A stretch of DNA of 64,000 nt, from NCBI RefSeq assembly GCF_003207825.1, contig NZ_NKTY01000013.1:18745-82744 (forward strand), read 5' to 3'. Within the stretch, counting starts at the first letter, position 1. Every line of letters starts with the position of its first letter. The notes under the pieces are model-generated. The model saw nothing but the letters and a program-made list of their open reading frames with translations. It was not told where the DNA came from and did no database searches. This stretch comes from Komagataeibacter saccharivorans. Its GTDB lineage: Bacteria > Pseudomonadota > Alphaproteobacteria > Acetobacterales > Acetobacteraceae. This document shows, piece after piece, positions 1 to 64,000 of this stretch. Position numbers and translations under genes: made by a program.

Positions 1-159
1 TTCTGGCAGGCTGCTGTCCCATTCGCCAGAAAGGTACTGACATATCTCCGCATTACGGACAAAGGCGGTAACATCCGCAGGAAACTGTTCCTCAGCCCTT
101 GCAATAACCGGAAAGCCGACAAGTAAACAGGTAAGAAGAAATGCCATTTTCGTAATCAT
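1..159 (-). CDS. Secreted hypothetical protein (partial, N-terminal end only)
   Basis: The first 53 codons of a minus-strand gene that runs off the left edge of the window. The product begins MITKMAFLLTCLLVGFPV, a hydrophobic signal peptide ending near ARA-EE, so it is probably exported. The mature part contains FVRNAEICQYLSGEWD, which resembles small exported proteobacterial proteins with a conserved F..R...C.....GEW pattern and no known function. An internal ATG four codons downstream is an alternative start. No function can be assigned. Confidence 0.6.
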   Translation of the reverse strand, partial: MITKMAFLLTCLLVGFPVIARAEEQFPADVTAFVRNAEICQYLSGEWDSSLPE

Positions 160-234
160 TGATGGATTGTCGCATACTCCGCCTGTTTCTTCCATCCGGT
201 GTCACGATGTATTCGCCCGAATGAATAATGACGT

Positions 235-272
235 AAAAAAACCCCTGCAACTTACGTCACAAGGGGTTTTTT
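235..272 (-). terminator. Rho-independent terminator after the aldehyde dehydrogenase gene
   Basis: A stem AACCCCT / AGGGGTT with a loop of about 14 bases lies just past the stop of the minus-strand aldehyde dehydrogenase gene. Read on the minus strand it ends in a run of T, and A residues precede it. This is a canonical intrinsic terminator that probably ends the yqhD-aldehyde dehydrogenase transcript. Confidence 0.75.
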
Positions 273-325
273 CATTCAGGACCAGATGGACGCAGGGCAG
301 CAATTGCCTGCGTCCGGTCATGACA

Positions 326-1717
326 TCAGAACGGGGCGTCGATGTCCACCACGTTAATAAGCTTGTGGTTGACGAACTCCTTGATGCCAAGGCCGATCAG
401 TTCCCGGCCATAGCCGGAGTTCTTGATACCACCAAAGGGCAGGTCCGCCTTGGGCGACAGCGGATGGTTGATGACCACCATGCCCGTGCGGATGGCGCGT
501 GCCACGCGGGCGCCACGGGCTTCATCCTTCGTAAACACACTACCGCCCAGACCGTAGGGGGAGTCATTGGCGATGCGGATGGCGTCGGCCTCGTCCTTCG
601 CACGGTAGATCTGGGTGACGGGACCGAAGAATTCCCAGTGCCGTGCCTCGTTCTTTTCATCCAGATTGGACATGAGCAGCGGCTGGAAGAAGGCGCCATG
701 CTCCGGCACCGGTGCGCCGATCACTTCCACCTTCGCGCCCAGATCCATCGCCCGCGTCACCTGATCGCGCAGGTCATCCGCAGCCGCCTTGGATGACAGC
801 GGCGCAAGCGTGGTGGCCGGGTCCATCGGATCACCCGCCTTCAGTGCTGCAACGCCTTCCTTATACAGCGCAAGGAACCGGTCATAAATGGCATCAGCCA
901 CGATCAGCCGCTTGGCGGAAACACAGACCTGCCCGGCATTCCAGTGCCGACCGATCACCGCCCAGCGGGCTGCCTTTTCCACATCGGCGTCATCCAGCAC
1001 GATGAAGGCGTCCGCGCCGCCCAGTTCCATCGTCGCCTTCTTCAGCGCCTTCCCTGCAATACCGGCAATAACCGTGCCCGCCCCTTCCGAACCGGTCAGT
1101 GCGATACCGCACACGCGGGGATCGTTCAGGATCATGGCGGTGTGCGGACGCGCCGCATACAGGTTACGGAACAGGCCCGCGGGCAGTCCGGCTTCCGCCA
1201 TCAGCGTATCAAAAGCAGCGGCGCATTGCGGCAGGTTGGACGCATGCTTGAGCAGCACGGCATTACCGGCCGAAAGCTGCGGCGCGATGATGCGCACCAC
1301 CTGATAGAACGGGAAGTTCCACGGCTCGATCGCCAGCACGATGCCAAGCGGCTCATGCACCAGCGTGGCCCTGCCTTCCGCCGCGTCCGCCACAGGCAGG
1401 ATCTCGGGCTTCAGCAGTTCTTCGGCATGGTTTGCGTAATATTCGAAAATCTCGGCGGAAAGAATGACTTCCTTCTTTGACTCCTCGAACAGCTTGCCCA
1501 TTTCCAGCGTGCCGAGGCGGGCATATTTATCAATGTCACGGCGCAGGATGGCAGCCGCCGCGTTCATGACCTTTGCACGATCGGCAAAGGATGTATCGCG
1601 CCAGCTTTCAAACGCGGCATGCGCCTGTGCCAGTGCGGTCTGTACTTCCGCATCCGTTGCATCGGGAAAGGTTGCAACGACTTCGTTGGTATAGGGATTG
1701 GTTGTGGCGTACGCCAT
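326..1717 (-). CDS. NAD(P)-dependent aldehyde dehydrogenase, succinate-semialdehyde type
   Basis: A 463-residue aldehyde dehydrogenase superfamily protein of normal length that oxidises an aldehyde to its carboxylate. Visible motifs are EPWNFPFYQ (cofactor-site loop), LTGSEGAG, ELGGADAFIVLDDADV (general-base Glu) and GQVCVSAKR (catalytic Cys). It resembles Sad/YneI-like succinate-semialdehyde dehydrogenases, but the physiological substrate is not certain. GAGG precedes the ATG by about 7 bases. It lies 58 bases after yqhD on the same strand, so the two probably form an operon under the NemR-like repressor, with aldehydes either reduced by YqhD or oxidised by this enzyme. Confidence 0.9.
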   Translation of the reverse strand: MAYATTNPYTNEVVATFPDATDAEVQTALAQAHAAFESWRDTSFADRAKVMNAAAAILRRDIDKYARLGTLEMGKLFEESKKEVILSAEIFEYYANHAEELLKPEILPVADAAEGRATLVHEPLGIVLAIEPWNFPFYQVVRIIAPQLSAGNAVLLKHASNLPQCAAAFDTLMAEAGLPAGLFRNLYAARPHTAMILNDPRVCGIALTGSEGAGTVIAGIAGKALKKATMELGGADAFIVLDDADVEKAARWAVIGRHWNAGQVCVSAKRLIVADAIYDRFLALYKEGVAALKAGDPMDPATTLAPLSSKAAADDLRDQVTRAMDLGAKVEVIGAPVPEHGAFFQPLLMSNLDEKNEARHWEFFGPVTQIYRAKDEADAIRIANDSPYGLGGSVFTKDEARGARVARAIRTGMVVINHPLSPKADLPFGGIKNSGYGRELIGLGIKEFVNHKLINVVDIDAPF

Positions 1718-1775
1718 TTTAAGCCTCGTTTCTTTTCAACTTATGGATGCCGGCAGCGGGAACCGGCGCAGCAGG

Positions 1776-2933
1776 TCAGGCTGCGGCTTCGAGGATTTTG
1801 CGGCTGACATCCAGCGTGACATCGCCATTTTCGCCCAGATGGGTCATGCCGTGGTCTTCAAGCTGCCTGACCAGATCGTTGATGCCTTCGGCTCCGATGT
1901 CATAGGCGGACAGGCGGGTCGGCACGCCCAGACCTTCGAAGAATTCCTCGGTCTTGCGGATGACGGCGTCAATCCGCTCGTCTTCCGTGCCTTCGGTCAG
2001 GTTCCACACCCGCGCGGCATACTGCAGCAGCCTGGCGCGCTTTTCCGTGCGCCGCACCCGCAGCAGCGCCGGGAACACCATGGCCAGCGTACGGGCATGG
2101 TCGATGTGGTATTTCGCCGTGATTTCATGGCCGATCATATGCGTCGTCCAGTCATGCGGCACGCCCGCGCCAATCAGGCCGTTCAGGGCGAGGGTCGCCA
2201 CCCACATGAGGTTGGAGCGCAGGTCATAATCATCCGGTGTCGCCACGATGCGCGGCCCGATTTCGACCAGACTGGACAGCAGCCCTTCGGAAAAGCGGTC
2301 CTGCGCCATGCCATCGACCGGATAGGTCATGTACTGTTCCATCACATGGACGAAAGAGTCCACGACACCGTTGATGACCTGCTTCATCGGCAGGCTCATG
2401 GTGCGCATCGGGTCCAGCACGGAAAAGCGCGGATAGACCAGCGGATTGGAAAACAGCAGCTTGTCACCGGTGGACTGGCGCGAAATCACGCTCAGGCAGT
2501 TCATTTCTGAACCGGTTGCGGGCAGGGTAACGACCGTGCCCAGCGGCAGCGCCTTTTTTGCGGCCTCGCCCTTGCTGACCAGAATGTCCCACGGCTCACC
2601 TTCATACGGCACGGCGGCGGCAACAAACTTGGTGCCATCCATGACCGAACCGCCGCCCACGGCAAGCAGGAAGTCGAGCTTTTCCGCCCGCACCATGGCC
2701 ACGGCCTTCATCAGCGTCTCGTAAGTGGGGTTGGCTTCAATGCCACCGAATTCACGGACAGTACGGTTGCCAAGGGCTGCGCGCACTTCGGCCAGCGTCC
2801 CGCTGCGTTCGGCGCTGGCGCCACCATACAGCACGAGTACGCGTGCTTCGGGCGAAAGCTGTTCATCAAGGCGGGCAATCATGCCTTTGCCAAAGAGGAC
2901 CCGCGTGGGGTTGTAGAATTCAAAATTCAGCAT
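1776..2933 (-). CDS. yqhD: YqhD-type NADPH-dependent aldehyde reductase (iron-containing alcohol dehydrogenase)
   Basis: A 385-residue group III metal-dependent alcohol dehydrogenase. The family reduces short-chain and reactive aldehydes to alcohols with NADPH and contributes to aldehyde and glyoxal resistance. The N-terminus MLNFEFYNPTRVLFGKG, the GGGSVMDGTKF cofactor motif, and metal ligands in VVDSFVHVMEQY, THMIGHE and IDHART match YqhD along its whole length. The start at 2933 was chosen over an in-frame ATG 14 codons upstream because homology begins at MLNF and the upstream ATG lies inside the repressor operator. It is first in a likely operon with the aldehyde dehydrogenase. Confidence 0.93.
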   Translation of the reverse strand: MLNFEFYNPTRVLFGKGMIARLDEQLSPEARVLVLYGGASAERSGTLAEVRAALGNRTVREFGGIEANPTYETLMKAVAMVRAEKLDFLLAVGGGSVMDGTKFVAAAVPYEGEPWDILVSKGEAAKKALPLGTVVTLPATGSEMNCLSVISRQSTGDKLLFSNPLVYPRFSVLDPMRTMSLPMKQVINGVVDSFVHVMEQYMTYPVDGMAQDRFSEGLLSSLVEIGPRIVATPDDYDLRSNLMWVATLALNGLIGAGVPHDWTTHMIGHEITAKYHIDHARTLAMVFPALLRVRRTEKRARLLQYAARVWNLTEGTEDERIDAVIRKTEEFFEGLGVPTRLSAYDIGAEGINDLVRQLEDHGMTHLGENGDVTLDVSRKILEAAA

Positions 2934-2945
2934 TCTTGCACCTAC

Positions 2946-2976
2946 TAGACCGGTCGTCTCTATTAGACCGGTCACT
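2946..2976 (-). promoter_or_regulatory. Tandem NemR-like operators in the yqhD promoter
   Basis: Two copies of TAGACCGGTC (2946 and 2964) sit 18 bases apart, ending about 13 bases upstream of the yqhD start. The first continues as TAGACCGGTCGTCTC, an inverted repeat of the AGAC/GTCT type. The E. coli NemR box is described as TAGACCNNNNGGTCTA, so this half-site fits the NemR-like TetR protein encoded next door. A third copy lies in front of that regulator (3657-3670). Confidence 0.7.
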
Positions 2977-3017
2977 TATTAAATTCGTGAAACAGGACGC
3001 CCTGCCCCACCCTGAAA

Positions 3018-3611
3018 CTAGATTTCCAGAAGCCGCCTGCTTGCCTCCCAGGCATGGTCAAACGGCGGGGAACTGCGGGTGATCTTCACCATCAGCGTCG
3101 AACCCAGCCATAACTGGTAAAGGGCCGCCGCCAGCATCGGGGCCGACTGCATGTTGCCGATCGACCCTTCTTCCTGTCCGGCGGCAATGACCCTTGCGAT
3201 CCGTTCGATCACGGAACGGGTCCCGATCTCCAGTATCGTGCGCATCCGTTCGGACAGGTCGGATACTTCGGCCGCCAGCTTCACGATCAGGCATTTGTTC
3301 CCGATCTGGCCATCAATATGGGTATCGCGCCAGAACTGGCAGTAACGCGTGATACGCTGTGCTGCGTTCCCTTCCCCATTATCAAGGATATCGTTCATTT
3401 TGATCAGATATTCCTCGATATAGGTCCGCAGGAGTTCTTCCCCGAATGCTTCCTTTGATTCGAAGTAGTGGTAGAATGACCCCTTGGGAATACCCGCGAC
3501 ATCCAGTATCTGCGCCAGACCGACGGCGGAGAAACCACGCTGGCCGATAAGCGGTCTGGCCGTTTCCAGAATATGCTGCCGGGCGGCGCGATGTTTCTCT
3601 GCGATCTTCAT
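3018..3611 (-). CDS. NemR-like TetR family transcriptional repressor
   Basis: A 197-residue TetR regulator with an N-terminal helix-turn-helix (GFSAVGLAQILDVAGIPKGS, then FYHYFESKEAFG). The ligand-binding region has KCLIVKLAAEVSDLSERMR, closely resembling the NemR segment around its redox-sensing cysteine, so it may sense electrophiles such as aldehydes, quinones or N-ethylmaleimide-like compounds. The start MKIAEKHRAARQHIL at 3611 is preferred; the 24-codon upstream extension would run through the promoter and operator. TAGACC-type sites lie both before this gene and before yqhD, which suggests autorepression plus control of the aldehyde genes. Confidence 0.88.
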   Translation of the reverse strand: MKIAEKHRAARQHILETARPLIGQRGFSAVGLAQILDVAGIPKGSFYHYFESKEAFGEELLRTYIEEYLIKMNDILDNGEGNAAQRITRYCQFWRDTHIDGQIGNKCLIVKLAAEVSDLSERMRTILEIGTRSVIERIARVIAAGQEEGSIGNMQSAPMLAAALYQLWLGSTLMVKITRSSPPFDHAWEASRRLLEI

Positions 3612-3656
3612 GGGAGTGTATATATGGGGTGCCTGATGGCGTGTCCAGATAAAAAT

Positions 3657-3670
3657 TAGACCAGTCGTCT
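3657..3670 (-). promoter_or_regulatory. NemR-like operator in the tetR promoter
   Basis: TAGACCAGTCGTCT lies about 45 bases upstream of the chosen TetR start. It shares the TAGACC half-site and the GTCT inverted half with the yqhD sites at 2946 and 2964. The shared motif supports autoregulation. Confidence 0.65.
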
Positions 3671-3689
3671 TTTTTTGGATCATGCCTGC

Positions 3690-4595
3690 TCAGGCACTCT
3701 GCCCGGCCATGATTTCCCCAATAATATCCTCCACCATCCGGGTGGTGCGCGAAAGCTGCCGCGTGCGGTCATGCACCAGCGCCAGCGTAAGATCCGGCAC
3801 GCTGGCCCCGATCAGCGGGACAAAAGCCAGATCCCCCCGCATCACTTCGGACATCACATCCAGATAACTGAGCAGACAGATACCCGTTCCCGCCATGACA
3901 AGGGAAATGATCATCTGCACATTGTTCGCCCGTGCCGCGACAGACGGGGCCATGCGTCCCGCCGCCATCAGCCGGGCAAATACGGATGCCAGCGCCAGCG
4001 GCTGTTCCGGCACGATCATGGCATGGTCCGCGCACTGCGTCAGCCGGACGGCATCATGCTGCGCCAGCGGATGGTCGGAACGGCAGGCAAAGCCGAGCGG
4101 AAAGGACAGCCGCCGGACCACAACCAGATCACGCATTTCCTCCGGGTCCAGTACCAGCGCAAGATCGCCTTCGCCGGACAGCAGGGTGTGGTGAATACTT
4201 TTATTGTCGCGGATATGCACATTCAGCACGACACCGGGATGCGTGCGTTTCATGCGGCTGACCAGTTCGGGCAGGAAAGCACGCGACAGGGCTTCGGGCG
4301 CCAGCAGGTCAACCTGACCACGGCGTATGCCCTTCAGGTCATCGATTTCGCGCTTCAGGTCATCCAGATCCTTAACCCAGCGTCTGGCGCATCCATACAG
4401 CAGTTCCCCCGCCGCCGTCAGGCGCATGCCGGTGGGCAGGCGTTCAAATAACGGGGTCTGGAGCTGTTTTTCACCCAGCAGGATATGCCGGTTGATGGCC
4501 GAACCCGCGATATGCAGTTCCTCTGCCGCCTTGCGTATGGATTTGTGCCGCGCAACAGCCAGGAAATAGACCAGAAAACGGGAAAAAGGCTGCAT
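3690..4595 (-). CDS. LysR family transcriptional regulator
   Basis: A 301-residue LysR-type regulator. The N-terminal winged helix-turn-helix spans about residues 5-62 (FLAVARHKSIRKAAEELHIA, SAINRHILLGEKQLQTPLFE), followed by a periplasmic-binding-protein-like effector domain. It is divergent from the Rieske oxygenase gene, with a 117-base shared intergenic region. LysR regulators commonly control the divergent operon, so it probably responds to the substrate of the oxygenase/reductase pair; the effector is unknown. The inverted repeat TTCTCATTTCGAGAA (4599-4613), immediately upstream of its start, is a plausible binding site. Confidence 0.88.
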   Translation of the reverse strand: MQPFSRFLVYFLAVARHKSIRKAAEELHIAGSAINRHILLGEKQLQTPLFERLPTGMRLTAAGELLYGCARRWVKDLDDLKREIDDLKGIRRGQVDLLAPEALSRAFLPELVSRMKRTHPGVVLNVHIRDNKSIHHTLLSGEGDLALVLDPEEMRDLVVVRRLSFPLGFACRSDHPLAQHDAVRLTQCADHAMIVPEQPLALASVFARLMAAGRMAPSVAARANNVQMIISLVMAGTGICLLSYLDVMSEVMRGDLAFVPLIGASVPDLTLALVHDRTRQLSRTTRMVEDIIGEIMAGQSA

Positions 4596-4598
4596 GCG

Positions 4599-4613
4599 TT
4601 CTCATTTCGAGAA
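4599..4613. promoter_or_regulatory. Inverted repeat in the LysR / Rieske intergenic region
   Basis: TTCTC-N5-GAGAA is a perfect interrupted dyad four bases upstream of the LysR start codon. LysR proteins often bind such dyads in the divergent promoter region. It is a candidate autoregulatory operator; no binding data can be inferred from sequence alone. Confidence 0.4.
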
Positions 4614-4712
4614 TGGGAAAGGATCAATTATGATATATCTGAGAGCACACCGCATGTGAAATGATCTTTCCGAAGACCCCGGACCGCTTCCGGCCCGTTC
4701 AGGAGGACCATC

Positions 4713-5768
4713 ATGACCACAGCAACCTGCGCCCGCCCGGCGGACATCCACCCCCTGCCCCGCACCATGACGTTTGAAGTGGATGACTGGAACATCCTTG
4801 CGCGCTGCTGGCATCCGGTCGCCCTTGTGCGCGAACTGGGTGACAGGCCGCTGGGCGTGACCCTGCTGGATGCGCCGCTGGTGGTCTATCGCGCGGGCGA
4901 CAGCATTGTCGTGGCCGATGACCTGTGTCCCCACCGTGGCGTGCCGCTAAGCATGGGCAAGGGAGACGGGCAGACCGTTGCCTGCGCCTATCACGGTTTC
5001 CGTTTTGGAGAAAAAGGCCGCTGCGTGAAGGTGCCCGCCCATCCCGACAGCGCCATTCCGTCAAAGCTCAACCTGCGCACCTATCCCGCCGTGGAACGCT
5101 ATGGCCTGATCTGGACCTGCCTGCGACCGGAAGGGGACGGGGCCGATATTCCCCCCATGCCGCACTGGAACGACCCGGCCTTTCAGCAGATCAACTGCCC
5201 GTGGATCGATATTGCCGGTTTTGCAGGCCGACAGGTGGAAGGGTTCATTGACGTGGCCCATTTCGCCTTTGTCCATACCGACACGTTCGCGGACCCTGAA
5301 AACCCCGTGGTGCCCCCTTACAGGACCCGCATCACGCCCGACGGGTTCGAAGCGGAATACCGCAGCAGCGTGGGCAATTATCCCATTGGCAAAAGCGACC
5401 GGGGGCGGTCGGGTTTTGAATGGCTGCGGCATTTCCGCGTGCATGTACCCTTTACCGCGACGCTGGAAATCCATTTCCCCGATAATGGCCGCCTTGTCAT
5501 CATGAATGCGGCGTCACCCGTGTCGGCCCGTAAAACGCGGATGTTCGCGCCCATGTGCCGTAACTTCGACAAGGACCTGCCTCTACAGGATGTCTATGAC
5601 TTCAACCTGCGGGTTTTCGAGGAGGACCGCGCCCTGGTGGAAGCCCAGAAACCGGAGAACCTGCCGCTGGATCCCACGCTTGAAGCGCATGTCATGGCGG
5701 ATCGCAGTTCGATCGCCTATCGCCGTGCCCTGCGCACGATGGGACTGAGCCAGTTCTTCACGGCGTGA
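4713..5768 (+). CDS. Rieske non-heme iron oxygenase (VanA/demethylase-type terminal oxygenase)
   Basis: A 351-residue terminal oxygenase. The Rieske [2Fe-2S] ligands are in LCPHRG (Cys72, His74) and CAYHGF (Cys91, His94). The mononuclear iron site appears as D-x2-H-x4-H within FIDVAHFAFVHTD (Asp180, His183, His188). Family members hydroxylate or O/N-demethylate aromatic or heterocyclic substrates using electrons from a partner reductase, here the next gene. AGGAGG stands about 6 bases before the ATG. The substrate is not predictable; vanillate-like methoxyaromatics are only one possibility. Likely co-transcribed with the reductase and controlled by the divergent LysR gene. Confidence 0.9.
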   Translation: MTTATCARPADIHPLPRTMTFEVDDWNILARCWHPVALVRELGDRPLGVTLLDAPLVVYRAGDSIVVADDLCPHRGVPLSMGKGDGQTVACAYHGFRFGEKGRCVKVPAHPDSAIPSKLNLRTYPAVERYGLIWTCLRPEGDGADIPPMPHWNDPAFQQINCPWIDIAGFAGRQVEGFIDVAHFAFVHTDTFADPENPVVPPYRTRITPDGFEAEYRSSVGNYPIGKSDRGRSGFEWLRHFRVHVPFTATLEIHFPDNGRLVIMNAASPVSARKTRMFAPMCRNFDKDLPLQDVYDFNLRVFEEDRALVEAQKPENLPLDPTLEAHVMADRSSIAYRRALRTMGLSQFFTA

Positions 5769-5782
5769 AGGGAATGATGCCC

Positions 5783-6727
5783 ATGTCCACCCTGTTTTCT
5801 GTCCTTGTCGATGCTGTCACGCCGGAAGGGGACGACTGCGTGCGCCTGCGTCTGGTCGCCCGGGCGGGGCAGGACGACCTGCCACGCTTTGAACCCGGCG
5901 CGCATATTGATGTCATGACCCCTTCGGGCCTGATCCGTCAGTATTCACTGTGTGGATCAGCGGAAGATCGCACGGGGTATGAACTGTGCATCAAGCGCGA
6001 AGCAGCCTCCCGTGGGGGATCGGAATCCCTGTGCGCGGGAATACGGCGGGGCATGGAACTGCGGATTTCCCCGCCCCGCAATGCGTTCATGCTGCCTGAC
6101 GCGCAACGCCATATCCTGATCGGGGGCGGTATCGGCATTACGCCCCTGCTTTCCATGATGATGTATCTGCAAGGCAGGAATGCTGACTGGCAGCTTCATT
6201 ATTATACGCGTGATCCCCGGCGCGCGCCGTTTGGGGACATGCTACGCCAAAGTCCGTATGCGCCCCGTGTCCAGTTCAGCCGAAGCCTGAAAAACGGGTA
6301 CCCGGATGTACTGGACACACCATCGCCTGACACCGCCATCATGCTGTGCGGGCCGGACGGGTTCATGAACGCTGTTTTTTCCCATGCCATCGCCGCAGGC
6401 TGGCAGGCGGATCAGGTCCATACCGAATATTTCCGCCCGACCGAAACAACCCACGCCCTTTCCGATCGGGCGTTTGATGTCGTGCTGGCGCGATCAGAGC
6501 AGACGGTGAACGTACCGGCGGGACAGAGCATTGCCGCCGCCCTGCTTGCCGCCGGGGTGGATGTGGACCTGTCGTGTGAGCAGGGTATGTGCGGTGCCTG
6601 TGTCGTGCCGCTTGTCGCCGGGGAAGGCGATCACCGTGATATGGTCCTGACCGCGGAAGAACAGGGGCGCAGCATTGCGCTATGCTGTTCACGCAGCCGC
6701 AGCCCGTCGCTGACACTGGACCTGTAA
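5783..6727 (+). CDS. VanB-type oxygenase reductase (FMN/NAD domain plus plant-type ferredoxin)
   Basis: A 314-residue phthalate-dioxygenase-reductase family protein that passes electrons from NAD(P)H to the Rieske oxygenase upstream. An N-terminal flavin-binding barrel (PGAHIDVMTPSGLIRQYSLC) is followed by an NAD-binding domain (LIGGGIGITPLLSMM, MLCGPDGFMNAVF). The C-terminal [2Fe-2S] ferredoxin has Cys ligands in LSCEQGMCGACVVP and a final Cys in ALCCS. The ATG at 5783 was preferred because AGGGA lies 9 bases upstream and MSTLFSVLV fits the family N-terminus. In-frame GTG 5765, ATG 5774 and ATG 5777 are alternatives. Only 14 bases separate it from the oxygenase stop. Confidence 0.9.
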   Translation: MSTLFSVLVDAVTPEGDDCVRLRLVARAGQDDLPRFEPGAHIDVMTPSGLIRQYSLCGSAEDRTGYELCIKREAASRGGSESLCAGIRRGMELRISPPRNAFMLPDAQRHILIGGGIGITPLLSMMMYLQGRNADWQLHYYTRDPRRAPFGDMLRQSPYAPRVQFSRSLKNGYPDVLDTPSPDTAIMLCGPDGFMNAVFSHAIAAGWQADQVHTEYFRPTETTHALSDRAFDVVLARSEQTVNVPAGQSIAAALLAAGVDVDLSCEQGMCGACVVPLVAGEGDHRDMVLTAEEQGRSIALCCSRSRSPSLTLDL

Positions 6728-6758
6728 CCGGGACCGGGCGGGGAATACCCGCGCGTTA

Positions 6759-7550
6759 CTATGGCTGTCGGGAACTGTCCTCGGGGTCCGGTAATGCCAG
6801 CAGCGTCTCTTTCAGCGTATCCGGCAGGGCTGGAAAAGGATCGACCCCGACCGCGCGGATCAGCGTCGCCACATTGACAACCGTGCAGGTCGGGTTTTCC
6901 GTGTTCTTGCAGACATAGACACCGGCTGCGTTGACCATGGGGTCATACACCGCTTTCCATGTGGAGGAAGGCACCACAACATGATGCCCGATCCCCTGCG
7001 TGCTGCCGTAAAAAGCCGGTCCGGTCACGACATAGAGCGCGCCTTCCTGCAACGCCAGTTTCCGCACCGCCCGTTCCACATCGCTCCATATCCCCTTATT
7101 CAGTTCGGGTGTCTGTGGCACGACATTGGCCAGTGAAAACGCCTGATCGCGTCCCGCCATGTCGGGTGCTTCCGACGCTGGTGTCATACGGCCACGGGCA
7201 TAGCCCGAACGCCTGTAATCGGCAGGATCTGCCCCGTCGCCCGGCGGCAGGCGTGGGTCGGCATGGGGCCGGTCGGTCACGCGGCCCAACTGGCTGGCCC
7301 GCATGATTTCCCGCCGGGTCAGATATTCCGCCGACCATAGCGGTTCATGCACCAGACCGGAATTGAGGGCAGCATAATCCGCATTGCACAGCAGGGTCGT
7401 GCGCGGCAGCAGTCCGGGGGCAACCAGCGCGGGCAGGTGGCCCTGCGCGCCGAACTGCGGGCACGGATCTTCCTGGGCTGATGCCGCGCAGGGCATGCTG
7501 ACAGCCAGGCATCCCATAACCGCACACACCCGGACTGATCTGCGTAACAT
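6759..7550 (-). CDS. DNA/RNA non-specific endonuclease-fold protein with degenerate active site
   Basis: A 263-residue exported protein of the NucA/EndA-type (beta-beta-alpha metal) nuclease family. A signal peptide (MLRRSVRVCAVMGCLAVSMP, ending near ASA) is followed by the nuclease-like core, including QAFSLANVVPQTPELNKG, which carries the Asn expected for metal binding. The family's catalytic D-R-G-H reads A-R-G-R here (YARGRMTPA, residues 118-121), so both the Asp and the general-base His are missing. The protein is probably inactive as a nuclease or uses other residues. The start at 7550 has AGAGG 8-9 bases upstream; an in-frame ATG 11 codons earlier is less likely. It converges on the reductase gene. 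Confidence 0.82.
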   Translation of the reverse strand: MLRRSVRVCAVMGCLAVSMPCAASAQEDPCPQFGAQGHLPALVAPGLLPRTTLLCNADYAALNSGLVHEPLWSAEYLTRREIMRASQLGRVTDRPHADPRLPPGDGADPADYRRSGYARGRMTPASEAPDMAGRDQAFSLANVVPQTPELNKGIWSDVERAVRKLALQEGALYVVTGPAFYGSTQGIGHHVVVPSSTWKAVYDPMVNAAGVYVCKNTENPTCTVVNVATLIRAVGVDPFPALPDTLKETLLALPDPEDSSRQP

Positions 7551-7703
7551 ACCGAACACCTCTGGATACCCTGCATAGGGCATTCCACATCAGCCGGGCG
7601 CAAGGCAAGCCCCGGCCTGCGATAAGGTGTAATGGTCGCGGCATCGCAATACTGCCGGAAAAACAGACTGTCTGAAAAACCCGCTTTTCATAAGAAAGGT
7701 TCT

Positions 7704-7742
7704 GGTGAAGCTTTTTGAGAAAAGGCGGCACTCAAAAACCTT
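7704..7742. repeat. Dispersed hairpin repeat (copy 1)
   Basis: The stretch containing GGTGAAGCTTTTTGAGAAAA and GGCGGCACTCAAAAAC resembles copies near 14786, 42491 and 53374. The right half closely matches the 53374 copy (GCGGCACCCAAAAAC). It lies just downstream of the lipid kinase gene and probably acts as, or evolved from, a terminator-like element. Confidence 0.5.
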
Positions 7743-7751
7743 TATTACATT

Positions 7752-8645
7752 TCAGGCCGAAACGATACGGATGGGACGTTCGGCTATGTCGATCCGGACG
7801 GGTGTGAACTGGCGGGCATCCCCATCGCTCTGCACCGGTATGCCCGGTGGTGTGCGGATTTCAATGCACCGCGCGGTATGTATTTCCACATCCCGCTGCC
7901 GTGCAAGATTGCCGCGCAGCAGGGACAGGCTGGCGCGCAGGGTAGCCAGAATGCCGGGCGCCCGGAACAGCACGACCGAGAAGCGTTTCTCCGCCAGCAT
8001 GGAATCCCGTGTCAGGACGTATTTCCCGGCATAGAGAGAACCCTTCGACACGATAACGGAAACGGCATCATATTCCACGCCGTCCAGCAAGACATGCAGC
8101 GGTTCAAATCCGTACCGCCATAATGATCGCACGGTATTCAGAACATAGGCGAACTGGCCTAACGCGCTTTTCAGTCGCGTCGATACGGCATGTACCACAT
8201 GCGCGTCGAACCCGATCCCCGCCATCTGGATGAACAGCCCGTTCCAGCCATCGGATTGCAGGTGGCCGGGCCAGATGACCCTGCTGTTTCCCCGCGCCAT
8301 TACGCCTGCACTGTCGGCATCATCCGATGGAATACCCAGTTCATGGGCCAGCACATTGGCCGTGCCCAGCGGCAGGATGCCAAGGATACAGTCGGACCCC
8401 GCCATCCCTTCGGCGATTTCGGCAATGGTGCCGTCACCCCCGGCTGCTACGATATGCGTGTATTTCTGGTCATGGACCGCTTTGCGGGCAAGTGCTGTTG
8501 CGTGGCCCCGGAAAGCGGTAGGGACGATATCGACCACAAACCCGGCGCCACGCAGGCACTGCGCGAAATGGGCGATACGGGTCCGGCTGTGCCCACCGCA
8601 TTTTTCATTTACAATAATGACGGCTGTTTTGTGCTGGACAGGCAA
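7752..8645 (-). CDS. Diacylglycerol kinase-like lipid kinase (YegS/BmrU/DgkB family)
   Basis: A 297-residue protein with the DAGK catalytic domain. The nucleotide-binding motif AAGGDGTIAEIAEG (GGDGT at about residues 69-73) and PLGTANVLAHEL are typical of soluble prokaryotic lipid kinases, which phosphorylate diacylglycerol, sphingosine-like or undecaprenol-type lipids. The substrate cannot be told from sequence. It lies 64 bases downstream of parB1 on the same strand and could be transcribed with the partition operon, though a functional link is unlikely. Length and domain layout are normal. Confidence 0.88.
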   Translation of the reverse strand: MPVQHKTAVIIVNEKCGGHSRTRIAHFAQCLRGAGFVVDIVPTAFRGHATALARKAVHDQKYTHIVAAGGDGTIAEIAEGMAGSDCILGILPLGTANVLAHELGIPSDDADSAGVMARGNSRVIWPGHLQSDGWNGLFIQMAGIGFDAHVVHAVSTRLKSALGQFAYVLNTVRSLWRYGFEPLHVLLDGVEYDAVSVIVSKGSLYAGKYVLTRDSMLAEKRFSVVLFRAPGILATLRASLSLLRGNLARQRDVEIHTARCIEIRTPPGIPVQSDGDARQFTPVRIDIAERPIRIVSA

Positions 8646-8709
8646 GATCTCTATCGCTCTGAAATAAAATCATACAAGACGGCCATGCCGCACCATGGAG
8701 GGGGCGGGA

Positions 8710-9735
8710 TCAGTCCTCCTGCCCTTCAGGCCAGTACTGATCCAGAAGCAGGTTGAGGGCTTCATGCCCCTGCGCCCGGCTTTTCAGGTCCGCAAGATGG
8801 AAGGTTACGGCAAGGGATTTTCCCGAACGCCGGTTTATCGTCACGACAGTCCTGCCATCGGATGGACGTTCTATGGTCGATGCCCCGGCAGCCCTGCGGG
8901 GGGCGGGTTCCGGTTTTTCCGCGGCTTTCTGCAACTCCCTTACCACGGCGGGCGCTTCGGTCAGGTAGGAATGATCACGCTTGCGCATATCCGCCATCTT
9001 TGCCGCCGCATCCAGCACGCGCCTGCGGGTGTCGATATTTTTCAGCAGGGGCTTGAGCTTCATGACATGCTTGATCCGCATGTCATGCGGGGAAGCAAAG
9101 GCCCCGATTACTGCGGCAGGCAGGCGGGCGAGATCAAGATAACGGCTCAGCCAGCTTTCCGATACCCGCAGCCGCTCGGCCATCGCCTTCTGTTCATTAC
9201 CATAATAAAGGCCCAGACCCTTGAGGTAATCCCGCGCGCGTTCATAATCGCTCAGATCCTGTCGGGCGCGGTTTTCCAGATCGGCAATGCGGAAAGCCTG
9301 CTCATCGGTCAGTTCGCGCGGTTCCACGATGAAGCGGAATTCGGGATAGGTATGCGCCCGCAGCCATGAAATCGCCCAATGACGGCGCGCGCCGCAGATA
9401 ACCTCGAATTCGTAATCGGGATCATTCTTCAGCCGCCTTACGATGGCGGGCATTTCCTGATGTCCCTGCGCCTTCAGGCTTTCGATCAGGTCATGGCAGC
9501 TTTCATATGTCAGGGCCGCGTAATCGCGGTTATGCTCCCCCCACATCCGGCAACGGGCGGGATCGACCGACAGATGGGTCTTGGTCTGGGCCAGTCCGCC
9601 CGCCATTTCCGCCAGCCTGTTACGCCGGTCCCCCAGCACGCCGCCCATCCGCGTGGCGGGCTTGCGGTCTTCGCGCAGGCCCGCACTGGCGGCGGCGGCA
9701 AGACCATCGGTGAATAACTTGTTCTTGGAGGACAT
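8710..9735 (-). CDS. parB: ParB/RepB-type plasmid partition protein (system 1)
   Basis: A 341-residue centromere-binding protein. The ParB N-terminal domain contains EVICGARRHWAISWLR (GARRHW at residues 115-120), the CTP/arginine-rich region of RepB-type proteins. A helix-turn-helix follows (QKAMAERLRVSESWLSRYLD). It works with ParA1 upstream to segregate the replicon. It is clearly paralogous to ParB2 (60357-61382): both share GxRRHW at the same residue and a near-identical LADLENRARQD-type block. A 22-bp perfect palindrome (9814-9835) lies between parA1 and parB1 and is the likely binding site. Confidence 0.92.
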   Translation of the reverse strand: MSSKNKLFTDGLAAAASAGLREDRKPATRMGGVLGDRRNRLAEMAGGLAQTKTHLSVDPARCRMWGEHNRDYAALTYESCHDLIESLKAQGHQEMPAIVRRLKNDPDYEFEVICGARRHWAISWLRAHTYPEFRFIVEPRELTDEQAFRIADLENRARQDLSDYERARDYLKGLGLYYGNEQKAMAERLRVSESWLSRYLDLARLPAAVIGAFASPHDMRIKHVMKLKPLLKNIDTRRRVLDAAAKMADMRKRDHSYLTEAPAVVRELQKAAEKPEPAPRRAAGASTIERPSDGRTVVTINRRSGKSLAVTFHLADLKSRAQGHEALNLLLDQYWPEGQED

Positions 9736-9813
9736 CGTGGCCGACCTTCATGCTCTGGATCAGGGTATGGCGTGTAATAAAGAGGAAGAATGCCGCCGAA
9801 CGCGGCTATCGGA

Positions 9814-9835
9814 GTGATTGCACCGGTGCAATCAC
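9814..9835. other. Candidate parS centromere of partition system 1 (22-bp perfect palindrome)
   Basis: A perfect 22-base palindrome with core ATTGCACCGGTGCAAT sits in the 116-base gap between parA1 and parB1. The same core occurs upstream of parA2 (58670-58687), and a one-mismatch version occurs at 56690-56707. Location beside two ParB genes and conservation between the systems make parS the best reading. An operator role is also possible. Confidence 0.75.
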
Positions 9836-9851
9836 CCCGGCGCGGGCAGGA

Positions 9852-11054
9852 TCACAGGACACCCGCCCGGCGCAGGCTTTCCCGGTGGCTGGGCCACATG
9901 GCGCGTATGTCCAGTTCCAGTTCCTGATTAACCGCGTTCAGGTAAGTCAGGCAGCGATCCCGCACCGATCTGCTGGTAATCGGCGCATCCAGTTCATAAA
10001 CGGTCATGAGCCGCGCGGTCGCGTTATCGATCTCGGCTGAGTTTTTCAGTGATGAACGGGCAAGATGGTGCCCGAAAATGGATTTCATCAGCCCCAGCAG
10101 TTCACGCTGCATGGATTTGTTTTCGTCCACGCGGGAGCTTACGAATTTCAGAAGCTGCAGGTTCGGCGCATGCCCCGCCCGCTCAAGCTCAACCAATGTT
10201 TCCTGCAACATGGCAAGGAAGGCCGCGGTAGAAGAAAAATCCATCACCGTCGGCGGAACCGGCACGATCAGCGCATTGGCCGCGCGCAGCACGGACAGTG
10301 AGATTGCCCCCAGCGCGGGCGGCGGGTCCATGATGACCACATCAAACGCATCGGAAACCGAATTGATGCCCTGCGTCAGCCGGTCGATCAGGCCGGGATC
10401 ACCCTGCGCCATCCGCGCCGCCAGTTCGTATTCCGACTGGAACAGGCGAAGATTGGCGGGGATCAGCGACAGGCCGTCAAAATGGGTCGGCCGCAGCGCG
10501 TAGGCCAGCGATCCCATCTCATCATTGCGCAGGAACGGGTAAAGCGTATCGTCTTCCCCCAGATCCATGTCCGGCACGTAGCCAAACAGGGTGGTGGCGG
10601 ATGCCTGGCTGTCACAGTCGATCAGCAGGACGCGATAGCCCTGTATTGCAAGATACTGCGCCAGATGCACGGCGACGGTTGATTTCCCCACGCCCCCCTT
10701 GAAGTTCTGTACGGCTATGACCGCGGGCGCATCCGTTTGCGCACGCCACGGGCGGGTGCCGAAAATGCCGCGCATGACATTGAGCTGTTCCAGCGTATAG
10801 CCCACGCGCCGGTTGTTTTCCCCACGCCGGGGTTCAGGCAGGCGGCCATCCTTTTCCGCTTCCCTTATTGCGGCAGCCGAGCGGCCGATCAGTTCGGCGG
10901 CCTGACCGATCTGGAATGTCGGCTCCCTGCGGTCCCCCGCCCGCACGGCCTGCGCATTGTTGCGCAGGGTCTCCAGCACCGAAGACGTACGCAGTGCAAG
11001 GTCTTCCACCAATGAGAGCACGTTCCCGCCCTCGCCTTCAGCTACCGTGTCCAT
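9852..11054 (-). CDS. parA: ParA-type partition ATPase (system 1)
   Basis: A 400-residue type Ia partition ATPase. The deviant Walker A motif is FKGGVGKST (KGGVGKST at 119-126), followed by [16 protein letters not shown] and [11 protein letters not shown]. Residues about 45-105 form a MerR-like DNA-binding domain ([20 protein letters not shown], then [11 protein letters not shown]), as expected for ParA proteins that autoregulate their operon. It is paralogous to ParA2 (59109-60305) over most of its length. It is transcribed toward parB1 with the palindromic parS candidate in between. The start is supported by the predicted N-terminal helix; upstream lies an AT-rich promoter region (11055-11160). 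Confidence 0.93.
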
Positions 11055-11332
11055 CGCCCACCATCATTTCACAATCACGAACCGATTACGCAAACCTTGC
11101 ACTTCTTGTGCCCGTTTAACGTTTTTTTCGCAAGGACATTAAATCAGACGATGTCTGTCGAAAGAACGGACGTCGCCGTGAAACCGGCGATTTATCTTTG
11201 CCTGACAAAGACATGACCACCAGAATTGCACAACACGACCGGGCCATGATCCAGCCTGTCCCATCGCGGGAATATCCCGTTTACACCGATGAAGGATTGT
11301 TTTCCGCTTATTATATCGCATATACAATAAGG

Positions 11333-11596
11333 ATGCGGTATGATTGGGATGACACAAAACGGGCAGCCAACATCGCCAAGCATGGCGTGGACTTTACCGC
11401 CGCTGAGGACTTTGAATGGGATGTCGCCCTGGTCATCGCCAGCCACAGCGCAACCGAACCCCGCCTTGTCGCCATTGCCCCGATCCGGCGGCGGCTGCAT
11501 GTGCTGGTTTACAGCATTGAAACCCGCATTGTCCGCATCATCAGCCTGCGTAAGGCCAACCGACGGGAGGCAAAACTTTATGAAGCGCAAACCTGA
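11333..11596 (+). CDS. brnT: BrnT family toxin (ribonuclease of a type II toxin-antitoxin system)
   Basis: An 87-residue BrnT toxin. Family features are YDWDDTKRAANIAKHGVDFT at the N-terminus and RIISLRKANRREAKLYE at the C-terminus. BrnT is a RelE-like fold RNase neutralised by BrnA. The open frame extends upstream to 11198, but family homology begins at MRYDWDD, so 11333 is preferred. Only AAGG directly abuts this ATG, and promoter-like TTGTTT-N18-TATACA (11297-11326) lies just upstream, so the mRNA may be nearly leaderless. The pair sits beside partition system 1, which fits a plasmid-stabilising role. Confidence 0.85.
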   Translation: MRYDWDDTKRAANIAKHGVDFTAAEDFEWDVALVIASHSATEPRLVAIAPIRRRLHVLVYSIETRIVRIISLRKANRREAKLYEAQT

Positions 11597-11891
11597 CTTC
11601 ATCATGCCCACGGAAGATGAGGACGCCCGTATCAATGCCGGCATTGCGGATGATCCTGACAATCCCGAACTGACCGCAATGGATTTCACCCGCGCGGCAA
11701 GCGCATCCCGCGCGCAGCCTGATCTGGTGCGCGATTATGAAAGACGCGTGCGCGGCCCGCAGAAAGCGCCGACCAAGAAGCAGGTGTCGATCCGGCTGGA
11801 TCAGGACGTGATCGAACGCCTGAAATCGGACGGTCCCGGCTGGCAGCGCCGCGCAAATGACCTGCTGCGCAAGGCCGTGGGCATACGATGA
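11580..11891 (+). CDS. brnA: BrnA family antitoxin
   Basis: A 103-residue antitoxin overlapping the brnT stop by 17 bases, the usual toxin-first order for this family. The C-terminal half carries the ribbon-helix-helix DNA-binding domain (KKQVSIRLDQDVIERLKSDG, then GWQRRANDLLRKAVG). The N-terminal half (MPTEDEDARINAGIADDPDN and following residues) is the acidic toxin-neutralising part. GGGAGG lies 10 bases before the ATG. BrnA normally binds BrnT and represses the operon. The position next to parAB1 supports a maintenance role. Confidence 0.85.
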   Translation: MKRKPDFIMPTEDEDARINAGIADDPDNPELTAMDFTRAASASRAQPDLVRDYERRVRGPQKAPTKKQVSIRLDQDVIERLKSDGPGWQRRANDLLRKAVGIR

Positions 11892-11916
11892 CCCCGCCGC
11901 GATGCAGGAGGCCGGG

Positions 11917-12117
11917 TTGCGCCTGATCGCAGGCATCTGCCTTGTTCTTGGCCTTGCGTCGTCCCTTGCGGGCTGTGCAGACCAGAACCCCCGCATGGAC
12001 CGCAATGCGCGCGCCGCCTATGACCGGGGCGGCGGCGGATACCATGATGGCTGGGACGGTTCCGGCGGGTGGGGTGGCCCCGGTGGCTGGGGCGGACCGG
12101 GTGGCATGGGCTGGTAA
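11917..12117 (+). CDS. Small glycine-rich lipoprotein
   Basis: A 66-residue product if translation begins at TTG 11917, which has GGAGG 5 bases upstream; an in-frame ATG at 11902 is the alternative. The N-terminus RLIAGICLVLGLASSLAGC is a lipoprotein signal with lipobox LAGC. The mature part is short and ends in a Gly/Trp-rich tail with GGWGGPGG-type repeats. It follows brnA by 25 bases but is unlikely to be part of the toxin-antitoxin system. Function unknown. Confidence 0.55.
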   Translation: MRLIAGICLVLGLASSLAGCADQNPRMDRNARAAYDRGGGGYHDGWDGSGGWGGPGGWGGPGGMGW

Positions 12118-12263
12118 ACCCGTGGCCGGATTTTCAGGGGTCTGCCCCGGAACGTCGCGGGGCGCAACGGGTTATTGACACGGGCGCACCCGCGCCCACA
12201 CAAAGCGATCCGTCCTGACGTGACGCCGTCAGCGATCCCGAAAGCGCCCGTTGCGGATATCCC

Positions 12264-12989
12264 ATGCCCACGCATATCAAACTGGTCCAGTCTGTCGAAC
12301 GGGCCGCGGCCATTCTGGAAACCATCGCCCGGCAGGGTGGGGCCGCACACCTGCGGCAGATCGCGGCCCTTACGGGTATTGGCAAGACCACCGCCCATAA
12401 CATCCTGCAGACACTGGACCATCTGGGCTATGTCCGTCGCCGCTCTGGCGATACGCGCTATTACCTCGGTGGCCGCATCCTCAACCTTGCGCGTATCGCG
12501 GGCAATGACAGCGCGACCCGCACCCGCCTGCGCCCCGTTCTGGAAACCATTGCCCGCAATACCGGCCAGACCGTCTGGCTTGCCGTGCCCGGTGGCGATG
12601 AAGCCGCGTATCTCGACATCGTTGATGCCACCAGCCCGGCAGAACAGGCCGATCGTGCCCCCTTTCGGGAAAAGCTGGAAGGCTCCGCCGTGGGGCTGGT
12701 CTTTCTGGCCTTCGTGCCCGGCATGGCCAAACGCCTTGCCGCCGCCCCCGGTGAAGCGCCCACACCCGCCATGGTGGAACAGATCCACACAGTGCGCGCA
12801 CGCGGTTATGCCCTTGATCTGGAACGATATCACGCGGGTATCCACGGTGTCGCCATCCCGTGGTGGGAAAATGGGGAAGTGCTGGCAAGCATCTGCGTAA
12901 CCGGCCCGGCGGGCGAACTGCCGCGTGCGAAGCTGGCCGATATTGCATGGATGATGATGCAGCAGCAGCTTGTCCGCGTTCAGCAATGA
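12264..12989 (+). CDS. IclR family transcriptional regulator
   Basis: A 241-residue IclR-type regulator. The N-terminal winged helix-turn-helix (AAHLRQIAALTGIGKTTAHN, ILQTLDHLGYVRR) is followed by a GAF-like effector domain (LRPVLETIARNTGQTVWLAV onward). Such proteins often control catabolic or transport genes for small organic acids. It precedes a GlcG/HbpS-like gene and an MFS transporter on the same strand, which are plausible targets. A long antisense frame here is a high-GC shadow. Confidence 0.88.
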   Translation: MPTHIKLVQSVERAAAILETIARQGGAAHLRQIAALTGIGKTTAHNILQTLDHLGYVRRRSGDTRYYLGGRILNLARIAGNDSATRTRLRPVLETIARNTGQTVWLAVPGGDEAAYLDIVDATSPAEQADRAPFREKLEGSAVGLVFLAFVPGMAKRLAAAPGEAPTPAMVEQIHTVRARGYALDLERYHAGIHGVAIPWWENGEVLASICVTGPAGELPRAKLADIAWMMMQQQLVRVQQ

Positions 12990-13079
12990 TGAATAAATCA
13001 TCATTTCACGATCATCTGTATTCCCTCATCCGCCATTGCCGTTAGCGTGCGCTTTTTTACATGAAGAAGGTCCGCAATA

Positions 13080-13478
13080 ATGAAACTCTCTGTCGCTTCC
13101 GCCATGATCGACGCGGCCCTTGCCGAAGCCACCAGACTGAAGGTGACGGTATGTATAACCGTCGTGGACGCAGCCGCATGGCCGGTGGCCTTCGCCCGCA
13201 TGGACGGCGCACCGCTGGGCGTAATCGATGTCAGTGGAAAGAAAGCGAAAACCGCCGTCCTTTTCCAGATGGACACGGCGGCCTTTGCCAAAATCGCGCA
13301 TCCCGATGGCGTTGCCTATTCGCTGGAAAACACCAATGGCGGCCTGACCAGTTTTGGCGGTGGCGTGCTGCTGAAGGCGGCTGATGGCGCCATTGCCGGG
13401 GCGATTGGCGTATCGGGCGCCACCAGCGCGGAAGATATCGACATCGCCCGGGCCGCCGCCCGCGTCCTGTCCGCCTGA
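13080..13478 (+). CDS. GlcG/HbpS family (DUF336) protein
   Basis: A 132-residue single-domain protein of the GlcG/HbpS-like heme-degrading domain family. Motifs are VTVCITVVDAAAWPVAFARM, ENTNGGLTSFGGGVLLK and GAIAGAIGVSGATSAEDIDI. The family includes heme-binding HbpS and proteins of unknown role encoded beside glycolate, propanediol or aromatic degradation genes. AAGAAGG lies about 10 bases before the ATG. It sits between the IclR regulator and the MFS gene (20-base gap), probably as an operon. Its reaction cannot be assigned. Confidence 0.85.
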   Translation: MKLSVASAMIDAALAEATRLKVTVCITVVDAAAWPVAFARMDGAPLGVIDVSGKKAKTAVLFQMDTAAFAKIAHPDGVAYSLENTNGGLTSFGGGVLLKAADGAIAGAIGVSGATSAEDIDIARAAARVLSA

Positions 13479-13498
13479 CAGCCCGACCCGGACCGCAC

Positions 13499-14716
13499 AT
13501 GACCACAGATACCGCAACGACCGAATTCAATCCCCGGCCCGTCCACCCGCCGCACGGTGCAGCAGCCGCCTTCCTTATCCTGACCTTTGGCACCTTTGTC
13601 GTGGGAACGGGTGAGTTCGCCATCATGGGCATGCTGCCCGAATTCGCATCCTCGCTCCGGCTTTCCACCGCCGATGCCGGTTACGCGATTACCGCCTACG
13701 CGCTGGGTGTTGTATTTGGCGCACCACTCATCACCATACTTGGCGCACGCCTGTCGCGGCGTGAACTGCTGCTGTCGCTCTATATTCTTTTCTGCTGCGG
13801 CAACCTGCTGAGCATCGCCATGCCAACCCCCGGCCTGATCGAGGTCGCCCGCTTCATCACCGGTCTGCCCCATGGGGCGCTGTTTGGCATTTCCGCCCTT
13901 GTCGCCGCGTCCATGGTCGACCACTCGCGCCGGGGCTGGGCCGTGGGGCGCGTGCTGTCAGGCATTGCCATCGCCACCCTTGTCGGCGCGCCGTTTTCCA
14001 CCTTCGCCGCCAATCACTGGGGCTGGCGGATTTCCTACTTCATCATCGCACTGTGCGGTCTGCTGACCTTTCTGGGGGTATGGCGCTATATCCCGGCGGA
14101 CCGGCCCAACCGTTCCAATTCCCCGCTGCGCGAAGTAACGGCGCTGTTCAACACACAGGTCATGCTGACCCTGCTGACCGCCGCCATCGGTTTTGGCGGC
14201 ATGTTCACCATCTATACCTATCTGACCAGCATCCTGCAGAACGTGACCCGCGTGCCGGAATGGGAAACCATGGTGTTCATGGTCCTGTGGGGTGCGGGCA
14301 TGCTTACGGGCGCCAATGCGGGGGCGTGGGTGGTTGACCGCAACCTGTCCCTTGCCGCGATCCTCGCGCTGGCAGGCAGCGCGCTGACCATGCTGGTCTT
14401 CCCGCTGGTGCTGCACAGTATCCCTGCCCTTGTGGTGGTGGTTTTCCTGATTCCGTGTTTCGTCAATGCACTGGGGCCGGCATTGCAGACACGGCTTATG
14501 GATTACGCGGGGGACGCGCAGACACTTGCCGCCTCCCTCAATCACTCGGCATTCAATGTCGCCAATGCCATGGGGGCATCCCTGGGCAGCGCCCTTCTGG
14601 CCGCGCAGTTCAGTTATGGATCGCTTGGTTTTGGTGCGGCCGTTCTGTCCACGGGGGGGCTTGTCGTCTATCTTCTGGCGCTTGCGCTGCTGAAGCGGCA
14701 TGTCGTACGTGCGTAA
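13499..14716 (+). CDS. MFS transporter (DHA1-type drug/sugar exporter family)
   Basis: A 405-residue major facilitator with about 12 predicted membrane segments. The first segment (LILTFGTFVVGTGEFAIMGM) and the cytoplasmic loop GARLSRRELLL resemble AraJ/PbuE/YdhP-like DHA1 exporters. Substrates of this subgroup include sugars, nucleosides and drugs; none can be predicted here. Located in the inner membrane. It is last in the IclR-GlcG-MFS set and is followed by a strong hairpin at 14755. Confidence 0.88.
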   Translation: MTTDTATTEFNPRPVHPPHGAAAAFLILTFGTFVVGTGEFAIMGMLPEFASSLRLSTADAGYAITAYALGVVFGAPLITILGARLSRRELLLSLYILFCCGNLLSIAMPTPGLIEVARFITGLPHGALFGISALVAASMVDHSRRGWAVGRVLSGIAIATLVGAPFSTFAANHWGWRISYFIIALCGLLTFLGVWRYIPADRPNRSNSPLREVTALFNTQVMLTLLTAAIGFGGMFTIYTYLTSILQNVTRVPEWETMVFMVLWGAGMLTGANAGAWVVDRNLSLAAILALAGSALTMLVFPLVLHSIPALVVVVFLIPCFVNALGPALQTRLMDYAGDAQTLAASLNHSAFNVANAMGASLGSALLAAQFSYGSLGFGAAVLSTGGLVVYLLALALLKRHVVRA

Positions 14717-14754
14717 CCACTCCGGCACGGATTACCGGTAAATAAACATCATGA

Positions 14755-14783
14755 AACGCCGCCATTATTTTAATGGCGGCGTT
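14755..14783 (+). terminator. Strong hairpin after the MFS gene
   Basis: A 13-bp perfect stem (AACGCCGCCATTA / TAATGGCGGCGTT) with a 3-base loop begins 39 bases past the MFS stop. There is no immediate T tract, but CTTTTT follows about 10 bases later in the adjoining repeat. Probably a terminator insulating the IclR operon from nuo. Confidence 0.6.
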
Positions 14784-14785
14784 GC

Positions 14786-14815
14786 CTGAAGCTTTTTGAA
14801 AAAGGCTTCACCAGC
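14786..14815. repeat. Dispersed hairpin repeat (copy 2)
   Basis: The segment TGAAGCTTTTTGAAAAAGG followed by CTTCACCAG is related to copies near 7704 and 42491. It is self-complementary (GAAGC / GCTTC around a T/A-rich loop). Confidence 0.5.
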
Positions 14816-15145
14816 AACCTGCCTGATAATCTGTCGATACAGCCGGAACCGGGACAACGCAGCCCATAAACAATAAAACCGGTATTGAATCCCATTCATG
14901 CGATCGCATTTATTCGGGCTGCGGAATCAATAATCCCGGCGGCTTCAGGCCAATCGGCAAAAAAGATTACACACATCAGTATCGTTCCGGAACTTCCCTG
15001 TTCAGGGGACGTATAGCGATCATGAGGTGACAGCGGCATTTTGCATGACCTGTCATCATTTGCATCCTTGCATTCAATACATCCCAATACCAGTACATCG
15101 AGACGTCTCCGTTCATAAATAACCAGTACAGACGGAAGGCCCGAC

Positions 15146-15565
15146 ATGGTGGATATTTCTGAAATCTGGTCCCTGTTCATCTATGCGGTTGTGATCGGGG
15201 GGCTTCTGGCGTGCCTGTTCGGGCTGTCCGCCATGACCGGCACCCGACGACGTGGGGCCGCAATGGGCCGTTCCATGTCCCTGCCATTTGAATCCGGCAT
15301 GATGCCGACCGGATCGGCACGGCTGCGCCTGCCGGTGCAGTATTATCTGGTTGCCATGTTCTTCGTCATATTCGACGTGGAAACGGCCTTTCTCCTACCG
15401 TGGGCGACCGTTGTGACGCGGGTCGGATGGATCGGGTATGGCGCGGCGGTTTTCTTTATCGCCTTTCTGGCTGCCTCCCTCCTCTATCTGTGGCGTGCGG
15501 GTGCGCTGGAATGGGGGCCGCAGCCGCGCCTGCCACGTATCGGGGGAAAGGCTTCGGTATCATGA
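15146..15565 (+). CDS. nuoA: NADH-quinone oxidoreductase subunit A
   Basis: A 139-residue membrane subunit of respiratory complex I. Three transmembrane segments are visible, with the typical loop [23 protein letters not shown] and the acidic [12 protein letters not shown] motif in segment 2. It helps form the quinone-binding membrane/peripheral-arm junction with NuoB, NuoCD and NuoH. It is the first gene of a complete nuo operon, and its TGA overlaps the nuoB ATG (ATGA). GGAAGG precedes the start by 8 bases. Confidence 0.95.
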
Positions 15566-16212
15566 CATGGTCCCTCTCGCCCGTATCGCCCCCACGGAAC
15601 ACGCGGCCAGCGCAACATGACGACACGCCGACCTTCAGCGAGACGGTGCGGCGGAACCTTGTCATGGGACGGCTTCAGGATTTTGTGGCGTGGGGACAGA
15701 AAAATTCGATATGGCCGCTCAATTTCGGCCTGTCCTGCTGCTACGTGGAAATGGCGACCGCCTTTACAAGCCGGTTCGACATTGCACGTTTCGGGTCCGA
15801 AGTCCTGCGCGCGACCCCGCGTGAAGCGGATCTGATTGTCATTTCCGGCACCGTATTCGTCAAGATGGCCCCGATCATCCAGCATCTGTATGACCAGATG
15901 CTGGAACCCCGATGGGTGATCTCCATGGGGTCATGCGCCAATTCGGGCGGTATGTACGACATTTACAGCGTGGTGCAGGGCGTGGACAGTTTCCTGCCGG
16001 TCGATGTGTATGTTCCCGGCTGCCCGCCCCGCCCGGAAGCCCTGCTTGAGGGCCTGATGCTGTTGCAGAAATCCATCGGCACGCGCAGGCGTCCGTTAAG
16101 CTGGATGATGGGACCGCAGGGCATGGAACCTGTAACGCCCCCCAGCATGCGCGATGAAAAACGCGCCGCCCGCCAGGGCGTGCGCGACATCCGCCAGCCC
16201 GACGGGATCTGA
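15562..16212 (+). CDS. nuoB: NADH-quinone oxidoreductase subunit B
   Basis: A 216-residue peripheral-arm subunit carrying the N2 [4Fe-4S] cluster that donates electrons to quinone. Cluster ligands are in [11 protein letters not shown] (tandem Cys), [11 protein letters not shown] and [11 protein letters not shown]. The ATG at 15562 overlaps the nuoA stop. The open frame reaches further upstream, but that part lies inside nuoA and does not match the family. Length fits E. coli-type NuoB. Confidence 0.95.
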
Positions 16213-16215
16213 CCC

Positions 16216-17955
16216 ATGGTCCTGAGCGCATCCCCCATAACCGGACTGGACCAGCCCGGCATGATGGCCACCCAGTCCACGCGCGATGGCGTCCGCACGC
16301 TGTGGGTTACGGTGGACGACCTGCGGCCCACCCTTTCCACGCTGAAGGAACACACGCCCGCATTGCTCATGCTGTTTGACCTGACCGCCATTGACGAACG
16401 CGAACGCACCCACCGCGATGGCCAGCCACCGGCGGATTTCACGGTCATCTATCACCTCATGTCGCTTGCCACCCGCGCAGATGAAGTGCGCATCAAGGTG
16501 GCGCTGCTGGGGGACAGGCCCACGCTTCCCACCATCAGCGACCTGTGGCCCAATGCCAACTGGTACGAACGCGAGATATGGGACCTGTTCGGCATCCGGT
16601 TTGAAAACCATCCTTTCCTGCGCCGCATCCTGACACCACCCACATGGACCGACCACCCGCTGCGCAAGGATCATTACGCCCGCGCCACCGAAATGCCGCC
16701 CTACAGCCTGACCGAAGAACAGGAGCGGCACGAGCAGGACGCCATGCGTTTCGATCCCTCGGCATGGGGCATGCAGCGGCATAGCGACCACAGCGATTTC
16801 ATGTTCCTCAATCTCGGCCCCAACCATCCCAGCGTACACGGGGTCTTTCGCATTATCCTGCAGCTTGAGGGCGAACGCATCGTCGATGCCGTGCCCGATA
16901 TCGGCTTCCACCACCGCGGGGCCGAAAAAATGGGGGAACGCCAGTCATGGCATACCTACATCCCCTATACCGACCGGGTGGATTACCTGGGCGGGGTCAT
17001 GAACAACTTCCCCTACGTGATGGCGGTCGAAACGCTGGCGGGCATTACGCCGCCGCCACGCGCGCAGATGATCCGCGTCATGCTGGCGGAACTGTTCCGC
17101 ATTGCCAGCCATCTGGTTTTCTATGGAACCATGGCGCAGGACGTGGGGCAGCTTTCGCCAGTATTCTACATGTTTACCGACCGCGAGCGCGTATTCGGCA
17201 TTATCGAGGCGATCTGCGGTTTTCGCATGCACCCGGCATGGTTCCGCATCGGCGGGGTGGCGATGGACCTGCCCACCGGATGGGAAGACCTGATCCGCGC
17301 CTTCGTCAACGACCTGCCCCGCCGCCTTGACGAATATGACGCGATGGTCATGCGCAACCCGGTTTTCCGGGGGCGGACGAAAGGGGTGGGCGCCTATACC
17401 ACCGCCGAAGCCGTGGAATGGGGCGTAACCGGGCCGGGACTGCGCGCCACCGGCCTGCCATGGGATTACCGCAGGCAGGCCCCCTATGCCTGTTACGAGC
17501 AGCTTGAATTCGACATTCCCACCGGCGCCAATGGCGACTGCTACGACCGGATCGCCGTGCATGTGGAAGAAATCCGCCAGAGCCTGCGCATCATCCGCCA
17601 GTGTCTGGACCACATGCCCGCCGGTCCCATCAAGGCGGACCATCCGCTCACCACCCCGCCGCCCAGGGCACGGACGCTGCATGACATCGAAACCCTGATC
17701 CATCATTTCCTTGGCGCAGCCTGGGGGCCGGTCATCCCGCCGGGGGAGGCCAGATCCTGCGTCGAAGCCACGAAGGGGCTGAACTGCTATACCCTTGTCA
17801 GCGATGGCGGCACCACATCCTATCGCACCCGCATCCGCACGCCGTCCTTCGCCCATCTGCAGATGATCCCGCTTCTGGGGCGTGGCGTCATGATCGCCGA
17901 CCTGATCGCGATCCTTGGCAGCATTGATTTCGTGATGGCCGATGTCGATCGCTGA
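16216..17955 (+). CDS. nuoC: NADH-quinone oxidoreductase fused subunit C/D
   Basis: A 579-residue natural fusion of the 30-kDa (NuoC) and 49-kDa (NuoD) subunits, as in E. coli. The C part ends near residue 170-190 ([30 protein letters not shown]). The D part begins around [18 protein letters not shown] and contains the quinone-site HHRGAEK and [16 protein letters not shown]. It forms the quinone chamber with NuoB. It starts 4 bases after nuoB. The fused form and gene order place this operon with the enterobacterial-type nuo clusters rather than the unfused alphaproteobacterial/mitochondrial-type arrangement. Confidence 0.95.
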
Positions 17956-18436
17956 ACAGCCCCTGTCAGGCGACCTGCGGGCGGAAATCCGCGCCCTTGC
18001 GCAGGCGGAACCGCACCCGCGCGGGGCCAGTGTCGCGGCCCTGCGGCTGGTGCAGGCGCATATGGGGTGGATCAGCACGCCGCACCTGAACGAAGTAGCC
18101 GATGTGCTGGGCATGTCCGCTGCGGATCTGGACGGCATCGCCACCTATTTCAACCTGCTGTTCCGCAGGCCCGTGGGGCGGCATGTCATCATGCTGTGCG
18201 ACAGTGTCTCATGCTGGATCATGGGGCGTGAGCGGCTATGCGCCCATCTGTGCCACACACTGGATATCCAGCCGGGCCAGACCACGGCGGATGACGCCAT
18301 CACCTTTCTGCCCATCGTGTGTCTGGGGCACTGCGACCATGCGCCCGCCATGCTGGTGGACGATACACTCTATGGCGACGTGGATACGCCCACCCTCGAC
18401 CACCTGATCGACACCCTGCGGGAGCCGCCACCATGA
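17942..18436 (+). CDS. nuoE: NADH-quinone oxidoreductase subunit E
   Basis: A 164-residue thioredoxin-like [2Fe-2S] subunit of the NADH-oxidising module. The four Cys ligands lie in [12 protein letters not shown] and [12 protein letters not shown], matching E. coli NuoE spacing. It overlaps the nuoCD end by 14 bases, and its own TGA overlaps the nuoF ATG, suggesting translational coupling. It carries the N1a cluster beside NuoF. Confidence 0.95.
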
Positions 18437-19728
18437 GCCATGCCGAGCGCCCCCTGACCGCCATGATCGACCCCGTGACCGGTCCCCCCGACTGCGCGGC
18501 CTATGAACGGGCCGGGGGATGGCAGGCCACGCGCACGGCCCTGCGCACCCTTGCACCGGCCGAGGTGGTGGACATCGTAACCCGCTCGCGCCTGCGCGGA
18601 CGTGGGGGGGCGGGGTTCGGAACCGGGCAGAAATGGAGCTTCGTGCCCAGGGAACCCGCAAGCGAACGCTGCAAATACCTGATCGCCAATGCGGATGAGA
18701 TGGAACCGGGCACCTTCAAGGACCGCTGGCTGATGGAAGGCAATCCGCTGCAACTGGTCGAAGGCATGTTACTGGCCGCCTACGCCATTCAGGCGGGGCA
18801 TGGCATCATCTTCCTGCGCGGGGAATACCACCTTGCCCGCACCCGTCTGCACGACGCCATTGCGCAGGCGCGGCATGGGGGGTGGCTGGGTCAGGATATC
18901 CTCGGCTCCGGTTTCAGTTTCGACATTCATGTGCATGTCAGCGCCGGGCGCTACATATGCGGCGAGGAAACCGCCCTGCTGACCGCGCTGGAGGGACGGC
19001 GCGCCACCCCGCGCAGCAAGCCCCCCTTTCCACAGACAGGCGGACTATGGGGCGCGCCAAGCGTGGTGAACAATGTCGAGACATTAAGCAACCTGCCCCA
19101 CATCATCGCCAACGGACCGGAATGGTTTGCGGGTCTGGGCATCGGGCCGGATGGGGGCACCAAGATATATGGGGTCAGCGGGCGCGTAAGACGGCCCGGC
19201 GCATGGGAACTGCCCATCGGCACGCCGCTGCGTGAAATTATCGAGGAGCACGCGGGCGGCATGCAGCCGGGCTACGGACTGCGCGCCCTGCTGCCCGGCG
19301 GGGCTTCCACCGCATTCGTGGATGACACGGCCCTTGATATGGCGATGGATTACGCATCGGTTGAAAAAGCGGGCAGCCGCCTTGGCACCGGCATGGCCAT
19401 CATCCTTGATGACCGCACCTGTCCGGTGGGCATGCTCCGCAATCTGGAACATTTCTTCGCACAGGAATCCTGCGGCTGGTGTACCCCATGCCGCGATGGA
19501 CTGCCCTGGGTCGAACGCCTGCTGGACGCGATCGAGGCGGGTACGGGCATGGCGGAAGACATCGACCAGCTTGACCGCCACGCCCGCATGCTGGGCACGC
19601 CGGGGCATACGTTCTGCGCCCATGCGCCGGGGGCCATGGCGCCGCTGGCCAGTGGGCTGAAACTGTTTGCGCGCGATTTCGCGGACCATATCGCCGGGCG
19701 CGGCTGCCCGCTGCGTCACGCAGCCTGA
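18433..19728 (+). CDS. nuoF: NADH-quinone oxidoreductase subunit F (NADH/FMN-binding)
   Basis: A 431-residue catalytic subunit that oxidises NADH via FMN. The NADH site is GRGGAGFGTGQKWSFVP; FMN contacts lie in NADEMEPGTFKDR; the N3 [4Fe-4S] ligands are in ESCGWCTPCRDGLPW with a further Cys near GHTFCAHAPG. The start at 18433 overlaps the nuoE stop; the 38 upstream codons of open frame lie within nuoE and are not family-like. Length is normal. Confidence 0.95.
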   Translation: MSHAERPLTAMIDPVTGPPDCAAYERAGGWQATRTALRTLAPAEVVDIVTRSRLRGRGGAGFGTGQKWSFVPREPASERCKYLIANADEMEPGTFKDRWLMEGNPLQLVEGMLLAAYAIQAGHGIIFLRGEYHLARTRLHDAIAQARHGGWLGQDILGSGFSFDIHVHVSAGRYICGEETALLTALEGRRATPRSKPPFPQTGGLWGAPSVVNNVETLSNLPHIIANGPEWFAGLGIGPDGGTKIYGVSGRVRRPGAWELPIGTPLREIIEEHAGGMQPGYGLRALLPGGASTAFVDDTALDMAMDYASVEKAGSRLGTGMAIILDDRTCPVGMLRNLEHFFAQESCGWCTPCRDGLPWVERLLDAIEAGTGMAEDIDQLDRHARMLGTPGHTFCAHAPGAMAPLASGLKLFARDFADHIAGRGCPLRHAA

Positions 19729-19749
19729 CGGCGGGCAGGAGATCCGGCC

Positions 19750-22488
19750 ATGACCACCATCAGGATCGACGGGCGCGAATGGCCCACCCGCCCCGGCATC
19801 AACCTGCTGCAGGCGTGTCTGGAAGCGGGTGCGAACCTGCCCTATTTCTGCTGGCATCCCGAACTGGGTTCCGTGGGGGCCTGCCGCCAGTGCGCGGTCC
19901 GTCAGTTCAGCGGTCCCGATGACAGGACCGGCCGCCTTGTGATGGCGTGCATGACGCCGGTAAGTGACGGGGCCATCATTGCGATCGAGGATGCGCAGGC
20001 ACGCGCGTTCCGTGAGGGCGTGATCGAATGGATGATGGTCAACCATCCCCATGACTGTCCCGTGTGCGAGGAAGGCGGCGAATGCCACCTGCAGGACATG
20101 ACCGTCATGACCGGCCACAACCAGCGCCGCTACCGGTTTACAAAACGCACGCACCGCAATCAGGATCTCGGCCCGTTCGTGAAACACGAAATGAACCGCT
20201 GCATCGCGTGCTATCGCTGCGTACGGTTCTACCGCGATTATGCGGGGGGCGACGATCTGGCTGCCTTCGCATCGCATGACAGTGTCTATTTCGGCCGCGC
20301 GGAAGACGGTGCGCTGCAAAACGCCTTCAGCGGCAATCTGGTGGAAATCTGCCCCACCGGCGTATTTACCGACAAACCATTTTCCGGCGTCTACACACGC
20401 AAATGGGACCTGCGCGGCGCGCCGTCGGTATGCGTCCACTGCGCCGTGGGCTGCAACATTATCGTCAATGCGCGTGAAGAAAGCGTGCGGCGCATCGTCA
20501 ACCGGTACAATGCAGCCGTCAACCGCTACATGCTGTGCGACCGGGGCCGGTTCGGGCATGGCTTCGTCAATGCCGACAGCCGCATCCGCATGCCCATGCG
20601 CAGCATTGATGGACACCCCGCACCCGTTCCCACGCGCGACGCGGTGATGCAGTTCGCCCGCATGGCCGCTGATGGCCCGGTCGTTGGCATAGCCTCTCCC
20701 CGCGCATCCATGGAAACATGTTTCAGCCTGCGTGCCCTTGTCGGGGAGGCACGGTTTTCGACCGGGCAGACGCAGGTTGAACAGGCATGCGGGCAACTGG
20801 CCTGCACGCTGCTGCGGCAGCATCCGGGTGTCATTCCCAGCCTGCATGAAATGGAAAGCGCGGATGGCGTGCTGGTTCTGGGGGAAGATGTCTGCGCTAC
20901 CGCCCCCCGGCTGGGCCTGTCGCTGCGCCAGTCCGTCCGCCAGCCAAGCTTCCCTATGGCGGATGCGGCGAAAGTGCCGCGCTGGATGGATGCCGCCGTG
21001 CGCACCATCGGCTGTGATGCGCCATCCGGCCTGTTCATCCTTACCCCTGCCCCAACGGATCTGGACCCCGTGGCCGCCCAGTGCTTTCGCGCGGTGCCTG
21101 ACGATATCGCGCGCATCGGTTTCGCCATAGCACACCGGATCGACCCGTCCGCTCCCACTGTTACGGACCTGACCGATGAACAGGTCCGACTGGTGGAGCA
21201 TGCCGCAGCCACGCTGCTCGCCGCGAAAAAGCCCCTTGTGGTATCGGGCATGCAATATGGGTCGCCCGCACTCATGCGCGCCGCCGCCGCCATTGCATCA
21301 GCCCTTGCACGCACCATCCCCGCAAGCGGGCTGTCACTGGTCCTGCCGGAATGTAACAGCATGGGGCTGGCGCTGCTGGGGGGGCTTACGCTTGAAGCCG
21401 TGATGGCGCAGGCGCGGGCGGGAAAGATCGCAACGCTTGTGATTGCGGAAAACGACCTGACCCGTCGCCTGTCCCCCGCTGCGGTGGTCGAACTGCTTGA
21501 GGCGGTGCCCAACATCGTCATCATCGACCATACGGACACGCCGCCATGCCGCGATGCGACGCTGGTGCTGCCCGCCGCCGCCTTCAGCGAATGCAGTGGC
21601 ACGCTGGTCAGTCAGGAAGGCAGGGCGCAACGCTTTTTTCAGGCGGTTTATCCCCCCCAGCCCATCCGGGCGGGATGGCGATGGATGCAGGCCCTTGCCC
21701 GCGCGCAGGGCTGCGTGAACGTACAGGCAGCGGCACGGATACAGGCAACCGGACTGACCACATGGCAGGGGCTGGATGACGTGATTGCCGCGCTGGGGCG
21801 GGCCTGCCCCATTCTGGCGGGCATGGTGGATGCGGCCCCCGGTGCCGATTACCGCATTGATGGCCAGAAACTGCGCAGCCAGACTTACCGCGCCAGCGGG
21901 CGGACTGTTATCCGCTCCCATATCAGCGTGCGTGACCAGCCCCCGCCGGGCAGTCCGGACACCCCGTTCAGCAGTTCGATGGAAGGGGCGTACACCCCGG
22001 ACATGCCGCCGTCGCTTGTCCCCGGCTATCAGGTGCCATCATGGAACTCGGTCCAGTCGCTCAACCGGTTCCAGCACGAAATCGGCGGGGACATGCGTGG
22101 GGGGATATCCGGGGTCCGGCTGTTTCCGGCACCTGATGCTACCGACCACCCCACCCATCCCTGCGCCACGGATATTCCCGCCGCGTTTGCGCGCGCTGAA
22201 GATAGCGTTCTGGTGCTGCCCGATACGCGCCTGTTCGGGAGCGAGGAACTGAGCATGCTTTCCCCGCCCGTCGCCGCACGGGCAACACCACCCACGCTGC
22301 GCGTGCCGACCGGGGCTGCAGGACCAGCACACATGACCCTTCACCTGCCGGACGGTGCGCATACCCTGCCGGTGGAACCCCTGGCAGGGCTGCCGGATGG
22401 CGTGGTGCTGTGCCCATCGCACATGGTGTCCCCCGCCTTCATGTTTCCCTGCATGGCGCGCATCACCCCGGCGGGAGAGGCGACATGA
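19750..22488 (+). CDS. nuoG: NADH-quinone oxidoreductase subunit G
   Basis: A 912-residue iron-sulfur subunit. The N-terminal ferredoxin-like part has [2Fe-2S] Cys (NLPYFCWHPELGSVGACRQC), the His-Cys ligated cluster (HDCPVCEEGGECHLQDM) and MNRCIACYRCVRFYRDY. The 4Fe-4S-MGD domain begins near VCVHCAVGCNIIVNAR, where Cys for the additional N7 cluster are present as in E. coli. The C-terminal molybdopterin-oxidoreductase-like domain is catalytically silent in the family. The stop overlaps nuoH (ATGA). Confidence 0.95.
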   Translation: MTTIRIDGREWPTRPGINLLQACLEAGANLPYFCWHPELGSVGACRQCAVRQFSGPDDRTGRLVMACMTPVSDGAIIAIEDAQARAFREGVIEWMMVNHPHDCPVCEEGGECHLQDMTVMTGHNQRRYRFTKRTHRNQDLGPFVKHEMNRCIACYRCVRFYRDYAGGDDLAAFASHDSVYFGRAEDGALQNAFSGNLVEICPTGVFTDKPFSGVYTRKWDLRGAPSVCVHCAVGCNIIVNAREESVRRIVNRYNAAVNRYMLCDRGRFGHGFVNADSRIRMPMRSIDGHPAPVPTRDAVMQFARMAADGPVVGIASPRASMETCFSLRALVGEARFSTGQTQVEQACGQLACTLLRQHPGVIPSLHEMESADGVLVLGEDVCATAPRLGLSLRQSVRQPSFPMADAAKVPRWMDAAVRTIGCDAPSGLFILTPAPTDLDPVAAQCFRAVPDDIARIGFAIAHRIDPSAPTVTDLTDEQVRLVEHAAATLLAAKKPLVVSGMQYGSPALMRAAAAIASALARTIPASGLSLVLPECNSMGLALLGGLTLEAVMAQARAGKIATLVIAENDLTRRLSPAAVVELLEAVPNIVIIDHTDTPPCRDATLVLPAAAFSECSGTLVSQEGRAQRFFQAVYPPQPIRAGWRWMQALARAQGCVNVQAAARIQATGLTTWQGLDDVIAALGRACPILAGMVDAAPGADYRIDGQKLRSQTYRASGRTVIRSHISVRDQPPPGSPDTPFSSSMEGAYTPDMPPSLVPGYQVPSWNSVQSLNRFQHEIGGDMRGGISGVRLFPAPDATDHPTHPCATDIPAAFARAEDSVLVLPDTRLFGSEELSMLSPPVAARATPPTLRVPTGAAGPAHMTLHLPDGAHTLPVEPLAGLPDGVVLCPSHMVSPAFMFPCMARITPAGEAT

Positions 22489-23435
22489 CGCCGCTTCCCC
22501 TCGCCCCCATCGTGCTTACGCCCCTTGTGGTGCTGGCACTTGCCACCGTGCTGACATGGGTTGAACGGCGGCTGCTTGGATTATGGCAGGATCGCTACGG
22601 TCCCAACCGTGTCGGGCCGGGCGGGATGTTTCAGGCGGTGGCGGACGGGATCAAGCTCCTGTTCAAGCAGGACTGGGTGCCTCCCTTTGCCGACCGGGGC
22701 GTGTTCGTTCTCGCACCCGCCATCGGCATGATGACGGTGCTGCTGTCCTTCGCCGTCATTCCGCTTGCGGCAGGGGGCATTGCGGGGGGCCTGAATGTGG
22801 GCCTGCTGTTCATCCTCGCGATGATGGGTCTGGGCGTTTATGCGGTCGTTCTGGCGGGGTGGGCGTCGGACAGCAAATATGCGCTGCTGGGCGGGATGCG
22901 CGCGGCGGCGCAGATGATCAGCTACGAAGTCTTCATGGCGCTTTCGCTGCTGGGTGTTGTCATGGTCGCCGGGTCGTTCAGCCTGCGCGACATCGTGGCG
23001 GCACAGTCCGGGCTGTGGTTCATCATCCCGCAGGGGCTGGGGTTCGTGGTCTTCCTTCTGGCCGGAATTGCGGAGACGCACCGCCTGCCCTTCGACCTGC
23101 CGGAAGGGGAAAATGAACTGGGTGCCGGTTTCCATACCGAATATTCCGGCATGAAATTCGGCATGTTCTTCATTGCCGAATATGCCGGGATCGTCCTTGT
23201 CAGCGCCCTTGCCACGACGCTGTATCTGGGCGGCGGCAATGGCCTGCTCCTGCCCGCGCCGGTGTGGTTCGCGCTGAAGACCGGCGTGATCGTCGCCTTC
23301 TTCATTCTGCTGCGCGCGGGGCTGCCACGTCCGCGTTATGACCAGCTTATGGGGCTGGGGTGGAAGGTGCTGCTACCGCTTTCCCTGCTCAATGTCCTTG
23401 CCACCGGAACCGTAATGATGCTGCGCGCGTCATAA
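22485..23435 (+). CDS. nuoH: NADH-quinone oxidoreductase subunit H
   Basis: A 316-residue membrane subunit with about 8 transmembrane segments at the heel of complex I. Family motifs are [31 protein letters not shown] and the charged loop [20 protein letters not shown], involved in quinone binding and coupling. The start at 22485 overlaps the nuoG stop; the longer frame from 22410 lies within nuoG. Length agrees with the family. Confidence 0.95.
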
Positions 23436-23463
23436 CCACGCCTGCAAGAAAAAGGCACGTCCC

Positions 23464-23976
23464 ATGCTCGATACCCTGCGCACGCTGCTGCTGACGTTCC
23501 TGCACGGTTTTCACCGGCGCGCCACCGTGCAGTATCCCGAACAGCAGCCCTACCTGCCGCCGCGTTACCGTGGGCGCATCATCCTGTCGCGCGACCCCGA
23601 TGGCGGGGAACGCTGCGTGGCGTGCAACCTGTGCGCCGTTGCATGCCCCGTGGACTGCATCAGCCTGCAGAAGACCGAACGCGATGGCCGGTGGTATCCG
23701 GATTATTTCCGCATCAACTTCTCGCGCTGCATCTTCTGTGGTTTCTGCGAGGAAGCCTGCCCCACCTACGCCATCCAGCTTACGCCGGATTTCGAGATGG
23801 GCGAATATGCCCGCCCCAACCTTGTCTACGAAAAGGAAGACCTGCTGATCAGCGGGACGGGAAAATATCCCGGCTACAGTTTCCATCACGTCGCGGGCGT
23901 TCCCATACCGGGCAAGGACCGGGGCGCGTCGGAACATGAACGCGCGCCCATCGACCTTCACAGCCTGCTGCCCTGA
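23464..23976 (+). CDS. nuoI: NADH-quinone oxidoreductase subunit I
   Basis: A 170-residue ferredoxin-like subunit carrying clusters N6a and N6b. Two [4Fe-4S] motifs are clear: [15 protein letters not shown] and [15 protein letters not shown]. The N-terminal amphipathic segment and [14 protein letters not shown] are typical. The last 40 residues ([20 protein letters not shown] and onward) match E. coli-type NuoI. It lies 28 bases after nuoH and 6 bases before nuoJ. Confidence 0.95.
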
Positions 23977-23982
23977 CGCATC

Positions 23983-24483
23983 ATGTATGTCCTGCCCCTT
24001 CTTTCCGGTGGTCTGACCCTTGTGGGGGCGATGATGGTCGTCACCTGTCCGGTGGCGGTGCATGCGGTGCTGTACCTTGTGGTAACGCTGCTCTCGCTGG
24101 CCATGGTGCTGGCCATGCTGGGCGCACAGTTCGCAGCGGCGCTGGAAATCATCATCTATGCCGGCGCCATCATGGTGCTGTTCGTGTTCGTCATCATGAT
24201 GCTCAATCTGGGCCAGCCTGACCGGGACCGGGAAAAAGAATGGCTCCGGCCACGCGCATGGATCGGGCCGGGGCTGCTGGCGGTCGTGGCGTGCGGCGAA
24301 CTTCTTTACGGCCTGCCCACGCTGTCCGACCCGGATGGTGCCGTTTTCCCGATTGATGCGCGCGACGTGGGGCTGAGCCTGTTCGGGACATATGTACTTA
24401 TGGTCGAACTGGCATCCTTCCTGCTGCTGGCCGGGCTTGTTACCGCCTTTCATATCGGGCGAACCCTGCGGGAGAGGCCCTGA
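23983..24483 (+). CDS. nuoJ: NADH-quinone oxidoreductase subunit J
   Basis: A 166-residue membrane subunit with five predicted transmembrane segments. The third segment contains the family motif ALEIIIYAGAIMVLFVFVIM, whose pi-bulge helix is linked to coupling in complex I. It ends 1 base before the nuoK start region. Length and position (I-J-K) are standard. Confidence 0.94.
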   Translation: MYVLPLLSGGLTLVGAMMVVTCPVAVHAVLYLVVTLLSLAMVLAMLGAQFAAALEIIIYAGAIMVLFVFVIMMLNLGQPDRDREKEWLRPRAWIGPGLLAVVACGELLYGLPTLSDPDGAVFPIDARDVGLSLFGTYVLMVELASFLLLAGLVTAFHIGRTLRERP

Positions 24484-24484
24484 C

Positions 24485-24796
24485 ATGACCGCCTTTCCAT
24501 TCAACGCGGCGCTGCTTCTGGCCGCCCTGCTGTTTTCCATCGGACTGGCGGGCGTGCTGGTGCGGCGCAACCTCGTCTTCATGCTGATGTCGCTTGATAT
24601 CATGCTGAACGCGGCGGGGCTTGTTTTCGTCGCTGCGGGGGCACGGTGGCAGGATGCGTCGGGTCAGGTGATGTTCCTGATGATCCTTGCCCTTGCCGCA
24701 TCCGAAACGGCGGTGGGGCTTGCCATCATCCTGTGCCTGCATGCGCACGGACGCCCATCGCTTGACGCCGATACCGGCAACCTTCTGCGAGGATAG
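24485..24796 (+). CDS. nuoK: NADH-quinone oxidoreductase subunit K
   Basis: A 103-residue three-helix antiporter-like accessory subunit. Conserved membrane Glu residues are in helix 3 (ALAASETAVGLAIIL) and the helix 2 region LVFMLMSLDIMLNAAGLVF has Asp where many homologues have Glu (SIEIMLN), a modest variation. The ATG at 24485 follows the nuoJ stop by one base; the longer frame lies in nuoJ. Normal length. Confidence 0.94.
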   Translation: MTAFPFNAALLLAALLFSIGLAGVLVRRNLVFMLMSLDIMLNAAGLVFVAAGARWQDASGQVMFLMILALAASETAVGLAIILCLHAHGRPSLDADTGNLLRG

Positions 24797-24800
24797 GATC

Positions 24801-26729
24801 ATGGCGGCACTCCTCCCCCTTGTGGTTGTCTGGCCGCTGGCCGCCACCGTGATCGTGTTCCTGTCGGCGGGACGGATCAAGGGGCGCTCCGCCGGGATAC
24901 TTGCGACCGGTGCGGTGGGACTTTCCGCCATGACGGGTGGTGTGCTGGCGGCGGGGTTTATGTCCGGTGCGGTGACTTATCCGCTGCATGTCACATTGTG
25001 GGAATGGATGCGTGTTCCGGGCTTTTCAGCCACCATTGCGTTTGCGCTGGACCCGGTTTCCCTTGTCATGATTGCGGTTGTTACCATCGTTGGGTTCCTG
25101 ATCCATCTGTATGCCATCGGGTACATGGCGGCTGATCCCGGTAGCGCGCGGTTCTTTGGCTGCATGACCCTGTTTGTGGCTGCGATGCTGGTGCTGGTGC
25201 TGGCGTCGGACCTGCTGTGCCTGTTCATCGGGTGGGAAGGGGTGGGGCTGTGTTCCTACCTGCTGATCGGGTTCTGGTATGACAGTCCCGCCAATACCGC
25301 CGCCGCGCGCAAGGCGTTCTACATCACCCGTATCGGGGACGTGGCCATGCTGTGCGGGCTGCTGATGATGGCGACGGCTACCGCTTCGCTCCAGATTGAC
25401 GGGCTGCTTTTTGCTGTTACGGCGGGACAGCTTTCCCCGGCGGTCATGACGGGAAGTGCGCTGTTGCTGCTGACGGGCGCCCTTGCCAAATCGGCGCAGA
25501 TCCCCTTCCAGTCCTGGCTGCCCGATGCGATGGCTGGTCCCACGCCCACATCCGCCCTGATCCATGCGGCCACGATGGTTACAGCCGGGGTGTATCTGCT
25601 CGCGCGGCTGCACGGGCTGTTTGCCGCAGCCGCGCCTGCCATGGCGATCATGGCGGCAATCGGCATGCTGACGCTGCTGGTGGCGGCCTGCACGGCGCTG
25701 GTGCAGTCGGATCTCAAGCGTATTCTGGCATGGTCCACGATCAGCCAGCTTGGCTACATGTATCTGGCGCTCGGGGTGGGGGCGTGGCAGGCGGCGCTGT
25801 TCCATCTGGTGACGCATGCCTGTTTCAAGGCGCTGCTCTTTCTCTGCGCGGGTGCGATCATCGCGCGTGTCGATCATGAACAGGACATCTTTCGCATGGG
25901 CGGGCTGCGCCGTTTCATGCCCGGTGTCACAGCCGCCTTTGTCATCGGGGCTGGCGCGCTGGCGGCCCTGCCGCTGGTGACGGCGGGCTTCTACAGCAAG
26001 GAAATGATCCTGTCCGCCGTATGGCGGGGTCAGCCCGTGCTGACACCGGATTTCATCCTCTCGGGTCATCTGCTGTGGGGCGGGGCGCTGTTCGGGGCGC
26101 TGCTGACGGCCCTGTATATTTTCCGCTGCGTTTTCCTTGTTTTTTATGGACAGGAGAAAACCGTGCCCACGGGTCGCACGCGGTGGGTCATGGCTGTTCC
26201 GCTGGGCTGTCTGGCCTTTCTGTCCGTATTCGTCGGCTGCGTTGAAATGCCCGGCGACATTGCGCCGGTTCATCTGTTTACGCGGTTTGTCGATCCAGCA
26301 GGCATGGCGTTCCATCCGCATGAGCCTGTCTGGCTTCTGCTGGCAGGCGCGATCACACCGGTTGCGGGCGCAGGGATCGCATGGATCGTGTGGGGACGCT
26401 CCGGACCCGTCACCCGCACAATCCCCGAAACAGGGGGGGGAACGGACGACCTGCTTCCGGTCATGCCCCTACGCTTCGTGGTGCGGATCACGCGCTACGA
26501 TCTGCCTGACCGGCTGGCTGCGGCTGCAGGCTGGATGACACGCGCCACAAGCCGGATGATGATGCGGGCACGACGCGCCGCCCTGCATCTCGCCGCCGAA
26601 CGCACGGCCATGGTGGGTCGGGAGGGGACAGTTGTGCTGGTGCGGATGCAAAATGGCCGCGTGCGCTGGTATGCGGGCTGGATCGTGGCCGGGCTGGGCG
26701 CGGCCCTTGCATGGGCGATGCTGTCATGA
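24801..26729 (+). CDS. nuoL: NADH-quinone oxidoreductase subunit L (antiporter-like)
   Basis: A 642-residue proton-pumping subunit, the most distal in the membrane arm. It has about 14 antiporter-like helices plus the long lateral helix at the C-terminus. Typical sequences include FIGWEGVGLCSYLLIGFWY, TPTSALIHAATMVTAGVYLL and AWSTISQLGYMYLALG. GGATAGGATC precedes the ATG at 24801; the upstream frame lies in nuoK. The stop overlaps the nuoM start (ATGA). Confidence 0.95.
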   Translation: MAALLPLVVVWPLAATVIVFLSAGRIKGRSAGILATGAVGLSAMTGGVLAAGFMSGAVTYPLHVTLWEWMRVPGFSATIAFALDPVSLVMIAVVTIVGFLIHLYAIGYMAADPGSARFFGCMTLFVAAMLVLVLASDLLCLFIGWEGVGLCSYLLIGFWYDSPANTAAARKAFYITRIGDVAMLCGLLMMATATASLQIDGLLFAVTAGQLSPAVMTGSALLLLTGALAKSAQIPFQSWLPDAMAGPTPTSALIHAATMVTAGVYLLARLHGLFAAAAPAMAIMAAIGMLTLLVAACTALVQSDLKRILAWSTISQLGYMYLALGVGAWQAALFHLVTHACFKALLFLCAGAIIARVDHEQDIFRMGGLRRFMPGVTAAFVIGAGALAALPLVTAGFYSKEMILSAVWRGQPVLTPDFILSGHLLWGGALFGALLTALYIFRCVFLVFYGQEKTVPTGRTRWVMAVPLGCLAFLSVFVGCVEMPGDIAPVHLFTRFVDPAGMAFHPHEPVWLLLAGAITPVAGAGIAWIVWGRSGPVTRTIPETGGGTDDLLPVMPLRFVVRITRYDLPDRLAAAAGWMTRATSRMMMRARRAALHLAAERTAMVGREGTVVLVRMQNGRVRWYAGWIVAGLGAALAWAMLS

Positions 26730-28234
26730 GCCTGCTTCCCGCCCTTGTCGTGCTACCCGTCGCGGGGGGCGTGATTGCGTGGCTGGCGGACCGCCTGCAT
26801 GTCGGTACCGGCGTGCGGATGCGCAGCATATCGTGGTTTGTTAGCGTCGTGGTGCTTGTGCTGGAAACGGTGCTGCTGGTGGTGGAAAGCCTGCGGCCTG
26901 CGCTACAGGCGGGTGGATGGCGGGATCATTTCTTCCTGCCGTGGATTGCGCAGATGGGCATTGCGGTCCGGCTGGATATGGATGGCCTGTCGCTGTCCCT
27001 GATCTGGCTTTCCCTGTTGCTGTGCCTTGCGTGCGTCATGTTTTCGACACGGCAGGTTACGGTCAGTGCCGGGGTTTTCCATTTCCTGTTCCTGTCCACC
27101 CTGACGGGCATTATCGGCACGTTCCTTGCCACCGATCTGTTCCTGTTCTTCTTCTTCTGGGAACTGATGCTGGTGCCGATGTTCGTGCTGATTGCGCAAT
27201 GGGGACACGAGGACCGGCAGCGCGCGGCGATGAAGTTCTTCATCTTCACGCAGGGTAGCGGCCTGCTGATGCTGCTGTCCATCCTCGGCCTGGTCATCAT
27301 CCATTACCGGCAGACGGGTGTGCTGACCTTCGATTATTTCGCGCTGGCCACCACGGGGCTGTCGCCGCTCGGCTCAATGCTGCTCATGCTGGGCTTTTTC
27401 GTCGCCTTCGCCGTCAAGCTGCCGGTCGTGCCGGTGCATGTCTGGCTGCCCGATGCCCACACACAGGCCCCCACCACCGCCAGCGTGGTGCTTGCGGGCA
27501 TCCTGCTCAAGACCGGGGGATATGGCATGATCCGCTTCGATATCATGCTGTTTCCCGATGCCGCATCCCGCTTCGCCCCGGTCGCCATGGGGCTGGGGAT
27601 TGCGGGTATCCTGTATGGCGCGTGGCTGTCGTGCGAACAGGACGATATCAAGCGCCTGATCGCCTATAGCAGCGTAAGCCATATGGGATTCGTCCTGCTG
27701 GGACTTTTTTCGGGATCGTGGACCGGCATGCAGGGGGCCATCATCCAGATGCTGGCGCACGGGCTGAGCACGGGGGCGCTGTTCCTTATCGCCGGGTCCA
27801 TTCAGGATCGCGTGCATAGCCGGGACATGCGCATGATTGGCGGGCTGTGGGCGGCCATGCCGCGCCTGTCGGGTGCGGGCGTGTTTTTTGCCGTCGCATC
27901 GCTTGGCATGCCGGGGCTGGGAAATTTCGCGGGGGAATTTCTTGTCCTCCTCGCCACATGGCGGGTCAGTCCGGCAATGGCGGTCATGGCCGCAGCCGGT
28001 CTGGTTCTGGCGGCGGTCTATTCGCTCCGGCTGGTCAATCGGGTATTCCTTGCCCCCACGCGACCGGGCGCGCAGCCCGTAACGGACTTTCCGGCCCGGC
28101 AGATGGCCCTTCTGGGCGGCATTATGGTCGCTGTCATCGTGCTGGGCCTGTATCCCCGGCCATTCATGACGTTCGCGGTCCCGTCCGCGCTGTCCATGAC
28201 GGCTGCCGCCAGCGGGGAAAGGCGCGCGCCATGA
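26726..28234 (+). CDS. nuoM: NADH-quinone oxidoreductase subunit M (antiporter-like)
   Basis: A 502-residue antiporter-like membrane subunit. Motifs include LFFFFWELMLVPMFVLIAQW (conserved Glu), HVWLPDAHTQAPTTASVVLA and LIAYSSVSHMGFVLLGL. It pumps protons together with NuoL and NuoN. ATGA overlaps with both nuoL and nuoN imply translational coupling. Length is normal. Confidence 0.95.
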   Translation: MSLLPALVVLPVAGGVIAWLADRLHVGTGVRMRSISWFVSVVVLVLETVLLVVESLRPALQAGGWRDHFFLPWIAQMGIAVRLDMDGLSLSLIWLSLLLCLACVMFSTRQVTVSAGVFHFLFLSTLTGIIGTFLATDLFLFFFFWELMLVPMFVLIAQWGHEDRQRAAMKFFIFTQGSGLLMLLSILGLVIIHYRQTGVLTFDYFALATTGLSPLGSMLLMLGFFVAFAVKLPVVPVHVWLPDAHTQAPTTASVVLAGILLKTGGYGMIRFDIMLFPDAASRFAPVAMGLGIAGILYGAWLSCEQDDIKRLIAYSSVSHMGFVLLGLFSGSWTGMQGAIIQMLAHGLSTGALFLIAGSIQDRVHSRDMRMIGGLWAAMPRLSGAGVFFAVASLGMPGLGNFAGEFLVLLATWRVSPAMAVMAAAGLVLAAVYSLRLVNRVFLAPTRPGAQPVTDFPARQMALLGGIMVAVIVLGLYPRPFMTFAVPSALSMTAAASGERRAP

Positions 28235-29733
28235 TCGGTCATGACATCTTCCTTCCCGCGCCGCTGCCTGTCCTGTCGGCCGGGACGATGGTTATGCTGC
28301 TGGCCATTGCGTGGCGGCGCAGTGTGATCCGCAGCCTTGTCATTGCGGTCGTGACCCTGCTTGCCGCCCTTGTCAGCGTCAGCCATGCGTTTGGCACCCC
28401 GCCCGCTGACGGGACGGGCCTGTTCGTTCAGGACCGCTGGGCGATCTATACGGCGCTACTGATCCTGCTGTCGGTATTGTGCATCGTGTTCATGTCGTGG
28501 CGGGATCTGGTGCGGGATGCGGCGCATCCGACCGATGAATATCCGCTGCTTATGATGCTGGGCACGCTTGGCGCCACTTCCATGGTGTTCAGTGCCAGTT
28601 ACATGCCTTTTTTCCTTGGCGTGGAAATTCTGGGCATATCCCTGATGGGTCTGATCGCATCGCGGCATTACCGCTTTGCGCAGGCCACTGAAGCAGCGAT
28701 GAAGTATCTGATATTGTCGGGTGTTTCATCTGCCATCCTGCTGTTTGGCATGGGACTGGCCTATGGCGTGAGCGGTTCGCTGGCCTTCGTGCCACCTGTT
28801 GCGGCAGCGGGCTTTGCGCCGTCCATGGCGCAGGTGGCGACGGTCATGATCCTTGCTGGCATGTTCTTCAAACTTTCCGCTGTGCCCTTCCATATGTGGC
28901 TGCCCGACGTGATGGAAGGCGCACCGCCGCCCATAGCCGCCTTTACGGCCGTAACCGCCAAGATTGCGATATTCGCCAGCCTTGTCCGGTATTTCGGCGC
29001 CGGCCCCCTGCCGCCCTTCATGCAAGGGGTAATATATGCCGTCATCATCCTGACCATCATGGGGGGGAACCTGCTGGCGCTGTGCCAGAACAGCCTGACA
29101 CGGCTTATGGCCTGTTCCTCCATCGCCCATATGGGATATCTGCTTATCGCCTTCTTTTCCCCCGGACGGCTGCAGGGCGGGGCGATGACCGTCTATCTCG
29201 TGGCCTACACGGTCAGCACGCTGGGGGTCTTCACCATCATCTGTGCATGTGCCCCCGCCATGGGGCAGGATGGCAACCGTATTACGGCATGGAAAGGGCT
29301 GTTTGCCACCAATCCGCTCCCCGCCACGGCCATGTCGGTGATGCTGCTTTCGCTTGCGGGCATTCCGCCGACAATCGGCTTTTTTGCAAAATTTGAAATT
29401 GCGGGCACCGGCGTCGAACTCCAGCGCGACGTGTTGCTGCTGGTTCTGGTGATCGGCAGTATTATCGGTCTTTACTATTACCTGAACATCATCCGCGTCA
29501 TGATGAATGGAGGGGTAGCACCGTCCCTGCCCATTGCCAGACAGCCACAACCGGAACTGACGGCCCTTACCATCGTTCTGACCATAATCGTGATTATGGG
29601 GGGTCTTTTTCCTGGCCCTGCGCTGTACCCGCTGCTGCCTGCCACCGTTAAAACCATGCCTGCCCGTAACCTGACCGGAACGCCGCCTGAAGCACCGATC
29701 ATGAAAACCGCGATCGCGCCCCCTGCCCTGTAA
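28231..29733 (+). CDS. nuoN: NADH-quinone oxidoreductase subunit N (antiporter-like)
   Basis: A 500-residue antiporter-like subunit, last gene of the nuo operon. It has about 14 transmembrane segments with FHMWLPDVMEGAPPPIAAFT and LTRLMACSSIAHMGYLLIAF as family landmarks. The start at 28231 overlaps the nuoM stop; the longer frame from 27847 is within nuoM. No obvious terminator follows before the CBS gene 47 bases on. Confidence 0.95.
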   Translation: MIGHDIFLPAPLPVLSAGTMVMLLAIAWRRSVIRSLVIAVVTLLAALVSVSHAFGTPPADGTGLFVQDRWAIYTALLILLSVLCIVFMSWRDLVRDAAHPTDEYPLLMMLGTLGATSMVFSASYMPFFLGVEILGISLMGLIASRHYRFAQATEAAMKYLILSGVSSAILLFGMGLAYGVSGSLAFVPPVAAAGFAPSMAQVATVMILAGMFFKLSAVPFHMWLPDVMEGAPPPIAAFTAVTAKIAIFASLVRYFGAGPLPPFMQGVIYAVIILTIMGGNLLALCQNSLTRLMACSSIAHMGYLLIAFFSPGRLQGGAMTVYLVAYTVSTLGVFTIICACAPAMGQDGNRITAWKGLFATNPLPATAMSVMLLSLAGIPPTIGFFAKFEIAGTGVELQRDVLLLVLVIGSIIGLYYYLNIIRVMMNGGVAPSLPIARQPQPELTALTIVLTIIVIMGGLFPGPALYPLLPATVKTMPARNLTGTPPEAPIMKTAIAPPAL

Positions 29734-29780
29734 CATGGGGGATGTGTTTTCTGTCTGGAAACATGGAAAGGATTTTTCCC

Positions 29781-30305
29781 ATGTCCTCTCGTGTCTTTCA
29801 TCTGCTGGCCCAGAAAGGCCGCATGGTCATTACCGTAAACGAAGATGATCCGATCCTGTCGGTTGCGGATACATTGGTGCGTTACAATATCGGTGGTGTG
29901 CCGGTTGTGGACCGCGACGGCGCGCTGCTGGGGCTGGTATCGGAAAAAATGATCGTCAACGCCCTGTCACAGCGCGGCAGGGACATATCATCCGCCCGCG
30001 CGCGCGATATCATGCTGACGGACATCCAGACCGCCACCCCCGATGACAGCCTGTATGACATCGCATGCCGCATGACATATTCCCGCAGCCGCCATGTTCC
30101 CGTGCTGGAGGACGGGAAGCTGGTCGGCCTGATCAGTATCGGCGACATCGTCAAGATGCGTGCCGAAAATGCGGAACAGGAAGCACGCGAACTGCAGGAT
30201 TATGTCACGGGCAGCGACCACGGTGCCGTCCAGACGCCGGATGCGCCCGCACAGATGCACTGTGACGTAAATGGCAGCGCATCGCGCATACGCAACGATA
30301 ACTGA
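29781..30305 (+). CDS. CBS domain-pair protein
   Basis: A 174-residue cytoplasmic protein with two CBS domains (about residues 10-65 and 75-130), e.g. VRYNIGGVPVVDRDGALLGL and SRSRHVPVLEDGKLVGLISI. CBS pairs bind adenine nucleotides or similar ligands and often act as energy or stress sensors. The ATG at 29781 has GGAAAGGA about 9 bases upstream and is preferred to ATGs at 29742 and 29763. It may be read through from nuo, but it heads a stress-flavoured gene group to its right. Confidence 0.85.
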   Translation: MSSRVFHLLAQKGRMVITVNEDDPILSVADTLVRYNIGGVPVVDRDGALLGLVSEKMIVNALSQRGRDISSARARDIMLTDIQTATPDDSLYDIACRMTYSRSRHVPVLEDGKLVGLISIGDIVKMRAENAEQEARELQDYVTGSDHGAVQTPDAPAQMHCDVNGSASRIRNDN

Positions 30306-30399
30306 AACCCGATACCGCAGCGGCAGGGACCGCAAACGCCGCACGATCCGGAGCGCGGGGCATACAGGCGGAAGGCTATCCTGAACGGGAACGACAGCC

Positions 30400-31734
30400 A
30401 TGACACCCAGACCATCCGTACGGGCAACACAGGGCCACGACGATCTGGTCCCCACCCTTGCCCGACATGCCGAACCCCTGCCCCCACTGGAAGACACCGC
30501 GGCATTTGGCGCGTTTTTCGATCGCTTTGCCGATGCCCGTGTCGTGCTGCTGGGTGAAGCGACGCATGGCACGTCGGAATTCTACCGTGCGCGTGCCGCC
30601 ATTACCCGCAGGCTGATCGAACACCACGGCTTCACCATTATCGCGGTTGAAGCGGACTGGCCCGATGGCGCGCGGATCGATGACTACATCCGCCATCAGG
30701 CCCCGCGTCCATGGCGCGGCGCGGCCTTTACCCGCTTTCCCACATGGATGTGGCGTAATGAGGAGGTGGCCACTTTCGTCCGCTGGCTGCACCACCATAA
30801 TGAACACCTGCCGGATGAGGGACAGGTTTCGTTCCATGGTCTCGACATCTACAGTCTGGACGAATCCCTCCACGCCGTCCTGACATATCTGGACAGGGTT
30901 GACCCACACGCCGCCGCATCGGCCCGGCAGCGTTATGCCACCCTGAGCCAGTGGCGACATGACCCCACCCATTACGGCCGGGCCGCTATGGGCGAAGCGC
31001 ACCATGCGACCGAGGACGCCGTGGTGGCGCAGTTGCGCGACCTGCTGCGCAACCGCCTGCGTTACCTTAAGGATGATGGGGAAGCATGGTTTGACGCAGC
31101 CCAGAACGCCCGCATCGTACGCGCGGCGGAACAGTATTACCGGATCATGTACCGCGGCATGAACGAAGGCTGGAACCTGCGCGACCGGCATATGTTCGCA
31201 ACCCTTCAGGCGCTTCTGGCCCACCGGGGCGATGGCGCCCGGGCCGTGGTATGGGCGCATAATTCGCATATAGGCAATGCCGCCGCGACCGCCATGGGAT
31301 GGGAAGGACAGTTCAATATCGGTGAACTGTGCCGCATGGCCCATGGCGACGAAGCGGTGCTGATCGGTTTCGGGACGGATCGCGGCACCGTGGCGGCGGC
31401 GGGCGAATGGGATGGGGATATGGAAATACGCACGGTCCTGCCCGCCCGCGCCGACAGCTACGAACATGCTTTCCTGCGCGCGGGCCTTTCCCCTGCCCTG
31501 ACAGACTGGCGGCACAGCCGTTCATCGCTCCGCGCGGCATTGCGCGGCCCCCGGCGCGAACGCGCGATCGGCGTGATCTACCGCCCCGACACGGAATTGC
31601 AGAGCCATTATTTCGAGGCCTCCCTTACCGATCAGTTCGACGCATGGGTCTGGTTCGAGCAGACGGAAGCAATCACGCCGCTGGGGCATGAACACCCGCA
31701 CGGCCTGCCCGAAACATGGCCGTTCGGGCTGTAA
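30400..31734 (+). CDS. Erythromycin esterase family protein
   Basis: A 444-residue protein of the erythromycin esterase (EreA/B-like) superfamily. Catalytic-region motifs are LLGEATHGTSEFYRARAAIT (His), IIAVEADWPDGARID (Glu) and VVWAHNSHIGNA (His pair). Chromosomal relatives are widespread and most are probably not macrolide-resistance enzymes; many occur beside, or fused to, phosphoribosyltransferases. That is the case here: a phosphoribosyltransferase frame overlaps its end. The real substrate is unknown. Confidence 0.88.
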   Translation: MTPRPSVRATQGHDDLVPTLARHAEPLPPLEDTAAFGAFFDRFADARVVLLGEATHGTSEFYRARAAITRRLIEHHGFTIIAVEADWPDGARIDDYIRHQAPRPWRGAAFTRFPTWMWRNEEVATFVRWLHHHNEHLPDEGQVSFHGLDIYSLDESLHAVLTYLDRVDPHAAASARQRYATLSQWRHDPTHYGRAAMGEAHHATEDAVVAQLRDLLRNRLRYLKDDGEAWFDAAQNARIVRAAEQYYRIMYRGMNEGWNLRDRHMFATLQALLAHRGDGARAVVWAHNSHIGNAAATAMGWEGQFNIGELCRMAHGDEAVLIGFGTDRGTVAAAGEWDGDMEIRTVLPARADSYEHAFLRAGLSPALTDWRHSRSSLRAALRGPRRERAIGVIYRPDTELQSHYFEASLTDQFDAWVWFEQTEAITPLGHEHPHGLPETWPFGL

Positions 31735-31775
31735 CAACGCGCCCCATTGCGCAGCCTGCGTTGGGGGAGAGACAG

Positions 31776-32486
31776 ATGCCGCCAGAACGGAGCACAGCAT
31801 TCGCCAACAGGCAGGCCGCCGGACGCGCCCTGGCCGCAGCCCTGCTGCCGCTGGCGTCTTCCCACCCGCTGGTGCTGGCCCTACCCCGTGGCGGCGTGCC
31901 GGTTGCATTCGAGGTGGCGAAAGCACTGGATGCGGAAATGGACCTGCTGTTCGTGCGCAAGATCGGCATTCCGGGGCATGAGGAATACGGCGTGGGTGCG
32001 ATGGTGGATGGCGCCGATCCGCAGGTCGTGCTGGATGAAAACACCATAGAAAGACTGGGTATCCGTACGGAGATGATCCAGGCCATCATTACCCGCCAGC
32101 GCGCCGAAATCGAACGGCAGCGCCATCTGTATGCAGGCAGCCATCAGCCGCCATCCCTGACCGGTCGGGCGGTGATTATCGTGGATGACGGGATTGCCAC
32201 TGGCGGCACCATGCGCGCCGCCCTGCGCGCCGTGCGGCGGAACCGGCCAGCACGGCTGGTACTGGCCGTGCCGGTTGCACCACCTGAAACCATCGCGCTC
32301 CTTGCGGGGGAGTGTGACCAGATTGTCTGCCTGCTGCAACCACAGCCACTGTATGCCGTTGGCGCCTATTATCGGGATTTTTCACAGGTGGAAGACGTGG
32401 ATGTCATCCGCCTTGTAGCACAGGCCAGCAACCTGCGACGCCAACGTCTGACCAATCGCGTGGGTCCACATTCCGATACCACGTAA
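31776..32486 (+). CDS. Phosphoribosyltransferase family protein
   Basis: A 236-residue type I phosphoribosyltransferase. The PRPP-binding loop is VIIVDDGIATGGTMRAAL, and LPRGGVPVAFEVAKAL and DLLFVRKIGIPGHEEYGVGA match the family seen next to erythromycin-esterase-like and dienelactone-hydrolase-like genes. GGGGGAGAG lies just before the ATG at 31776. The open frame extends into the preceding gene, but the extension is not conserved. Base specificity is unknown. Likely co-transcribed with the esterase-like gene. Confidence 0.87.
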   Translation: MPPERSTAFANRQAAGRALAAALLPLASSHPLVLALPRGGVPVAFEVAKALDAEMDLLFVRKIGIPGHEEYGVGAMVDGADPQVVLDENTIERLGIRTEMIQAIITRQRAEIERQRHLYAGSHQPPSLTGRAVIIVDDGIATGGTMRAALRAVRRNRPARLVLAVPVAPPETIALLAGECDQIVCLLQPQPLYAVGAYYRDFSQVEDVDVIRLVAQASNLRRQRLTNRVGPHSDTT

Positions 32487-32702
32487 TGTTGCCTGCCCAT
32501 GGATATATATTGGTCAAAGCAGCCGTCAGGTAAAGTAATGTCCATAAACCTGCATGCCATGCTCCACAACGAAAAAAGAAACATGGCGGACAGGAATCCC
32601 GACATGATGACACTTCACCGCCATCACGAATGCGGGAGAGATATTGCTTCCATCCATGTCAATACGCATCTGCGGTAGAATAAAACAAAAAGGTACTGTC
32701 CC

Positions 32703-33416
32703 ATGCAGGTCAAGACCATAATGACATCGCCCGCAATAAGTATAGAACCCACCGAAACCATCATGACGGCCATCCGCCTGATGCTGGCGCACAAGATCAG
32801 CGGCCTGCCGGTGGTGACATCAAAGGGGGAACTGGTGGGCATCGTCACGGAAAGCGATCTTATTCATCGCAGCGAACTGGAAACCGAAGGTGAACATTCC
32901 TGGCTTGCGGGACTGTTCCGGTCGGCTGGCAATTACGCCGATGAATATGCCCACACGCACGGGCGCAAGGTGGCCGATGTCATGTCGAACGCCCCTGTTT
33001 CCATAGCGCCCGACGCGTCCCTGCGCGACGCGGTCGAAGCCATGACCCGGCAGCGGGTAAAACGCCTGCCGGTGGTCAAAAACGACCATGTTGTAGGCAT
33101 CGTGGCGCGCGCGGACATATTGCGTGCGCTGCTGCCCGCCATTGCCGATGCATCAAAAGTTGATGACGATGAAAGCATCCGGCAGGCGATCCTGCGCGAA
33201 TACCAGAATCAGGACAGGTGGGCGGGCAGGAATCTCATCAACGTACACGTCAAAAACGGTATTGTTGAACTGACCGGCGTTGTCATGGATGAACCTTTGC
33301 GCACGGCGGCCCGTGTCGCGGCGGAAAATGTGCCTGGCGTCGTTTCCGTCATTGATAACATCACCTTCAGCGAACCACTCAGCGATACCATCATCCCCCC
33401 GCCCATGTTTCCGTGA
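32703..33416 (+). CDS. CBS domain-pair protein with C-terminal BON domain
   Basis: A 237-residue protein. Two CBS domains span about residues 1-60 and 90-150 (MLAHKISGLPVVTSKGELVG; MTRQRVKRLPVVKNDHVVGI), and a BON domain occupies about 165-230 (INVHVKNGIVELTGVVMDEP). CBS-BON proteins are common in stress and heat-shock gene clusters; CBS senses nucleotides, and BON is thought to bind phospholipid or another surface ligand. No signal peptide is seen, so it is probably cytoplasmic. Confidence 0.88.
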   Translation: MQVKTIMTSPAISIEPTETIMTAIRLMLAHKISGLPVVTSKGELVGIVTESDLIHRSELETEGEHSWLAGLFRSAGNYADEYAHTHGRKVADVMSNAPVSIAPDASLRDAVEAMTRQRVKRLPVVKNDHVVGIVARADILRALLPAIADASKVDDDESIRQAILREYQNQDRWAGRNLINVHVKNGIVELTGVVMDEPLRTAARVAAENVPGVVSVIDNITFSEPLSDTIIPPPMFP

Positions 33417-33428
33417 AGGTCAGGACCA

Positions 33429-33863
33429 ATGACTGCGAAACATATCCTTATCATCATCGCCGATGGGGAACATGCGCGCTTTGTCCGACCCGCGGCAAAT
33501 CACAGCCTGCATACCGTTGAATCCTTTGACTCCATATCCGCCCATCAACGGACATCCGACATTGGCAATGACGCGCCCGGAGCATCCTGTCATACCGGTT
33601 CCACCGCCCGTCATGCCCTGAACCCGCATCATGATCCGCACCGAATGGCCATGGAATCGTTCGGAAAGTTCGTTTCTGAACAGATCAATGAATGGAGCCG
33701 TAGCTACGACAGGCTACTGATCGTCGCGCCACCGCATAGCAGTGCCGAAATCATCCGTTACCTTGACCCCGCATCCCGAACAAAAGTCATCGATATTGTT
33801 CATAAAGACCTTGTCAAAACCCCGGACAATGCGCTGAAGGACCACCTGAATTATATTACCTGA
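33429..33863 (+). CDS. Host attachment protein family (PF10116-like)
   Basis: A 144-residue protein of the family annotated 'protein required for attachment to host cells'. It starts HILIIIADGEHARFVRP and contains FGKFVSEQINEWSRSYDRLLIVAPPHSSAEIIR, the typical pattern. The family is related to the Rossmann-like eRF1/Dom34 central fold, and the attachment role rests on one plant-associated example, so the annotation should not be taken literally. It follows the CBS-BON gene by 12 bases, suggesting co-transcription. Confidence 0.85.
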   Translation: MTAKHILIIIADGEHARFVRPAANHSLHTVESFDSISAHQRTSDIGNDAPGASCHTGSTARHALNPHHDPHRMAMESFGKFVSEQINEWSRSYDRLLIVAPPHSSAEIIRYLDPASRTKVIDIVHKDLVKTPDNALKDHLNYIT

Positions 33864-33957
33864 TCCGCTCCGCGCCACAGGGCCAATGATACCGCGACCG
33901 CAATTGATAAAAAGCGTCTGATCACAGAGGGCGTTTGAAAACAGCAGGCGACGGGTT

Positions 33958-33990
33958 GGGTACCCTCTACACAGAACATACAGGGTACCC
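33958..33990. terminator. Hairpin between convergent genes
   Basis: GGGTACCCT and AGGGTACCC form a 9-bp stem around a 15-base loop, between the host-attachment-like gene and the convergent deaminase gene. No T tract follows on either strand, so intrinsic termination is only probable. Confidence 0.4.
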
Positions 33991-33998
33991 GCTGCCGA

Positions 33999-35036
33999 TC
34001 AACCGATCGCCGCGACGCCTTCGCTCCGGGCGAACGTATCAAGCCGGTCGAGATATGCGCGCCGTTCCTCAGCGCCAATCCACGCAGCGTTGAACGCATT
34101 GCGGCTGATCGTGACCAGTTCTTCGGGCGTCAGGGCCGCGCCGTCGCGTGCCATTTTCATGGCCTCGTTCATATACACGCTCTGCATATAACCCGGATCA
34201 TCGGAATTTATGGTGATGGTCAGACCGGCATCCAGCAGGGCGCGAATGTCCTTTTCATTACTGCCGGGACGGATCGCCATGTTGGGGAACGGACAGACCG
34301 TGAAGGGAATATGCCGCTCCCGTGCCTGCTGAAGCAGTTCGGGTTTTTCCAGCACATTCAGTCCGTGGTCGAGCCGCTCGCTTCCCACGTCCTCAAGCGC
34401 CTGACGGATATGTTCATGGGTATTCTGCTGGTCAATGTCGCAATGCATTGTCACATGCAGTCCGGCTTCACGCGCACGGCGGAATACATGGGCGAATTTG
34501 GCGGGAGGATTACCCTTCTCGTCCGAATCAAGACCTACACCGATAATTTCCGACAGATAGGGAAGCGCCTGGGTAAATGTCTCATCGGCTGATTCCGCGC
34601 TCATTTCGCGGATGAAACACATGATGAGCTGGGACCGGATGCCAAAATCGCGCTGCGCATCCGCCCGGGCGCGGCTGATACCCTTTATGACCGTCTCGAA
34701 TGCAATGCCCCGGCGGGTGTGAAGCTGGGGATCGAAGAACATCTCGGTATACAAAACGTTCTGCGATGCGACCTTGTTAAGGTAAGCGTAGCACAGGTCA
34801 TAAAAATCCTGCTCGGTCTGAAGCAGTTCCACGCCTTCGTAATAAAGAGCCAGAAAGGAAGGCAGGTCATCGAATACGTAACCGGCGCGAATATCGTCTT
34901 CCGTCATGCTCTGGATCGCATGGCCATTGCGGCGGGCGAGGACGATCTTCAGCGCAGGTTCGAGCGTGCCTTCCAGATGGACGTGAAGCTCCGCCTTGGG
35001 CAGGGCTTCAATAAAAGAATCGGAGGCAGACGTCAT
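33999..35036 (-). CDS. add: Adenosine/adenine deaminase family protein
   Basis: A 345-residue metal-dependent amidohydrolase that deaminates adenine or adenosine in purine salvage. Zn ligands appear in ELHVHLEGT (HxH), VTMHCDID and TINSDDPGYM (Asp pair). The SDDP ending and overall pattern resemble the adenine-deaminase branch (fungal Aah1-like), so adenine is a possible substrate. The start at 35036 has AAGGG about 10 bases upstream and homology begins a few residues later; the 63-codon upstream extension is not family-like. Confidence 0.88.
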   Translation of the reverse strand: MTSASDSFIEALPKAELHVHLEGTLEPALKIVLARRNGHAIQSMTEDDIRAGYVFDDLPSFLALYYEGVELLQTEQDFYDLCYAYLNKVASQNVLYTEMFFDPQLHTRRGIAFETVIKGISRARADAQRDFGIRSQLIMCFIREMSAESADETFTQALPYLSEIIGVGLDSDEKGNPPAKFAHVFRRAREAGLHVTMHCDIDQQNTHEHIRQALEDVGSERLDHGLNVLEKPELLQQARERHIPFTVCPFPNMAIRPGSNEKDIRALLDAGLTITINSDDPGYMQSVYMNEAMKMARDGAALTPEELVTISRNAFNAAWIGAEERRAYLDRLDTFARSEGVAAIG

Positions 35037-35337
35037 GATATGAAACCCTTTTTGGTCGCGAGACAGGTTTCCATCATACACTATCGCAATCGTAATAAAA
35101 TGGTGTACGTAGCGATCTGGAACCGCAGGGCAAAAGCATTCCATCGAATGGGATGAAACAGCCGGTGGCGAGAAGGGTATGGGATGGGAAACAGTGGTGT
35201 GAAGCTGGCCATCTGCCCCCGGCACCCTGATAATTTACTGCGTACCCAATTAACTACGAAATAATACTCAGGGCATTGATAATGCGGTATTGTGTGTAAG
35301 CAGGACGCACGGGATATCCCCATAAGGATACGCAATC
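35037..35337. other. Intergenic region upstream of the deaminase gene
   Basis: About 300 bases between the deaminase start and the DUF4142 gene stop. It should contain the deaminase promoter. No RNA gene, repeat or convincing small gene was seen. Confidence 0.4.
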
Positions 35338-35871
35338 CTACTGCGGCAGGGAACGTGCCATCTGCAGATGGTTTTCAAGGGTTGGAAGGGTTTTGGCGGC
35401 CCAGGCTTTCAGTGCAGCATTATCCCCGCCTTCCGAATAACGACGGAACAGGGATACGGCATCCTCGTGCCCCGAAATCTGGTCCGACCGGTACTGAAGG
35501 GCAAAATCCCGACCGTGCAGGGTTTTGAGTTTATCCAGCATGGTCTGGTGGCTCTCATCAACCGCTGTGGGTTGATCCGCCTGCAGGTTGTTGCTCTGCA
35601 CGATACCCTTGAGCGCCGTCGAAGTCGTTTCGTGATCTTCGATCATGCGGGCGGCAAATGCACCAAGGGCCTGATTGTGGGTCTGCTGGGCCAGTTCGCT
35701 CGACTGGATCTCGAACAGGTCACTGATGGTGGCGATCTTGATGAAATCAGCCGTCCGGGGTGCTACACCCATAAGGGAGTTCACGCCCGTTTTTTCCGGA
35801 ATGGACTGCGCCAGGACGGGGCCGGACATGCAGACTGCCAGTCCCAGCATTACGATCATGCTTTTTTTCAT
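35338..35871 (-). CDS. Exported DUF4142 (ferritin-like) protein
   Basis: A 177-residue protein. A signal peptide (MKKSMIVMLGLAVCMSGPVL, cleavage near LAQ) is followed by a helical DUF4142 domain (TADFIKIATISDLFEIQSSE, FAARMIEDHETTSTALK, ENHLQMARSL), predicted to be a periplasmic four-helix ferritin-like bundle. Function in the family is not established; many are stress-induced. The start MKKSM at 35871 has GGAGA upstream; an ATG five codons earlier lies too close to that Shine-Dalgarno-like site. Confidence 0.87.
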   Translation of the reverse strand: MKKSMIVMLGLAVCMSGPVLAQSIPEKTGVNSLMGVAPRTADFIKIATISDLFEIQSSELAQQTHNQALGAFAARMIEDHETTSTALKGIVQSNNLQADQPTAVDESHQTMLDKLKTLHGRDFALQYRSDQISGHEDAVSLFRRYSEGGDNAALKAWAAKTLPTLENHLQMARSLPQ

Positions 35872-36091
35872 TGGATATGTCTCCATGCACCTGAAGGCGG
35901 CATTGGCATAAAAGTAGGTAGAATATTACTTTCTCTAAACATTACTCATGAAATAAGGTTCCGGCAGGCAGGGTTTTTATATCCCTGCAATTTCTTACCG
36001 GAAAACCCATCGCCATGATGGCGATATGTTCTTTTTATTGTCGTCCCCCCGTAATAAAAGGGCGGAACCTTTACAGGTTCCGCCCCCCGGT

Positions 36092-36400
36092 TCAGCCCTT
36101 GTCGTGGTCGTGACTGTGTTGGCCCCCTTTACGGCCGGCTTCTGCGGCGCGCTCCGGGTTTTCGGCAAAGTTTCCTGAACTGTGCTGGCCGCCCTTGCGA
36201 CCGGCCTCGGACGCTTTTGCAGGGTCCTGTGCAAAGTTACCCGAGCTGTGCTGACCGCCTTTTTGTCCGGCTTCGGACGCTTTTTTGCGGTCATTGGCGA
36301 AGTTGCCCGGATTATGCTCGGCCCCACCGCCCCCATGGCTGTCTGCGGGCGCCATTGCGGGAAGGCCGGCATATTCGTGTGGGTAGATACGATAAGTCAT
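36092..36400 (-). CDS. KGG-repeat general stress protein
   Basis: A 102-residue, very hydrophilic protein. It contains three tandem 22-residue units with the pattern SGNFAQDPAKASEAGRKGGQ (KGG motif, PF10685-like), as in stress-induced proteins such as GsiB and Con-10. Such proteins are thought to protect cells during desiccation or osmotic stress. The 66-base DNA repeat behind it is well conserved. It sits with other stress-type genes (DUF4142, WGR, CBS). Confidence 0.87.
   Translation of the reverse strand: MTYRIYPHEYAGLPAMAPADSHGGGGAEHNPGNFANDRKKASEAGQKGGQHSSGNFAQDPAKASEAGRKGGQHSSGNFAENPERAAEAGRKGGQHSHDHDKG
36110..36310 (-). repeat. Tandem 66-bp coding repeats (KGG units)
   Basis: Three units of about 66 bases encode the 22-residue KGG repeats. 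Each includes a variant of AAAGTT(A/T)CC(C/T)GA followed by CTGTGCTGxCCGCC. Such repeats can expand or contract by slippage or recombination. Confidence 0.7.
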
Positions 36401-37092
36401 GATTACTTACCCTTTCGGATGGCAGCGGCTATTTGAGATCCTTGTTATTTCTGACTTCCCATGGTTCTGGGGTAAGAAAGCGACCTCAACACTGTTCGCT
36501 GCGGATAGCTCAACGGAAGGGCTATGGGGTGGTTTCGCATCATCTGCGAAAACAGAAAATAAAAATAATACGACTTTATGAAATACATATCGAATTCATA
36601 ATATAAATTAAGAATCGTTCTATTGTTTTATGAGGCGCAATGACCGTTTTCTTTCGTGCACCGTATGGTGCGTTTGCAAGGAAAGATATGAGGGGACAAT
36701 ATTTCTATTCCATTTTTCTTCCCACTCTCGATCTGTGCAATTACTACTAAAGAAAATGGGATGGATTCCGTTAACGCCATCTCTTTGCGTGAACAAATGG
36801 CATAAGCAGCACATTTCTTTTCAGACCATCGCAATGCACAAATGCTGTTCCGTATCAATCAAGGCACAAAAAATTACGGGACAGCGCACCCATCCCCACA
36901 GAGGGGAACAGGTGACTATCCCGAATATTCATTCAGATACAGATTGACTTCCGCGAGACCCACGCCCCGTTCAGGCTGCTATAATGCCACCTGAACAGGG
37001 GATGCGCAAACCAGCGGCTGCGGGGCTGTTTGAAAAGTCTGTCCAGAAATCATAAGGAGGTTTTTACCCAGGATTTCTTTTCAGACGATCCC
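36401..37092. other. AT-rich intergenic region
   Basis: About 690 bases with no convincing gene. Its centre (about 36545-36900) is clearly richer in A/T than its neighbours. Open frames there (36630-36947 plus strand, 36620-36858 minus strand) have odd composition and no recognisable family. A strong AAGGAGG at 37054-37060 has no start codon downstream on that strand. The promoter of the KGG gene lies near 36401-36560. Confidence 0.4.
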
Positions 37093-37428
37093 TTACTGTT
37101 CGCCGCTGTCAGAGGGCGAAGGCGTTTTGTTGCCGCCCCGGCTGCTGCGACCTTCGCTCCCCGGCAGGGTACGATGGGTTCCGGCATTAGCGGGCGGCTG
37201 GGTTCCCGGCTGCTCGGATACGGTACGGGGATTGTTCCATAACTTGTCCGACGGTTCCACCCGCTTGCCGCTGGAAGTGGTGGCCGAAGACGGGCTTTTT
37301 CCAACAGCCGAGGCAGCGGAATCTGCTGTCGGCGCGGGTCCGCTGCTCGGTTCTGTCTGCGCCATCGCCATGGCGGGCACGCTGGCGACAACGGCGGCCA
37401 ATAATGCGGCATGTATTGTCTTTTTCAT
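37093..37428 (-). CDS. Exported hypothetical protein, low-complexity
   Basis: A 111-residue protein with a clear signal peptide (MKKTIHAALLAAVVASVPAM, cleavage near AMA-QT). The mature part is rich in Ser, Pro, Gly and Thr (SAASAVGKSPSSATTSSGKR), has one short ordered-looking stretch (PSDKLWNNPRTVSEQPG), and lacks Cys. GGAG precedes the start by about 7 bases. Probably periplasmic and disordered; function unknown. Confidence 0.65.
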   Translation of the reverse strand: MKKTIHAALLAAVVASVPAMAMAQTEPSSGPAPTADSAASAVGKSPSSATTSSGKRVEPSDKLWNNPRTVSEQPGTQPPANAGTHRTLPGSEGRSSRGGNKTPSPSDSGEQ

Positions 37429-37613
37429 AATTCAATCTCCTGTCTGGCAAAAATGCCGTTGTATTTCTAAGGGGCTGAATAGGATGAAGGTTGCATGCTA
37501 TCTGCGCAGGCCCGGTGCGTGGACAATGGTGTCACGACACACAGGGGCACCGGGCCGCTACACTTCATGGCCTGAAAACATGCGAAACGCGCTCTGCCGT
37601 ATCACAGCGCCCG

Positions 37614-37856
37614 TTATGGATTTTTCTCCGGCGGGCGAGAATGCCCGTCGCATTCATCCGGGTTCTGCTGTGTACCCTTGTGGCTTGTTTCTTCGACTTT
37701 CCTGTCATTGTCGAGTGTGGATTCCGGCTCATCTTCTCCCGCACGGGGACCGCCGGTTCCGGTGGCTTTCGGGTCCTGTCCACCGGCATGATTGTCCGCG
37801 GGGGAAAAGGCGGTACGGTCAGTGCGTGCATGACCATATGCGTGATGCATCATCAT
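37614..37856 (-). CDS. Small hydrophilic hypothetical protein
   Basis: An 80-residue, highly polar frame (many His, Asp, Glu, Gly; one Cys) beginning MMMHHAYGHARTDRTAFSPA. CCGGAG lies just upstream, giving good spacing to the second or third ATG. Composition resembles small stress-associated disordered proteins in neighbouring genes, but no family is recognised. It could be non-coding. Confidence 0.4.
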   Translation of the reverse strand: MMMHHAYGHARTDRTAFSPADNHAGGQDPKATGTGGPRAGEDEPESTLDNDRKVEETSHKGTQQNPDECDGHSRPPEKNP

Positions 37857-38025
37857 CTTTCTCCGGTATGTGGGGAAGGAACAGAGCGATAGAGTGGCCT
37901 GTTTTTCAACATGCCCAACCTAACGACAGGCGGGCTTGCGGGGTTTCCCTCTTTTTTGCGCCTATTTTTCAGGGGCAGACCGAAAAACCGGTATGCCGAC
38001 CGCAGCCGGTCCACCCCGCCGGCCG

Positions 38026-38289
38026 TCAGGAAACGAGCCGATAACCCCGTTTTTTCCTGTGCCGGACAAGTGCAGCCAGCGCATTTGCCGCCGCGCCTTC
38101 ATTGGCGTACAGATCCAGTCTGATCCGCCCGGCCGCACCAATCCGGCCCCACCGCCGCATCAATGCCGCGCCACCGAACAGGTCCGGCTGAATGACCATG
38201 GCATAGTAACGCCATTCATTCTTTTGCGGACAGATACGCTGCATGTAGACGCTGAGCGGAAACAGGGACATCTGGGATGGGGATGTCAT
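38026..38289 (-). CDS. WGR domain protein
   Basis: An 87-residue product if started at 38289; the frame extends 28 codons further upstream. It consists of a single WGR domain: EWRYYAMVIQPDLFGGAALM, RRWGRIGAAGRIRLDLY and LVRHRKKRGY. WGR domains bind nucleic acid in PARP-type and bacterial MolR/LigD-associated proteins; stand-alone bacterial versions are common and mostly uncharacterised. The start is uncertain because no strong Shine-Dalgarno is seen. Confidence 0.75.
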   Translation of the reverse strand: MTSPSQMSLFPLSVYMQRICPQKNEWRYYAMVIQPDLFGGAALMRRWGRIGAAGRIRLDLYANEGAAANALAALVRHRKKRGYRLVS

Positions 38290-38538
38290 GATGGGCGCTT
38301 CGTTTCCTGAAACATGCACGGGTTGATTGCGTATATATAGGATGGTTTCAGGACGAATTGAACAGAAAGCCACGCCTTTTATCTGAACTGCGCACGATAG
38401 TTGATTGAAAACCTGCGGCGTTGCTGTCCCCCGCTTTACCCCCGCCGGTTACAGGGAACTAATCAGACAGCGCCGTATTGTGTCTGTGCGTAGCGGCTTT
38501 CCCCGCAAACGTAACCGGACAGAAGGAGCTGGCGGTAC

Positions 38539-39645
38539 ATGACCTTTCCCTTCGATGCCCTGTCAGCCTGCCGCGCCGAACTGGAAGAAGAAGCATCCAT
38601 CAATGATGCACAGGGCACTTTTCCAGCAGACGGCCTGCGCCGCGTGCGGGAATTGGGGGGATTATCGGCAGTACTGCCTGCAACACTGGGCGGGTACGGG
38701 TTCGGAGATGGCTGTCAGGGGGCAATCGGGCTTTTGCACCTGCTGCGCCTGACAGGCGAGGGTAATCTTTCACTGGGGCGCATAGTGGAAGGGCACGTCA
38801 ACGCCATCCGCCTGATCGCCTGTTATGGCACGCCCGAACAGCTCGCCCGCGCGGCGGCGGATATTCATGATGGTGCCCTGTTCGGCGTATGGGTAACACA
38901 GGGCACTGCCCCCGTACGCATGGAACAGACGGGGGACACCATCATACTGCGCGGAGAAAAAATCTTTGCATCCGGTGTGCGGCAAGTCACGCGGGCGCTC
39001 ATAACAGCCAGCACGGCTGATGACGCAACCCGGATGATATTGGTGCCACTGGATACCGAGCATAATGCGGCCCCCTGTCTGGACGGGATTACCGGCATGC
39101 GGGGCGCAGGCGCCGGACGGTATGATTTTACGGGCACGATGGTCCTGTCCGATGCACTGATTGGCCAGAGCGGGGATTACCTGCGCCAGCCCGAGTTTTC
39201 GGCAGGCGCATGGCGGGGCATGGCCGTGGCCCTTGGTGGCGTCGACCGGCTTGTCACCCTTCTGCGCGAACAGTTATGCGCGCGTAACCGGGCGGAAAAT
39301 CCCAGTCAGCAGGCACGGATCGGCACGGCCCTGATCGCGGCTGAAACCGCCCGGTTATGGACATGCAAGGCAGCCCTGATTGCCGCCGGAACCGACGATC
39401 ATGAAGCCGGGGATGTCGCGGCCACGGTCAATCTGGCGCGGCTTGCGGTGGAAAGGGCGGGGCTGGAAGTGATCGAACTGGCGCAGCGGGGCCTTGGGCT
39501 TTCCGCCTTTGTCAAAACCAATGTCGTGGAACGCCTGATTCGTGATCTTTCCACCTATCTGCGCCAGCCTGCCCCGGATGAAACGCTGCTCGAAGCCGCA
39601 GAATGGTTTACCCGTCGCAACCTGCCCCAAATGGAGCGCATATAG
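38539..39645 (+). CDS. Acyl-CoA dehydrogenase-like protein
   Basis: A 368-residue flavoprotein-type acyl-CoA dehydrogenase homologue. Recognisable parts are LPATLGGYGFGDGCQGAIGL, FGVWVTQGTAPVRM (flavin/substrate region), ILRGEKIFASGVRQVTRALI and the C-terminal helical domain with GLEVIELAQRGLGLSAFVKT. It lacks an obvious catalytic Glu context, so it may be a divergent oxidoreductase. AGAAGGAG precedes the ATG. It is the first of a tightly packed set with a PIG-L deacetylase (stop/start overlap TAGTG) and a methyltransferase. Confidence 0.85.
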   Translation: MTFPFDALSACRAELEEEASINDAQGTFPADGLRRVRELGGLSAVLPATLGGYGFGDGCQGAIGLLHLLRLTGEGNLSLGRIVEGHVNAIRLIACYGTPEQLARAAADIHDGALFGVWVTQGTAPVRMEQTGDTIILRGEKIFASGVRQVTRALITASTADDATRMILVPLDTEHNAAPCLDGITGMRGAGAGRYDFTGTMVLSDALIGQSGDYLRQPEFSAGAWRGMAVALGGVDRLVTLLREQLCARNRAENPSQQARIGTALIAAETARLWTCKAALIAAGTDDHEAGDVAATVNLARLAVERAGLEVIELAQRGLGLSAFVKTNVVERLIRDLSTYLRQPAPDETLLEAAEWFTRRNLPQMERI

Positions 39646-40373
39646 TGAAAGCGGGCACCATACATACGGCGCTGCGCAGCCTGCCCGTGGCTCCCCTGTC
39701 GGCTGTTGCACCCGGCACGGTCCTGATCCTTGCGCCCCATGCGGATGATGAAAGTCTGGGGTGCGGGGGGCTGATCGCCGCCTGTTGCGCCGCCGGTCGG
39801 CCGCCTGTTGTGGTTATTGTGACCGACGGGGCTGCTTCCCACCCCAACTCCCCCACCTGGCCTGCCGATCGCCTGCGGCAGCAGCGGCAGGCGGAAGCCA
39901 TACGCGCGGTCGAATGTCTGGGCCTGTCGCGACAGCGGATCGGTTTTATGGGTCTGCCCGATGCCGCCGCCCCCCATAGCGGTCCCGTTTTCGGGCATGC
40001 GGTCAGTCAACTGGCACGGCTTGTCGCAACCCATGGCTGTACCACCGTGCTGGCCCCATGGCGGGCTGACCCGCATTGCGATCATGAAGCTGCGTGGAAA
40101 ATGGGTGTGGCATTACAGGAGCATTGTGCCATAGCCCTGCTTGCCTATCCCGTATGGGGCTGGCTGATCCCGGCTGACAGGGAACTGGATCATGACATGC
40201 CGGTGGGAATGCGGCTGGATATATCGCCCTATCGCGCGCACAAGGCCCGCGCCATTGCCATGCATGAAAGCCAGTACGGACACCTGATTACAGACGACCC
40301 GACAGCTTTCAGCCTGCCCGAAGACCTGCTGGCGGCACTGAGTTCGGATTTTGAGGTCTTTGTCAGGCCATGA
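39645..40373 (+). CDS. PIG-L family N-acetylglucosaminyl-type deacetylase
   Basis: A 242-residue zinc-dependent deacetylase-like protein (LmbE/PIG-L). The metal-binding motif is LAPHADDESLGCGG, with the distal His in WRADPHCDHEAAW. Family members deacetylate GlcNAc-containing small molecules or lipids. GTG at 39645 is chosen: it overlaps the preceding stop (TAGTG), has GGAG about 9 bases upstream, and homology begins soon after. Its ATGA stop overlaps the methyltransferase start. Confidence 0.86.
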   Translation: MKAGTIHTALRSLPVAPLSAVAPGTVLILAPHADDESLGCGGLIAACCAAGRPPVVVIVTDGAASHPNSPTWPADRLRQQRQAEAIRAVECLGLSRQRIGFMGLPDAAAPHSGPVFGHAVSQLARLVATHGCTTVLAPWRADPHCDHEAAWKMGVALQEHCAIALLAYPVWGWLIPADRELDHDMPVGMRLDISPYRAHKARAIAMHESQYGHLITDDPTAFSLPEDLLAALSSDFEVFVRP

Positions 40374-40990
40374 GTATGACAAGCTGGTCACGTGACGTGT
40401 TTGAACGCATATACCGCCACCATCCCGATCCCTGGGGACTTGCCACACGGGTATATGAACGTGAAAAATACCGCCAGACGCTGCGTCTGGTGGCCGGCCG
40501 GCATTTTCATCATGCGCTGGAACTGGGCTGTGGCATCGGCATGATGACGGCGCAACTGGCACGGCAATGCGACCGGCTGGTTGCCGTGGATGTGTCCGAA
40601 ACCGCCCTTGTGCAGGCACGCCGCCGCTGCGCGGGGTTGGCGGGGGTATCGTTCCATCGAGGGCAGCTTCCGCACATGTTCCCGCCGCTGGTGCGGCATG
40701 GCTGCGACCTGATCGTTATATCTGAACTGCTCTATTTCCTTTCACCCGCCGATATCAGCCAGCTTGCTGCGCAATGCCTGTATGTGCGCCGGCATGGCGC
40801 GCCCATCATTCTGGTCAACTGGACCGGGCCGACCGATACGCCATGCGATGGCAACACCGCCGCCGGGCATTTCATAAACTGTTGCCTCAACGACGGGCTG
40901 CTCGTGACCCATGCGCGCCAGTACCCGCAATACCGTATCGATGTACTTAGCGACGCTACATTCCGCCCGGGGGTGAAGCTGTCGGGATAA
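40370..40990 (+). CDS. SAM-dependent methyltransferase (NodS-like)
   Basis: A 206-residue class I methyltransferase. The SAM-binding motif is ALELGCGIGMMTAQLA, followed by LVAVDVSETALVQARRR and DLIVISELLYFLSPADI. It resembles NodS-type N-methyltransferases that act on amino sugars, which fits a PIG-L deacetylase next door exposing an amine. It overlaps the deacetylase by 4 bases (ATGA), and its 3' end overlaps the convergent glycosyltransferase gene by 35 bases. Confidence 0.86.
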   Translation: MSMTSWSRDVFERIYRHHPDPWGLATRVYEREKYRQTLRLVAGRHFHHALELGCGIGMMTAQLARQCDRLVAVDVSETALVQARRRCAGLAGVSFHRGQLPHMFPPLVRHGCDLIVISELLYFLSPADISQLAAQCLYVRRHGAPIILVNWTGPTDTPCDGNTAAGHFINCCLNDGLLVTHARQYPQYRIDVLSDATFRPGVKLSG

Positions 40991-42089
40991 GGGAAGAAGA
41001 CGGGGCGGGAGAGAGCAGTCCACACACGATCCGTTCGGCCATACGGTGCTGCATGGGCAGATCGGCCCGTTTAACCGGCACATGAACAAGCAGCGGGCTG
41101 GCAATTTCCAGCTTCTCCCACGCCATGCCAAAAAAACGCTCCTTCGCCATATGGGCTACATCCTGCACCCCGACATGCAGGTAATCGGCAAGCTGTTTTT
41201 CAGCGGTCATCCGCTCATCCCCTGTTCGGGGTCGTATGCGTAACCGGCGCAGGGCCGCACTGGCCCGCGCCCGACGCAGGCAGTGCATTGCGGGTTCAAG
41301 ACTGTCATCCAGCATTTCATCCTGCCGGACCAGGCGGCGTGCCATGGTATCGGCCATGCCGCCGCGTGCCCGTCCCGCCGTGCGGCCAGATACGGTTACC
41401 GTTACATCCGGCGCATGGCGGATAATGGCGTCCACACGGCGCAAAGCCGCAAGGAAAGCCCGGTCTTCCCCCAGCGAAAGGGCTGGAATGCCCCCTGCCC
41501 GCTGCCAGGCAGACGCACGCACGGCAATGCTGGCGCCGGAATGTTCCGTATGGCGGGGCCACGGATCATGTGGATCAGGGTCCACCAGATCATGAATATG
41601 GTCCAGTAACGTGGCATAAGCGATTTCTGCTGCGTCATCGCGATGGAGATGCGCGGGGATCAGCAGCGCGTCCATCGGGTCAATCAGGGCGCGCCCGCAT
41701 ACGGCGTCTGCCCCTCTGGCAAGGGAAGCCAGCGTATTGACCAGCCAGTCCGTGGCGGGAACGGCATCGGCATCGGTCGTGAGCAGCACGCCATCCGGCC
41801 CGGCCAGCTCCGCCGCGATTTCCATGGCTTCGCGCCGCGCGGTTCCGGCATGGGCCACGTCTGGCGGGTAGAGGCGGGTGGCGATGGAAATACCGAAAGG
41901 TAACTGTGCGGCAAGCGCCTGCACACAATGCGCCGTATCATCAGTACAGTTGTTGAGCAGAAGGACGGCATGGGTAAGACAGGCCCGCTGCTGGTCTGCA
42001 AGGGCGCGCAGGCATGGGCCGATACGCTCCGCTTCATTACGCACAGGAATAGCCACGACCAGTGGACAGGGAAACCGGACGAGAGGCAT
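40956..42089 (-). CDS. Family 2 glycosyltransferase
   Basis: A 377-residue GT-A fold glycosyltransferase: VVAIPVRNEAERIGPCLRAL at the N-terminus, then LLNNCTDDTA and the metal-binding LLTTDADAVPATDW. A central EHSGASIAVRASAWQRAGGI segment and SLGEDRAFL fit acceptor/catalytic regions. It is convergent with, and overlaps, the methyltransferase gene. It probably belongs to the same pathway as the acyl-CoA-dehydrogenase-like, deacetylase and methyltransferase genes, but the product is unknown. Confidence 0.86.
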   Translation of the reverse strand: MPLVRFPCPLVVAIPVRNEAERIGPCLRALADQQRACLTHAVLLLNNCTDDTAHCVQALAAQLPFGISIATRLYPPDVAHAGTARREAMEIAAELAGPDGVLLTTDADAVPATDWLVNTLASLARGADAVCGRALIDPMDALLIPAHLHRDDAAEIAYATLLDHIHDLVDPDPHDPWPRHTEHSGASIAVRASAWQRAGGIPALSLGEDRAFLAALRRVDAIIRHAPDVTVTVSGRTAGRARGGMADTMARRLVRQDEMLDDSLEPAMHCLRRARASAALRRLRIRPRTGDERMTAEKQLADYLHVGVQDVAHMAKERFFGMAWEKLEIASPLLVHVPVKRADLPMQHRMAERIVCGLLSPAPSSSLIPTASPPGGM

Positions 42090-42550
42090 GGAGGCACCTT
42101 GTAGGTGGGAAAAGATGAACGCACGCCCTGATGATCCGGTTGCATGGTCATGGCGGGAAACAGTGAAGTAATTCCTGACCGGAATACCAGTGGATGATGG
42201 GCGAACCTGCAGGGCAGTTTCCTGAACCAGCGCCCTGTTTCGTGGCAGATATGGTATACCTGATGAATATTACCCGGCAGATATAGAAATATAATGCCGC
42301 ACGCAGGGCCATTCTATCGGGAACCGATTATACCGATTCCCCACCACAACTACACTTATTTATTTAAATAATAATATATGAATACAGTAATTCAATTTAT
42401 CACCATATTCATAAACACCGGATACGAAGCCAAAGATCCTTTTTGTAAATTGATCAGCAGCCACCCATCCCTCTATCCACAACAGAAAGAAGTTTTTGGT
42501 GAAGCTTTTTTCAACAAGCTTCAAAAACACCGCTCCGGTGAAGAACCGGA
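42090..42550. other. Intergenic region, partly AT-rich
   Basis: About 460 bases between the glycosyltransferase start and the TPR-sulfotransferase stop. A very AT-rich stretch lies at about 42345-42420 and a hairpin repeat at 42491-42527. The glycosyltransferase promoter should be near 42090-42200. No gene was seen. Confidence 0.45.
42491..42527. repeat. Dispersed hairpin repeat (copy 3), probable terminator
   Basis: GTTTTTGGTGAAGCTT pairs imperfectly with AAGCTTCAAAAAC around a T/CAAC loop. It lies downstream of the minus-strand TPR-sulfotransferase gene (stop 42551) and is related to copies at 7704, 14786 and 53374. Confidence 0.55.
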
Positions 42551-44545
42551 TTAAACACCATCCTTCAGGGAACCAAGCCCTTCAAGAAGCGGGCGAAGCG
42601 TTTCATCATCGGGACGCCAGCGCCCGATTGCATTACGGTAAATCGGGTTTCTGACCTGTTCCATACTGGATGTCCTGACCGGACGGGTGGACTTATGGAA
42701 ATCCAGACAGGCCTCATCCCATTCCAGTCCACAATACGCGATGATGCACCGTGCGCTGGCCTCAAGGTTTTCGACTACATCTTCGTAACGCACATCCAGC
42801 ATGGCGCCAGCGGGCAGCACCTTGCGCCAGTGTTCCATCAGTTCATGATACTGGCGATAACGGCGGCCCAGTTCGCCCAGATCGAAAGAGAATTCCTGCG
42901 TATTGAATGGAATTGAAAAGCAGGAAAGGCAGGTGTCCACCGGGTCACGCATCGTATGAATAATGCGTGCATTCGGCCATAACTGGTGAATCAGGCCGAT
43001 ATACAGGTAATTGCCCAATGTCTTGTTGGTAATACGCTGTGGCGGTTCATCCCCCGTCCAGTCGACAACCCGCGCGTTCAGCCGCTGAAGATAGTCTTCG
43101 GCCACTGCAAACCGCTCGGCTTCCGTCAGATGCGCAAGGGGGGCAACCGTTTTCCACGCCGGAAACTGTGTGGCCGCATCCCTGAATGTATCAAGCAGGG
43201 TACCGACTTCGCCCGCCGCATAAACCGCAGGGTGACGCGCCAGTATCTGTTCAACCAGTGTCGATCCCGATCGTGGCATGCCAACAATGAAAATGGGCTG
43301 GGTCGATGAATGGCCGGTCCGGGCCAGACCGGCTATCGCTTCCGTCGAAAAAAGCTCGCGCATCTTGCGCATGCCTGCGAATACCCGCTTTTCATCATAC
43401 TTAATATGGCGACGGCGCAGCGCATTGCCCTGCTGGATATGGGCGAAAGAGCGCTGGTGTTCGCCAATATCCGACAGCGCCTTGCCCAGCGCGAAATGAA
43501 TATCGGAACGTTCCTTATCCGGCAGGGATGTGGCGTTATCCGCCGCCAGTTTCTGCATGACCGGCAGAACCGGATCATCGGCGGCAAGTTTTGCAAGGCG
43601 TGTCAGACATAAATAATACCGCGCACGGTCCGGGGCCAACGCAATGGCACGACGGAACCCCTGTATCGCTGCCTCAATCTGCCCGGTTTCCTGCAACACG
43701 GCGGCCACGGCGGCATGTGCCGCGGCCTCATCGGGTTTCAGGGTCCGGGCCTTTTTGAAATGATGCAGCGCTTCGTTATGCCGGCCGTTCTTATGCAGCA
43801 GCTTTCCCAACTGCATATGGACCGTATAACTGTCGGGACGATGCGCCAGCAGGGCACGATAACAGTCTGCTGCCCTGTCCCTGCGTTCCATATCGATCAG
43901 AAGCGCGCCAAGATCGAGGGTGGTTTCAACATTATCGGGGGCATATGTCAGGGCCTGCTCGAACTGGCTCGCTGCCTCCTCATATCGACCCGTGGCCTGT
44001 AGGGCCTTGCCCAGTTTGTTTATGGTGGCAATATCCGTGGGGTTGCTGACCAGTATTTCCCGGTAGCGGCTGATATCCGCGTTATGCCCGTCAATTGTAA
44101 GAATCATCCGATAGGCGGCGATCGCCCCGGCCTGATCGCCGCATCCGCTCAGCGTGTCGCCCAGATTGACAAGGGCCGCGCGATAATGCGGCGCCAGTTC
44201 AAGCGCCCGACGGAACGCGGCTACGGCTTCTTTCATATGGTCTGCCTGCCGCAGGGCCAGCCCAAGGGTATTAAAGCCTTCCACATTCCTGGGCATATGC
44301 GCCAGAGCACGCCTTAACAGAGGTATGGCTTTTTCCGGCCATCCATGCCGGGCATATAATGTACCCAGAAAGTATAGCGCATCCATCTGGTCAGGATTTT
44401 TGGCCAGCATGCCTTCATAAAGCTGCATGAGACTGGTGGTGTGCGCGTCCTGCTGGTCCGCAGGCCCGGAAACCGGACTGTTGGATAAATGAGTTTCCTG
44501 CATTGACACGCCCATCCCGCAATAAAAGCACCCTGCGGCCACCAT
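42551..44545 (-). CDS. TPR-repeat sulfotransferase family protein
   Basis: Up to 664 residues: an N-terminal array of tetratricopeptide repeats (about residues 35-330, e.g. AIPLLRRALAHMPRNVEGFN, LGKALQATGRYEEAASQFEQ) followed by a sulfotransferase domain. The PAPS-binding loop is FIVGMPRSGSTLVEQIL near residue 420, with RIIHTMRDPVDTCLSCF downstream. Such proteins are common in alphaproteobacteria; acceptor unknown. Start is uncertain: ATGs at 44545, 44515 and 44503 are all possible, with MQETHLSNS (44503) the most family-like. No signal peptide is convincing. Confidence 0.87.
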   Translation of the reverse strand: MVAAGCFYCGMGVSMQETHLSNSPVSGPADQQDAHTTSLMQLYEGMLAKNPDQMDALYFLGTLYARHGWPEKAIPLLRRALAHMPRNVEGFNTLGLALRQADHMKEAVAAFRRALELAPHYRAALVNLGDTLSGCGDQAGAIAAYRMILTIDGHNADISRYREILVSNPTDIATINKLGKALQATGRYEEAASQFEQALTYAPDNVETTLDLGALLIDMERRDRAADCYRALLAHRPDSYTVHMQLGKLLHKNGRHNEALHHFKKARTLKPDEAAAHAAVAAVLQETGQIEAAIQGFRRAIALAPDRARYYLCLTRLAKLAADDPVLPVMQKLAADNATSLPDKERSDIHFALGKALSDIGEHQRSFAHIQQGNALRRRHIKYDEKRVFAGMRKMRELFSTEAIAGLARTGHSSTQPIFIVGMPRSGSTLVEQILARHPAVYAAGEVGTLLDTFRDAATQFPAWKTVAPLAHLTEAERFAVAEDYLQRLNARVVDWTGDEPPQRITNKTLGNYLYIGLIHQLWPNARIIHTMRDPVDTCLSCFSIPFNTQEFSFDLGELGRRYRQYHELMEHWRKVLPAGAMLDVRYEDVVENLEASARCIIAYCGLEWDEACLDFHKSTRPVRTSSMEQVRNPIYRNAIGRWRPDDETLRPLLEGLGSLKDGV

Positions 44546-44717
44546 CCGGCCCGATCTGTTACGATCAGTCGGATACAGCCCACGCTGATTTTATAGGACA
44601 GGTTCCCCGCCCGGCCAATGCCCCGGCGGGCTGGACACAATTATACACAGGCAGGAAAATCAGGCCGCTGCCGATCCCCATAATATACGGATCACCCTAT
44701 ATGATATGTTGCCTGAA

Positions 44718-45128
44718 CTATGCTTCAGGCAGGACACGCGGGCGTCTGTCTTCGTCAATGGCGACAAAAGTAAACAGTCCTTCGGTGACCTTGCTGGTTT
44801 CGTGCGATCTGCGTGCGCGGCGCCATGCTTCAACATGGATCGACATTGAAGTGCGGCCGGTACGGACAATTTCCGTATACAGGCTGATCTCATCGCCAAT
44901 CAGCACAGGCTGGTGCAGGATCACCTTGTCTATGGCGACAGTCACGCACCGCCCCTGTGAACGCAGGGCCGCCGCGCTGCCTGCCGCAAGGTCCATCTGT
45001 GACATAAGCCAGCCGCCGAATATATCGCCCGCTGCATTGGCGTCTGCCGGCATGGCGATTACACGGATGGTCGGCGGCGTGGATGGATGCGGGTTTGGGG
45101 AGGGGATCTCAGAAACGGGTTTATCCAA
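44718..45128 (-). CDS. Acyl-CoA thioesterase (YciA-like hotdog protein)
   Basis: A 136-residue hotdog-fold thioesterase that hydrolyses acyl-CoAs. Key segments are IRVIAMPADANAAGDIFGGW (Asp in the active-site loop), LMSQMDLAAG and FTFVAIDEDRRPRVLPEA. The start is a TTG at 45128: GGAGG (45134-45138) lies 5 bases upstream and the residues just after are where homology begins. The upstream ATG at 45278 would add 50 non-conserved residues. Cytosolic. Confidence 0.85.
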   Translation of the reverse strand: MDKPVSEIPSPNPHPSTPPTIRVIAMPADANAAGDIFGGWLMSQMDLAAGSAAALRSQGRCVTVAIDKVILHQPVLIGDEISLYTEIVRTGRTSMSIHVEAWRRARRSHETSKVTEGLFTFVAIDEDRRPRVLPEA

Positions 45129-45523
45129 GCAGACCTCCAACACACGATAAAATTGCCCCTGGGGGCATGGCAGGGTAACGCCCATCCGAACCGATGATTT
45201 AAATACCGGGCGCTTAAACTCTGCGATCAGTTCGCGTGAACCGTATAAGGAAGCAGGGCGGACGAAGTTGCACAGCATTCCCCATCACGATCTCAAGATT
45301 ACGCAGGTTTCCTGTCTTCTGGCCTGTTACAGTCTGCTCGTTACCGAAAGATATGAAAGCGTCTGATATGGCGTACAGAATATAGTTCTATTTTTATCTA
45401 TCGAACTTTTTTATTACTGAAACGACTTTGTATTTTTCTTCCCGATGCCTGTGAAGGCCGCATGAGCAATACCTAACATTTATTCATTGCCGTGGACTAT
45501 GATAGCCCAAAGAAATGCCCCCT
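45129..45523. other. Intergenic region upstream of the thioesterase gene
   Basis: About 395 bases between the thioesterase start and the GNAT gene stop (both minus strand). It is AT-rich around 45370-45480 and should hold the thioesterase promoter. No further gene or RNA was seen. Confidence 0.4.
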
Positions 45524-46054
45524 TCAGCTCACAGGTCGTTTTTCAGGCTTCACGCGTTCCAGCAGCAGTGTCGGTTCATCATCAAACAACACTTCGCGCA
45601 GCAGCCGGTAGCCACCTTTTTCCGCCACCCTGACGGACGGTGCATTTTCCGGTGCGACCAGACACACGGTACGGTCGATGCCCCGCACATTGTCCATCCA
45701 GTCCAGCATGCTGATTAACGCCTCGGTGGCAAAACCCTGACCATGCGCCCATGACGCCAGAACCCACCCGGCTTCGGGCGTATCACCAAGGGCCGGTTTT
45801 ATGGGACGGTGGAAATTTCCAAATCCGACATCACCGACATACCTGCCGTCGGCCTTTGTCCGCACACACCAGTAACCATAGCCCAGCAGATCCCACAGGC
45901 CACGATAGCGCAGCAGGCGGAACCAGCTTTCCTGTTCCGACAACGGACGCCCGTTGATGAAACGGACAACCGCCGGATCACTCCACATCGCATGGACATC
46001 ATCGAAATCGGCCCTAGTATGGTAGGATAACGTCAGCCTTGCCGTCCCGATCAT
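45524..46054 (-). CDS. GNAT family N-acetyltransferase (RimJ/RimL-like)
   Basis: A 176-residue acetyltransferase. The N-terminal TARLTLSYHTRADFDDVHAM, the acetyl-CoA loop (SWAHGQGFATEALISMLDWM) and ENAPSVRVAEKGGYRLL fit the Acetyltransf_3 group that acetylates ribosomal-protein N-termini or small molecules. The acceptor cannot be predicted. Monocistronic on the minus strand. Confidence 0.86.
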   Translation of the reverse strand: MIGTARLTLSYHTRADFDDVHAMWSDPAVVRFINGRPLSEQESWFRLLRYRGLWDLLGYGYWCVRTKADGRYVGDVGFGNFHRPIKPALGDTPEAGWVLASWAHGQGFATEALISMLDWMDNVRGIDRTVCLVAPENAPSVRVAEKGGYRLLREVLFDDEPTLLLERVKPEKRPVS

Positions 46055-46232
46055 GTCAAATCCCTGCCCTTCTCTTTACAGGGTGCCTATCGCGTGGTGA
46101 TGCCCTGCTCCGGTATCACTATACAGATGCGCCTGTCCCGTCACGCCCCCCGATCATGCAAGCCGTTTCGCGCAAGGGCAAACAGGACCACCGCCATCGG
46201 GCCCGAAACCGAAACAAGCCAGAAGGCAGGCC

Positions 46233-46496
46233 GTGGCCGCTCCCCACCCCGCCATACGGCGAAAAGGGCTGTCATCACAGGTGGCCTTTGAGCAGAAACT
46301 GGTTCTCGCCCCCGGCGCCGTATTCAGCGTGTCCGGCAATGCAGACAGTTGCATGCGCTTCAATGTAGCCCCGCTGACCGATCCACAAATACGGGACAGA
46401 CCTGATGGCGCGATGAAAGTAGCGGCAGCGCCTGCGCCCCGTCAGAACCCCGACCCTGACATGCCGGCTGCCGATCCATCCCTGACCAGAAAATGA
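46233..46496 (+). pseudogene. Remnant of a MocR/GntR-type PLP-dependent regulator (C-terminal piece)
   Basis: The plus-strand frame reads SSQVAFEQKLVLAPGAVFSV then SGNADSCMRFNVAPLTDPQI, matching the last part of the aminotransferase-like domain of MocR/PdxR-type proteins (pattern: APG..FS..G....C.R.N). There is no HTH or PLP-lysine region upstream; only the C-terminal fifth survives. It is probably a relic of a deleted gene next to the TonB receptor. Confidence 0.5.
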
Positions 46497-46520
46497 TACT
46501 CTGGCCTGTACGATCCATAT

Positions 46521-48881
46521 TCAAAAACTTGCGGAAACCGTTCCAAAATACTGCCGGGGCGCACCGACAAGCGCAGACTGGTAATCCCCCGTAAGCGGCA
46601 GCCCGTTTTCACCGATCTGGGAAATATAGCGTACATTGGCGAGGTTATAGATATTGAAATTGATCGTAAGGTTATGCAGCGGGCCATAACTGCCGAAGCT
46701 GTACCGTGCGCCAAGGCTTGTCATCCAGTAACCCGGCACCGATTCATCATTCATGTAACTGAAATAACGTTTTGACATGTAATTCGCATCAACATGCACT
46801 TCGGCATTATGGAAGCTGTAGGTCAGGTTCGCCTTGTACATAAACTGCGGAAAGGCGACGACTTTCTTGCCCTGCAGGGCATATGTCACCCCCTGCGAGA
46901 CGATATTGTTACCGTAGGTCGAGTGGTTGTAACTGATGCTGTTGGTGAACGCGAGGTGCCGGATGGGCCGCACCGTCAGCAGCGCATCCACGCCATACAT
47001 GCTGACACTTCCCACATTCACCACCGTCGATATGGGCTGGATAATGGTGCCACCGGTCAGGGATTGCAGGCGATTGGAGAAATCCGCATGGTAGGCATTA
47101 AGTGAGCCGGTTATGAGCGACGAATTATACCGATAACCGACATCATAAACCCACGCGGTTTCCGGCTTGATCGTTTTCTTGAGCTGATCGAACGTTTCCT
47201 GATTTGAAACACCCCATGGCGAGCCGAGCTGATAGCCCCCATAGCCGTACGCTTTCATGTTCCGGGTAATATCCACATACAGTTCATGCCCCGGCAGGAA
47301 ATGCCATTCCGCATTGATATGCGGCAGGAACGCCTTCGCACTGGTCAGGCTGCCATTGGGCAGGTCCGTCTGCCCGTTATAGGCTGCGTCATTTGCCGTC
47401 GCCCCCCCGGTGGTTGTCACCAGCAGCGAACGGAACCCCGCGCGAAGCGTCAGGTTGGACAGGACCCGGAAGCGGTCCTCCAGATGGAACTGGAACGTAT
47501 TGGTATTATAGGCCATGCCCCAGTTACGCTGGAACGGCGTGCCAAAATTGCCCGATGCCGCATTGATCGGCGTGCCCTGCCCCAGAACCGGTTCCTGAAA
47601 CATGTCCTGATTGAAGTAATAATGATTGTTTTCGTACCAGACGCCTGCCTCGATCGTGTGTTTCTGGATACGGTATTTGAATGCTGTGGTGAAACCATAT
47701 TTCTGGTTGCCCGCAAAATCGATCTGTTCGGACAGGGGGGAGCCATTGGGCGATGCCGTATATGGTGTCGTCCATGTGCCCCAGTGATTTTCCGCCTGAC
47801 CGTAAACAACGGAATCCCAGTCCAGATGCCTGGTCAGGACCAGATGCATGTTAAGCCCGCCGAGATAGTCGGAAGCATGCGTCACGCCATCATAATACGA
47901 AACATCCAGCGCATCGGGAAAATTGGCCAGACTGCCACTGAACTGCCCTTCAGCCGCGGCATAGGCCCTGGCGTAATTGGGATACGAGTAATCATTGCGA
48001 TACCCCAGCGTGCGGATCATGCTCAGTGACTGATCGGCGTAATTGAACTGGGTTGCGTCGTTCCAGTTGAAAAATATCTTCAGGTTACTGTCCTGACCGA
48101 TCGGCTGCACCAGCTTGGTATTGACCTGCTGATCGAACTGTTCGCCGGGGCCTTTCCATTTATTGCCATCCGACCGGGCGTAGGAGATCATGAATTTGGT
48201 GCCGGACGCATTCAGCTTGCCACTATCGGCCCGTACATAGGTTCTGAACGCATTATGGCTGCCGAACATCTGGGCGACCTTGCCACCATATTTATCCTTC
48301 GGGTCGGACGAGTAGATGTTGATCGACCCACCCAGATTGGTCGTTGACGGCACGGACACATCCCCGCCCCCTTCGGACACATCCATGCGTTCGATATTGT
48401 CGGACAGGATGGCAAAATTGATGGTTTCGCCGTTATAGGTATAATAATCCTGCGCCCCCAGCGGCACGCCATCCAGCGTCACGCCAAGCTGGTTCTGCAC
48501 AAATCCGCGCATATAAAGGCTTGAACCCCATGTATCGACCCCAAGGGGATCGTCGGACACGAAGTTGATGCCTGGCGTGCGTGACAGCATCATCATCGGG
48601 CTGCTGCCCTGCACGAACTGGTCCATGGCGGCACGCGACATGGACCGGACCGCCCCATGCGACACGGACCGCGCGGCGGAAACGGAAATCGTCTCATGGG
48701 TATTGGCATTGCGGCCGGACGGTGATGCAGCCGGTCTGGCAGATGTCGCGCGGGCACGGGTACTGCCGCTGGCCGGAGCGTGGCGCGATGCAGCACCCGC
48801 CGCCAGACCATGCGCAGGAAGCAGCGAGATCGAAATGGCCGATGTAGCCATTAATACCGACAGAAAACCTGACCCATTCAT
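46521..48881 (-). CDS. TonB-dependent outer-membrane receptor
   Basis: A 786-residue outer-membrane transporter. A signal peptide (about residues 1-28) is followed by a Ser/Ala-rich linker, a plug domain (SSLYMRGFVQNQLGVTLDGV, MDVSEGGGDVSVPSTTNLGG) and a 22-strand barrel ending in ...GTVSASF with a terminal Phe. It imports a ligand such as a siderophore, vitamin or other nutrient using TonB energy. No Fur box was recognised upstream. AAGGA lies about 10 bases before the ATG. Ligand unknown. Confidence 0.9.
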   Translation of the reverse strand: MNGSGFLSVLMATSAISISLLPAHGLAAGAASRHAPASGSTRARATSARPAASPSGRNANTHETISVSAARSVSHGAVRSMSRAAMDQFVQGSSPMMMLSRTPGINFVSDDPLGVDTWGSSLYMRGFVQNQLGVTLDGVPLGAQDYYTYNGETINFAILSDNIERMDVSEGGGDVSVPSTTNLGGSINIYSSDPKDKYGGKVAQMFGSHNAFRTYVRADSGKLNASGTKFMISYARSDGNKWKGPGEQFDQQVNTKLVQPIGQDSNLKIFFNWNDATQFNYADQSLSMIRTLGYRNDYSYPNYARAYAAAEGQFSGSLANFPDALDVSYYDGVTHASDYLGGLNMHLVLTRHLDWDSVVYGQAENHWGTWTTPYTASPNGSPLSEQIDFAGNQKYGFTTAFKYRIQKHTIEAGVWYENNHYYFNQDMFQEPVLGQGTPINAASGNFGTPFQRNWGMAYNTNTFQFHLEDRFRVLSNLTLRAGFRSLLVTTTGGATANDAAYNGQTDLPNGSLTSAKAFLPHINAEWHFLPGHELYVDITRNMKAYGYGGYQLGSPWGVSNQETFDQLKKTIKPETAWVYDVGYRYNSSLITGSLNAYHADFSNRLQSLTGGTIIQPISTVVNVGSVSMYGVDALLTVRPIRHLAFTNSISYNHSTYGNNIVSQGVTYALQGKKVVAFPQFMYKANLTYSFHNAEVHVDANYMSKRYFSYMNDESVPGYWMTSLGARYSFGSYGPLHNLTINFNIYNLANVRYISQIGENGLPLTGDYQSALVGAPRQYFGTVSASF

Positions 48882-49578
48882 TTCGTGCGGTTCCTTTCGT
48901 ATTCCGGTTCGGTACCGGAACGATATGCGGCAGGGGACACAGAGCGTGGATATCCGTTGATGTCGTTTTTATTAAAAAATACTGTAAATATAGGCTGTTG
49001 ATACTTGCGCCATGCCGCCACGAAACATGATTTTCACATCCGCGAAATGGAGCATGTTCCTGCATTCGCATACATGGCGGGGCCGGAAATACATGCCCCT
49101 ATCGCCGATGGTGGAAATAGTGGCGGTCACTGACATCAGGCACCGGTACGGCGCCACGCATGTCTTCCATTACTATGTAACTGACAGTTCTGGCACGCCC
49201 CGGCCAGTAACCGGAAGCCAGACGGTATAAGGTGACTGAACAATACTGCCCCGATTGAACAGCGGGGATGCAGGCAGGATATGTGATGAGGCGTACATCT
49301 GGTGTTTCATGATGGAAACATCCCTGATCAATGATCGCGTCTGAACGCACAGTGCATGCATATTGAACGGTCGTGCAACAAAAATTCGTAACGCCATCGA
49401 AAAAATAATTCCTGCACGAAAACGTTTTCTGGAATCTCGATATATTGTATATTTATTCAATAATCTGTCGGTTTCCTTCAACGGATCAGGCAGGGTAATT
49501 GGGAGAAGTGTCGATGCACGCGATTTGATTGAACGTTCAGTCAATGTGCTGAGACGGATGATTGCAGAGGAAACCATC
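48882..49578. other. Intergenic region between the TonB receptor and the BetI-BetB gene
   Basis: About 700 bases with divergent promoters. The BetI operator is at 49525-49544. AT-rich stretches at 48965-48995 and 49437-49465 may hold -10 regions. Open frames here lack homology or Shine-Dalgarno sites and are judged non-coding. Confidence 0.45.
49525..49544 (+). promoter_or_regulatory. BetI operator
   Basis: TTGATTGAACGTTCAGTCAA is a 20-base inverted repeat with one mismatch. It matches the known BetI-type operator pattern TTGATTGAACGTTCAATCAA. It ends 34 bases before the preferred GTG start of the BetI-BetB fusion, so the encoded repressor domain probably controls its own transcription. Confidence 0.75.
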
Positions 49579-51657
49579 GTGGCAACTGAGCAGCGTGACG
49601 ACAGCCGCCGGACCCATTTCATCAATATGACCCTTGCGGTTCTGGCCGATTGCGGAAATTCCGGCACGACGCTGGCGCGCATAGCGAATCGCGCCAATGT
49701 TTCCCCTGCCCTGCTGGTGCATTACTTTGGTGACAAGGATTCCCTTCTGGGGGCGGCATTCCAGCATCTGGTCAACCAGTTCCAGCATGACACGACGCAG
49801 GCGCTGAAATCCGCACCCACATGGCGCGCCCGGATCGCCGCGATTGTCGGCTGCTGCCTGGACAGCAGCCAGTTTCGCAAGGATGTGGGATCGGTCTGGC
49901 TGGCTTTCTGGGGGCAGGCGATCCATGTCCCGGCCATTATGGAAGTCCAGCGCATCTATCAGGAGCAGCTATTATCCAATCTGAGCAATGCGCTGCGCCC
50001 CGTCCTGTCGGAAGAGCAGATCCTGCCGGTCGCAACAACCATCGGCGCCCTGATCGACGGCATATGGCTACGCGCGGCACTACAGGGCGTGGATGAAGCG
50101 GATACGCAGGCCGTTGTCGAACAGATCGGCAATTTCGTGGATTCCTGCATCGCCGGGCGTCAGGCACAGAAACTGTCCCTGCCCGCCATACAGCAGGCGA
50201 TACCCGATACCTGCAAAAGCTGGATTGACGGCCGCCCCTTCGCATCCACCGGCGCGCGTTTCACCACGCTTAACCCGGCAACGGGGGAAATCCTTGCCCA
50301 TGTCGAAAGTGCTACGGCCCATGAACTGGACGCGGCGATAGAAAGTGCGGGACGCGGCCAGAAGATATGGGCCGCCATGTCCGGCACGGAACGCGGTCGT
50401 ATCCTGCGCCGCGCGGCTGACCTGTTGCGCGAAAACAGCAGGCTTCTGGCGCATCTGGAAACGCTCGATACCGGCAAGCCCATTGCAGAAACACAGGCTG
50501 TGGACATTCATTCCGGTGCCGACGCGCTGGAATATTACGGATCGCTCGCCGCCACCATCAACGGGGAGGCGATGGATCTGGGTAGCGATGCCTTCGGCTA
50601 CACCCGGCGTGAACCGCTGGGCATTACCGCAGGCATCGGGGCGTGGAATTACCCGCTACAGATTGCATGCTGGAAATCGGCGCCCGCACTGGCCTGCGGC
50701 AATGCCATGATATTCAAGCCATCGGAACTTACCCCGCTTACGGCGCTCCGGCTTGCCGAAATCTATCGGCAGGCCGGGCTGCCTGACGGGGTGTTCAATG
50801 TGCTGGCGGGCGGGCGCGAGACGGGCGAACTGCTGGCCACCGCACCGGCCATACGCAAGGTTTCGCTGACCGGTTCGGTCGGCACCGGTCGGCAGGTCAT
50901 GGCTTCCGCCGCGCAGAGCCTGAAATATGTGACGCTCGAACTCGGGGGTAAATCCCCCCTCATCATCTTTGACGATGCGGATATCGGGAACGCGGTTTCA
51001 GCCGCGCTACTGGCCAATTTCTATTCCGGCGGTGAAATCTGCTCCAACGGCACGCGGGTTTTCGTCCACCAGAACATACATGAACAGTTCATCGCCGCCC
51101 TGAAGGCGCGGGTGGAAAAAATGCGTATCGGCCATCCGCTGGACCCGAAAACGCAGGTCGGGTCGCTCGTCTCGCACGACCATATGGAAAAGGTGCTCGG
51201 TTACATCGAACTGGGTAAACGGGAAGGGGCAACCCTGCTGACCGGCGGCCACCGCGTAACGGACGGCGCACTTGCCGCGGGTGCTTTTGTAGCGCCCACG
51301 GTCTTTACCAACTGCACCGATGACATGCGCATCATGCGCGAGGAGATTTTCGGTCCGGTCATGTCCGTCACCACCTTTACTGACGAGGACGAGGTGGTGG
51401 CACGCGCCAACAACACCGAATTCGGTCTGGCCGCCGGCATATTCACGCAGAATCTGGCACGCGGGCACCGGGTCATCAGCCGTCTGGAGGCCGGAACGTG
51501 CTGGATCAACAACTATAACATCACACCAATTGAAATGCCGTTTGGTGGCGTAAAGCAGTCGGGGCTTGGGCGGGAGAACAGTCGTCTCGCCCTGGAACAC
51601 TATACACAGGTGAAGAGTGTATATGTCGCATTGGGCAATGTTGATTCACCTTACTGA
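49579..51657 (+). CDS. betB: BetI-BetB fusion: TetR repressor fused to betaine aldehyde dehydrogenase
   Basis: A 692-residue protein in one uninterrupted frame. Residues about 1-200 are a BetI-type TetR repressor ([40 protein letters not shown]). After a short linker, residues about 215-690 form a full-length betaine aldehyde dehydrogenase: [37 protein letters not shown] (Glu) and [13 protein letters not shown] (Cys). It oxidises betaine aldehyde to glycine betaine. The GTG start at 49579 has AGAGGAA 6-7 bases upstream. The open frame continues to 49363, but that extension contains the operator. Normally betI and betB are separate genes. Choline dehydrogenase follows by 17 bases. Confidence 0.9.
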
Positions 51658-51674
51658 TCAAAAGGAAATTCATT

Positions 51675-53330
51675 GTGTCCGAATTCGATTACATCATTGT
51701 GGGCGCAGGGTCGGCGGGCTGCGTTCTGGCCAACAGGCTGACCGAGACCGGTAAGGACAAGGTTCTGCTTCTCGAATTCGGTGGCAGCGACCGCTCCATT
51801 ATTGTCCAGATGCCAAGCGCGCTGGCCATGCCCATGCATGACCGCCGCTTCAACTGGTTTTATGAAAGTGAACCCGAACCCCATCTTGGCGGCCGCCGTA
51901 TGAATACCCCACGGGGCAAGGGGCTGGGTGGTTCTTCATCCATCAATGGCATGGTCTATGTCCGGGGAAACCCGCTGGACTATCAGGAATGGGAAGAGTC
52001 CGGTGCGCAGGGGTGGGGATACCGTCATGTCCTGCCCTATTTCCGGCGCGCCGAAGGGTGCGATGATGGGGACGGGGTCTATCGCGGCCGTTCGGGGCCA
52101 CTGCACACCCAGTACGGCACGCTGGATAATCCGCTACATGAAGCATGGATGAAAGCGGGTGAGCAGGCAGGCTATGTAAGGACATCGGATTACAACGGCT
52201 TCCGGCAGGAAGGCTTCGATAAAATGGCCATGACCGTCAAGAACGGTCGCCGCTGGAACACAGCCAACGCCTATCTGCGCCCTGCCCTGTCACGCCCGGG
52301 CCTGAAGGTGGAAACGCATGCGCGCGTCACCCGCATCCTGTTTGAAGGCAGGCGTGCGGTGGGGCTGGTCTACCGTCAGGGCGGGAAGGAAACAACCGTC
52401 CGGGCGCGCAGGGAAATCATACTCAGTGGCGGGCCGGTCAATACGCCCCAGCTTCTTAAACTGTCGGGTATCGGTCCGGCGGCGGAACTGCGCGAACACG
52501 GCATTTCCGTACTGGCTGACCGCCCCGGCGTAGGCGAAAACCTTCAGGATCATCTGGAGTTTTATTTTCAGGTCGCGTGCAGAAAACCGATCACGCTCTA
52601 TTCCGCCATGAGTACGCTCGCCAGGGCGCGGATTGGCCTGCGCTGGCTGCTGCGCAAGGATGGGCTGGGGGCAACCAATCATTTTGAAAGCTGCGGTTTC
52701 ATACGCAGCCGACCCGGCATCCGCTACCCGGATATCCAGTTCCATTTCCTGCCGCTTGCTGTCACCTATGATGGCAAAAGTCTGGCTACGGGCCATGGCT
52801 ATCAGGCGCATGTCGGGCCCATGCGCTCGAAAAGCCGGGGATGGGTGCGCCTGCGTTCCGCCGATCCGGAAGACAAGCCAAGGATCTTTTTCAATTACAT
52901 GAGCCACCCCGAAGACTGGGAGGATATGCGCAACTGCATCCGCCTGACGCGTGAAATCTTCGCCCAGCCTGCTTTCGATCCCTATCGTGGAAAGGAAATA
53001 CAGCCCGGCGCGCAATGCCAGACCGATGAACAGATGAATGACTTCATCCGCGATAAGGTCGAAAGCGCCCTGCATCCCTCGTGTACCTGCAAGATGGGAC
53101 GAAGCGATGATCCGATGGCCGTAGTAGATGCCGAAACGCGGGTCATCGGGGTGGACGGGCTGCGTGTTGTGGATTCATCCATCATGCCGCGCATCACCAA
53201 CGGCAACCTGAATGCCCCCACGGTCATGATAGCGGAAAAAGCCGCAGACCATATCAGGGGCATACCGTTGCTGGCGGCCTCCAACGCTCCCTTTTATGAA
53301 GCCCCGGACTGGCAGACCCGACAGCGGTAA
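51675..53330 (+). CDS. betA: Choline dehydrogenase (GMC oxidoreductase)
   Basis: A 551-residue FAD-dependent GMC oxidoreductase that oxidises choline to betaine aldehyde (and possibly onward). The FAD-binding motif is YIIVGAGSAGCVLANRL. GMC signatures are GKGLGGSSSINGMVYVRG and GPVNTPQLLKLSGIG. The C-terminal active-site segment contains HPSCTCKMGRSDDPMAVVD and NGNLNAPTVMIAEKAAD. GTG start at 51675 with AAAGGA about 9 bases upstream. Co-transcribed with the BetI-BetB gene to supply the osmoprotectant betaine. Confidence 0.93.
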   Translation: MSEFDYIIVGAGSAGCVLANRLTETGKDKVLLLEFGGSDRSIIVQMPSALAMPMHDRRFNWFYESEPEPHLGGRRMNTPRGKGLGGSSSINGMVYVRGNPLDYQEWEESGAQGWGYRHVLPYFRRAEGCDDGDGVYRGRSGPLHTQYGTLDNPLHEAWMKAGEQAGYVRTSDYNGFRQEGFDKMAMTVKNGRRWNTANAYLRPALSRPGLKVETHARVTRILFEGRRAVGLVYRQGGKETTVRARREIILSGGPVNTPQLLKLSGIGPAAELREHGISVLADRPGVGENLQDHLEFYFQVACRKPITLYSAMSTLARARIGLRWLLRKDGLGATNHFESCGFIRSRPGIRYPDIQFHFLPLAVTYDGKSLATGHGYQAHVGPMRSKSRGWVRLRSADPEDKPRIFFNYMSHPEDWEDMRNCIRLTREIFAQPAFDPYRGKEIQPGAQCQTDEQMNDFIRDKVESALHPSCTCKMGRSDDPMAVVDAETRVIGVDGLRVVDSSIMPRITNGNLNAPTVMIAEKAADHIRGIPLLAASNAPFYEAPDWQTRQR

Positions 53331-53373
53331 GGCAGATACGGCCCGCCCTGAATACCGTTGGAAAAGTAGAGAA

Positions 53374-53413
53374 GTTTTGGGTGCCGCCTTAAAAAAAAGC
53401 GGCACCCAAAAAC
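53374..53413. terminator. Bidirectional terminator hairpin; dispersed repeat copy 4
   Basis: GTTTTGGGTGCCGC pairs with GCGGCACCCAAAAAC around an A-rich loop, flanked by A/T tracts. It lies between the convergent betA and SDR genes and probably terminates both. Its right half is nearly the same as repeat copy 1 at 7704-7742. Confidence 0.7.
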
Positions 53414-53440
53414 TTTTATCCATGCATGCCTATCCGGTCT

Positions 53441-54223
53441 TTACTGCGCCAGATAGCCGCCATCCACGGGCAGAACCGCGCCGGTGATGAACGATGCCTC
53501 GTCCGATGCAAGGAACAGGATGGCGCTGGCCACTTCCTCGGGCCGTCCCATCCGGCCCAGCGGGTGCATGGACACGACCTTCTCAATTCCTTCCTTGCCC
53601 ATCTTGGCCACGGCTGGCGTATCGATCGTGCCAGGTGCGACTGCATTAACGCGCACGCCCTTGTCAGCAAGGTCGATGGCCAGATGCTTGGTCAGGCCGG
53701 ACGCCACGAATTTCGCCGGTCCATAGACCGCCTGCCCCTTCTGGCCCGCGAATGCGGAAATTGAGGACAGGCAGACGATCGCCCCCTTTCCTGCCTTCAC
53801 CATCTCGGCTGCCGCGTATTTGCAGCTCAGGAACATGCCACGTCCATCAACGGCCATGGTGTGATCCCACAGATCGGCGGTAGCCGATGCCAGATCGGCT
53901 TCGGGAATGACACCGGCATTCGCGATCAGGATATCAATCCGGCCAAAATGGCGCACGGCCTCGTTCATCAGGCGCTGGACATCGGCCTCACTGGCAATGT
54001 CGCCAGCAACCGCCAGAACGTCACAGCCCCGCGCCGTCAGTTCACCCGCAACGGCATCCAGTTTTTCCTGATCCAGATCCGCGAGCACGAGTTTTGCACC
54101 CTCGGTCGCAAAACGCTCAGCCGTGGCCCGTCCCATCCCGCTGGCCGCACCGGTTATCACGGCAACCTTGTCCTGTATCCGGCCGCCAGTGGAAACTGTG
54201 TTGGGGCGTGAGTGTTCTGACAT
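53441..54223 (-). CDS. Short-chain dehydrogenase/reductase
   Basis: A 260-residue classical SDR. The cofactor motif is VITGAASGMGRATAERF; the acidic residue after strand 2 (VLADLD) favours NAD(H). NAG is in IANAGVIPE, and the active site is SSISAFAGQKGQAVYGPAKF (Ser, Tyr-x3-Lys). The C-terminal MGRPEEVASAILFLASDEAS is typical. AGGAGAAACGG precedes the start at 54223, favoured over 54250. The substrate is unknown. It converges on betA. Confidence 0.9.
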   Translation of the reverse strand: MSEHSRPNTVSTGGRIQDKVAVITGAASGMGRATAERFATEGAKLVLADLDQEKLDAVAGELTARGCDVLAVAGDIASEADVQRLMNEAVRHFGRIDILIANAGVIPEADLASATADLWDHTMAVDGRGMFLSCKYAAAEMVKAGKGAIVCLSSISAFAGQKGQAVYGPAKFVASGLTKHLAIDLADKGVRVNAVAPGTIDTPAVAKMGKEGIEKVVSMHPLGRMGRPEEVASAILFLASDEASFITGAVLPVDGGYLAQ

Positions 54224-54531
54224 CCGTTTCTCCTGATATCTGTTGTGCACAGCCCCCCAACGAACGGGAGGCCGAGACGTTGACTGCTATTTTTCCCATG
54301 CTTTTACGAAACAGGTCGTGCCACAGCACGCGTTCCGTAGACAGCATGGACCGGAAGGGTGGATTTTCCCAACGTCCCCCGGATGCCTACAGCACGGTGC
54401 GGCCAAACGCCATACGGGCAGATCGTGCCGGTGCCTGTGACGCGATGCCCGATGACGCCTGTTTACGGGGCGCGTGGGCTGCGTAATAAGGGCGGAACTT
54501 TCCGTCTCTCCCTTTCAGCATCCGGGGTTCC
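54224..54531. other. Intergenic region between SDR and ABC-F genes
   Basis: About 310 bases holding divergent promoters for the SDR gene (minus) and ABC-F gene (plus). No repeat, RNA or small gene was recognised. Confidence 0.4.
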
Positions 54532-56154
54532 ATGATCCGTCTCGACAATATCAGCAAGCATAACGGCCATCGCGTGATCTTTATCGAGGCGTCGGCTGCG
54601 CTTCAGAAGGGGGAGAAGATCGGTCTGGTCGGGCCGAACGGCGCGGGCAAGACCACCCTGTTCCGCCTGATTACAGGGCAGGAAGAACCGGATGAAGGGC
54701 ACGTCCTGACCGACCGGGGCGTGACAATCGGTTTCTTCAACCAGGATGTAGGCGAGATGGCGGGCCGCAGTGCCGTAGCCGAGGTGATGGACGGTGCCGG
54801 ACCAGTCGCCGAGATCGGGACGGAACTGGCGGCACTGGAAGCCGCGATGTGCGACCCGGAGCGGTTCGACGAACTCGAAACCATTCTTGAGCGTTTTGGC
54901 GAAGTTCAGGCACGGTTTGAGGAACTGGGCGGCTACGCCCTTGAAGGCCGCGCGCGTGAAGTCCTGCACGGGCTTGGCTTCAGTCAGGAAATGATGGATG
55001 GCGATGTTGGCCGTCTGTCCGGCGGGTGGAAGATGCGTGTGGCGCTGGCACGCATCCTGCTGATGAAGCCTGATGTGATGCTGCTGGATGAACCCAGCAA
55101 CCATCTTGATCTGGAAAGCCTGATCTGGCTGGAACAGTTTCTGGCTACATATGACGGTGCGCTGCTGATGACATCGCATGACCGGGCCTTCATGAACCGG
55201 ATCATTAACAAGGTGATCGAAATTGACGGCGGCGTCCTGACAGGTTTTTCGGGCGACTATGAATTTTATGAACAGCAGCGCGCCCTGAACGAGAAGCAGC
55301 AGCAGGCCCAGTTCGACCGGCAGCAGGCGATGCTGGCGAAAGAAGTCGCCTTTATCGAGCGTTTCAAGGCGCGTGCCTCGCATGCAGCGCAGGTACAGAG
55401 CCGGGTGAAGAAGCTGGACAAGATCGACCGGGTCGAGCCGCCAAAGCGGCGGCAGGCGCTCTCCTTCACCTTCCCGCAGGCACCGCGATCGGGTGACGCG
55501 GTGGTCAACCTGCGTAACGTGGACAAGCGTTACGGCAGTCGAGTGATCTATCAGGGACTGGACCTGCTGATCCGGCGGCAGGAACGGTGCTGCGTGCTTG
55601 GCGTCAATGGCGCGGGCAAATCGACGCTTCTGAAGCTGGTGACAGGTACGACCGAACCCGATGCCGGGACGGTGACGCTGGGGGGGAGTGTCAAAATGGG
55701 CTATTTTGCCCAGCACGCCATGGATCTTCTGGATGGCGAACGCACCGTGTTCGAAACATTGAACGACGCGTTCCCCCTGGCGGGTCAGGGTTCGTTGCGC
55801 GCGCTGGCGGGTGGGTTCGGTTTTTCGGGTGATGACGTGGAAAAAAGCTGCCGGGTATTGTCGGGCGGCGAGAAAGCGCGGCTGGTAATGGCGCTTATGC
55901 TGTATGATCCGCCGAATTTTCTGGTGCTGGATGAACCCACCAACCATCTGGACATTGCAACCAAGGAAATGCTGATCGCAGCGCTGTCGGATTATGACGG
56001 GACAATGCTGTTTGTCTCCCATGACCGGCATTTTCTGGCCGCGCTGTCAAACCGGGTTCTGGAACTGGGTCCGGACGGGCTTCACCGCTATGACGGGGGC
56101 TACACGGAATACGTGGCCCGGACCGGACGCGAAGCGCCGGGGCTGCATCAGTAA
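54532..56154 (+). CDS. ABC-F family ATPase (ribosome-associated, YbiT/Uup-like)
   Basis: A 540-residue protein with two ABC domains and no membrane segments. Walker A motifs are GLVGPNGAGKTT and GVNGAGKSTLL; signatures are RLSGGWKMRVAL and LSGGEKARLVM; Walker B motifs are LLDEPSNHLDLE and LVLDEPTNHLDI. A basic linker (EVAFIERFKARASHAAQVQS onward) joins them. ABC-F proteins act on the ribosome to relieve stalling or give antibiotic protection. This one resembles housekeeping YbiT-type members, but resistance activity cannot be excluded. Confidence 0.9.
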   Translation: MIRLDNISKHNGHRVIFIEASAALQKGEKIGLVGPNGAGKTTLFRLITGQEEPDEGHVLTDRGVTIGFFNQDVGEMAGRSAVAEVMDGAGPVAEIGTELAALEAAMCDPERFDELETILERFGEVQARFEELGGYALEGRAREVLHGLGFSQEMMDGDVGRLSGGWKMRVALARILLMKPDVMLLDEPSNHLDLESLIWLEQFLATYDGALLMTSHDRAFMNRIINKVIEIDGGVLTGFSGDYEFYEQQRALNEKQQQAQFDRQQAMLAKEVAFIERFKARASHAAQVQSRVKKLDKIDRVEPPKRRQALSFTFPQAPRSGDAVVNLRNVDKRYGSRVIYQGLDLLIRRQERCCVLGVNGAGKSTLLKLVTGTTEPDAGTVTLGGSVKMGYFAQHAMDLLDGERTVFETLNDAFPLAGQGSLRALAGGFGFSGDDVEKSCRVLSGGEKARLVMALMLYDPPNFLVLDEPTNHLDIATKEMLIAALSDYDGTMLFVSHDRHFLAALSNRVLELGPDGLHRYDGGYTEYVARTGREAPGLHQ

Positions 56155-56344
56155 GGCGTGATAGAACGGGATTTTACGGGCAGCAGGCTGTAAGCCCTGT
56201 CGCAGGGAATACTACGGCAGCATCACAACCAGACGAAATGGCGCTACCCGGCCCGGTGTTCTGGCAGGACAACAAAACCTGTTATCCTGCCGGGCATCCC
56301 GACGCTTGCAAGGGCCGTGATCGGGCCTGTAAAGACATAATACG

Positions 56345-56394
56345 CGGTTGTGATCGCGGTATCTGATCGCATTCAGATACCGCGATCACAACCG
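56345..56394. repeat. Long perfect hairpin (22-bp arms, 6-base loop)
   Basis: Arms 56345-56366 (CGGTTGTGATCGCGGTATCT plus GA) and 56373-56394 are exact reverse complements, with loop TCGCAT. No T tract follows, and it lies about 190 bases past the ABC-F stop. Its role is unclear: recombination or transposition relic, operator, or RNA hairpin. Confidence 0.6.
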
Positions 56395-56689
56395 TTCCCT
56401 GCCAGCTACCATCTGCGGTATGGCGCTGCCATCCCCAATGTCGGCGAGATGACCACTGCCCCAATAAGATGCAGGGCGTATCGGGGAGCGAAGCAACGCC
56501 CCCCTCCTCTTCCCTTATATGAGAAGGCAAGAGTAAGCGCAGGGACGCAGTGAAGCGGTCAATGCCTATCCGGTACCACATGAATGTATGAAACATTCTG
56601 GATCATTGCGCCGGTACGAAAAACTGATGATGATCGCCCCACTACTCATAACCGTTTGAAATCAATCAGTTCGTTTTTTGATTATCGAT

Positions 56690-56707
56690 AATTGCAACGG
56701 TGCAATT
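56690..56707. other. Degenerate parS-like palindrome
   Basis: AATTGCAACGGTGCAATT differs by one base from the perfect palindrome at 58670-58687. It lies about 2 kb further from parA2 and could be an auxiliary ParB-binding site. Confidence 0.5.
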
Positions 56708-56977
56708 CCTGCTTATGAAATCTCCTTCGGACGGATGGCGCATAAAAAATACCATCACTCAAACATTGGGTACGGCTCAGGACAACAGGCCATCGCGGAC
56801 TGCGCTGTGTTTCCCTATATCGCACCTGCCCCGAGGACGACATTGACCGTGCATCTTGCTCTGACCTGCGACGCGACCTCGACCGGGTCCGTGCGCTGCC
56901 CGGTTTCATACCGATGCCGGGCCTGTCATGATGCAACATCATCAATGCTGGCGCATGCCGGGCAGGTTGGTTAGCGA

Positions 56978-58051
56978 TTACATCCCGAAGCTACGTGCCT
57001 CTTGCAGTTCGTCCTTCAGTTTGCCCATGAGCTGGTCTACTGGCATGGCCCGGGCCAGAGGCGCTCCCTGTCCGGCCCAATAAGCACCAAAACCGCTTTC
57101 ACCACAGTTTCTGGCAGCTTTATTAAGTGCTTTTCCCGCATCATAGGCAATGGGGTAATCTGGAAGCGGTGGTATGCCTGCACTGTCACCCAGGCCAGTA
57201 AACCGGTTTGCAAGACAGCGCGCAGGTCGTCCTGAAACAAGATCGGTCATGCGTGTATGAAACGCGGCTGGTCCCTCCAAGACCTTTCGGTAAGATTCAT
57301 CCGCGCCTGTCTCCGGGCAAAGAATGAAAGCCGTGCCCATCTGTGCCGCGATGGCGCCCAAAGCAAGGGCGGCCGCAATCCCTGCACCGTCCATGATACC
57401 GCCCGCAGCAATCACAGGAATGCGGCATTTCCGCACAAGAAGACGGGTCAGGGCGAATGTTCCCAGCGCATCGTCGCGACCCGCGGGATCGAAAATGCCG
57501 CGATGGCCCCCTGCCTCAATCCCTTGCGCTACAATCGCGTCCATCCCTGCGGCCTCGGCGGCGCAGGCTTCCTCCAGACTGGTTACCGTTGCCAGCAAAA
57601 TAGCACCTGTCGCCTTCAGGACCGAAATCTTCTCGGCCACAGGCAGTCCAAAATGGAAACTGACGACCGGTGGCTTCATATGCACAAGCATGTCGAGCAT
57701 TTCCGGGTCATCATTGAAGCTTCGGTATATAGGATGCAGTCGGGCCGGCGGGACTGCATTGAATTCGGCAAACAACGGTTTCAGCCACGCCAGCCACGCT
57801 TTGTCGCAGACAGGATCAACTTCCGGCGTCTTGTGTACGAACAGGTTGACGTTGAAGGGAGCCCCTGTCTGCTGCCTTACCTGACAGATCATCTCGTGCG
57901 CGACTGTCGCACCGGCAGCCCCTACACCAATTGAACCAAGGCCCCCGGCCTGAGATACAGCAGCAGCAAGTGCTAGAGTAGAGACGCCCGCCATCGGTGC
58001 CTGCACCAATGGAATCGTCAAGCCGAGTTGTTCAGGCCAGTTCATCACCAC
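56978..58051 (-). CDS. Nitronate monooxygenase family protein (2-nitropropane dioxygenase-like)
   Basis: A 357-residue FMN-dependent TIM-barrel enzyme that oxidises nitronates, such as propionate-3-nitronate, to carbonyl plus nitrite. Features are PLVQAPMAGVSTLALAAAVS near the N-terminus, IVAQGIEAGGHRGIF (putative catalytic His), PVIAAGGIMDGAGIAAALAL (phosphate site) and MGTAFILCPETGA. Length is standard for class I enzymes. The start has only weak Shine-Dalgarno support; MNWPEQLG, two codons in, is equally possible. It may detoxify nitroalkanes. Confidence 0.9.
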   Translation of the reverse strand: MVMNWPEQLGLTIPLVQAPMAGVSTLALAAAVSQAGGLGSIGVGAAGATVAHEMICQVRQQTGAPFNVNLFVHKTPEVDPVCDKAWLAWLKPLFAEFNAVPPARLHPIYRSFNDDPEMLDMLVHMKPPVVSFHFGLPVAEKISVLKATGAILLATVTSLEEACAAEAAGMDAIVAQGIEAGGHRGIFDPAGRDDALGTFALTRLLVRKCRIPVIAAGGIMDGAGIAAALALGAIAAQMGTAFILCPETGADESYRKVLEGPAAFHTRMTDLVSGRPARCLANRFTGLGDSAGIPPLPDYPIAYDAGKALNKAARNCGESGFGAYWAGQGAPLARAMPVDQLMGKLKDELQEARSFGM

Positions 58052-58204
58052 GTCCCATCGTGCAGGCAGTTTTCTGCCTGTTCTGATGGTAGCCCATATC
58101 GCTGATTATGACATTCAAAACCATATTATCGCGCGTGCCTCCACTATGGCTTATGCGCGTGGAGGCCGGACCGATGTTCGCCCATCCGGGACAGAACCGT
58201 GGCT

Positions 58205-58435
58205 CAGGACTCATTCTTTGATAGGGAAGATGAAGGTCGCTACGCTCTGGATGGCAGACATGAATGTATGAGCGCGCCGGTCGTATCTGGTCGCAACACG
58301 TCACTGGTCTTTGAGTTTTGCAAATATGTTTTCGATAAGGCGGCGCTTTTTATATCAGATATCCGTTGTAAGATCGCTTTAACTTTCTGTTCTTCTTCGG
58401 TGGAATGCTGGCGGTAATGTTCCAGTCTGCAAGCG
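58205..58435 (-). pseudogene. Decayed IS5-family transposase (C-terminal remnant)
   Basis: Read on the minus strand: WNITASIPPKKNRKLKRSYN in one frame, then YKKRRLIENIFAKLKDQ-stop-RVATRYDRRAHTFMSAIQSV in another. These are the IS5-family DDE C-terminal motifs (…RRxLIENxFxKLKDWRR, ATRYDRCAHTFMSAI). A frameshift and at least one stop make it non-functional, and the N-terminal half is missing. Confidence 0.75.
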
Positions 58436-58669
58436 CCCGCCTGTCCCGTCAGGGGGGCTGTCAGCCGAACATCGCTCAGTCCAATAAACTGAGGGCGCCA
58501 AGCCTAAATTGCGATGTAGCTTTTATACGGAGCATTGTCTGGATGCTTGGACGGCCAGTGGCCGACCTCATGATTCCCGGCCACTCCAGAACCGGTTCTT
58601 TACGAAACCTGCCCCGCTCTATCGTATTAGAAGTCAGAAATGCGAGAGACCAGTCGGGGTTCTGTCGTC

Positions 58670-58687
58670 AATTGCACCGGTGCAATT
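58670..58687. other. Candidate parS centromere of partition system 2
   Basis: AATTGCACCGGTGCAATT is a perfect 18-base palindrome 421 bases upstream of parA2. It shares its 16-base core with the palindrome between parA1 and parB1 (9814-9835). It is the likely ParB2 binding site. Confidence 0.72.
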
Positions 58688-59047
58688 AGCATCTCACAAA
58701 CGCCATCTGTCCTGCCCATGCGCTAAATGAAACGTGGACAGATCATCTCACTTTCTATCGTCACAATCTCCCGCACAGGCTGAAGATGGCTTCCAGACGG
58801 AATAGCCCGATGCCCTAAAGTCCTGTTCCTGACAAAACCGGGTCCGTCGTCTCAATTCCACATCGCCTGAAATCATATGGCCTGTCCTGTTATGACAGGA
58901 TGCGACCAACCAACCAAACGTACTGCCACAGAAGATTTTATCGCGGTCATTGTTCTCTCTACCTTCCTGCACCCACCCTGACAGTAGTTTCCAAATCTCC
59001 AGACCAAAGCTTCAGGGCTGAAGCAAACTGAATTAAAACGTTGCCGG

Positions 59048-59089
59048 TTTGAATGTTTTATGAGACAAAAAATATCTAAAACATTCAAA
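59048..59089 (+). promoter_or_regulatory. Inverted repeat (operator) upstream of parA2
   Basis: TTTGAATGTTTTA (59048-59060) and its exact reverse complement TAAAACATTCAAA (59077-59089) flank a 16-base spacer, ending 20 bases before the parA2 start. Type Ia ParA proteins with an N-terminal DNA-binding domain usually repress their own promoter, so this is a good candidate operator. Confidence 0.6.
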
Positions 59090-59108
59090 TCATAATGGTC
59101 CCTTTAAA

Positions 59109-60305
59109 ATGAGCGAATTTATCAGCCATATAGGCGGACTGGCCGAAGCAGGTGAACGCATGATCGAGCGCCTGCGGAAGAAAGCATTCCTGCCGGAAAG
59201 CCGAAAAGGGCTGAGTGTTCGCATCGGGATCGCCGAGGTCGCATCGCTACTCGGCTGCTCGACCAATCGTATCCGGATGGCTGAAGAAGACGGTCGCCTT
59301 CCCAGTCCCACACCAACAACAAATGGCCGTCGCCCCGGTTACAGCATCGAGCAGATCCTTCATATGCGCAAGGTACTGGGCGCAAGCCCGGCACGCAGCC
59401 CTATGGATGAACCCGCGATCATCGCCGTGCAGAACTTCAAGGGGGGCGTAGGCAAGTCCACGGTCACGACCCATCTGGCCCATTACCTGGCGGTGCAGGG
59501 TTACCGTGTTCTGGTCGTTGACTGCGATAGTCAGGCTTCCACCACCACCCTTTTCGGTTTCAATCCGCATTTCAATATTACGCGCGACGAAACACTATAT
59601 CCGTACCTGTCCATTGATCCCACGCAGGAAGATCTGCGCTATGCGGTCAAGCGCACGCCATGGCCCAATGTGGACCTGATCCCGTCCAATCTTGAACTGT
59701 TCGACGTGGAATATGAACTAGCTGCCGCCGGTGCTGATGGTCAGTCAGTGCTGACAGCGCGCTTTCGCAAACTGAAGCAGGGTCTGAACGAACTTGCACG
59801 CGACTATGATGTCGTTCTGCTTGATCCCCCGCCTGCTCTGGGCACCATCTCCCTTGCCGTCATGCAGGCGGCAAATGCCCTGCTGGTGCCGCTGGCCGCA
59901 ACCACGCCCGATTTCTGTTCAACAGTACAGTTCCTTTCCATGATGGATCAGGTCCTGCAGCAGCTTCTGGCAGCAGGTATTGCTATTGATTACAGTTTTG
60001 TACGCCTGATCTGTTCCAAATTCGACAGCAACGATCCATCTCATGCCCTCGTCCGGGCCTTTATGGAACAGACCTTTGGCCCGGCGCTGCTGCCTGTGCC
60101 CATTCTGGAATCAGCGGAAATCAGTCATGCCGCAATCCGCATGATGTCCGTTTATGAACTGGCAAAACCCATTGGCACATCCAAGACACATAAACGGTGT
60201 CGCGCCAATCTGGACGAAGCACTGGGGCAGGTGGAGCAGCTTATCCGGCAGAGCTGGGGCAGGGTGGCTCCCGCAAGCGAAGCAGAGGCCATCTATGCTG
60301 TCTGA
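59109..60305 (+). CDS. parA: ParA-type partition ATPase (system 2)
   Basis: A 398-residue partition ATPase paralogous to ParA1. A MerR-like N-terminal HTH (GIAEVASLLGCSTNRIRMAE, YSIEQILHMRKVLG) is followed by the deviant Walker [11 protein letters not shown] (111-118), VLVVDCDSQASTTTLFG and VVLLDPPPALGTISLAV. It moves plasmid copies bound by ParB2. It lies immediately upstream of parB2 and rep, making a classical par-rep replicon module. An inverted repeat just upstream is the probable autoregulatory operator. Confidence 0.93.
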   Translation: MSEFISHIGGLAEAGERMIERLRKKAFLPESRKGLSVRIGIAEVASLLGCSTNRIRMAEEDGRLPSPTPTTNGRRPGYSIEQILHMRKVLGASPARSPMDEPAIIAVQNFKGGVGKSTVTTHLAHYLAVQGYRVLVVDCDSQASTTTLFGFNPHFNITRDETLYPYLSIDPTQEDLRYAVKRTPWPNVDLIPSNLELFDVEYELAAAGADGQSVLTARFRKLKQGLNELARDYDVVLLDPPPALGTISLAVMQAANALLVPLAATTPDFCSTVQFLSMMDQVLQQLLAAGIAIDYSFVRLICSKFDSNDPSHALVRAFMEQTFGPALLPVPILESAEISHAAIRMMSVYELAKPIGTSKTHKRCRANLDEALGQVEQLIRQSWGRVAPASEAEAIYAV

Positions 60306-60356
60306 TAATATAAGTATGTGCGGCAGCCCTGCTGCCTGTGAACGGGATGCCGTCTG

Positions 60357-61382
60357 ATGGCCCGTAAACAGAGCGACTATCTGAAAGAACTTCTCAGTTC
60401 CGAACCCGATGGTCCCGCCACACCCCCTGCCGCCGAAAGGGTAAGGCCAACAACCCTGCTGAGCAGGGAGTCAGCGCTTGCACGCGTACAATCTGGCCAG
60501 ACCCGGCAGGTGACGCAACATCTTCTGGACCCGGCACGCGTTCGCGTCTGGCCCGGAAACGCCCGTATTTATGCGCAGCTTAATGAGCAGAACTGCCGCG
60601 AACTGATTGATTCAATCATCGCGGAAGGCGGCCAGAAAGTGCCCGCAGTCGTAAGGCGCGTTACCGACGACCCCGCTTACGATTATGAAGTGGTCGCCGG
60701 AACCCGACGGCACTGGTCCGTGCAATGGCTGCGCAATCATTCCTACCCGGACCTCAGATTTCTGGCCCAGGTTGCCAATCTGGATGATGAAGCCGCCTTC
60801 CGTCTGGCTGATCTGGAAAATCGTGCGCGACAGGATGTATCCGATATCGAACGGGCACGGAATTACGCATCGGCCCTGACCCTGCATTATGATGGCAAGC
60901 AGAAACGGATGGCCGAACGCCTGCGGGTCTCCCCCGGATGGCTTTCCAAGATGCTGCAGGTCGCCAATATACCTGACAACATATTGGCGGCATTTTCCAG
61001 CTGGCATGATGTCCAGCTCAAGCCCGCCTATAACCTTGCGCGGGCGCTAGGGAATACGGATGTTGCAGAACGGATAGCCGTGGCAGCGACCCGACTTGCA
61101 CAGGAACAGGCCGAAGCCAGAAAGCAGGGACACGAAGGACCGAGTGCGTCCGAAGTCATGCGTCGGCTGCTTCATGCTGCCCAGAACGACGCCGCATCCA
61201 TGAACGAAGCCCCCATAGAAATCCGTTCGGCCCTCGGCCGCGTGGCCATGAGTGTGCAGAGTGTAAACCGGCAGGGGATTACGGTCCGGCTCCATACCGG
61301 TGCTGGTGCCGATACTGATGAATATCTTTCGGGCCTGAAAGATATCCTCGAACGGCTCCGGGCATCGGGGAAAATATTCTGA
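60357..61382 (+). CDS. parB: ParB/RepB-type plasmid partition protein (system 2)
   Basis: A 341-residue centromere-binding protein, exactly the same length as ParB1. VVAGTRRHWSVQWLRNHSYP (TRRHW at 116-120) and the helix-turn-helix QKRMAERLRVSPGWLSKMLQ align with ParB1. It starts 51 bases after parA2 and ends 142 bases before rep. It is expected to load on the AATTGCACCGGTGCAATT site upstream of parA2. The C-terminal part is divergent from ParB1, as expected for the dimerisation domain. Confidence 0.92.
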   Translation: MARKQSDYLKELLSSEPDGPATPPAAERVRPTTLLSRESALARVQSGQTRQVTQHLLDPARVRVWPGNARIYAQLNEQNCRELIDSIIAEGGQKVPAVVRRVTDDPAYDYEVVAGTRRHWSVQWLRNHSYPDLRFLAQVANLDDEAAFRLADLENRARQDVSDIERARNYASALTLHYDGKQKRMAERLRVSPGWLSKMLQVANIPDNILAAFSSWHDVQLKPAYNLARALGNTDVAERIAVAATRLAQEQAEARKQGHEGPSASEVMRRLLHAAQNDAASMNEAPIEIRSALGRVAMSVQSVNRQGITVRLHTGAGADTDEYLSGLKDILERLRASGKIF

Positions 61383-61393
61383 ATGCGTGCCGG

Positions 61394-61519
61394 TTTCCCC
61401 GGGGAAATTTCCATGCGGGCCCTATTCCCCCTATCGGGCCAAAGTTTCCCCGGGGAAATTCAATTGCGCCACTTCATTAAACTTCCTGTCGGCCCTTCCT
61501 GATAATTTCCCCGGGGAAA
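61394..61519 (+). promoter_or_regulatory. Three TTTCCCCGGGGAAA palindromes in the rep leader
   Basis: The 14-base palindrome TTTCCCCGGGGAAA occurs exactly at 61394-61407, 61445-61458 and 61506-61519, at intervals of 51 and 61 bases. The last ends 5 bases before the rep start, and its GGGGAA probably doubles as the ribosome binding site. They look like operator sites for Rep autoregulation or copy-number control; an origin function is also possible. Confidence 0.7.
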
Positions 61520-61524
61520 CTTCC

Positions 61525-62685
61525 ATGATGAACAAGCGTGAGGAACCGAAGACGGATCAGATTGATCTGTTCCTTCCCTATCTCGCGGATCTGCCACTGC
61601 GCGACCAGCGGGAAATGATGGAGCGGCCTTTCTTCAGTCTTGCAAAATCAAAACGCCTGAAACCCATCGATTACAAAAGCCCAGATGGAAAGCTCTGGGT
61701 GCATGTTTCCGCCAATCCGGATTATGGAATGGCGACGATCTGGGATGCGGACCTGTTGATCTACTGCGCCAGCATTCTGGCGGATATGGCCCGGCGCGGA
61801 CAGAATGATATTCCCCGCAGACTTCATCTGATGCCCTATGATGTACTCAGGGCAATCGGTCGTCCTACAACCGGGCGGGCTTATGAACTGTTGGGGCAGG
61901 CACTGGATCGCCTTGTCTCAACAACCGTCAAGACCAACATTCGGGCCGAAAACAGGCGGGAAGCAACATTCTCATGGCTGGATGGCTGGACCCAACTGGT
62001 AGACGAAAAAACCGAACGCAGCCGTGGCATGACCATAGAACTGTCAAGCTGGTTTTATGATGGCGTACTCATGAACGGGGGCGTCCTGTCGATAGACAAG
62101 GCCTATTTCAACATCACCGGGGGACGGGAACGATGGTTATATAAGGTCGCCCGCAAACATGCAGGTGGCGCGGGCGAAATCGGGTTCTCCATTTCCCTTC
62201 CCACCCTGTTTATCAAATCCGGAGCCGAGGGAAATTACAGACGGTTCAAATTTGAAATCGGCAAGATTGCCGCGCGCAATGAGCTGCCCGGCTTCTCACT
62301 TGAAATCGAGATACCAGCCGGAAAATCCGAACCCCTGCTCCGGATGCGAAGAAGACAGGATAACCCGGTCCCGGATACATCACCGCTTCCGAGCGTGAAA
62401 CGCCGCGCGACTTCAAGGAAAAAAGAAGGTCCATCCCTATCTTCTGGCGAACCGTCGCATCTGGATGGGGCAGGGACGGGTTCCTTTGCCGATGCGGACC
62501 TGACTGCGGATACTTTGGCCCTTCTGCGGTCTGAATGTCCGGGATGGGATTTTGAATCCTTGCATCAGGAATTCCGTCACTGGCTTTCCCAGGACCAGAG
62601 CCGGACCCCTGCAAACTATCAGGCCGCCTTTATCGGCTTCGTCAGACGTTACCATTCTAACAACAAGCACCAGCTCGGTCTTTAA
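61525..62685 (+). CDS. Plasmid replication initiator (Replication initiator protein A family)
   Basis: A 386-residue replication initiator of the RPA (PF10134-like) type. The conserved N-terminal part reads DLFLPYLADLPLRDQREMME, RPFFSLAKSKRLKPIDYKS and ATIWDADLLIYCASILADM. A winged-helix region with FNITGGRERWLYKVARKHAG follows, then a variable Ser/Lys-rich linker and a small C-terminal domain. The start at 61525 (or 61528) is preferred because homology begins there and GGGGAA precedes it. The open frame from 61387 runs through three palindromes. It probably binds the downstream iterons (63154-63256). Confidence 0.88.
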   Translation: MMNKREEPKTDQIDLFLPYLADLPLRDQREMMERPFFSLAKSKRLKPIDYKSPDGKLWVHVSANPDYGMATIWDADLLIYCASILADMARRGQNDIPRRLHLMPYDVLRAIGRPTTGRAYELLGQALDRLVSTTVKTNIRAENRREATFSWLDGWTQLVDEKTERSRGMTIELSSWFYDGVLMNGGVLSIDKAYFNITGGRERWLYKVARKHAGGAGEIGFSISLPTLFIKSGAEGNYRRFKFEIGKIAARNELPGFSLEIEIPAGKSEPLLRMRRRQDNPVPDTSPLPSVKRRATSRKKEGPSLSSGEPSHLDGAGTGSFADADLTADTLALLRSECPGWDFESLHQEFRHWLSQDQSRTPANYQAAFIGFVRRYHSNNKHQLGL

Positions 62686-63153
62686 AGACATTGGCAAGGC
62701 CAGCCGCGCTGACCTGTTTCTTTTTGTGGAATATCCAACGGTTTCCTTACCTCATTAGCTGATCTGTATCCCTGTATCATACGGATATGGCCGCCAGACC
62801 TGATCACGGCATCTCTGCCTCCATAATCAGGCAGCAGGCCGGGATCCCGTAGTGGGGGAGGCATTTCCCTTGATCGGATTCTGGTTCATGTACCGATATC
62901 AGCGCCAGAAAAGCATTCTCCGATAATCAGGATCACTCTCCCCGGATCAGATGGCCCTTGATATCGGCGCAGCCGCCCCTGTCCCAGACCAGAATTCCAT
63001 GCAGGTGTTCCCGAAGTGTCGGGTCTGCTCTTGCCACCTGCAATACGATGCGAATGGAGTGATATCAGCTTGAAAAAATTGAACGTGGTTTTTGCTTCTT
63101 CCTGAAAAACTGATTCAAGTGAGCGGATAAAATAGCCCCTTGATCCATGCTTT
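62686..63153. other. Region between rep and the iterons
   Basis: About 470 bases with no supported gene. An inverted copy of the iteron lies at 63007-63021. A short minus-strand reading at about 62940-63060 (VARADPTLREHLHGILVWDR) looks protein-like but has no good start. It may be a relic, or leader sequence for origin control. Confidence 0.4.
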
Positions 63154-63256
63154 CGACATATTGGGAACGGCCCTCGATCCTTCGGGAACAGTAACCCGAC
63201 ACTTCAGGAACACCGGAGCCGACACTTCAGGAACGGATTCACGACACTTCGGGAAC
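63007..63256. other. Iteron-type origin of replication (oriV)
   Basis: Five direct 15-base iterons of consensus CGACACTTCAGGAAC/CGACACTTCGGGAAC begin at 63154, 63175, 63197, 63220 and 63242, spaced 21-23 bases (about two helical turns). A sixth copy lies inverted at 63007-63021. An A/T-rich, pyrimidine-rich stretch (63295-63355) follows and would suit DNA unwinding. This is the classical Rep-iteron arrangement. No confident DnaA box was seen. Confidence 0.85.
63154..63256 (+). repeat. Direct iteron repeats (five copies)
   Basis: Copies: 63154-63168 (CGACATATTGGGAAC, diverged), 63175-63189 (CGATCCTTCGGGAAC), 63197-63211 and 63220-63234 (CGACACTTCAGGAAC), 63242-63256 (CGACACTTCGGGAAC). The regular 21-23-base period places them on the same face of the helix. 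Confidence 0.85.
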
Positions 63257-63714
63257 AGCCAGACCTCTCTATCCCGCTGTGTTCCGGGCATTTTTCAGCC
63301 TGTTTGTTCCCTTAACCTTTAAACTCTTTCTTTTAACCTTCTAACTTTCTTGTGGGCGTTCGACAGAACAGGATTTCAAGAGGGTTTATCTGTGTTTAAA
63401 ACGCGACATGTGGACGCCAGCACAGCGGGGCCGTATGGCCAGCATTACCGGCAGAACGAGATTCTGGCCCTCTAAACCCGACCGATAAGGAATAAAGGCG
63501 CATAACATCCTGCTGACGACAACGAACCGGTTTGGCCGGAAACAAGCGGCCGATGTCCGTAAACCGTCAATACGGCTACGCTCTCTTGTCCGATCAGGTT
63601 GTGGCTAAAAAATGTTATGGTTCATTTTCGTCCATTGCAGACTATCTGTTCGTGGTTTCGTAGACTGATGCGCCGTTTCCTACTCCAGCCCATCCATGAT
63701 GTTCACACTGATAG
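63257..63714. other. AT-rich origin flank and unassigned sequence
   Basis: 63295-63355 is A/T-rich (possible unwinding element). The remaining stretch to 63714 holds no supported gene. Short frames lack homology, and sequence near 63600 begins the IS remnants. Confidence 0.4.
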
Positions 63715-63915
63715 TCAGAGCATCAAGACACCCCATGCAAAGAAAGGTGGTTGGCGTTCTATCAGCGATCCCATCGTTGGATGGAGGCTGAATGCTTCGA
63801 AGCGTTGGTGTCTGACCTGCGTATCGTGCCACATATCGTCTCTGCCCGCAGGGCAGAACCAACGGTAGCCATTCTCGACAGCCGAAAAGCAAACCTCGCA
63901 CTAGGTTCTGTTGAC
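63715..63915 (+). pseudogene. Truncated IS5-family transposase (N-terminal piece)
   Basis: A plus-strand frame without a start reads RWLAFYQRSHRWMEAECFEA then LVSDLRIVPHIVSARRAEPT and VAILDSRKANLA, matching the N-terminal region of IS5-type transposases (…WR..F…W…G.FE.L…D…R......T.AILDS). A stop at 63712 cuts it upstream, and it runs into the end of a second element at about 63890-63905. Confidence 0.7.
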
Positions 63916-64000
63916 AAAAGACGGTAGCCACAATTTTACGGCTGCGAGGTTAAGAAAGGCGAGAAATGATTTTCTTGTCTTGTCATATCGTGTGGCGATA
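63901..64000 (-). mobile_element. C-terminal end of a second IS5-family transposase (partial, leaves window)
   Basis: Minus-strand reading IATRYDKTRKSFLAFLNLAA then VKLWLPSFVNRT-stop matches the C-terminus of IS5-family transposases (ATRYDK...F.A...LA...LWL). It starts beyond the window. The GGTTCTGTTGACAAA sequence at its end resembles the terminal inverted repeats of IS elements found in acetic acid bacteria. Its insertion truncates the element on its left. Confidence 0.7.

Follow-up and report, generated by a model that had tools for sequence, protein, structure and literature searches.

In the stretch of Komagataeibacter saccharivorans DNA analysed here (64,000 nucleotides, hereafter the window, to which all coordinates refer) a BetI-type repressor domain and a betaine aldehyde dehydrogenase (BADH) domain are confirmed to stand in one unbroken frame, with both halves apparently intact as judged from sequence. 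We predict that the 692-residue chain oxidises betaine aldehyde, and it is likely to repress its own operon and to be released by choline, a reading which we hold, by a slim balance, to be the probable one. What is new here is that two separate operator units are frequent in fused loci and rare in unfused betI-betB loci. The fusion appears to be a widespread and old architecture, peculiar neither to this genome nor to the Acetobacteraceae, which corrects the preliminary description of this DNA, and as far as could be found it is recorded automatically in databases but has not been studied.

The fusion gene and its domains

The preliminary description had read a full TetR/BetI domain, a short linker and a full-length BetB in a single 692-residue frame, and this stands, as the Pfam and NCBIfam cut-offs are passed and the catalytic Glu and Cys are present (Table 1). 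Two NCBIfam equivalogs for betaine-aldehyde dehydrogenase, TIGR01804 (688 bits, cut-off 668.6) and NF009725 (796.1 bits, cut-off 593), are passed by the enzyme half. The counterparts of E454 and C488 in the Pseudomonas aeruginosa BADH are E252 and C286, which appear in the titles of PDB 2xdr and 3zqa. Both residues of the window protein are invariant in an alignment of 119 fusions, made up of that protein and of the listed homologues other than P0002 and P0056 (118 of 120). Oxidation of betaine aldehyde to the osmoprotectant glycine betaine is the predicted reaction of the BetB half. A Pfam search of the fusion protein at E 0.001 returned TetR_N, TetR_C_6 and Aldedh and nothing else, with neither a proline dehydrogenase domain nor the DNA-binding domain of PutA found, and a fold search with the whole predicted model gave aldehyde dehydrogenases only among the best 50 matches listed. 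BetI is a free-standing regulator of about 200 residues and the chain here is a 692-residue fusion; by its domains the window feature is best described as a BetI domain, rather than a BetI protein.

Table 1. Features of the fusion locus and its neighbours (positions in the window)
Feature	Position	Strand	Remarks
TPR-repeat protein with C-terminal sulfotransferase domain	42551-44545	-	664 residues
TonB-dependent receptor	46521-48881	-	divergent from fusion gene
Distal operator-like unit, TTGAACGGTCGTGCAA	49363-49378	.	score 9.5; 166 bp upstream of proximal 16-bp unit
Weak middle unit, TTGTATATTTATTCAA	49445-49460	.	score 9.0; may be chance
Proximal BetI-box-like operator, TTGATTGAACGTTCAGTCAA	49525-49544	.	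34 bp before GTG; 1 mismatch to the consensus as we assume it
betI-betB fusion gene	49579-51657	+	open frame, 692 residues, GTG start to TGA stop
TetR_N helix-turn-helix domain	49630-49755	+	residues 18-59; Pfam PF00440, 36.5 bits, cut-off 24
TetR_C_6, BetI-type C-terminal domain	49825-50151	+	residues 83-191; Pfam PF13977, 78.3 bits, cut-off 27
Linker	50158-50217	+	20 residues by profile boundaries; without usable internal start
Aldedh domain, BADH type	50251-51621	+	residues 225-681; above Pfam cut-off
Catalytic codon E454	50938-50940	+	
Catalytic codon C488	51040-51042	+	
betA, choline dehydrogenase	51675-53330	+	TIGR01810, 823.5 bits, cut-off 732.1; 17 bp after fusion stop

The sequence AGAGGA stands immediately 5' of the GTG start. 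With the in-frame ATG at 49558 as start the protein would be seven residues longer, and the closest database copy (P0002, 699 aa) begins at this position. Linkers of the fusions are variable and alanine/proline-rich, with lengths by profile boundaries of 0-32 residues (median 19) over 80 fused loci, and that of the window is modelled with low confidence (pLDDT < 50 at residues 197-206 of the predicted structure). No ATG occurs in it and neither of the two GTG codons has a Shine-Dalgarno match, thus an internal start yielding free BetB has no candidate in the window linker. Close to the former BetB start, an initiation codon with a Shine-Dalgarno match is found in 15 of 74 distinct fusions (10 of them ATG) against 30 of 41 unfused loci, the start before BetB having been lost in most fusions. 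The linkers of six Xanthobacteraceae (Ancylobacter) loci (L009, L011, L013, L016, L017 and L020) have a Met at about the beginning of free BetB, looking like a fossil start codon.

Within the BetI half W107 and W111 are present in all 73 fused and all 41 unfused rows, W163 in 72/73 and 41/41, and D160 in 73/73 and 33/41, with Glu in the other eight. We infer that these four residues line the ligand pocket; the conserved aromatic and Asp residues are compatible with a pocket that is unchanged, and the fused BetI half may sense choline by itself. Choline is known to stimulate the BetI-DNA complex of E. coli, as cited in the available parts of PMC2628434 and PMC12442346. In the available part of PMC6207618 betI, betB and the term 'gene fusion' occur together, the single BetI passage there concerning choline sensing in E. 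coli.

The window protein keeps the helix-turn-helix (HTH) residues that are invariant in the fused rows. Its BetI half (49579-50160) departs from near-universal residues at positions 82, 122, 130, 156 and 180, with E122 and Q130 standing where Arg is found in 72/73 fused and 41/41 unfused rows. The window branch has a length of 0.93 for the TetR half against 0.37 for the ALDH half.

Distribution and age of the fusion

All of the best 120 of 8000 scored homologues carry TetR_N, TetR_C_6 and Aldedh. One of them, P0002, represents 29 member sequences, the other listed homologues having 58-69% identity. The 80 best genome loci, which were picked by similarity to the fusion query, comprise 59 single-frame fusions, 15 loci with separate adjoining betI and betB and six in which no TetR was found. 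A sequencing error, named in the preliminary description as something that could undo the fusion, or a local oddity is ruled out in practice by the 29 sequences of P0002 and the 59 of 80 loci. Fused loci are found in the Acetobacteraceae, Hyphomicrobiales, Caulobacterales, Sphingomonadales and gammaproteobacterial MAGs. The BetI half alone as query gave 12 proteins, and in viral contigs two relatives were found, with the match confined to the enzyme half.

The share of genomes with the fusion is given by family, class and phylum samples that were not selected for it. In the window's family 28/299 genomes match at E <= 1e-140 and 16 of the 28 are fused, including one (L104) without the HTH part; the search of the Acetobacteraceae for the same architecture, which had been proposed in the preliminary description, thus finds it present. 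In the class sample 49/385 genomes match and 3/49 are unbroken through both domains, in the phylum sample 111/398 match and 5/111 are fused, counting one (G950) with a divergent TetR half picked up by profile search alone; in these two samples the best 30 loci were classified and the others judged by match start, by which a divergent TetR half could escape. Among the seven genomes listed for the window's genus the distribution is patchy, with the fusion in the window genome and G254 and no match of BADH grade in G060, G135, G184, G222 and G281. In L104 the BetI half is reduced to a C-terminal part (match from query residue 134), and this part lies upstream of the enzyme half, at about 1501-1717.

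In several unfused neighbours betI and betB share a reading frame, and one to three stops fall inside the match, so that a weld needs little change. In a tree of the TetR half with 115 rows, all 74 fused ones fall into a single group, which encloses one unfused row, L073, and requires two changes. In the ALDH tree, with 150 rows, the fused ones (74) fall inside a starred set of 97 that includes unfused and TetR-less rows, with 11 changes, at least four of them forced by starred branches, and here losses, splits or a multiple origin are possible; both trees are quick ones with weak inner branches. The simplest reading is of one old fusion that arose about once and of one re-split. In L073, from a gammaproteobacterial MAG (6004-8002), the TetR half is followed by a stop codon and BetB opens with a TTG that has the Shine-Dalgarno-like AAGAAGG in front of it, so that the locus looks like a genuine re-split inside the fused clade.

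Operators of fused and unfused loci

The smallest unit common to fused and unfused loci is TTGA-N8-TCAA. An exact copy lies within 400 bp upstream in 71/78 fused loci against 6/1344 control windows and in 32/44 unfused loci against 5/467, where L025 and L037 were dropped from the 80 fused loci as upstream sequence was lacking, the controls were taken from the same loci and are mostly coding DNA, and the unit, its core and the score weights were picked after seeing the sites. Because of this excess upstream of the fusions, DNA binding by the fused BetI half is probably kept. When 20-mers are scored the upstream score lies above every control window in 57/77 testable fused and 40/44 unfused loci, and with shuffled upstream regions as a second control the mean best scores were about 10 to 12 of 20.

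In the window the box at 49525-49544 was identified with what we take to be the 20-bp BetI palindrome consensus, which stands exactly (20/20 letters) upstream of betI in the unfused loci L057, L060, L062 and L064. The box is the sole window site at three or fewer mismatches, with none in 100 shuffles, and its score of 19 of 20 matches the highest among fused loci. When R is allowed at the odd position, the only exact match in the genome is the one at 49525-49544, with one other place at three mismatches. The units at 49363, 49445 and 49525/49529 mean that a compact box and a distal unit are both present in the window, and the spacing of 166 bp is like the 167-bp class of L005, L090 and L091. 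The palindrome given for Ruegeria BetI1 in the available part of PMC12442346 (ATTGACG, centre, CGTCAAT) is related to the one used here, not identical.

It is in the layout of the units that fused and unfused loci differ. At least two separate units within 500 bp, at a weighted score of at least 9, are found in 45/78 fused and 3/44 unfused loci, the control windows giving 4/1058 and 0/358 respectively. At a score of 8.5 the counts are 54/78 and 7/44, among loci with a divergent ChoX/W/V-type transporter 37/53 and 2/22, and after dropping rows with identical ALDH 42/72 and 3/41. The compact box, in which two units overlap at a 4-bp offset, is instead found in 28/44 unfused and 7/78 fused loci. 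Fused pairs more than 80 bp apart (score 8.5, n=50) have a median spacing of 156 bp and a range of 84-206 bp, with four closer pairs besides, and no clear helical phasing at 10.5 bp was found among them (R 0.28 for the 50 pairs, 0.13 for 35 distinct spacings). Fewer than two units at score 9 are present in 33/78 fused loci, for example in most of one Gluconacetobacter group and in the Sphingomonadales. As the fusion arose about once the contrast in layout is without phylogenetic replication, and a phylogeny-aware test of fusion against two units had two independent pairs and no power. Units of 10.25 and 8.5 in the re-split L073 stand beside units of 9.0 and 8.75 in L058 and L069, the fused sisters, a pattern that does not discriminate. 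In the 4.6-kb locus of L104, with its HTH part missing, no unit of score 8.5 or more was found, which fits the loss of the HTH as a single case.

The operon and the rest of the genome

The gene betA is found directly 3' of the fusion in 78/80 fused loci, and in the window the two probably share one operon. At the divergent position there is a TonB-dependent receptor in the window where many relatives have a choline-type transporter.

The window genome is an assembly of 107 contigs with completeness given as 100%. A second BetI or a close BetB that could provide redundancy was not found in it, the TetR_C_6 match of the fusion being its sole one and the next aldehyde dehydrogenase having 42% identity over the enzyme half, and for these reasons both jobs, repressor and BADH, seem to rest on the fusion protein. 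No BCCT transporter was found in the genome. Away from the fusion, on contig C49, an OpuAC-type match (L171) resembles a ChoX/W/V locus with permease and ATPase; this choline-type ABC transporter is divergent from a sarcosine-oxidase-like gene, and no operator unit of score 9 or more was found in the 3.7-kb stretch. A regulon call from the 16-bp operator pattern alone was rejected, since with one mismatch allowed the pattern is too loose, occurring 65 times in the genome against 12 for a reversed-pattern control. A promoter scan gave three weak promoter-like matches, which are not used in the argument.

How the fused protein may act

In the mechanism that we favour the BetI half would, without choline, hold the operon of the fusion and betA down at the upstream operator-like sites. 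Choline would release the repressor half from its operator and the BetB half would then make glycine betaine. The weld would fix repressor and enzyme at 1:1, and newly made enzyme would restore repression once the choline is spent. Weighing on the other side, the divergent gene of the window is a TonB receptor rather than a transporter, and the window has its long TetR branch (0.93) and its departures at conserved positions.

BetB-type enzymes are tetramers and TetR proteins are dimers, and joining the two may give a particle with two DNA-binding heads; one tetrameric particle would then be able to hold two operators at once. Such a particle fits the shift from one compact box in unfused loci to two separate units in many fused ones, and in our view it would best explain the spaced units, with one site for each divergent promoter as the simpler alternative. 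Taken further, and here we are tentative and on the whole doubtful, the BetB tetramer would be a scaffold showing two BetI dimers and bridging operators about 155 bp apart, with a promoter loop opened by choline, and the box would have been rewritten to spaced units after a single weld. The betIB-betA promoter would lie in this loop, in many species together with that of the divergent choline transporter. Against bridging are the want of clear phasing, the failure of 33/78 fused loci to reach two units and the roughly single origin of the fusion, and the promoter of the divergent transporter may be all that the second unit serves.

The latter idea is part of an unlikely, though serious, alternative in which the weld is neutral, the halves acting as free BetI and BetB after a stop was lost once and tolerated, with the two operators serving divergent promoters. 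Unfused betI and betB do often adjoin, in the same frame in 24/44 cases, though the search favours such cases, the linker is variable and alanine/proline-rich, and a divergent transporter accompanies 37 of the 45 fused loci with two units; however, only 2/22 unfused loci with the same divergent transporter show two units, the fusion has been retained in several orders, a single clear re-split having come to light, and the Shine-Dalgarno start before BetB is gone from most fusions. That free BetB is still made beside the fused chain, by linker proteolysis or from a second start, is very improbable: 15 of the 74 distinct fusions, some of them in the Acetobacteraceae, do keep a Shine-Dalgarno-matched start near the old one and the linker is flexible in the predicted model, but the window linker has neither an ATG nor a matched start.

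The preliminary description had proposed that the repressor senses choline/betaine aldehyde flux directly through the enzyme to which it is tied. In a PutA-like trigger enzyme of this kind betaine aldehyde or NAD(H) on the dehydrogenase half would switch the DNA-binding half and flux would set repression. A repressor and an enzyme of one pathway are indeed covalently tied, and a precedent is PutA of Ralstonia solanacearum, whose regulation is enhanced by proline and inhibited by NAD+ and FAD according to the available part of PMC9132996. Rigid signalling from domain to domain is nevertheless not favoured by a linker that is variable in length and of low model confidence, and the BetI half, retaining its conserved aromatics, need not borrow a sensor; we regard this as distinctly unlikely. 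What the comparison of loci points to is an effect of the weld other than flux sensing, namely two separate operator units. Least probable of all is that in the window lineage the repressor half is decaying and the enzyme alone matters, for whilst the TetR branch is long against that of the ALDH half, odd residues stand at conserved places and the relative L104 has lost its HTH part, the window retains the invariant HTH residues and its box scores equal to that of the best fused locus.

Relation to known systems and significance

In searches of the open-licence PMC literature, including the available part of PMC7824335, no described or characterised BetI-BetB fusion was found, in agreement with the preliminary description, which knew of no characterised example. 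Some database sources automatically name such entries 'Multifunctional fusion protein', and entries under this name or as 'betaine-aldehyde dehydrogenase' (Ancylobacter, Azorhizobium, Starkeya and others) have the same three-domain architecture; they are pipeline-named and no study of them was found. With BetI of E. coli, Sinorhizobium meliloti and Ruegeria pomeroyi the window locus shares TetR_N and TetR_C_6, a BetI-box-like palindrome upstream, and betA and betB in the operon. It differs in that the repressor is covalently joined to BetB and that many fused relatives have two separate operator units in place of one compact box, and from BetB, the NAD(P)-dependent betaine-aldehyde dehydrogenase, in having a 200-residue DNA-binding protein at the N terminus. 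Like PutA, the trifunctional proline catabolic repressor-enzyme, the chain has a DNA-binding part joined to an aldehyde dehydrogenase whose pathway would be under its control, unlike PutA it has a TetR domain and is without the proline dehydrogenase domain. By its domain content it would belong to the trigger enzymes, that is, enzymes carrying their own nucleic-acid-binding regulator.

If the favoured reading is true, the fusion would be a trigger-enzyme design made from parts unlike those of PutA, in which a TetR-type repressor is tied to the enzyme it would control. It would also be a fused repressor-enzyme kept across several bacterial orders for which no characterising paper was found. As fused, unfused and re-split forms of the operon occur in relatives, the gain from welding is directly testable. 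If the two-operator layout does reflect bridging by the tetramer, the oligomeric state of an enzyme would be part of gene regulation.
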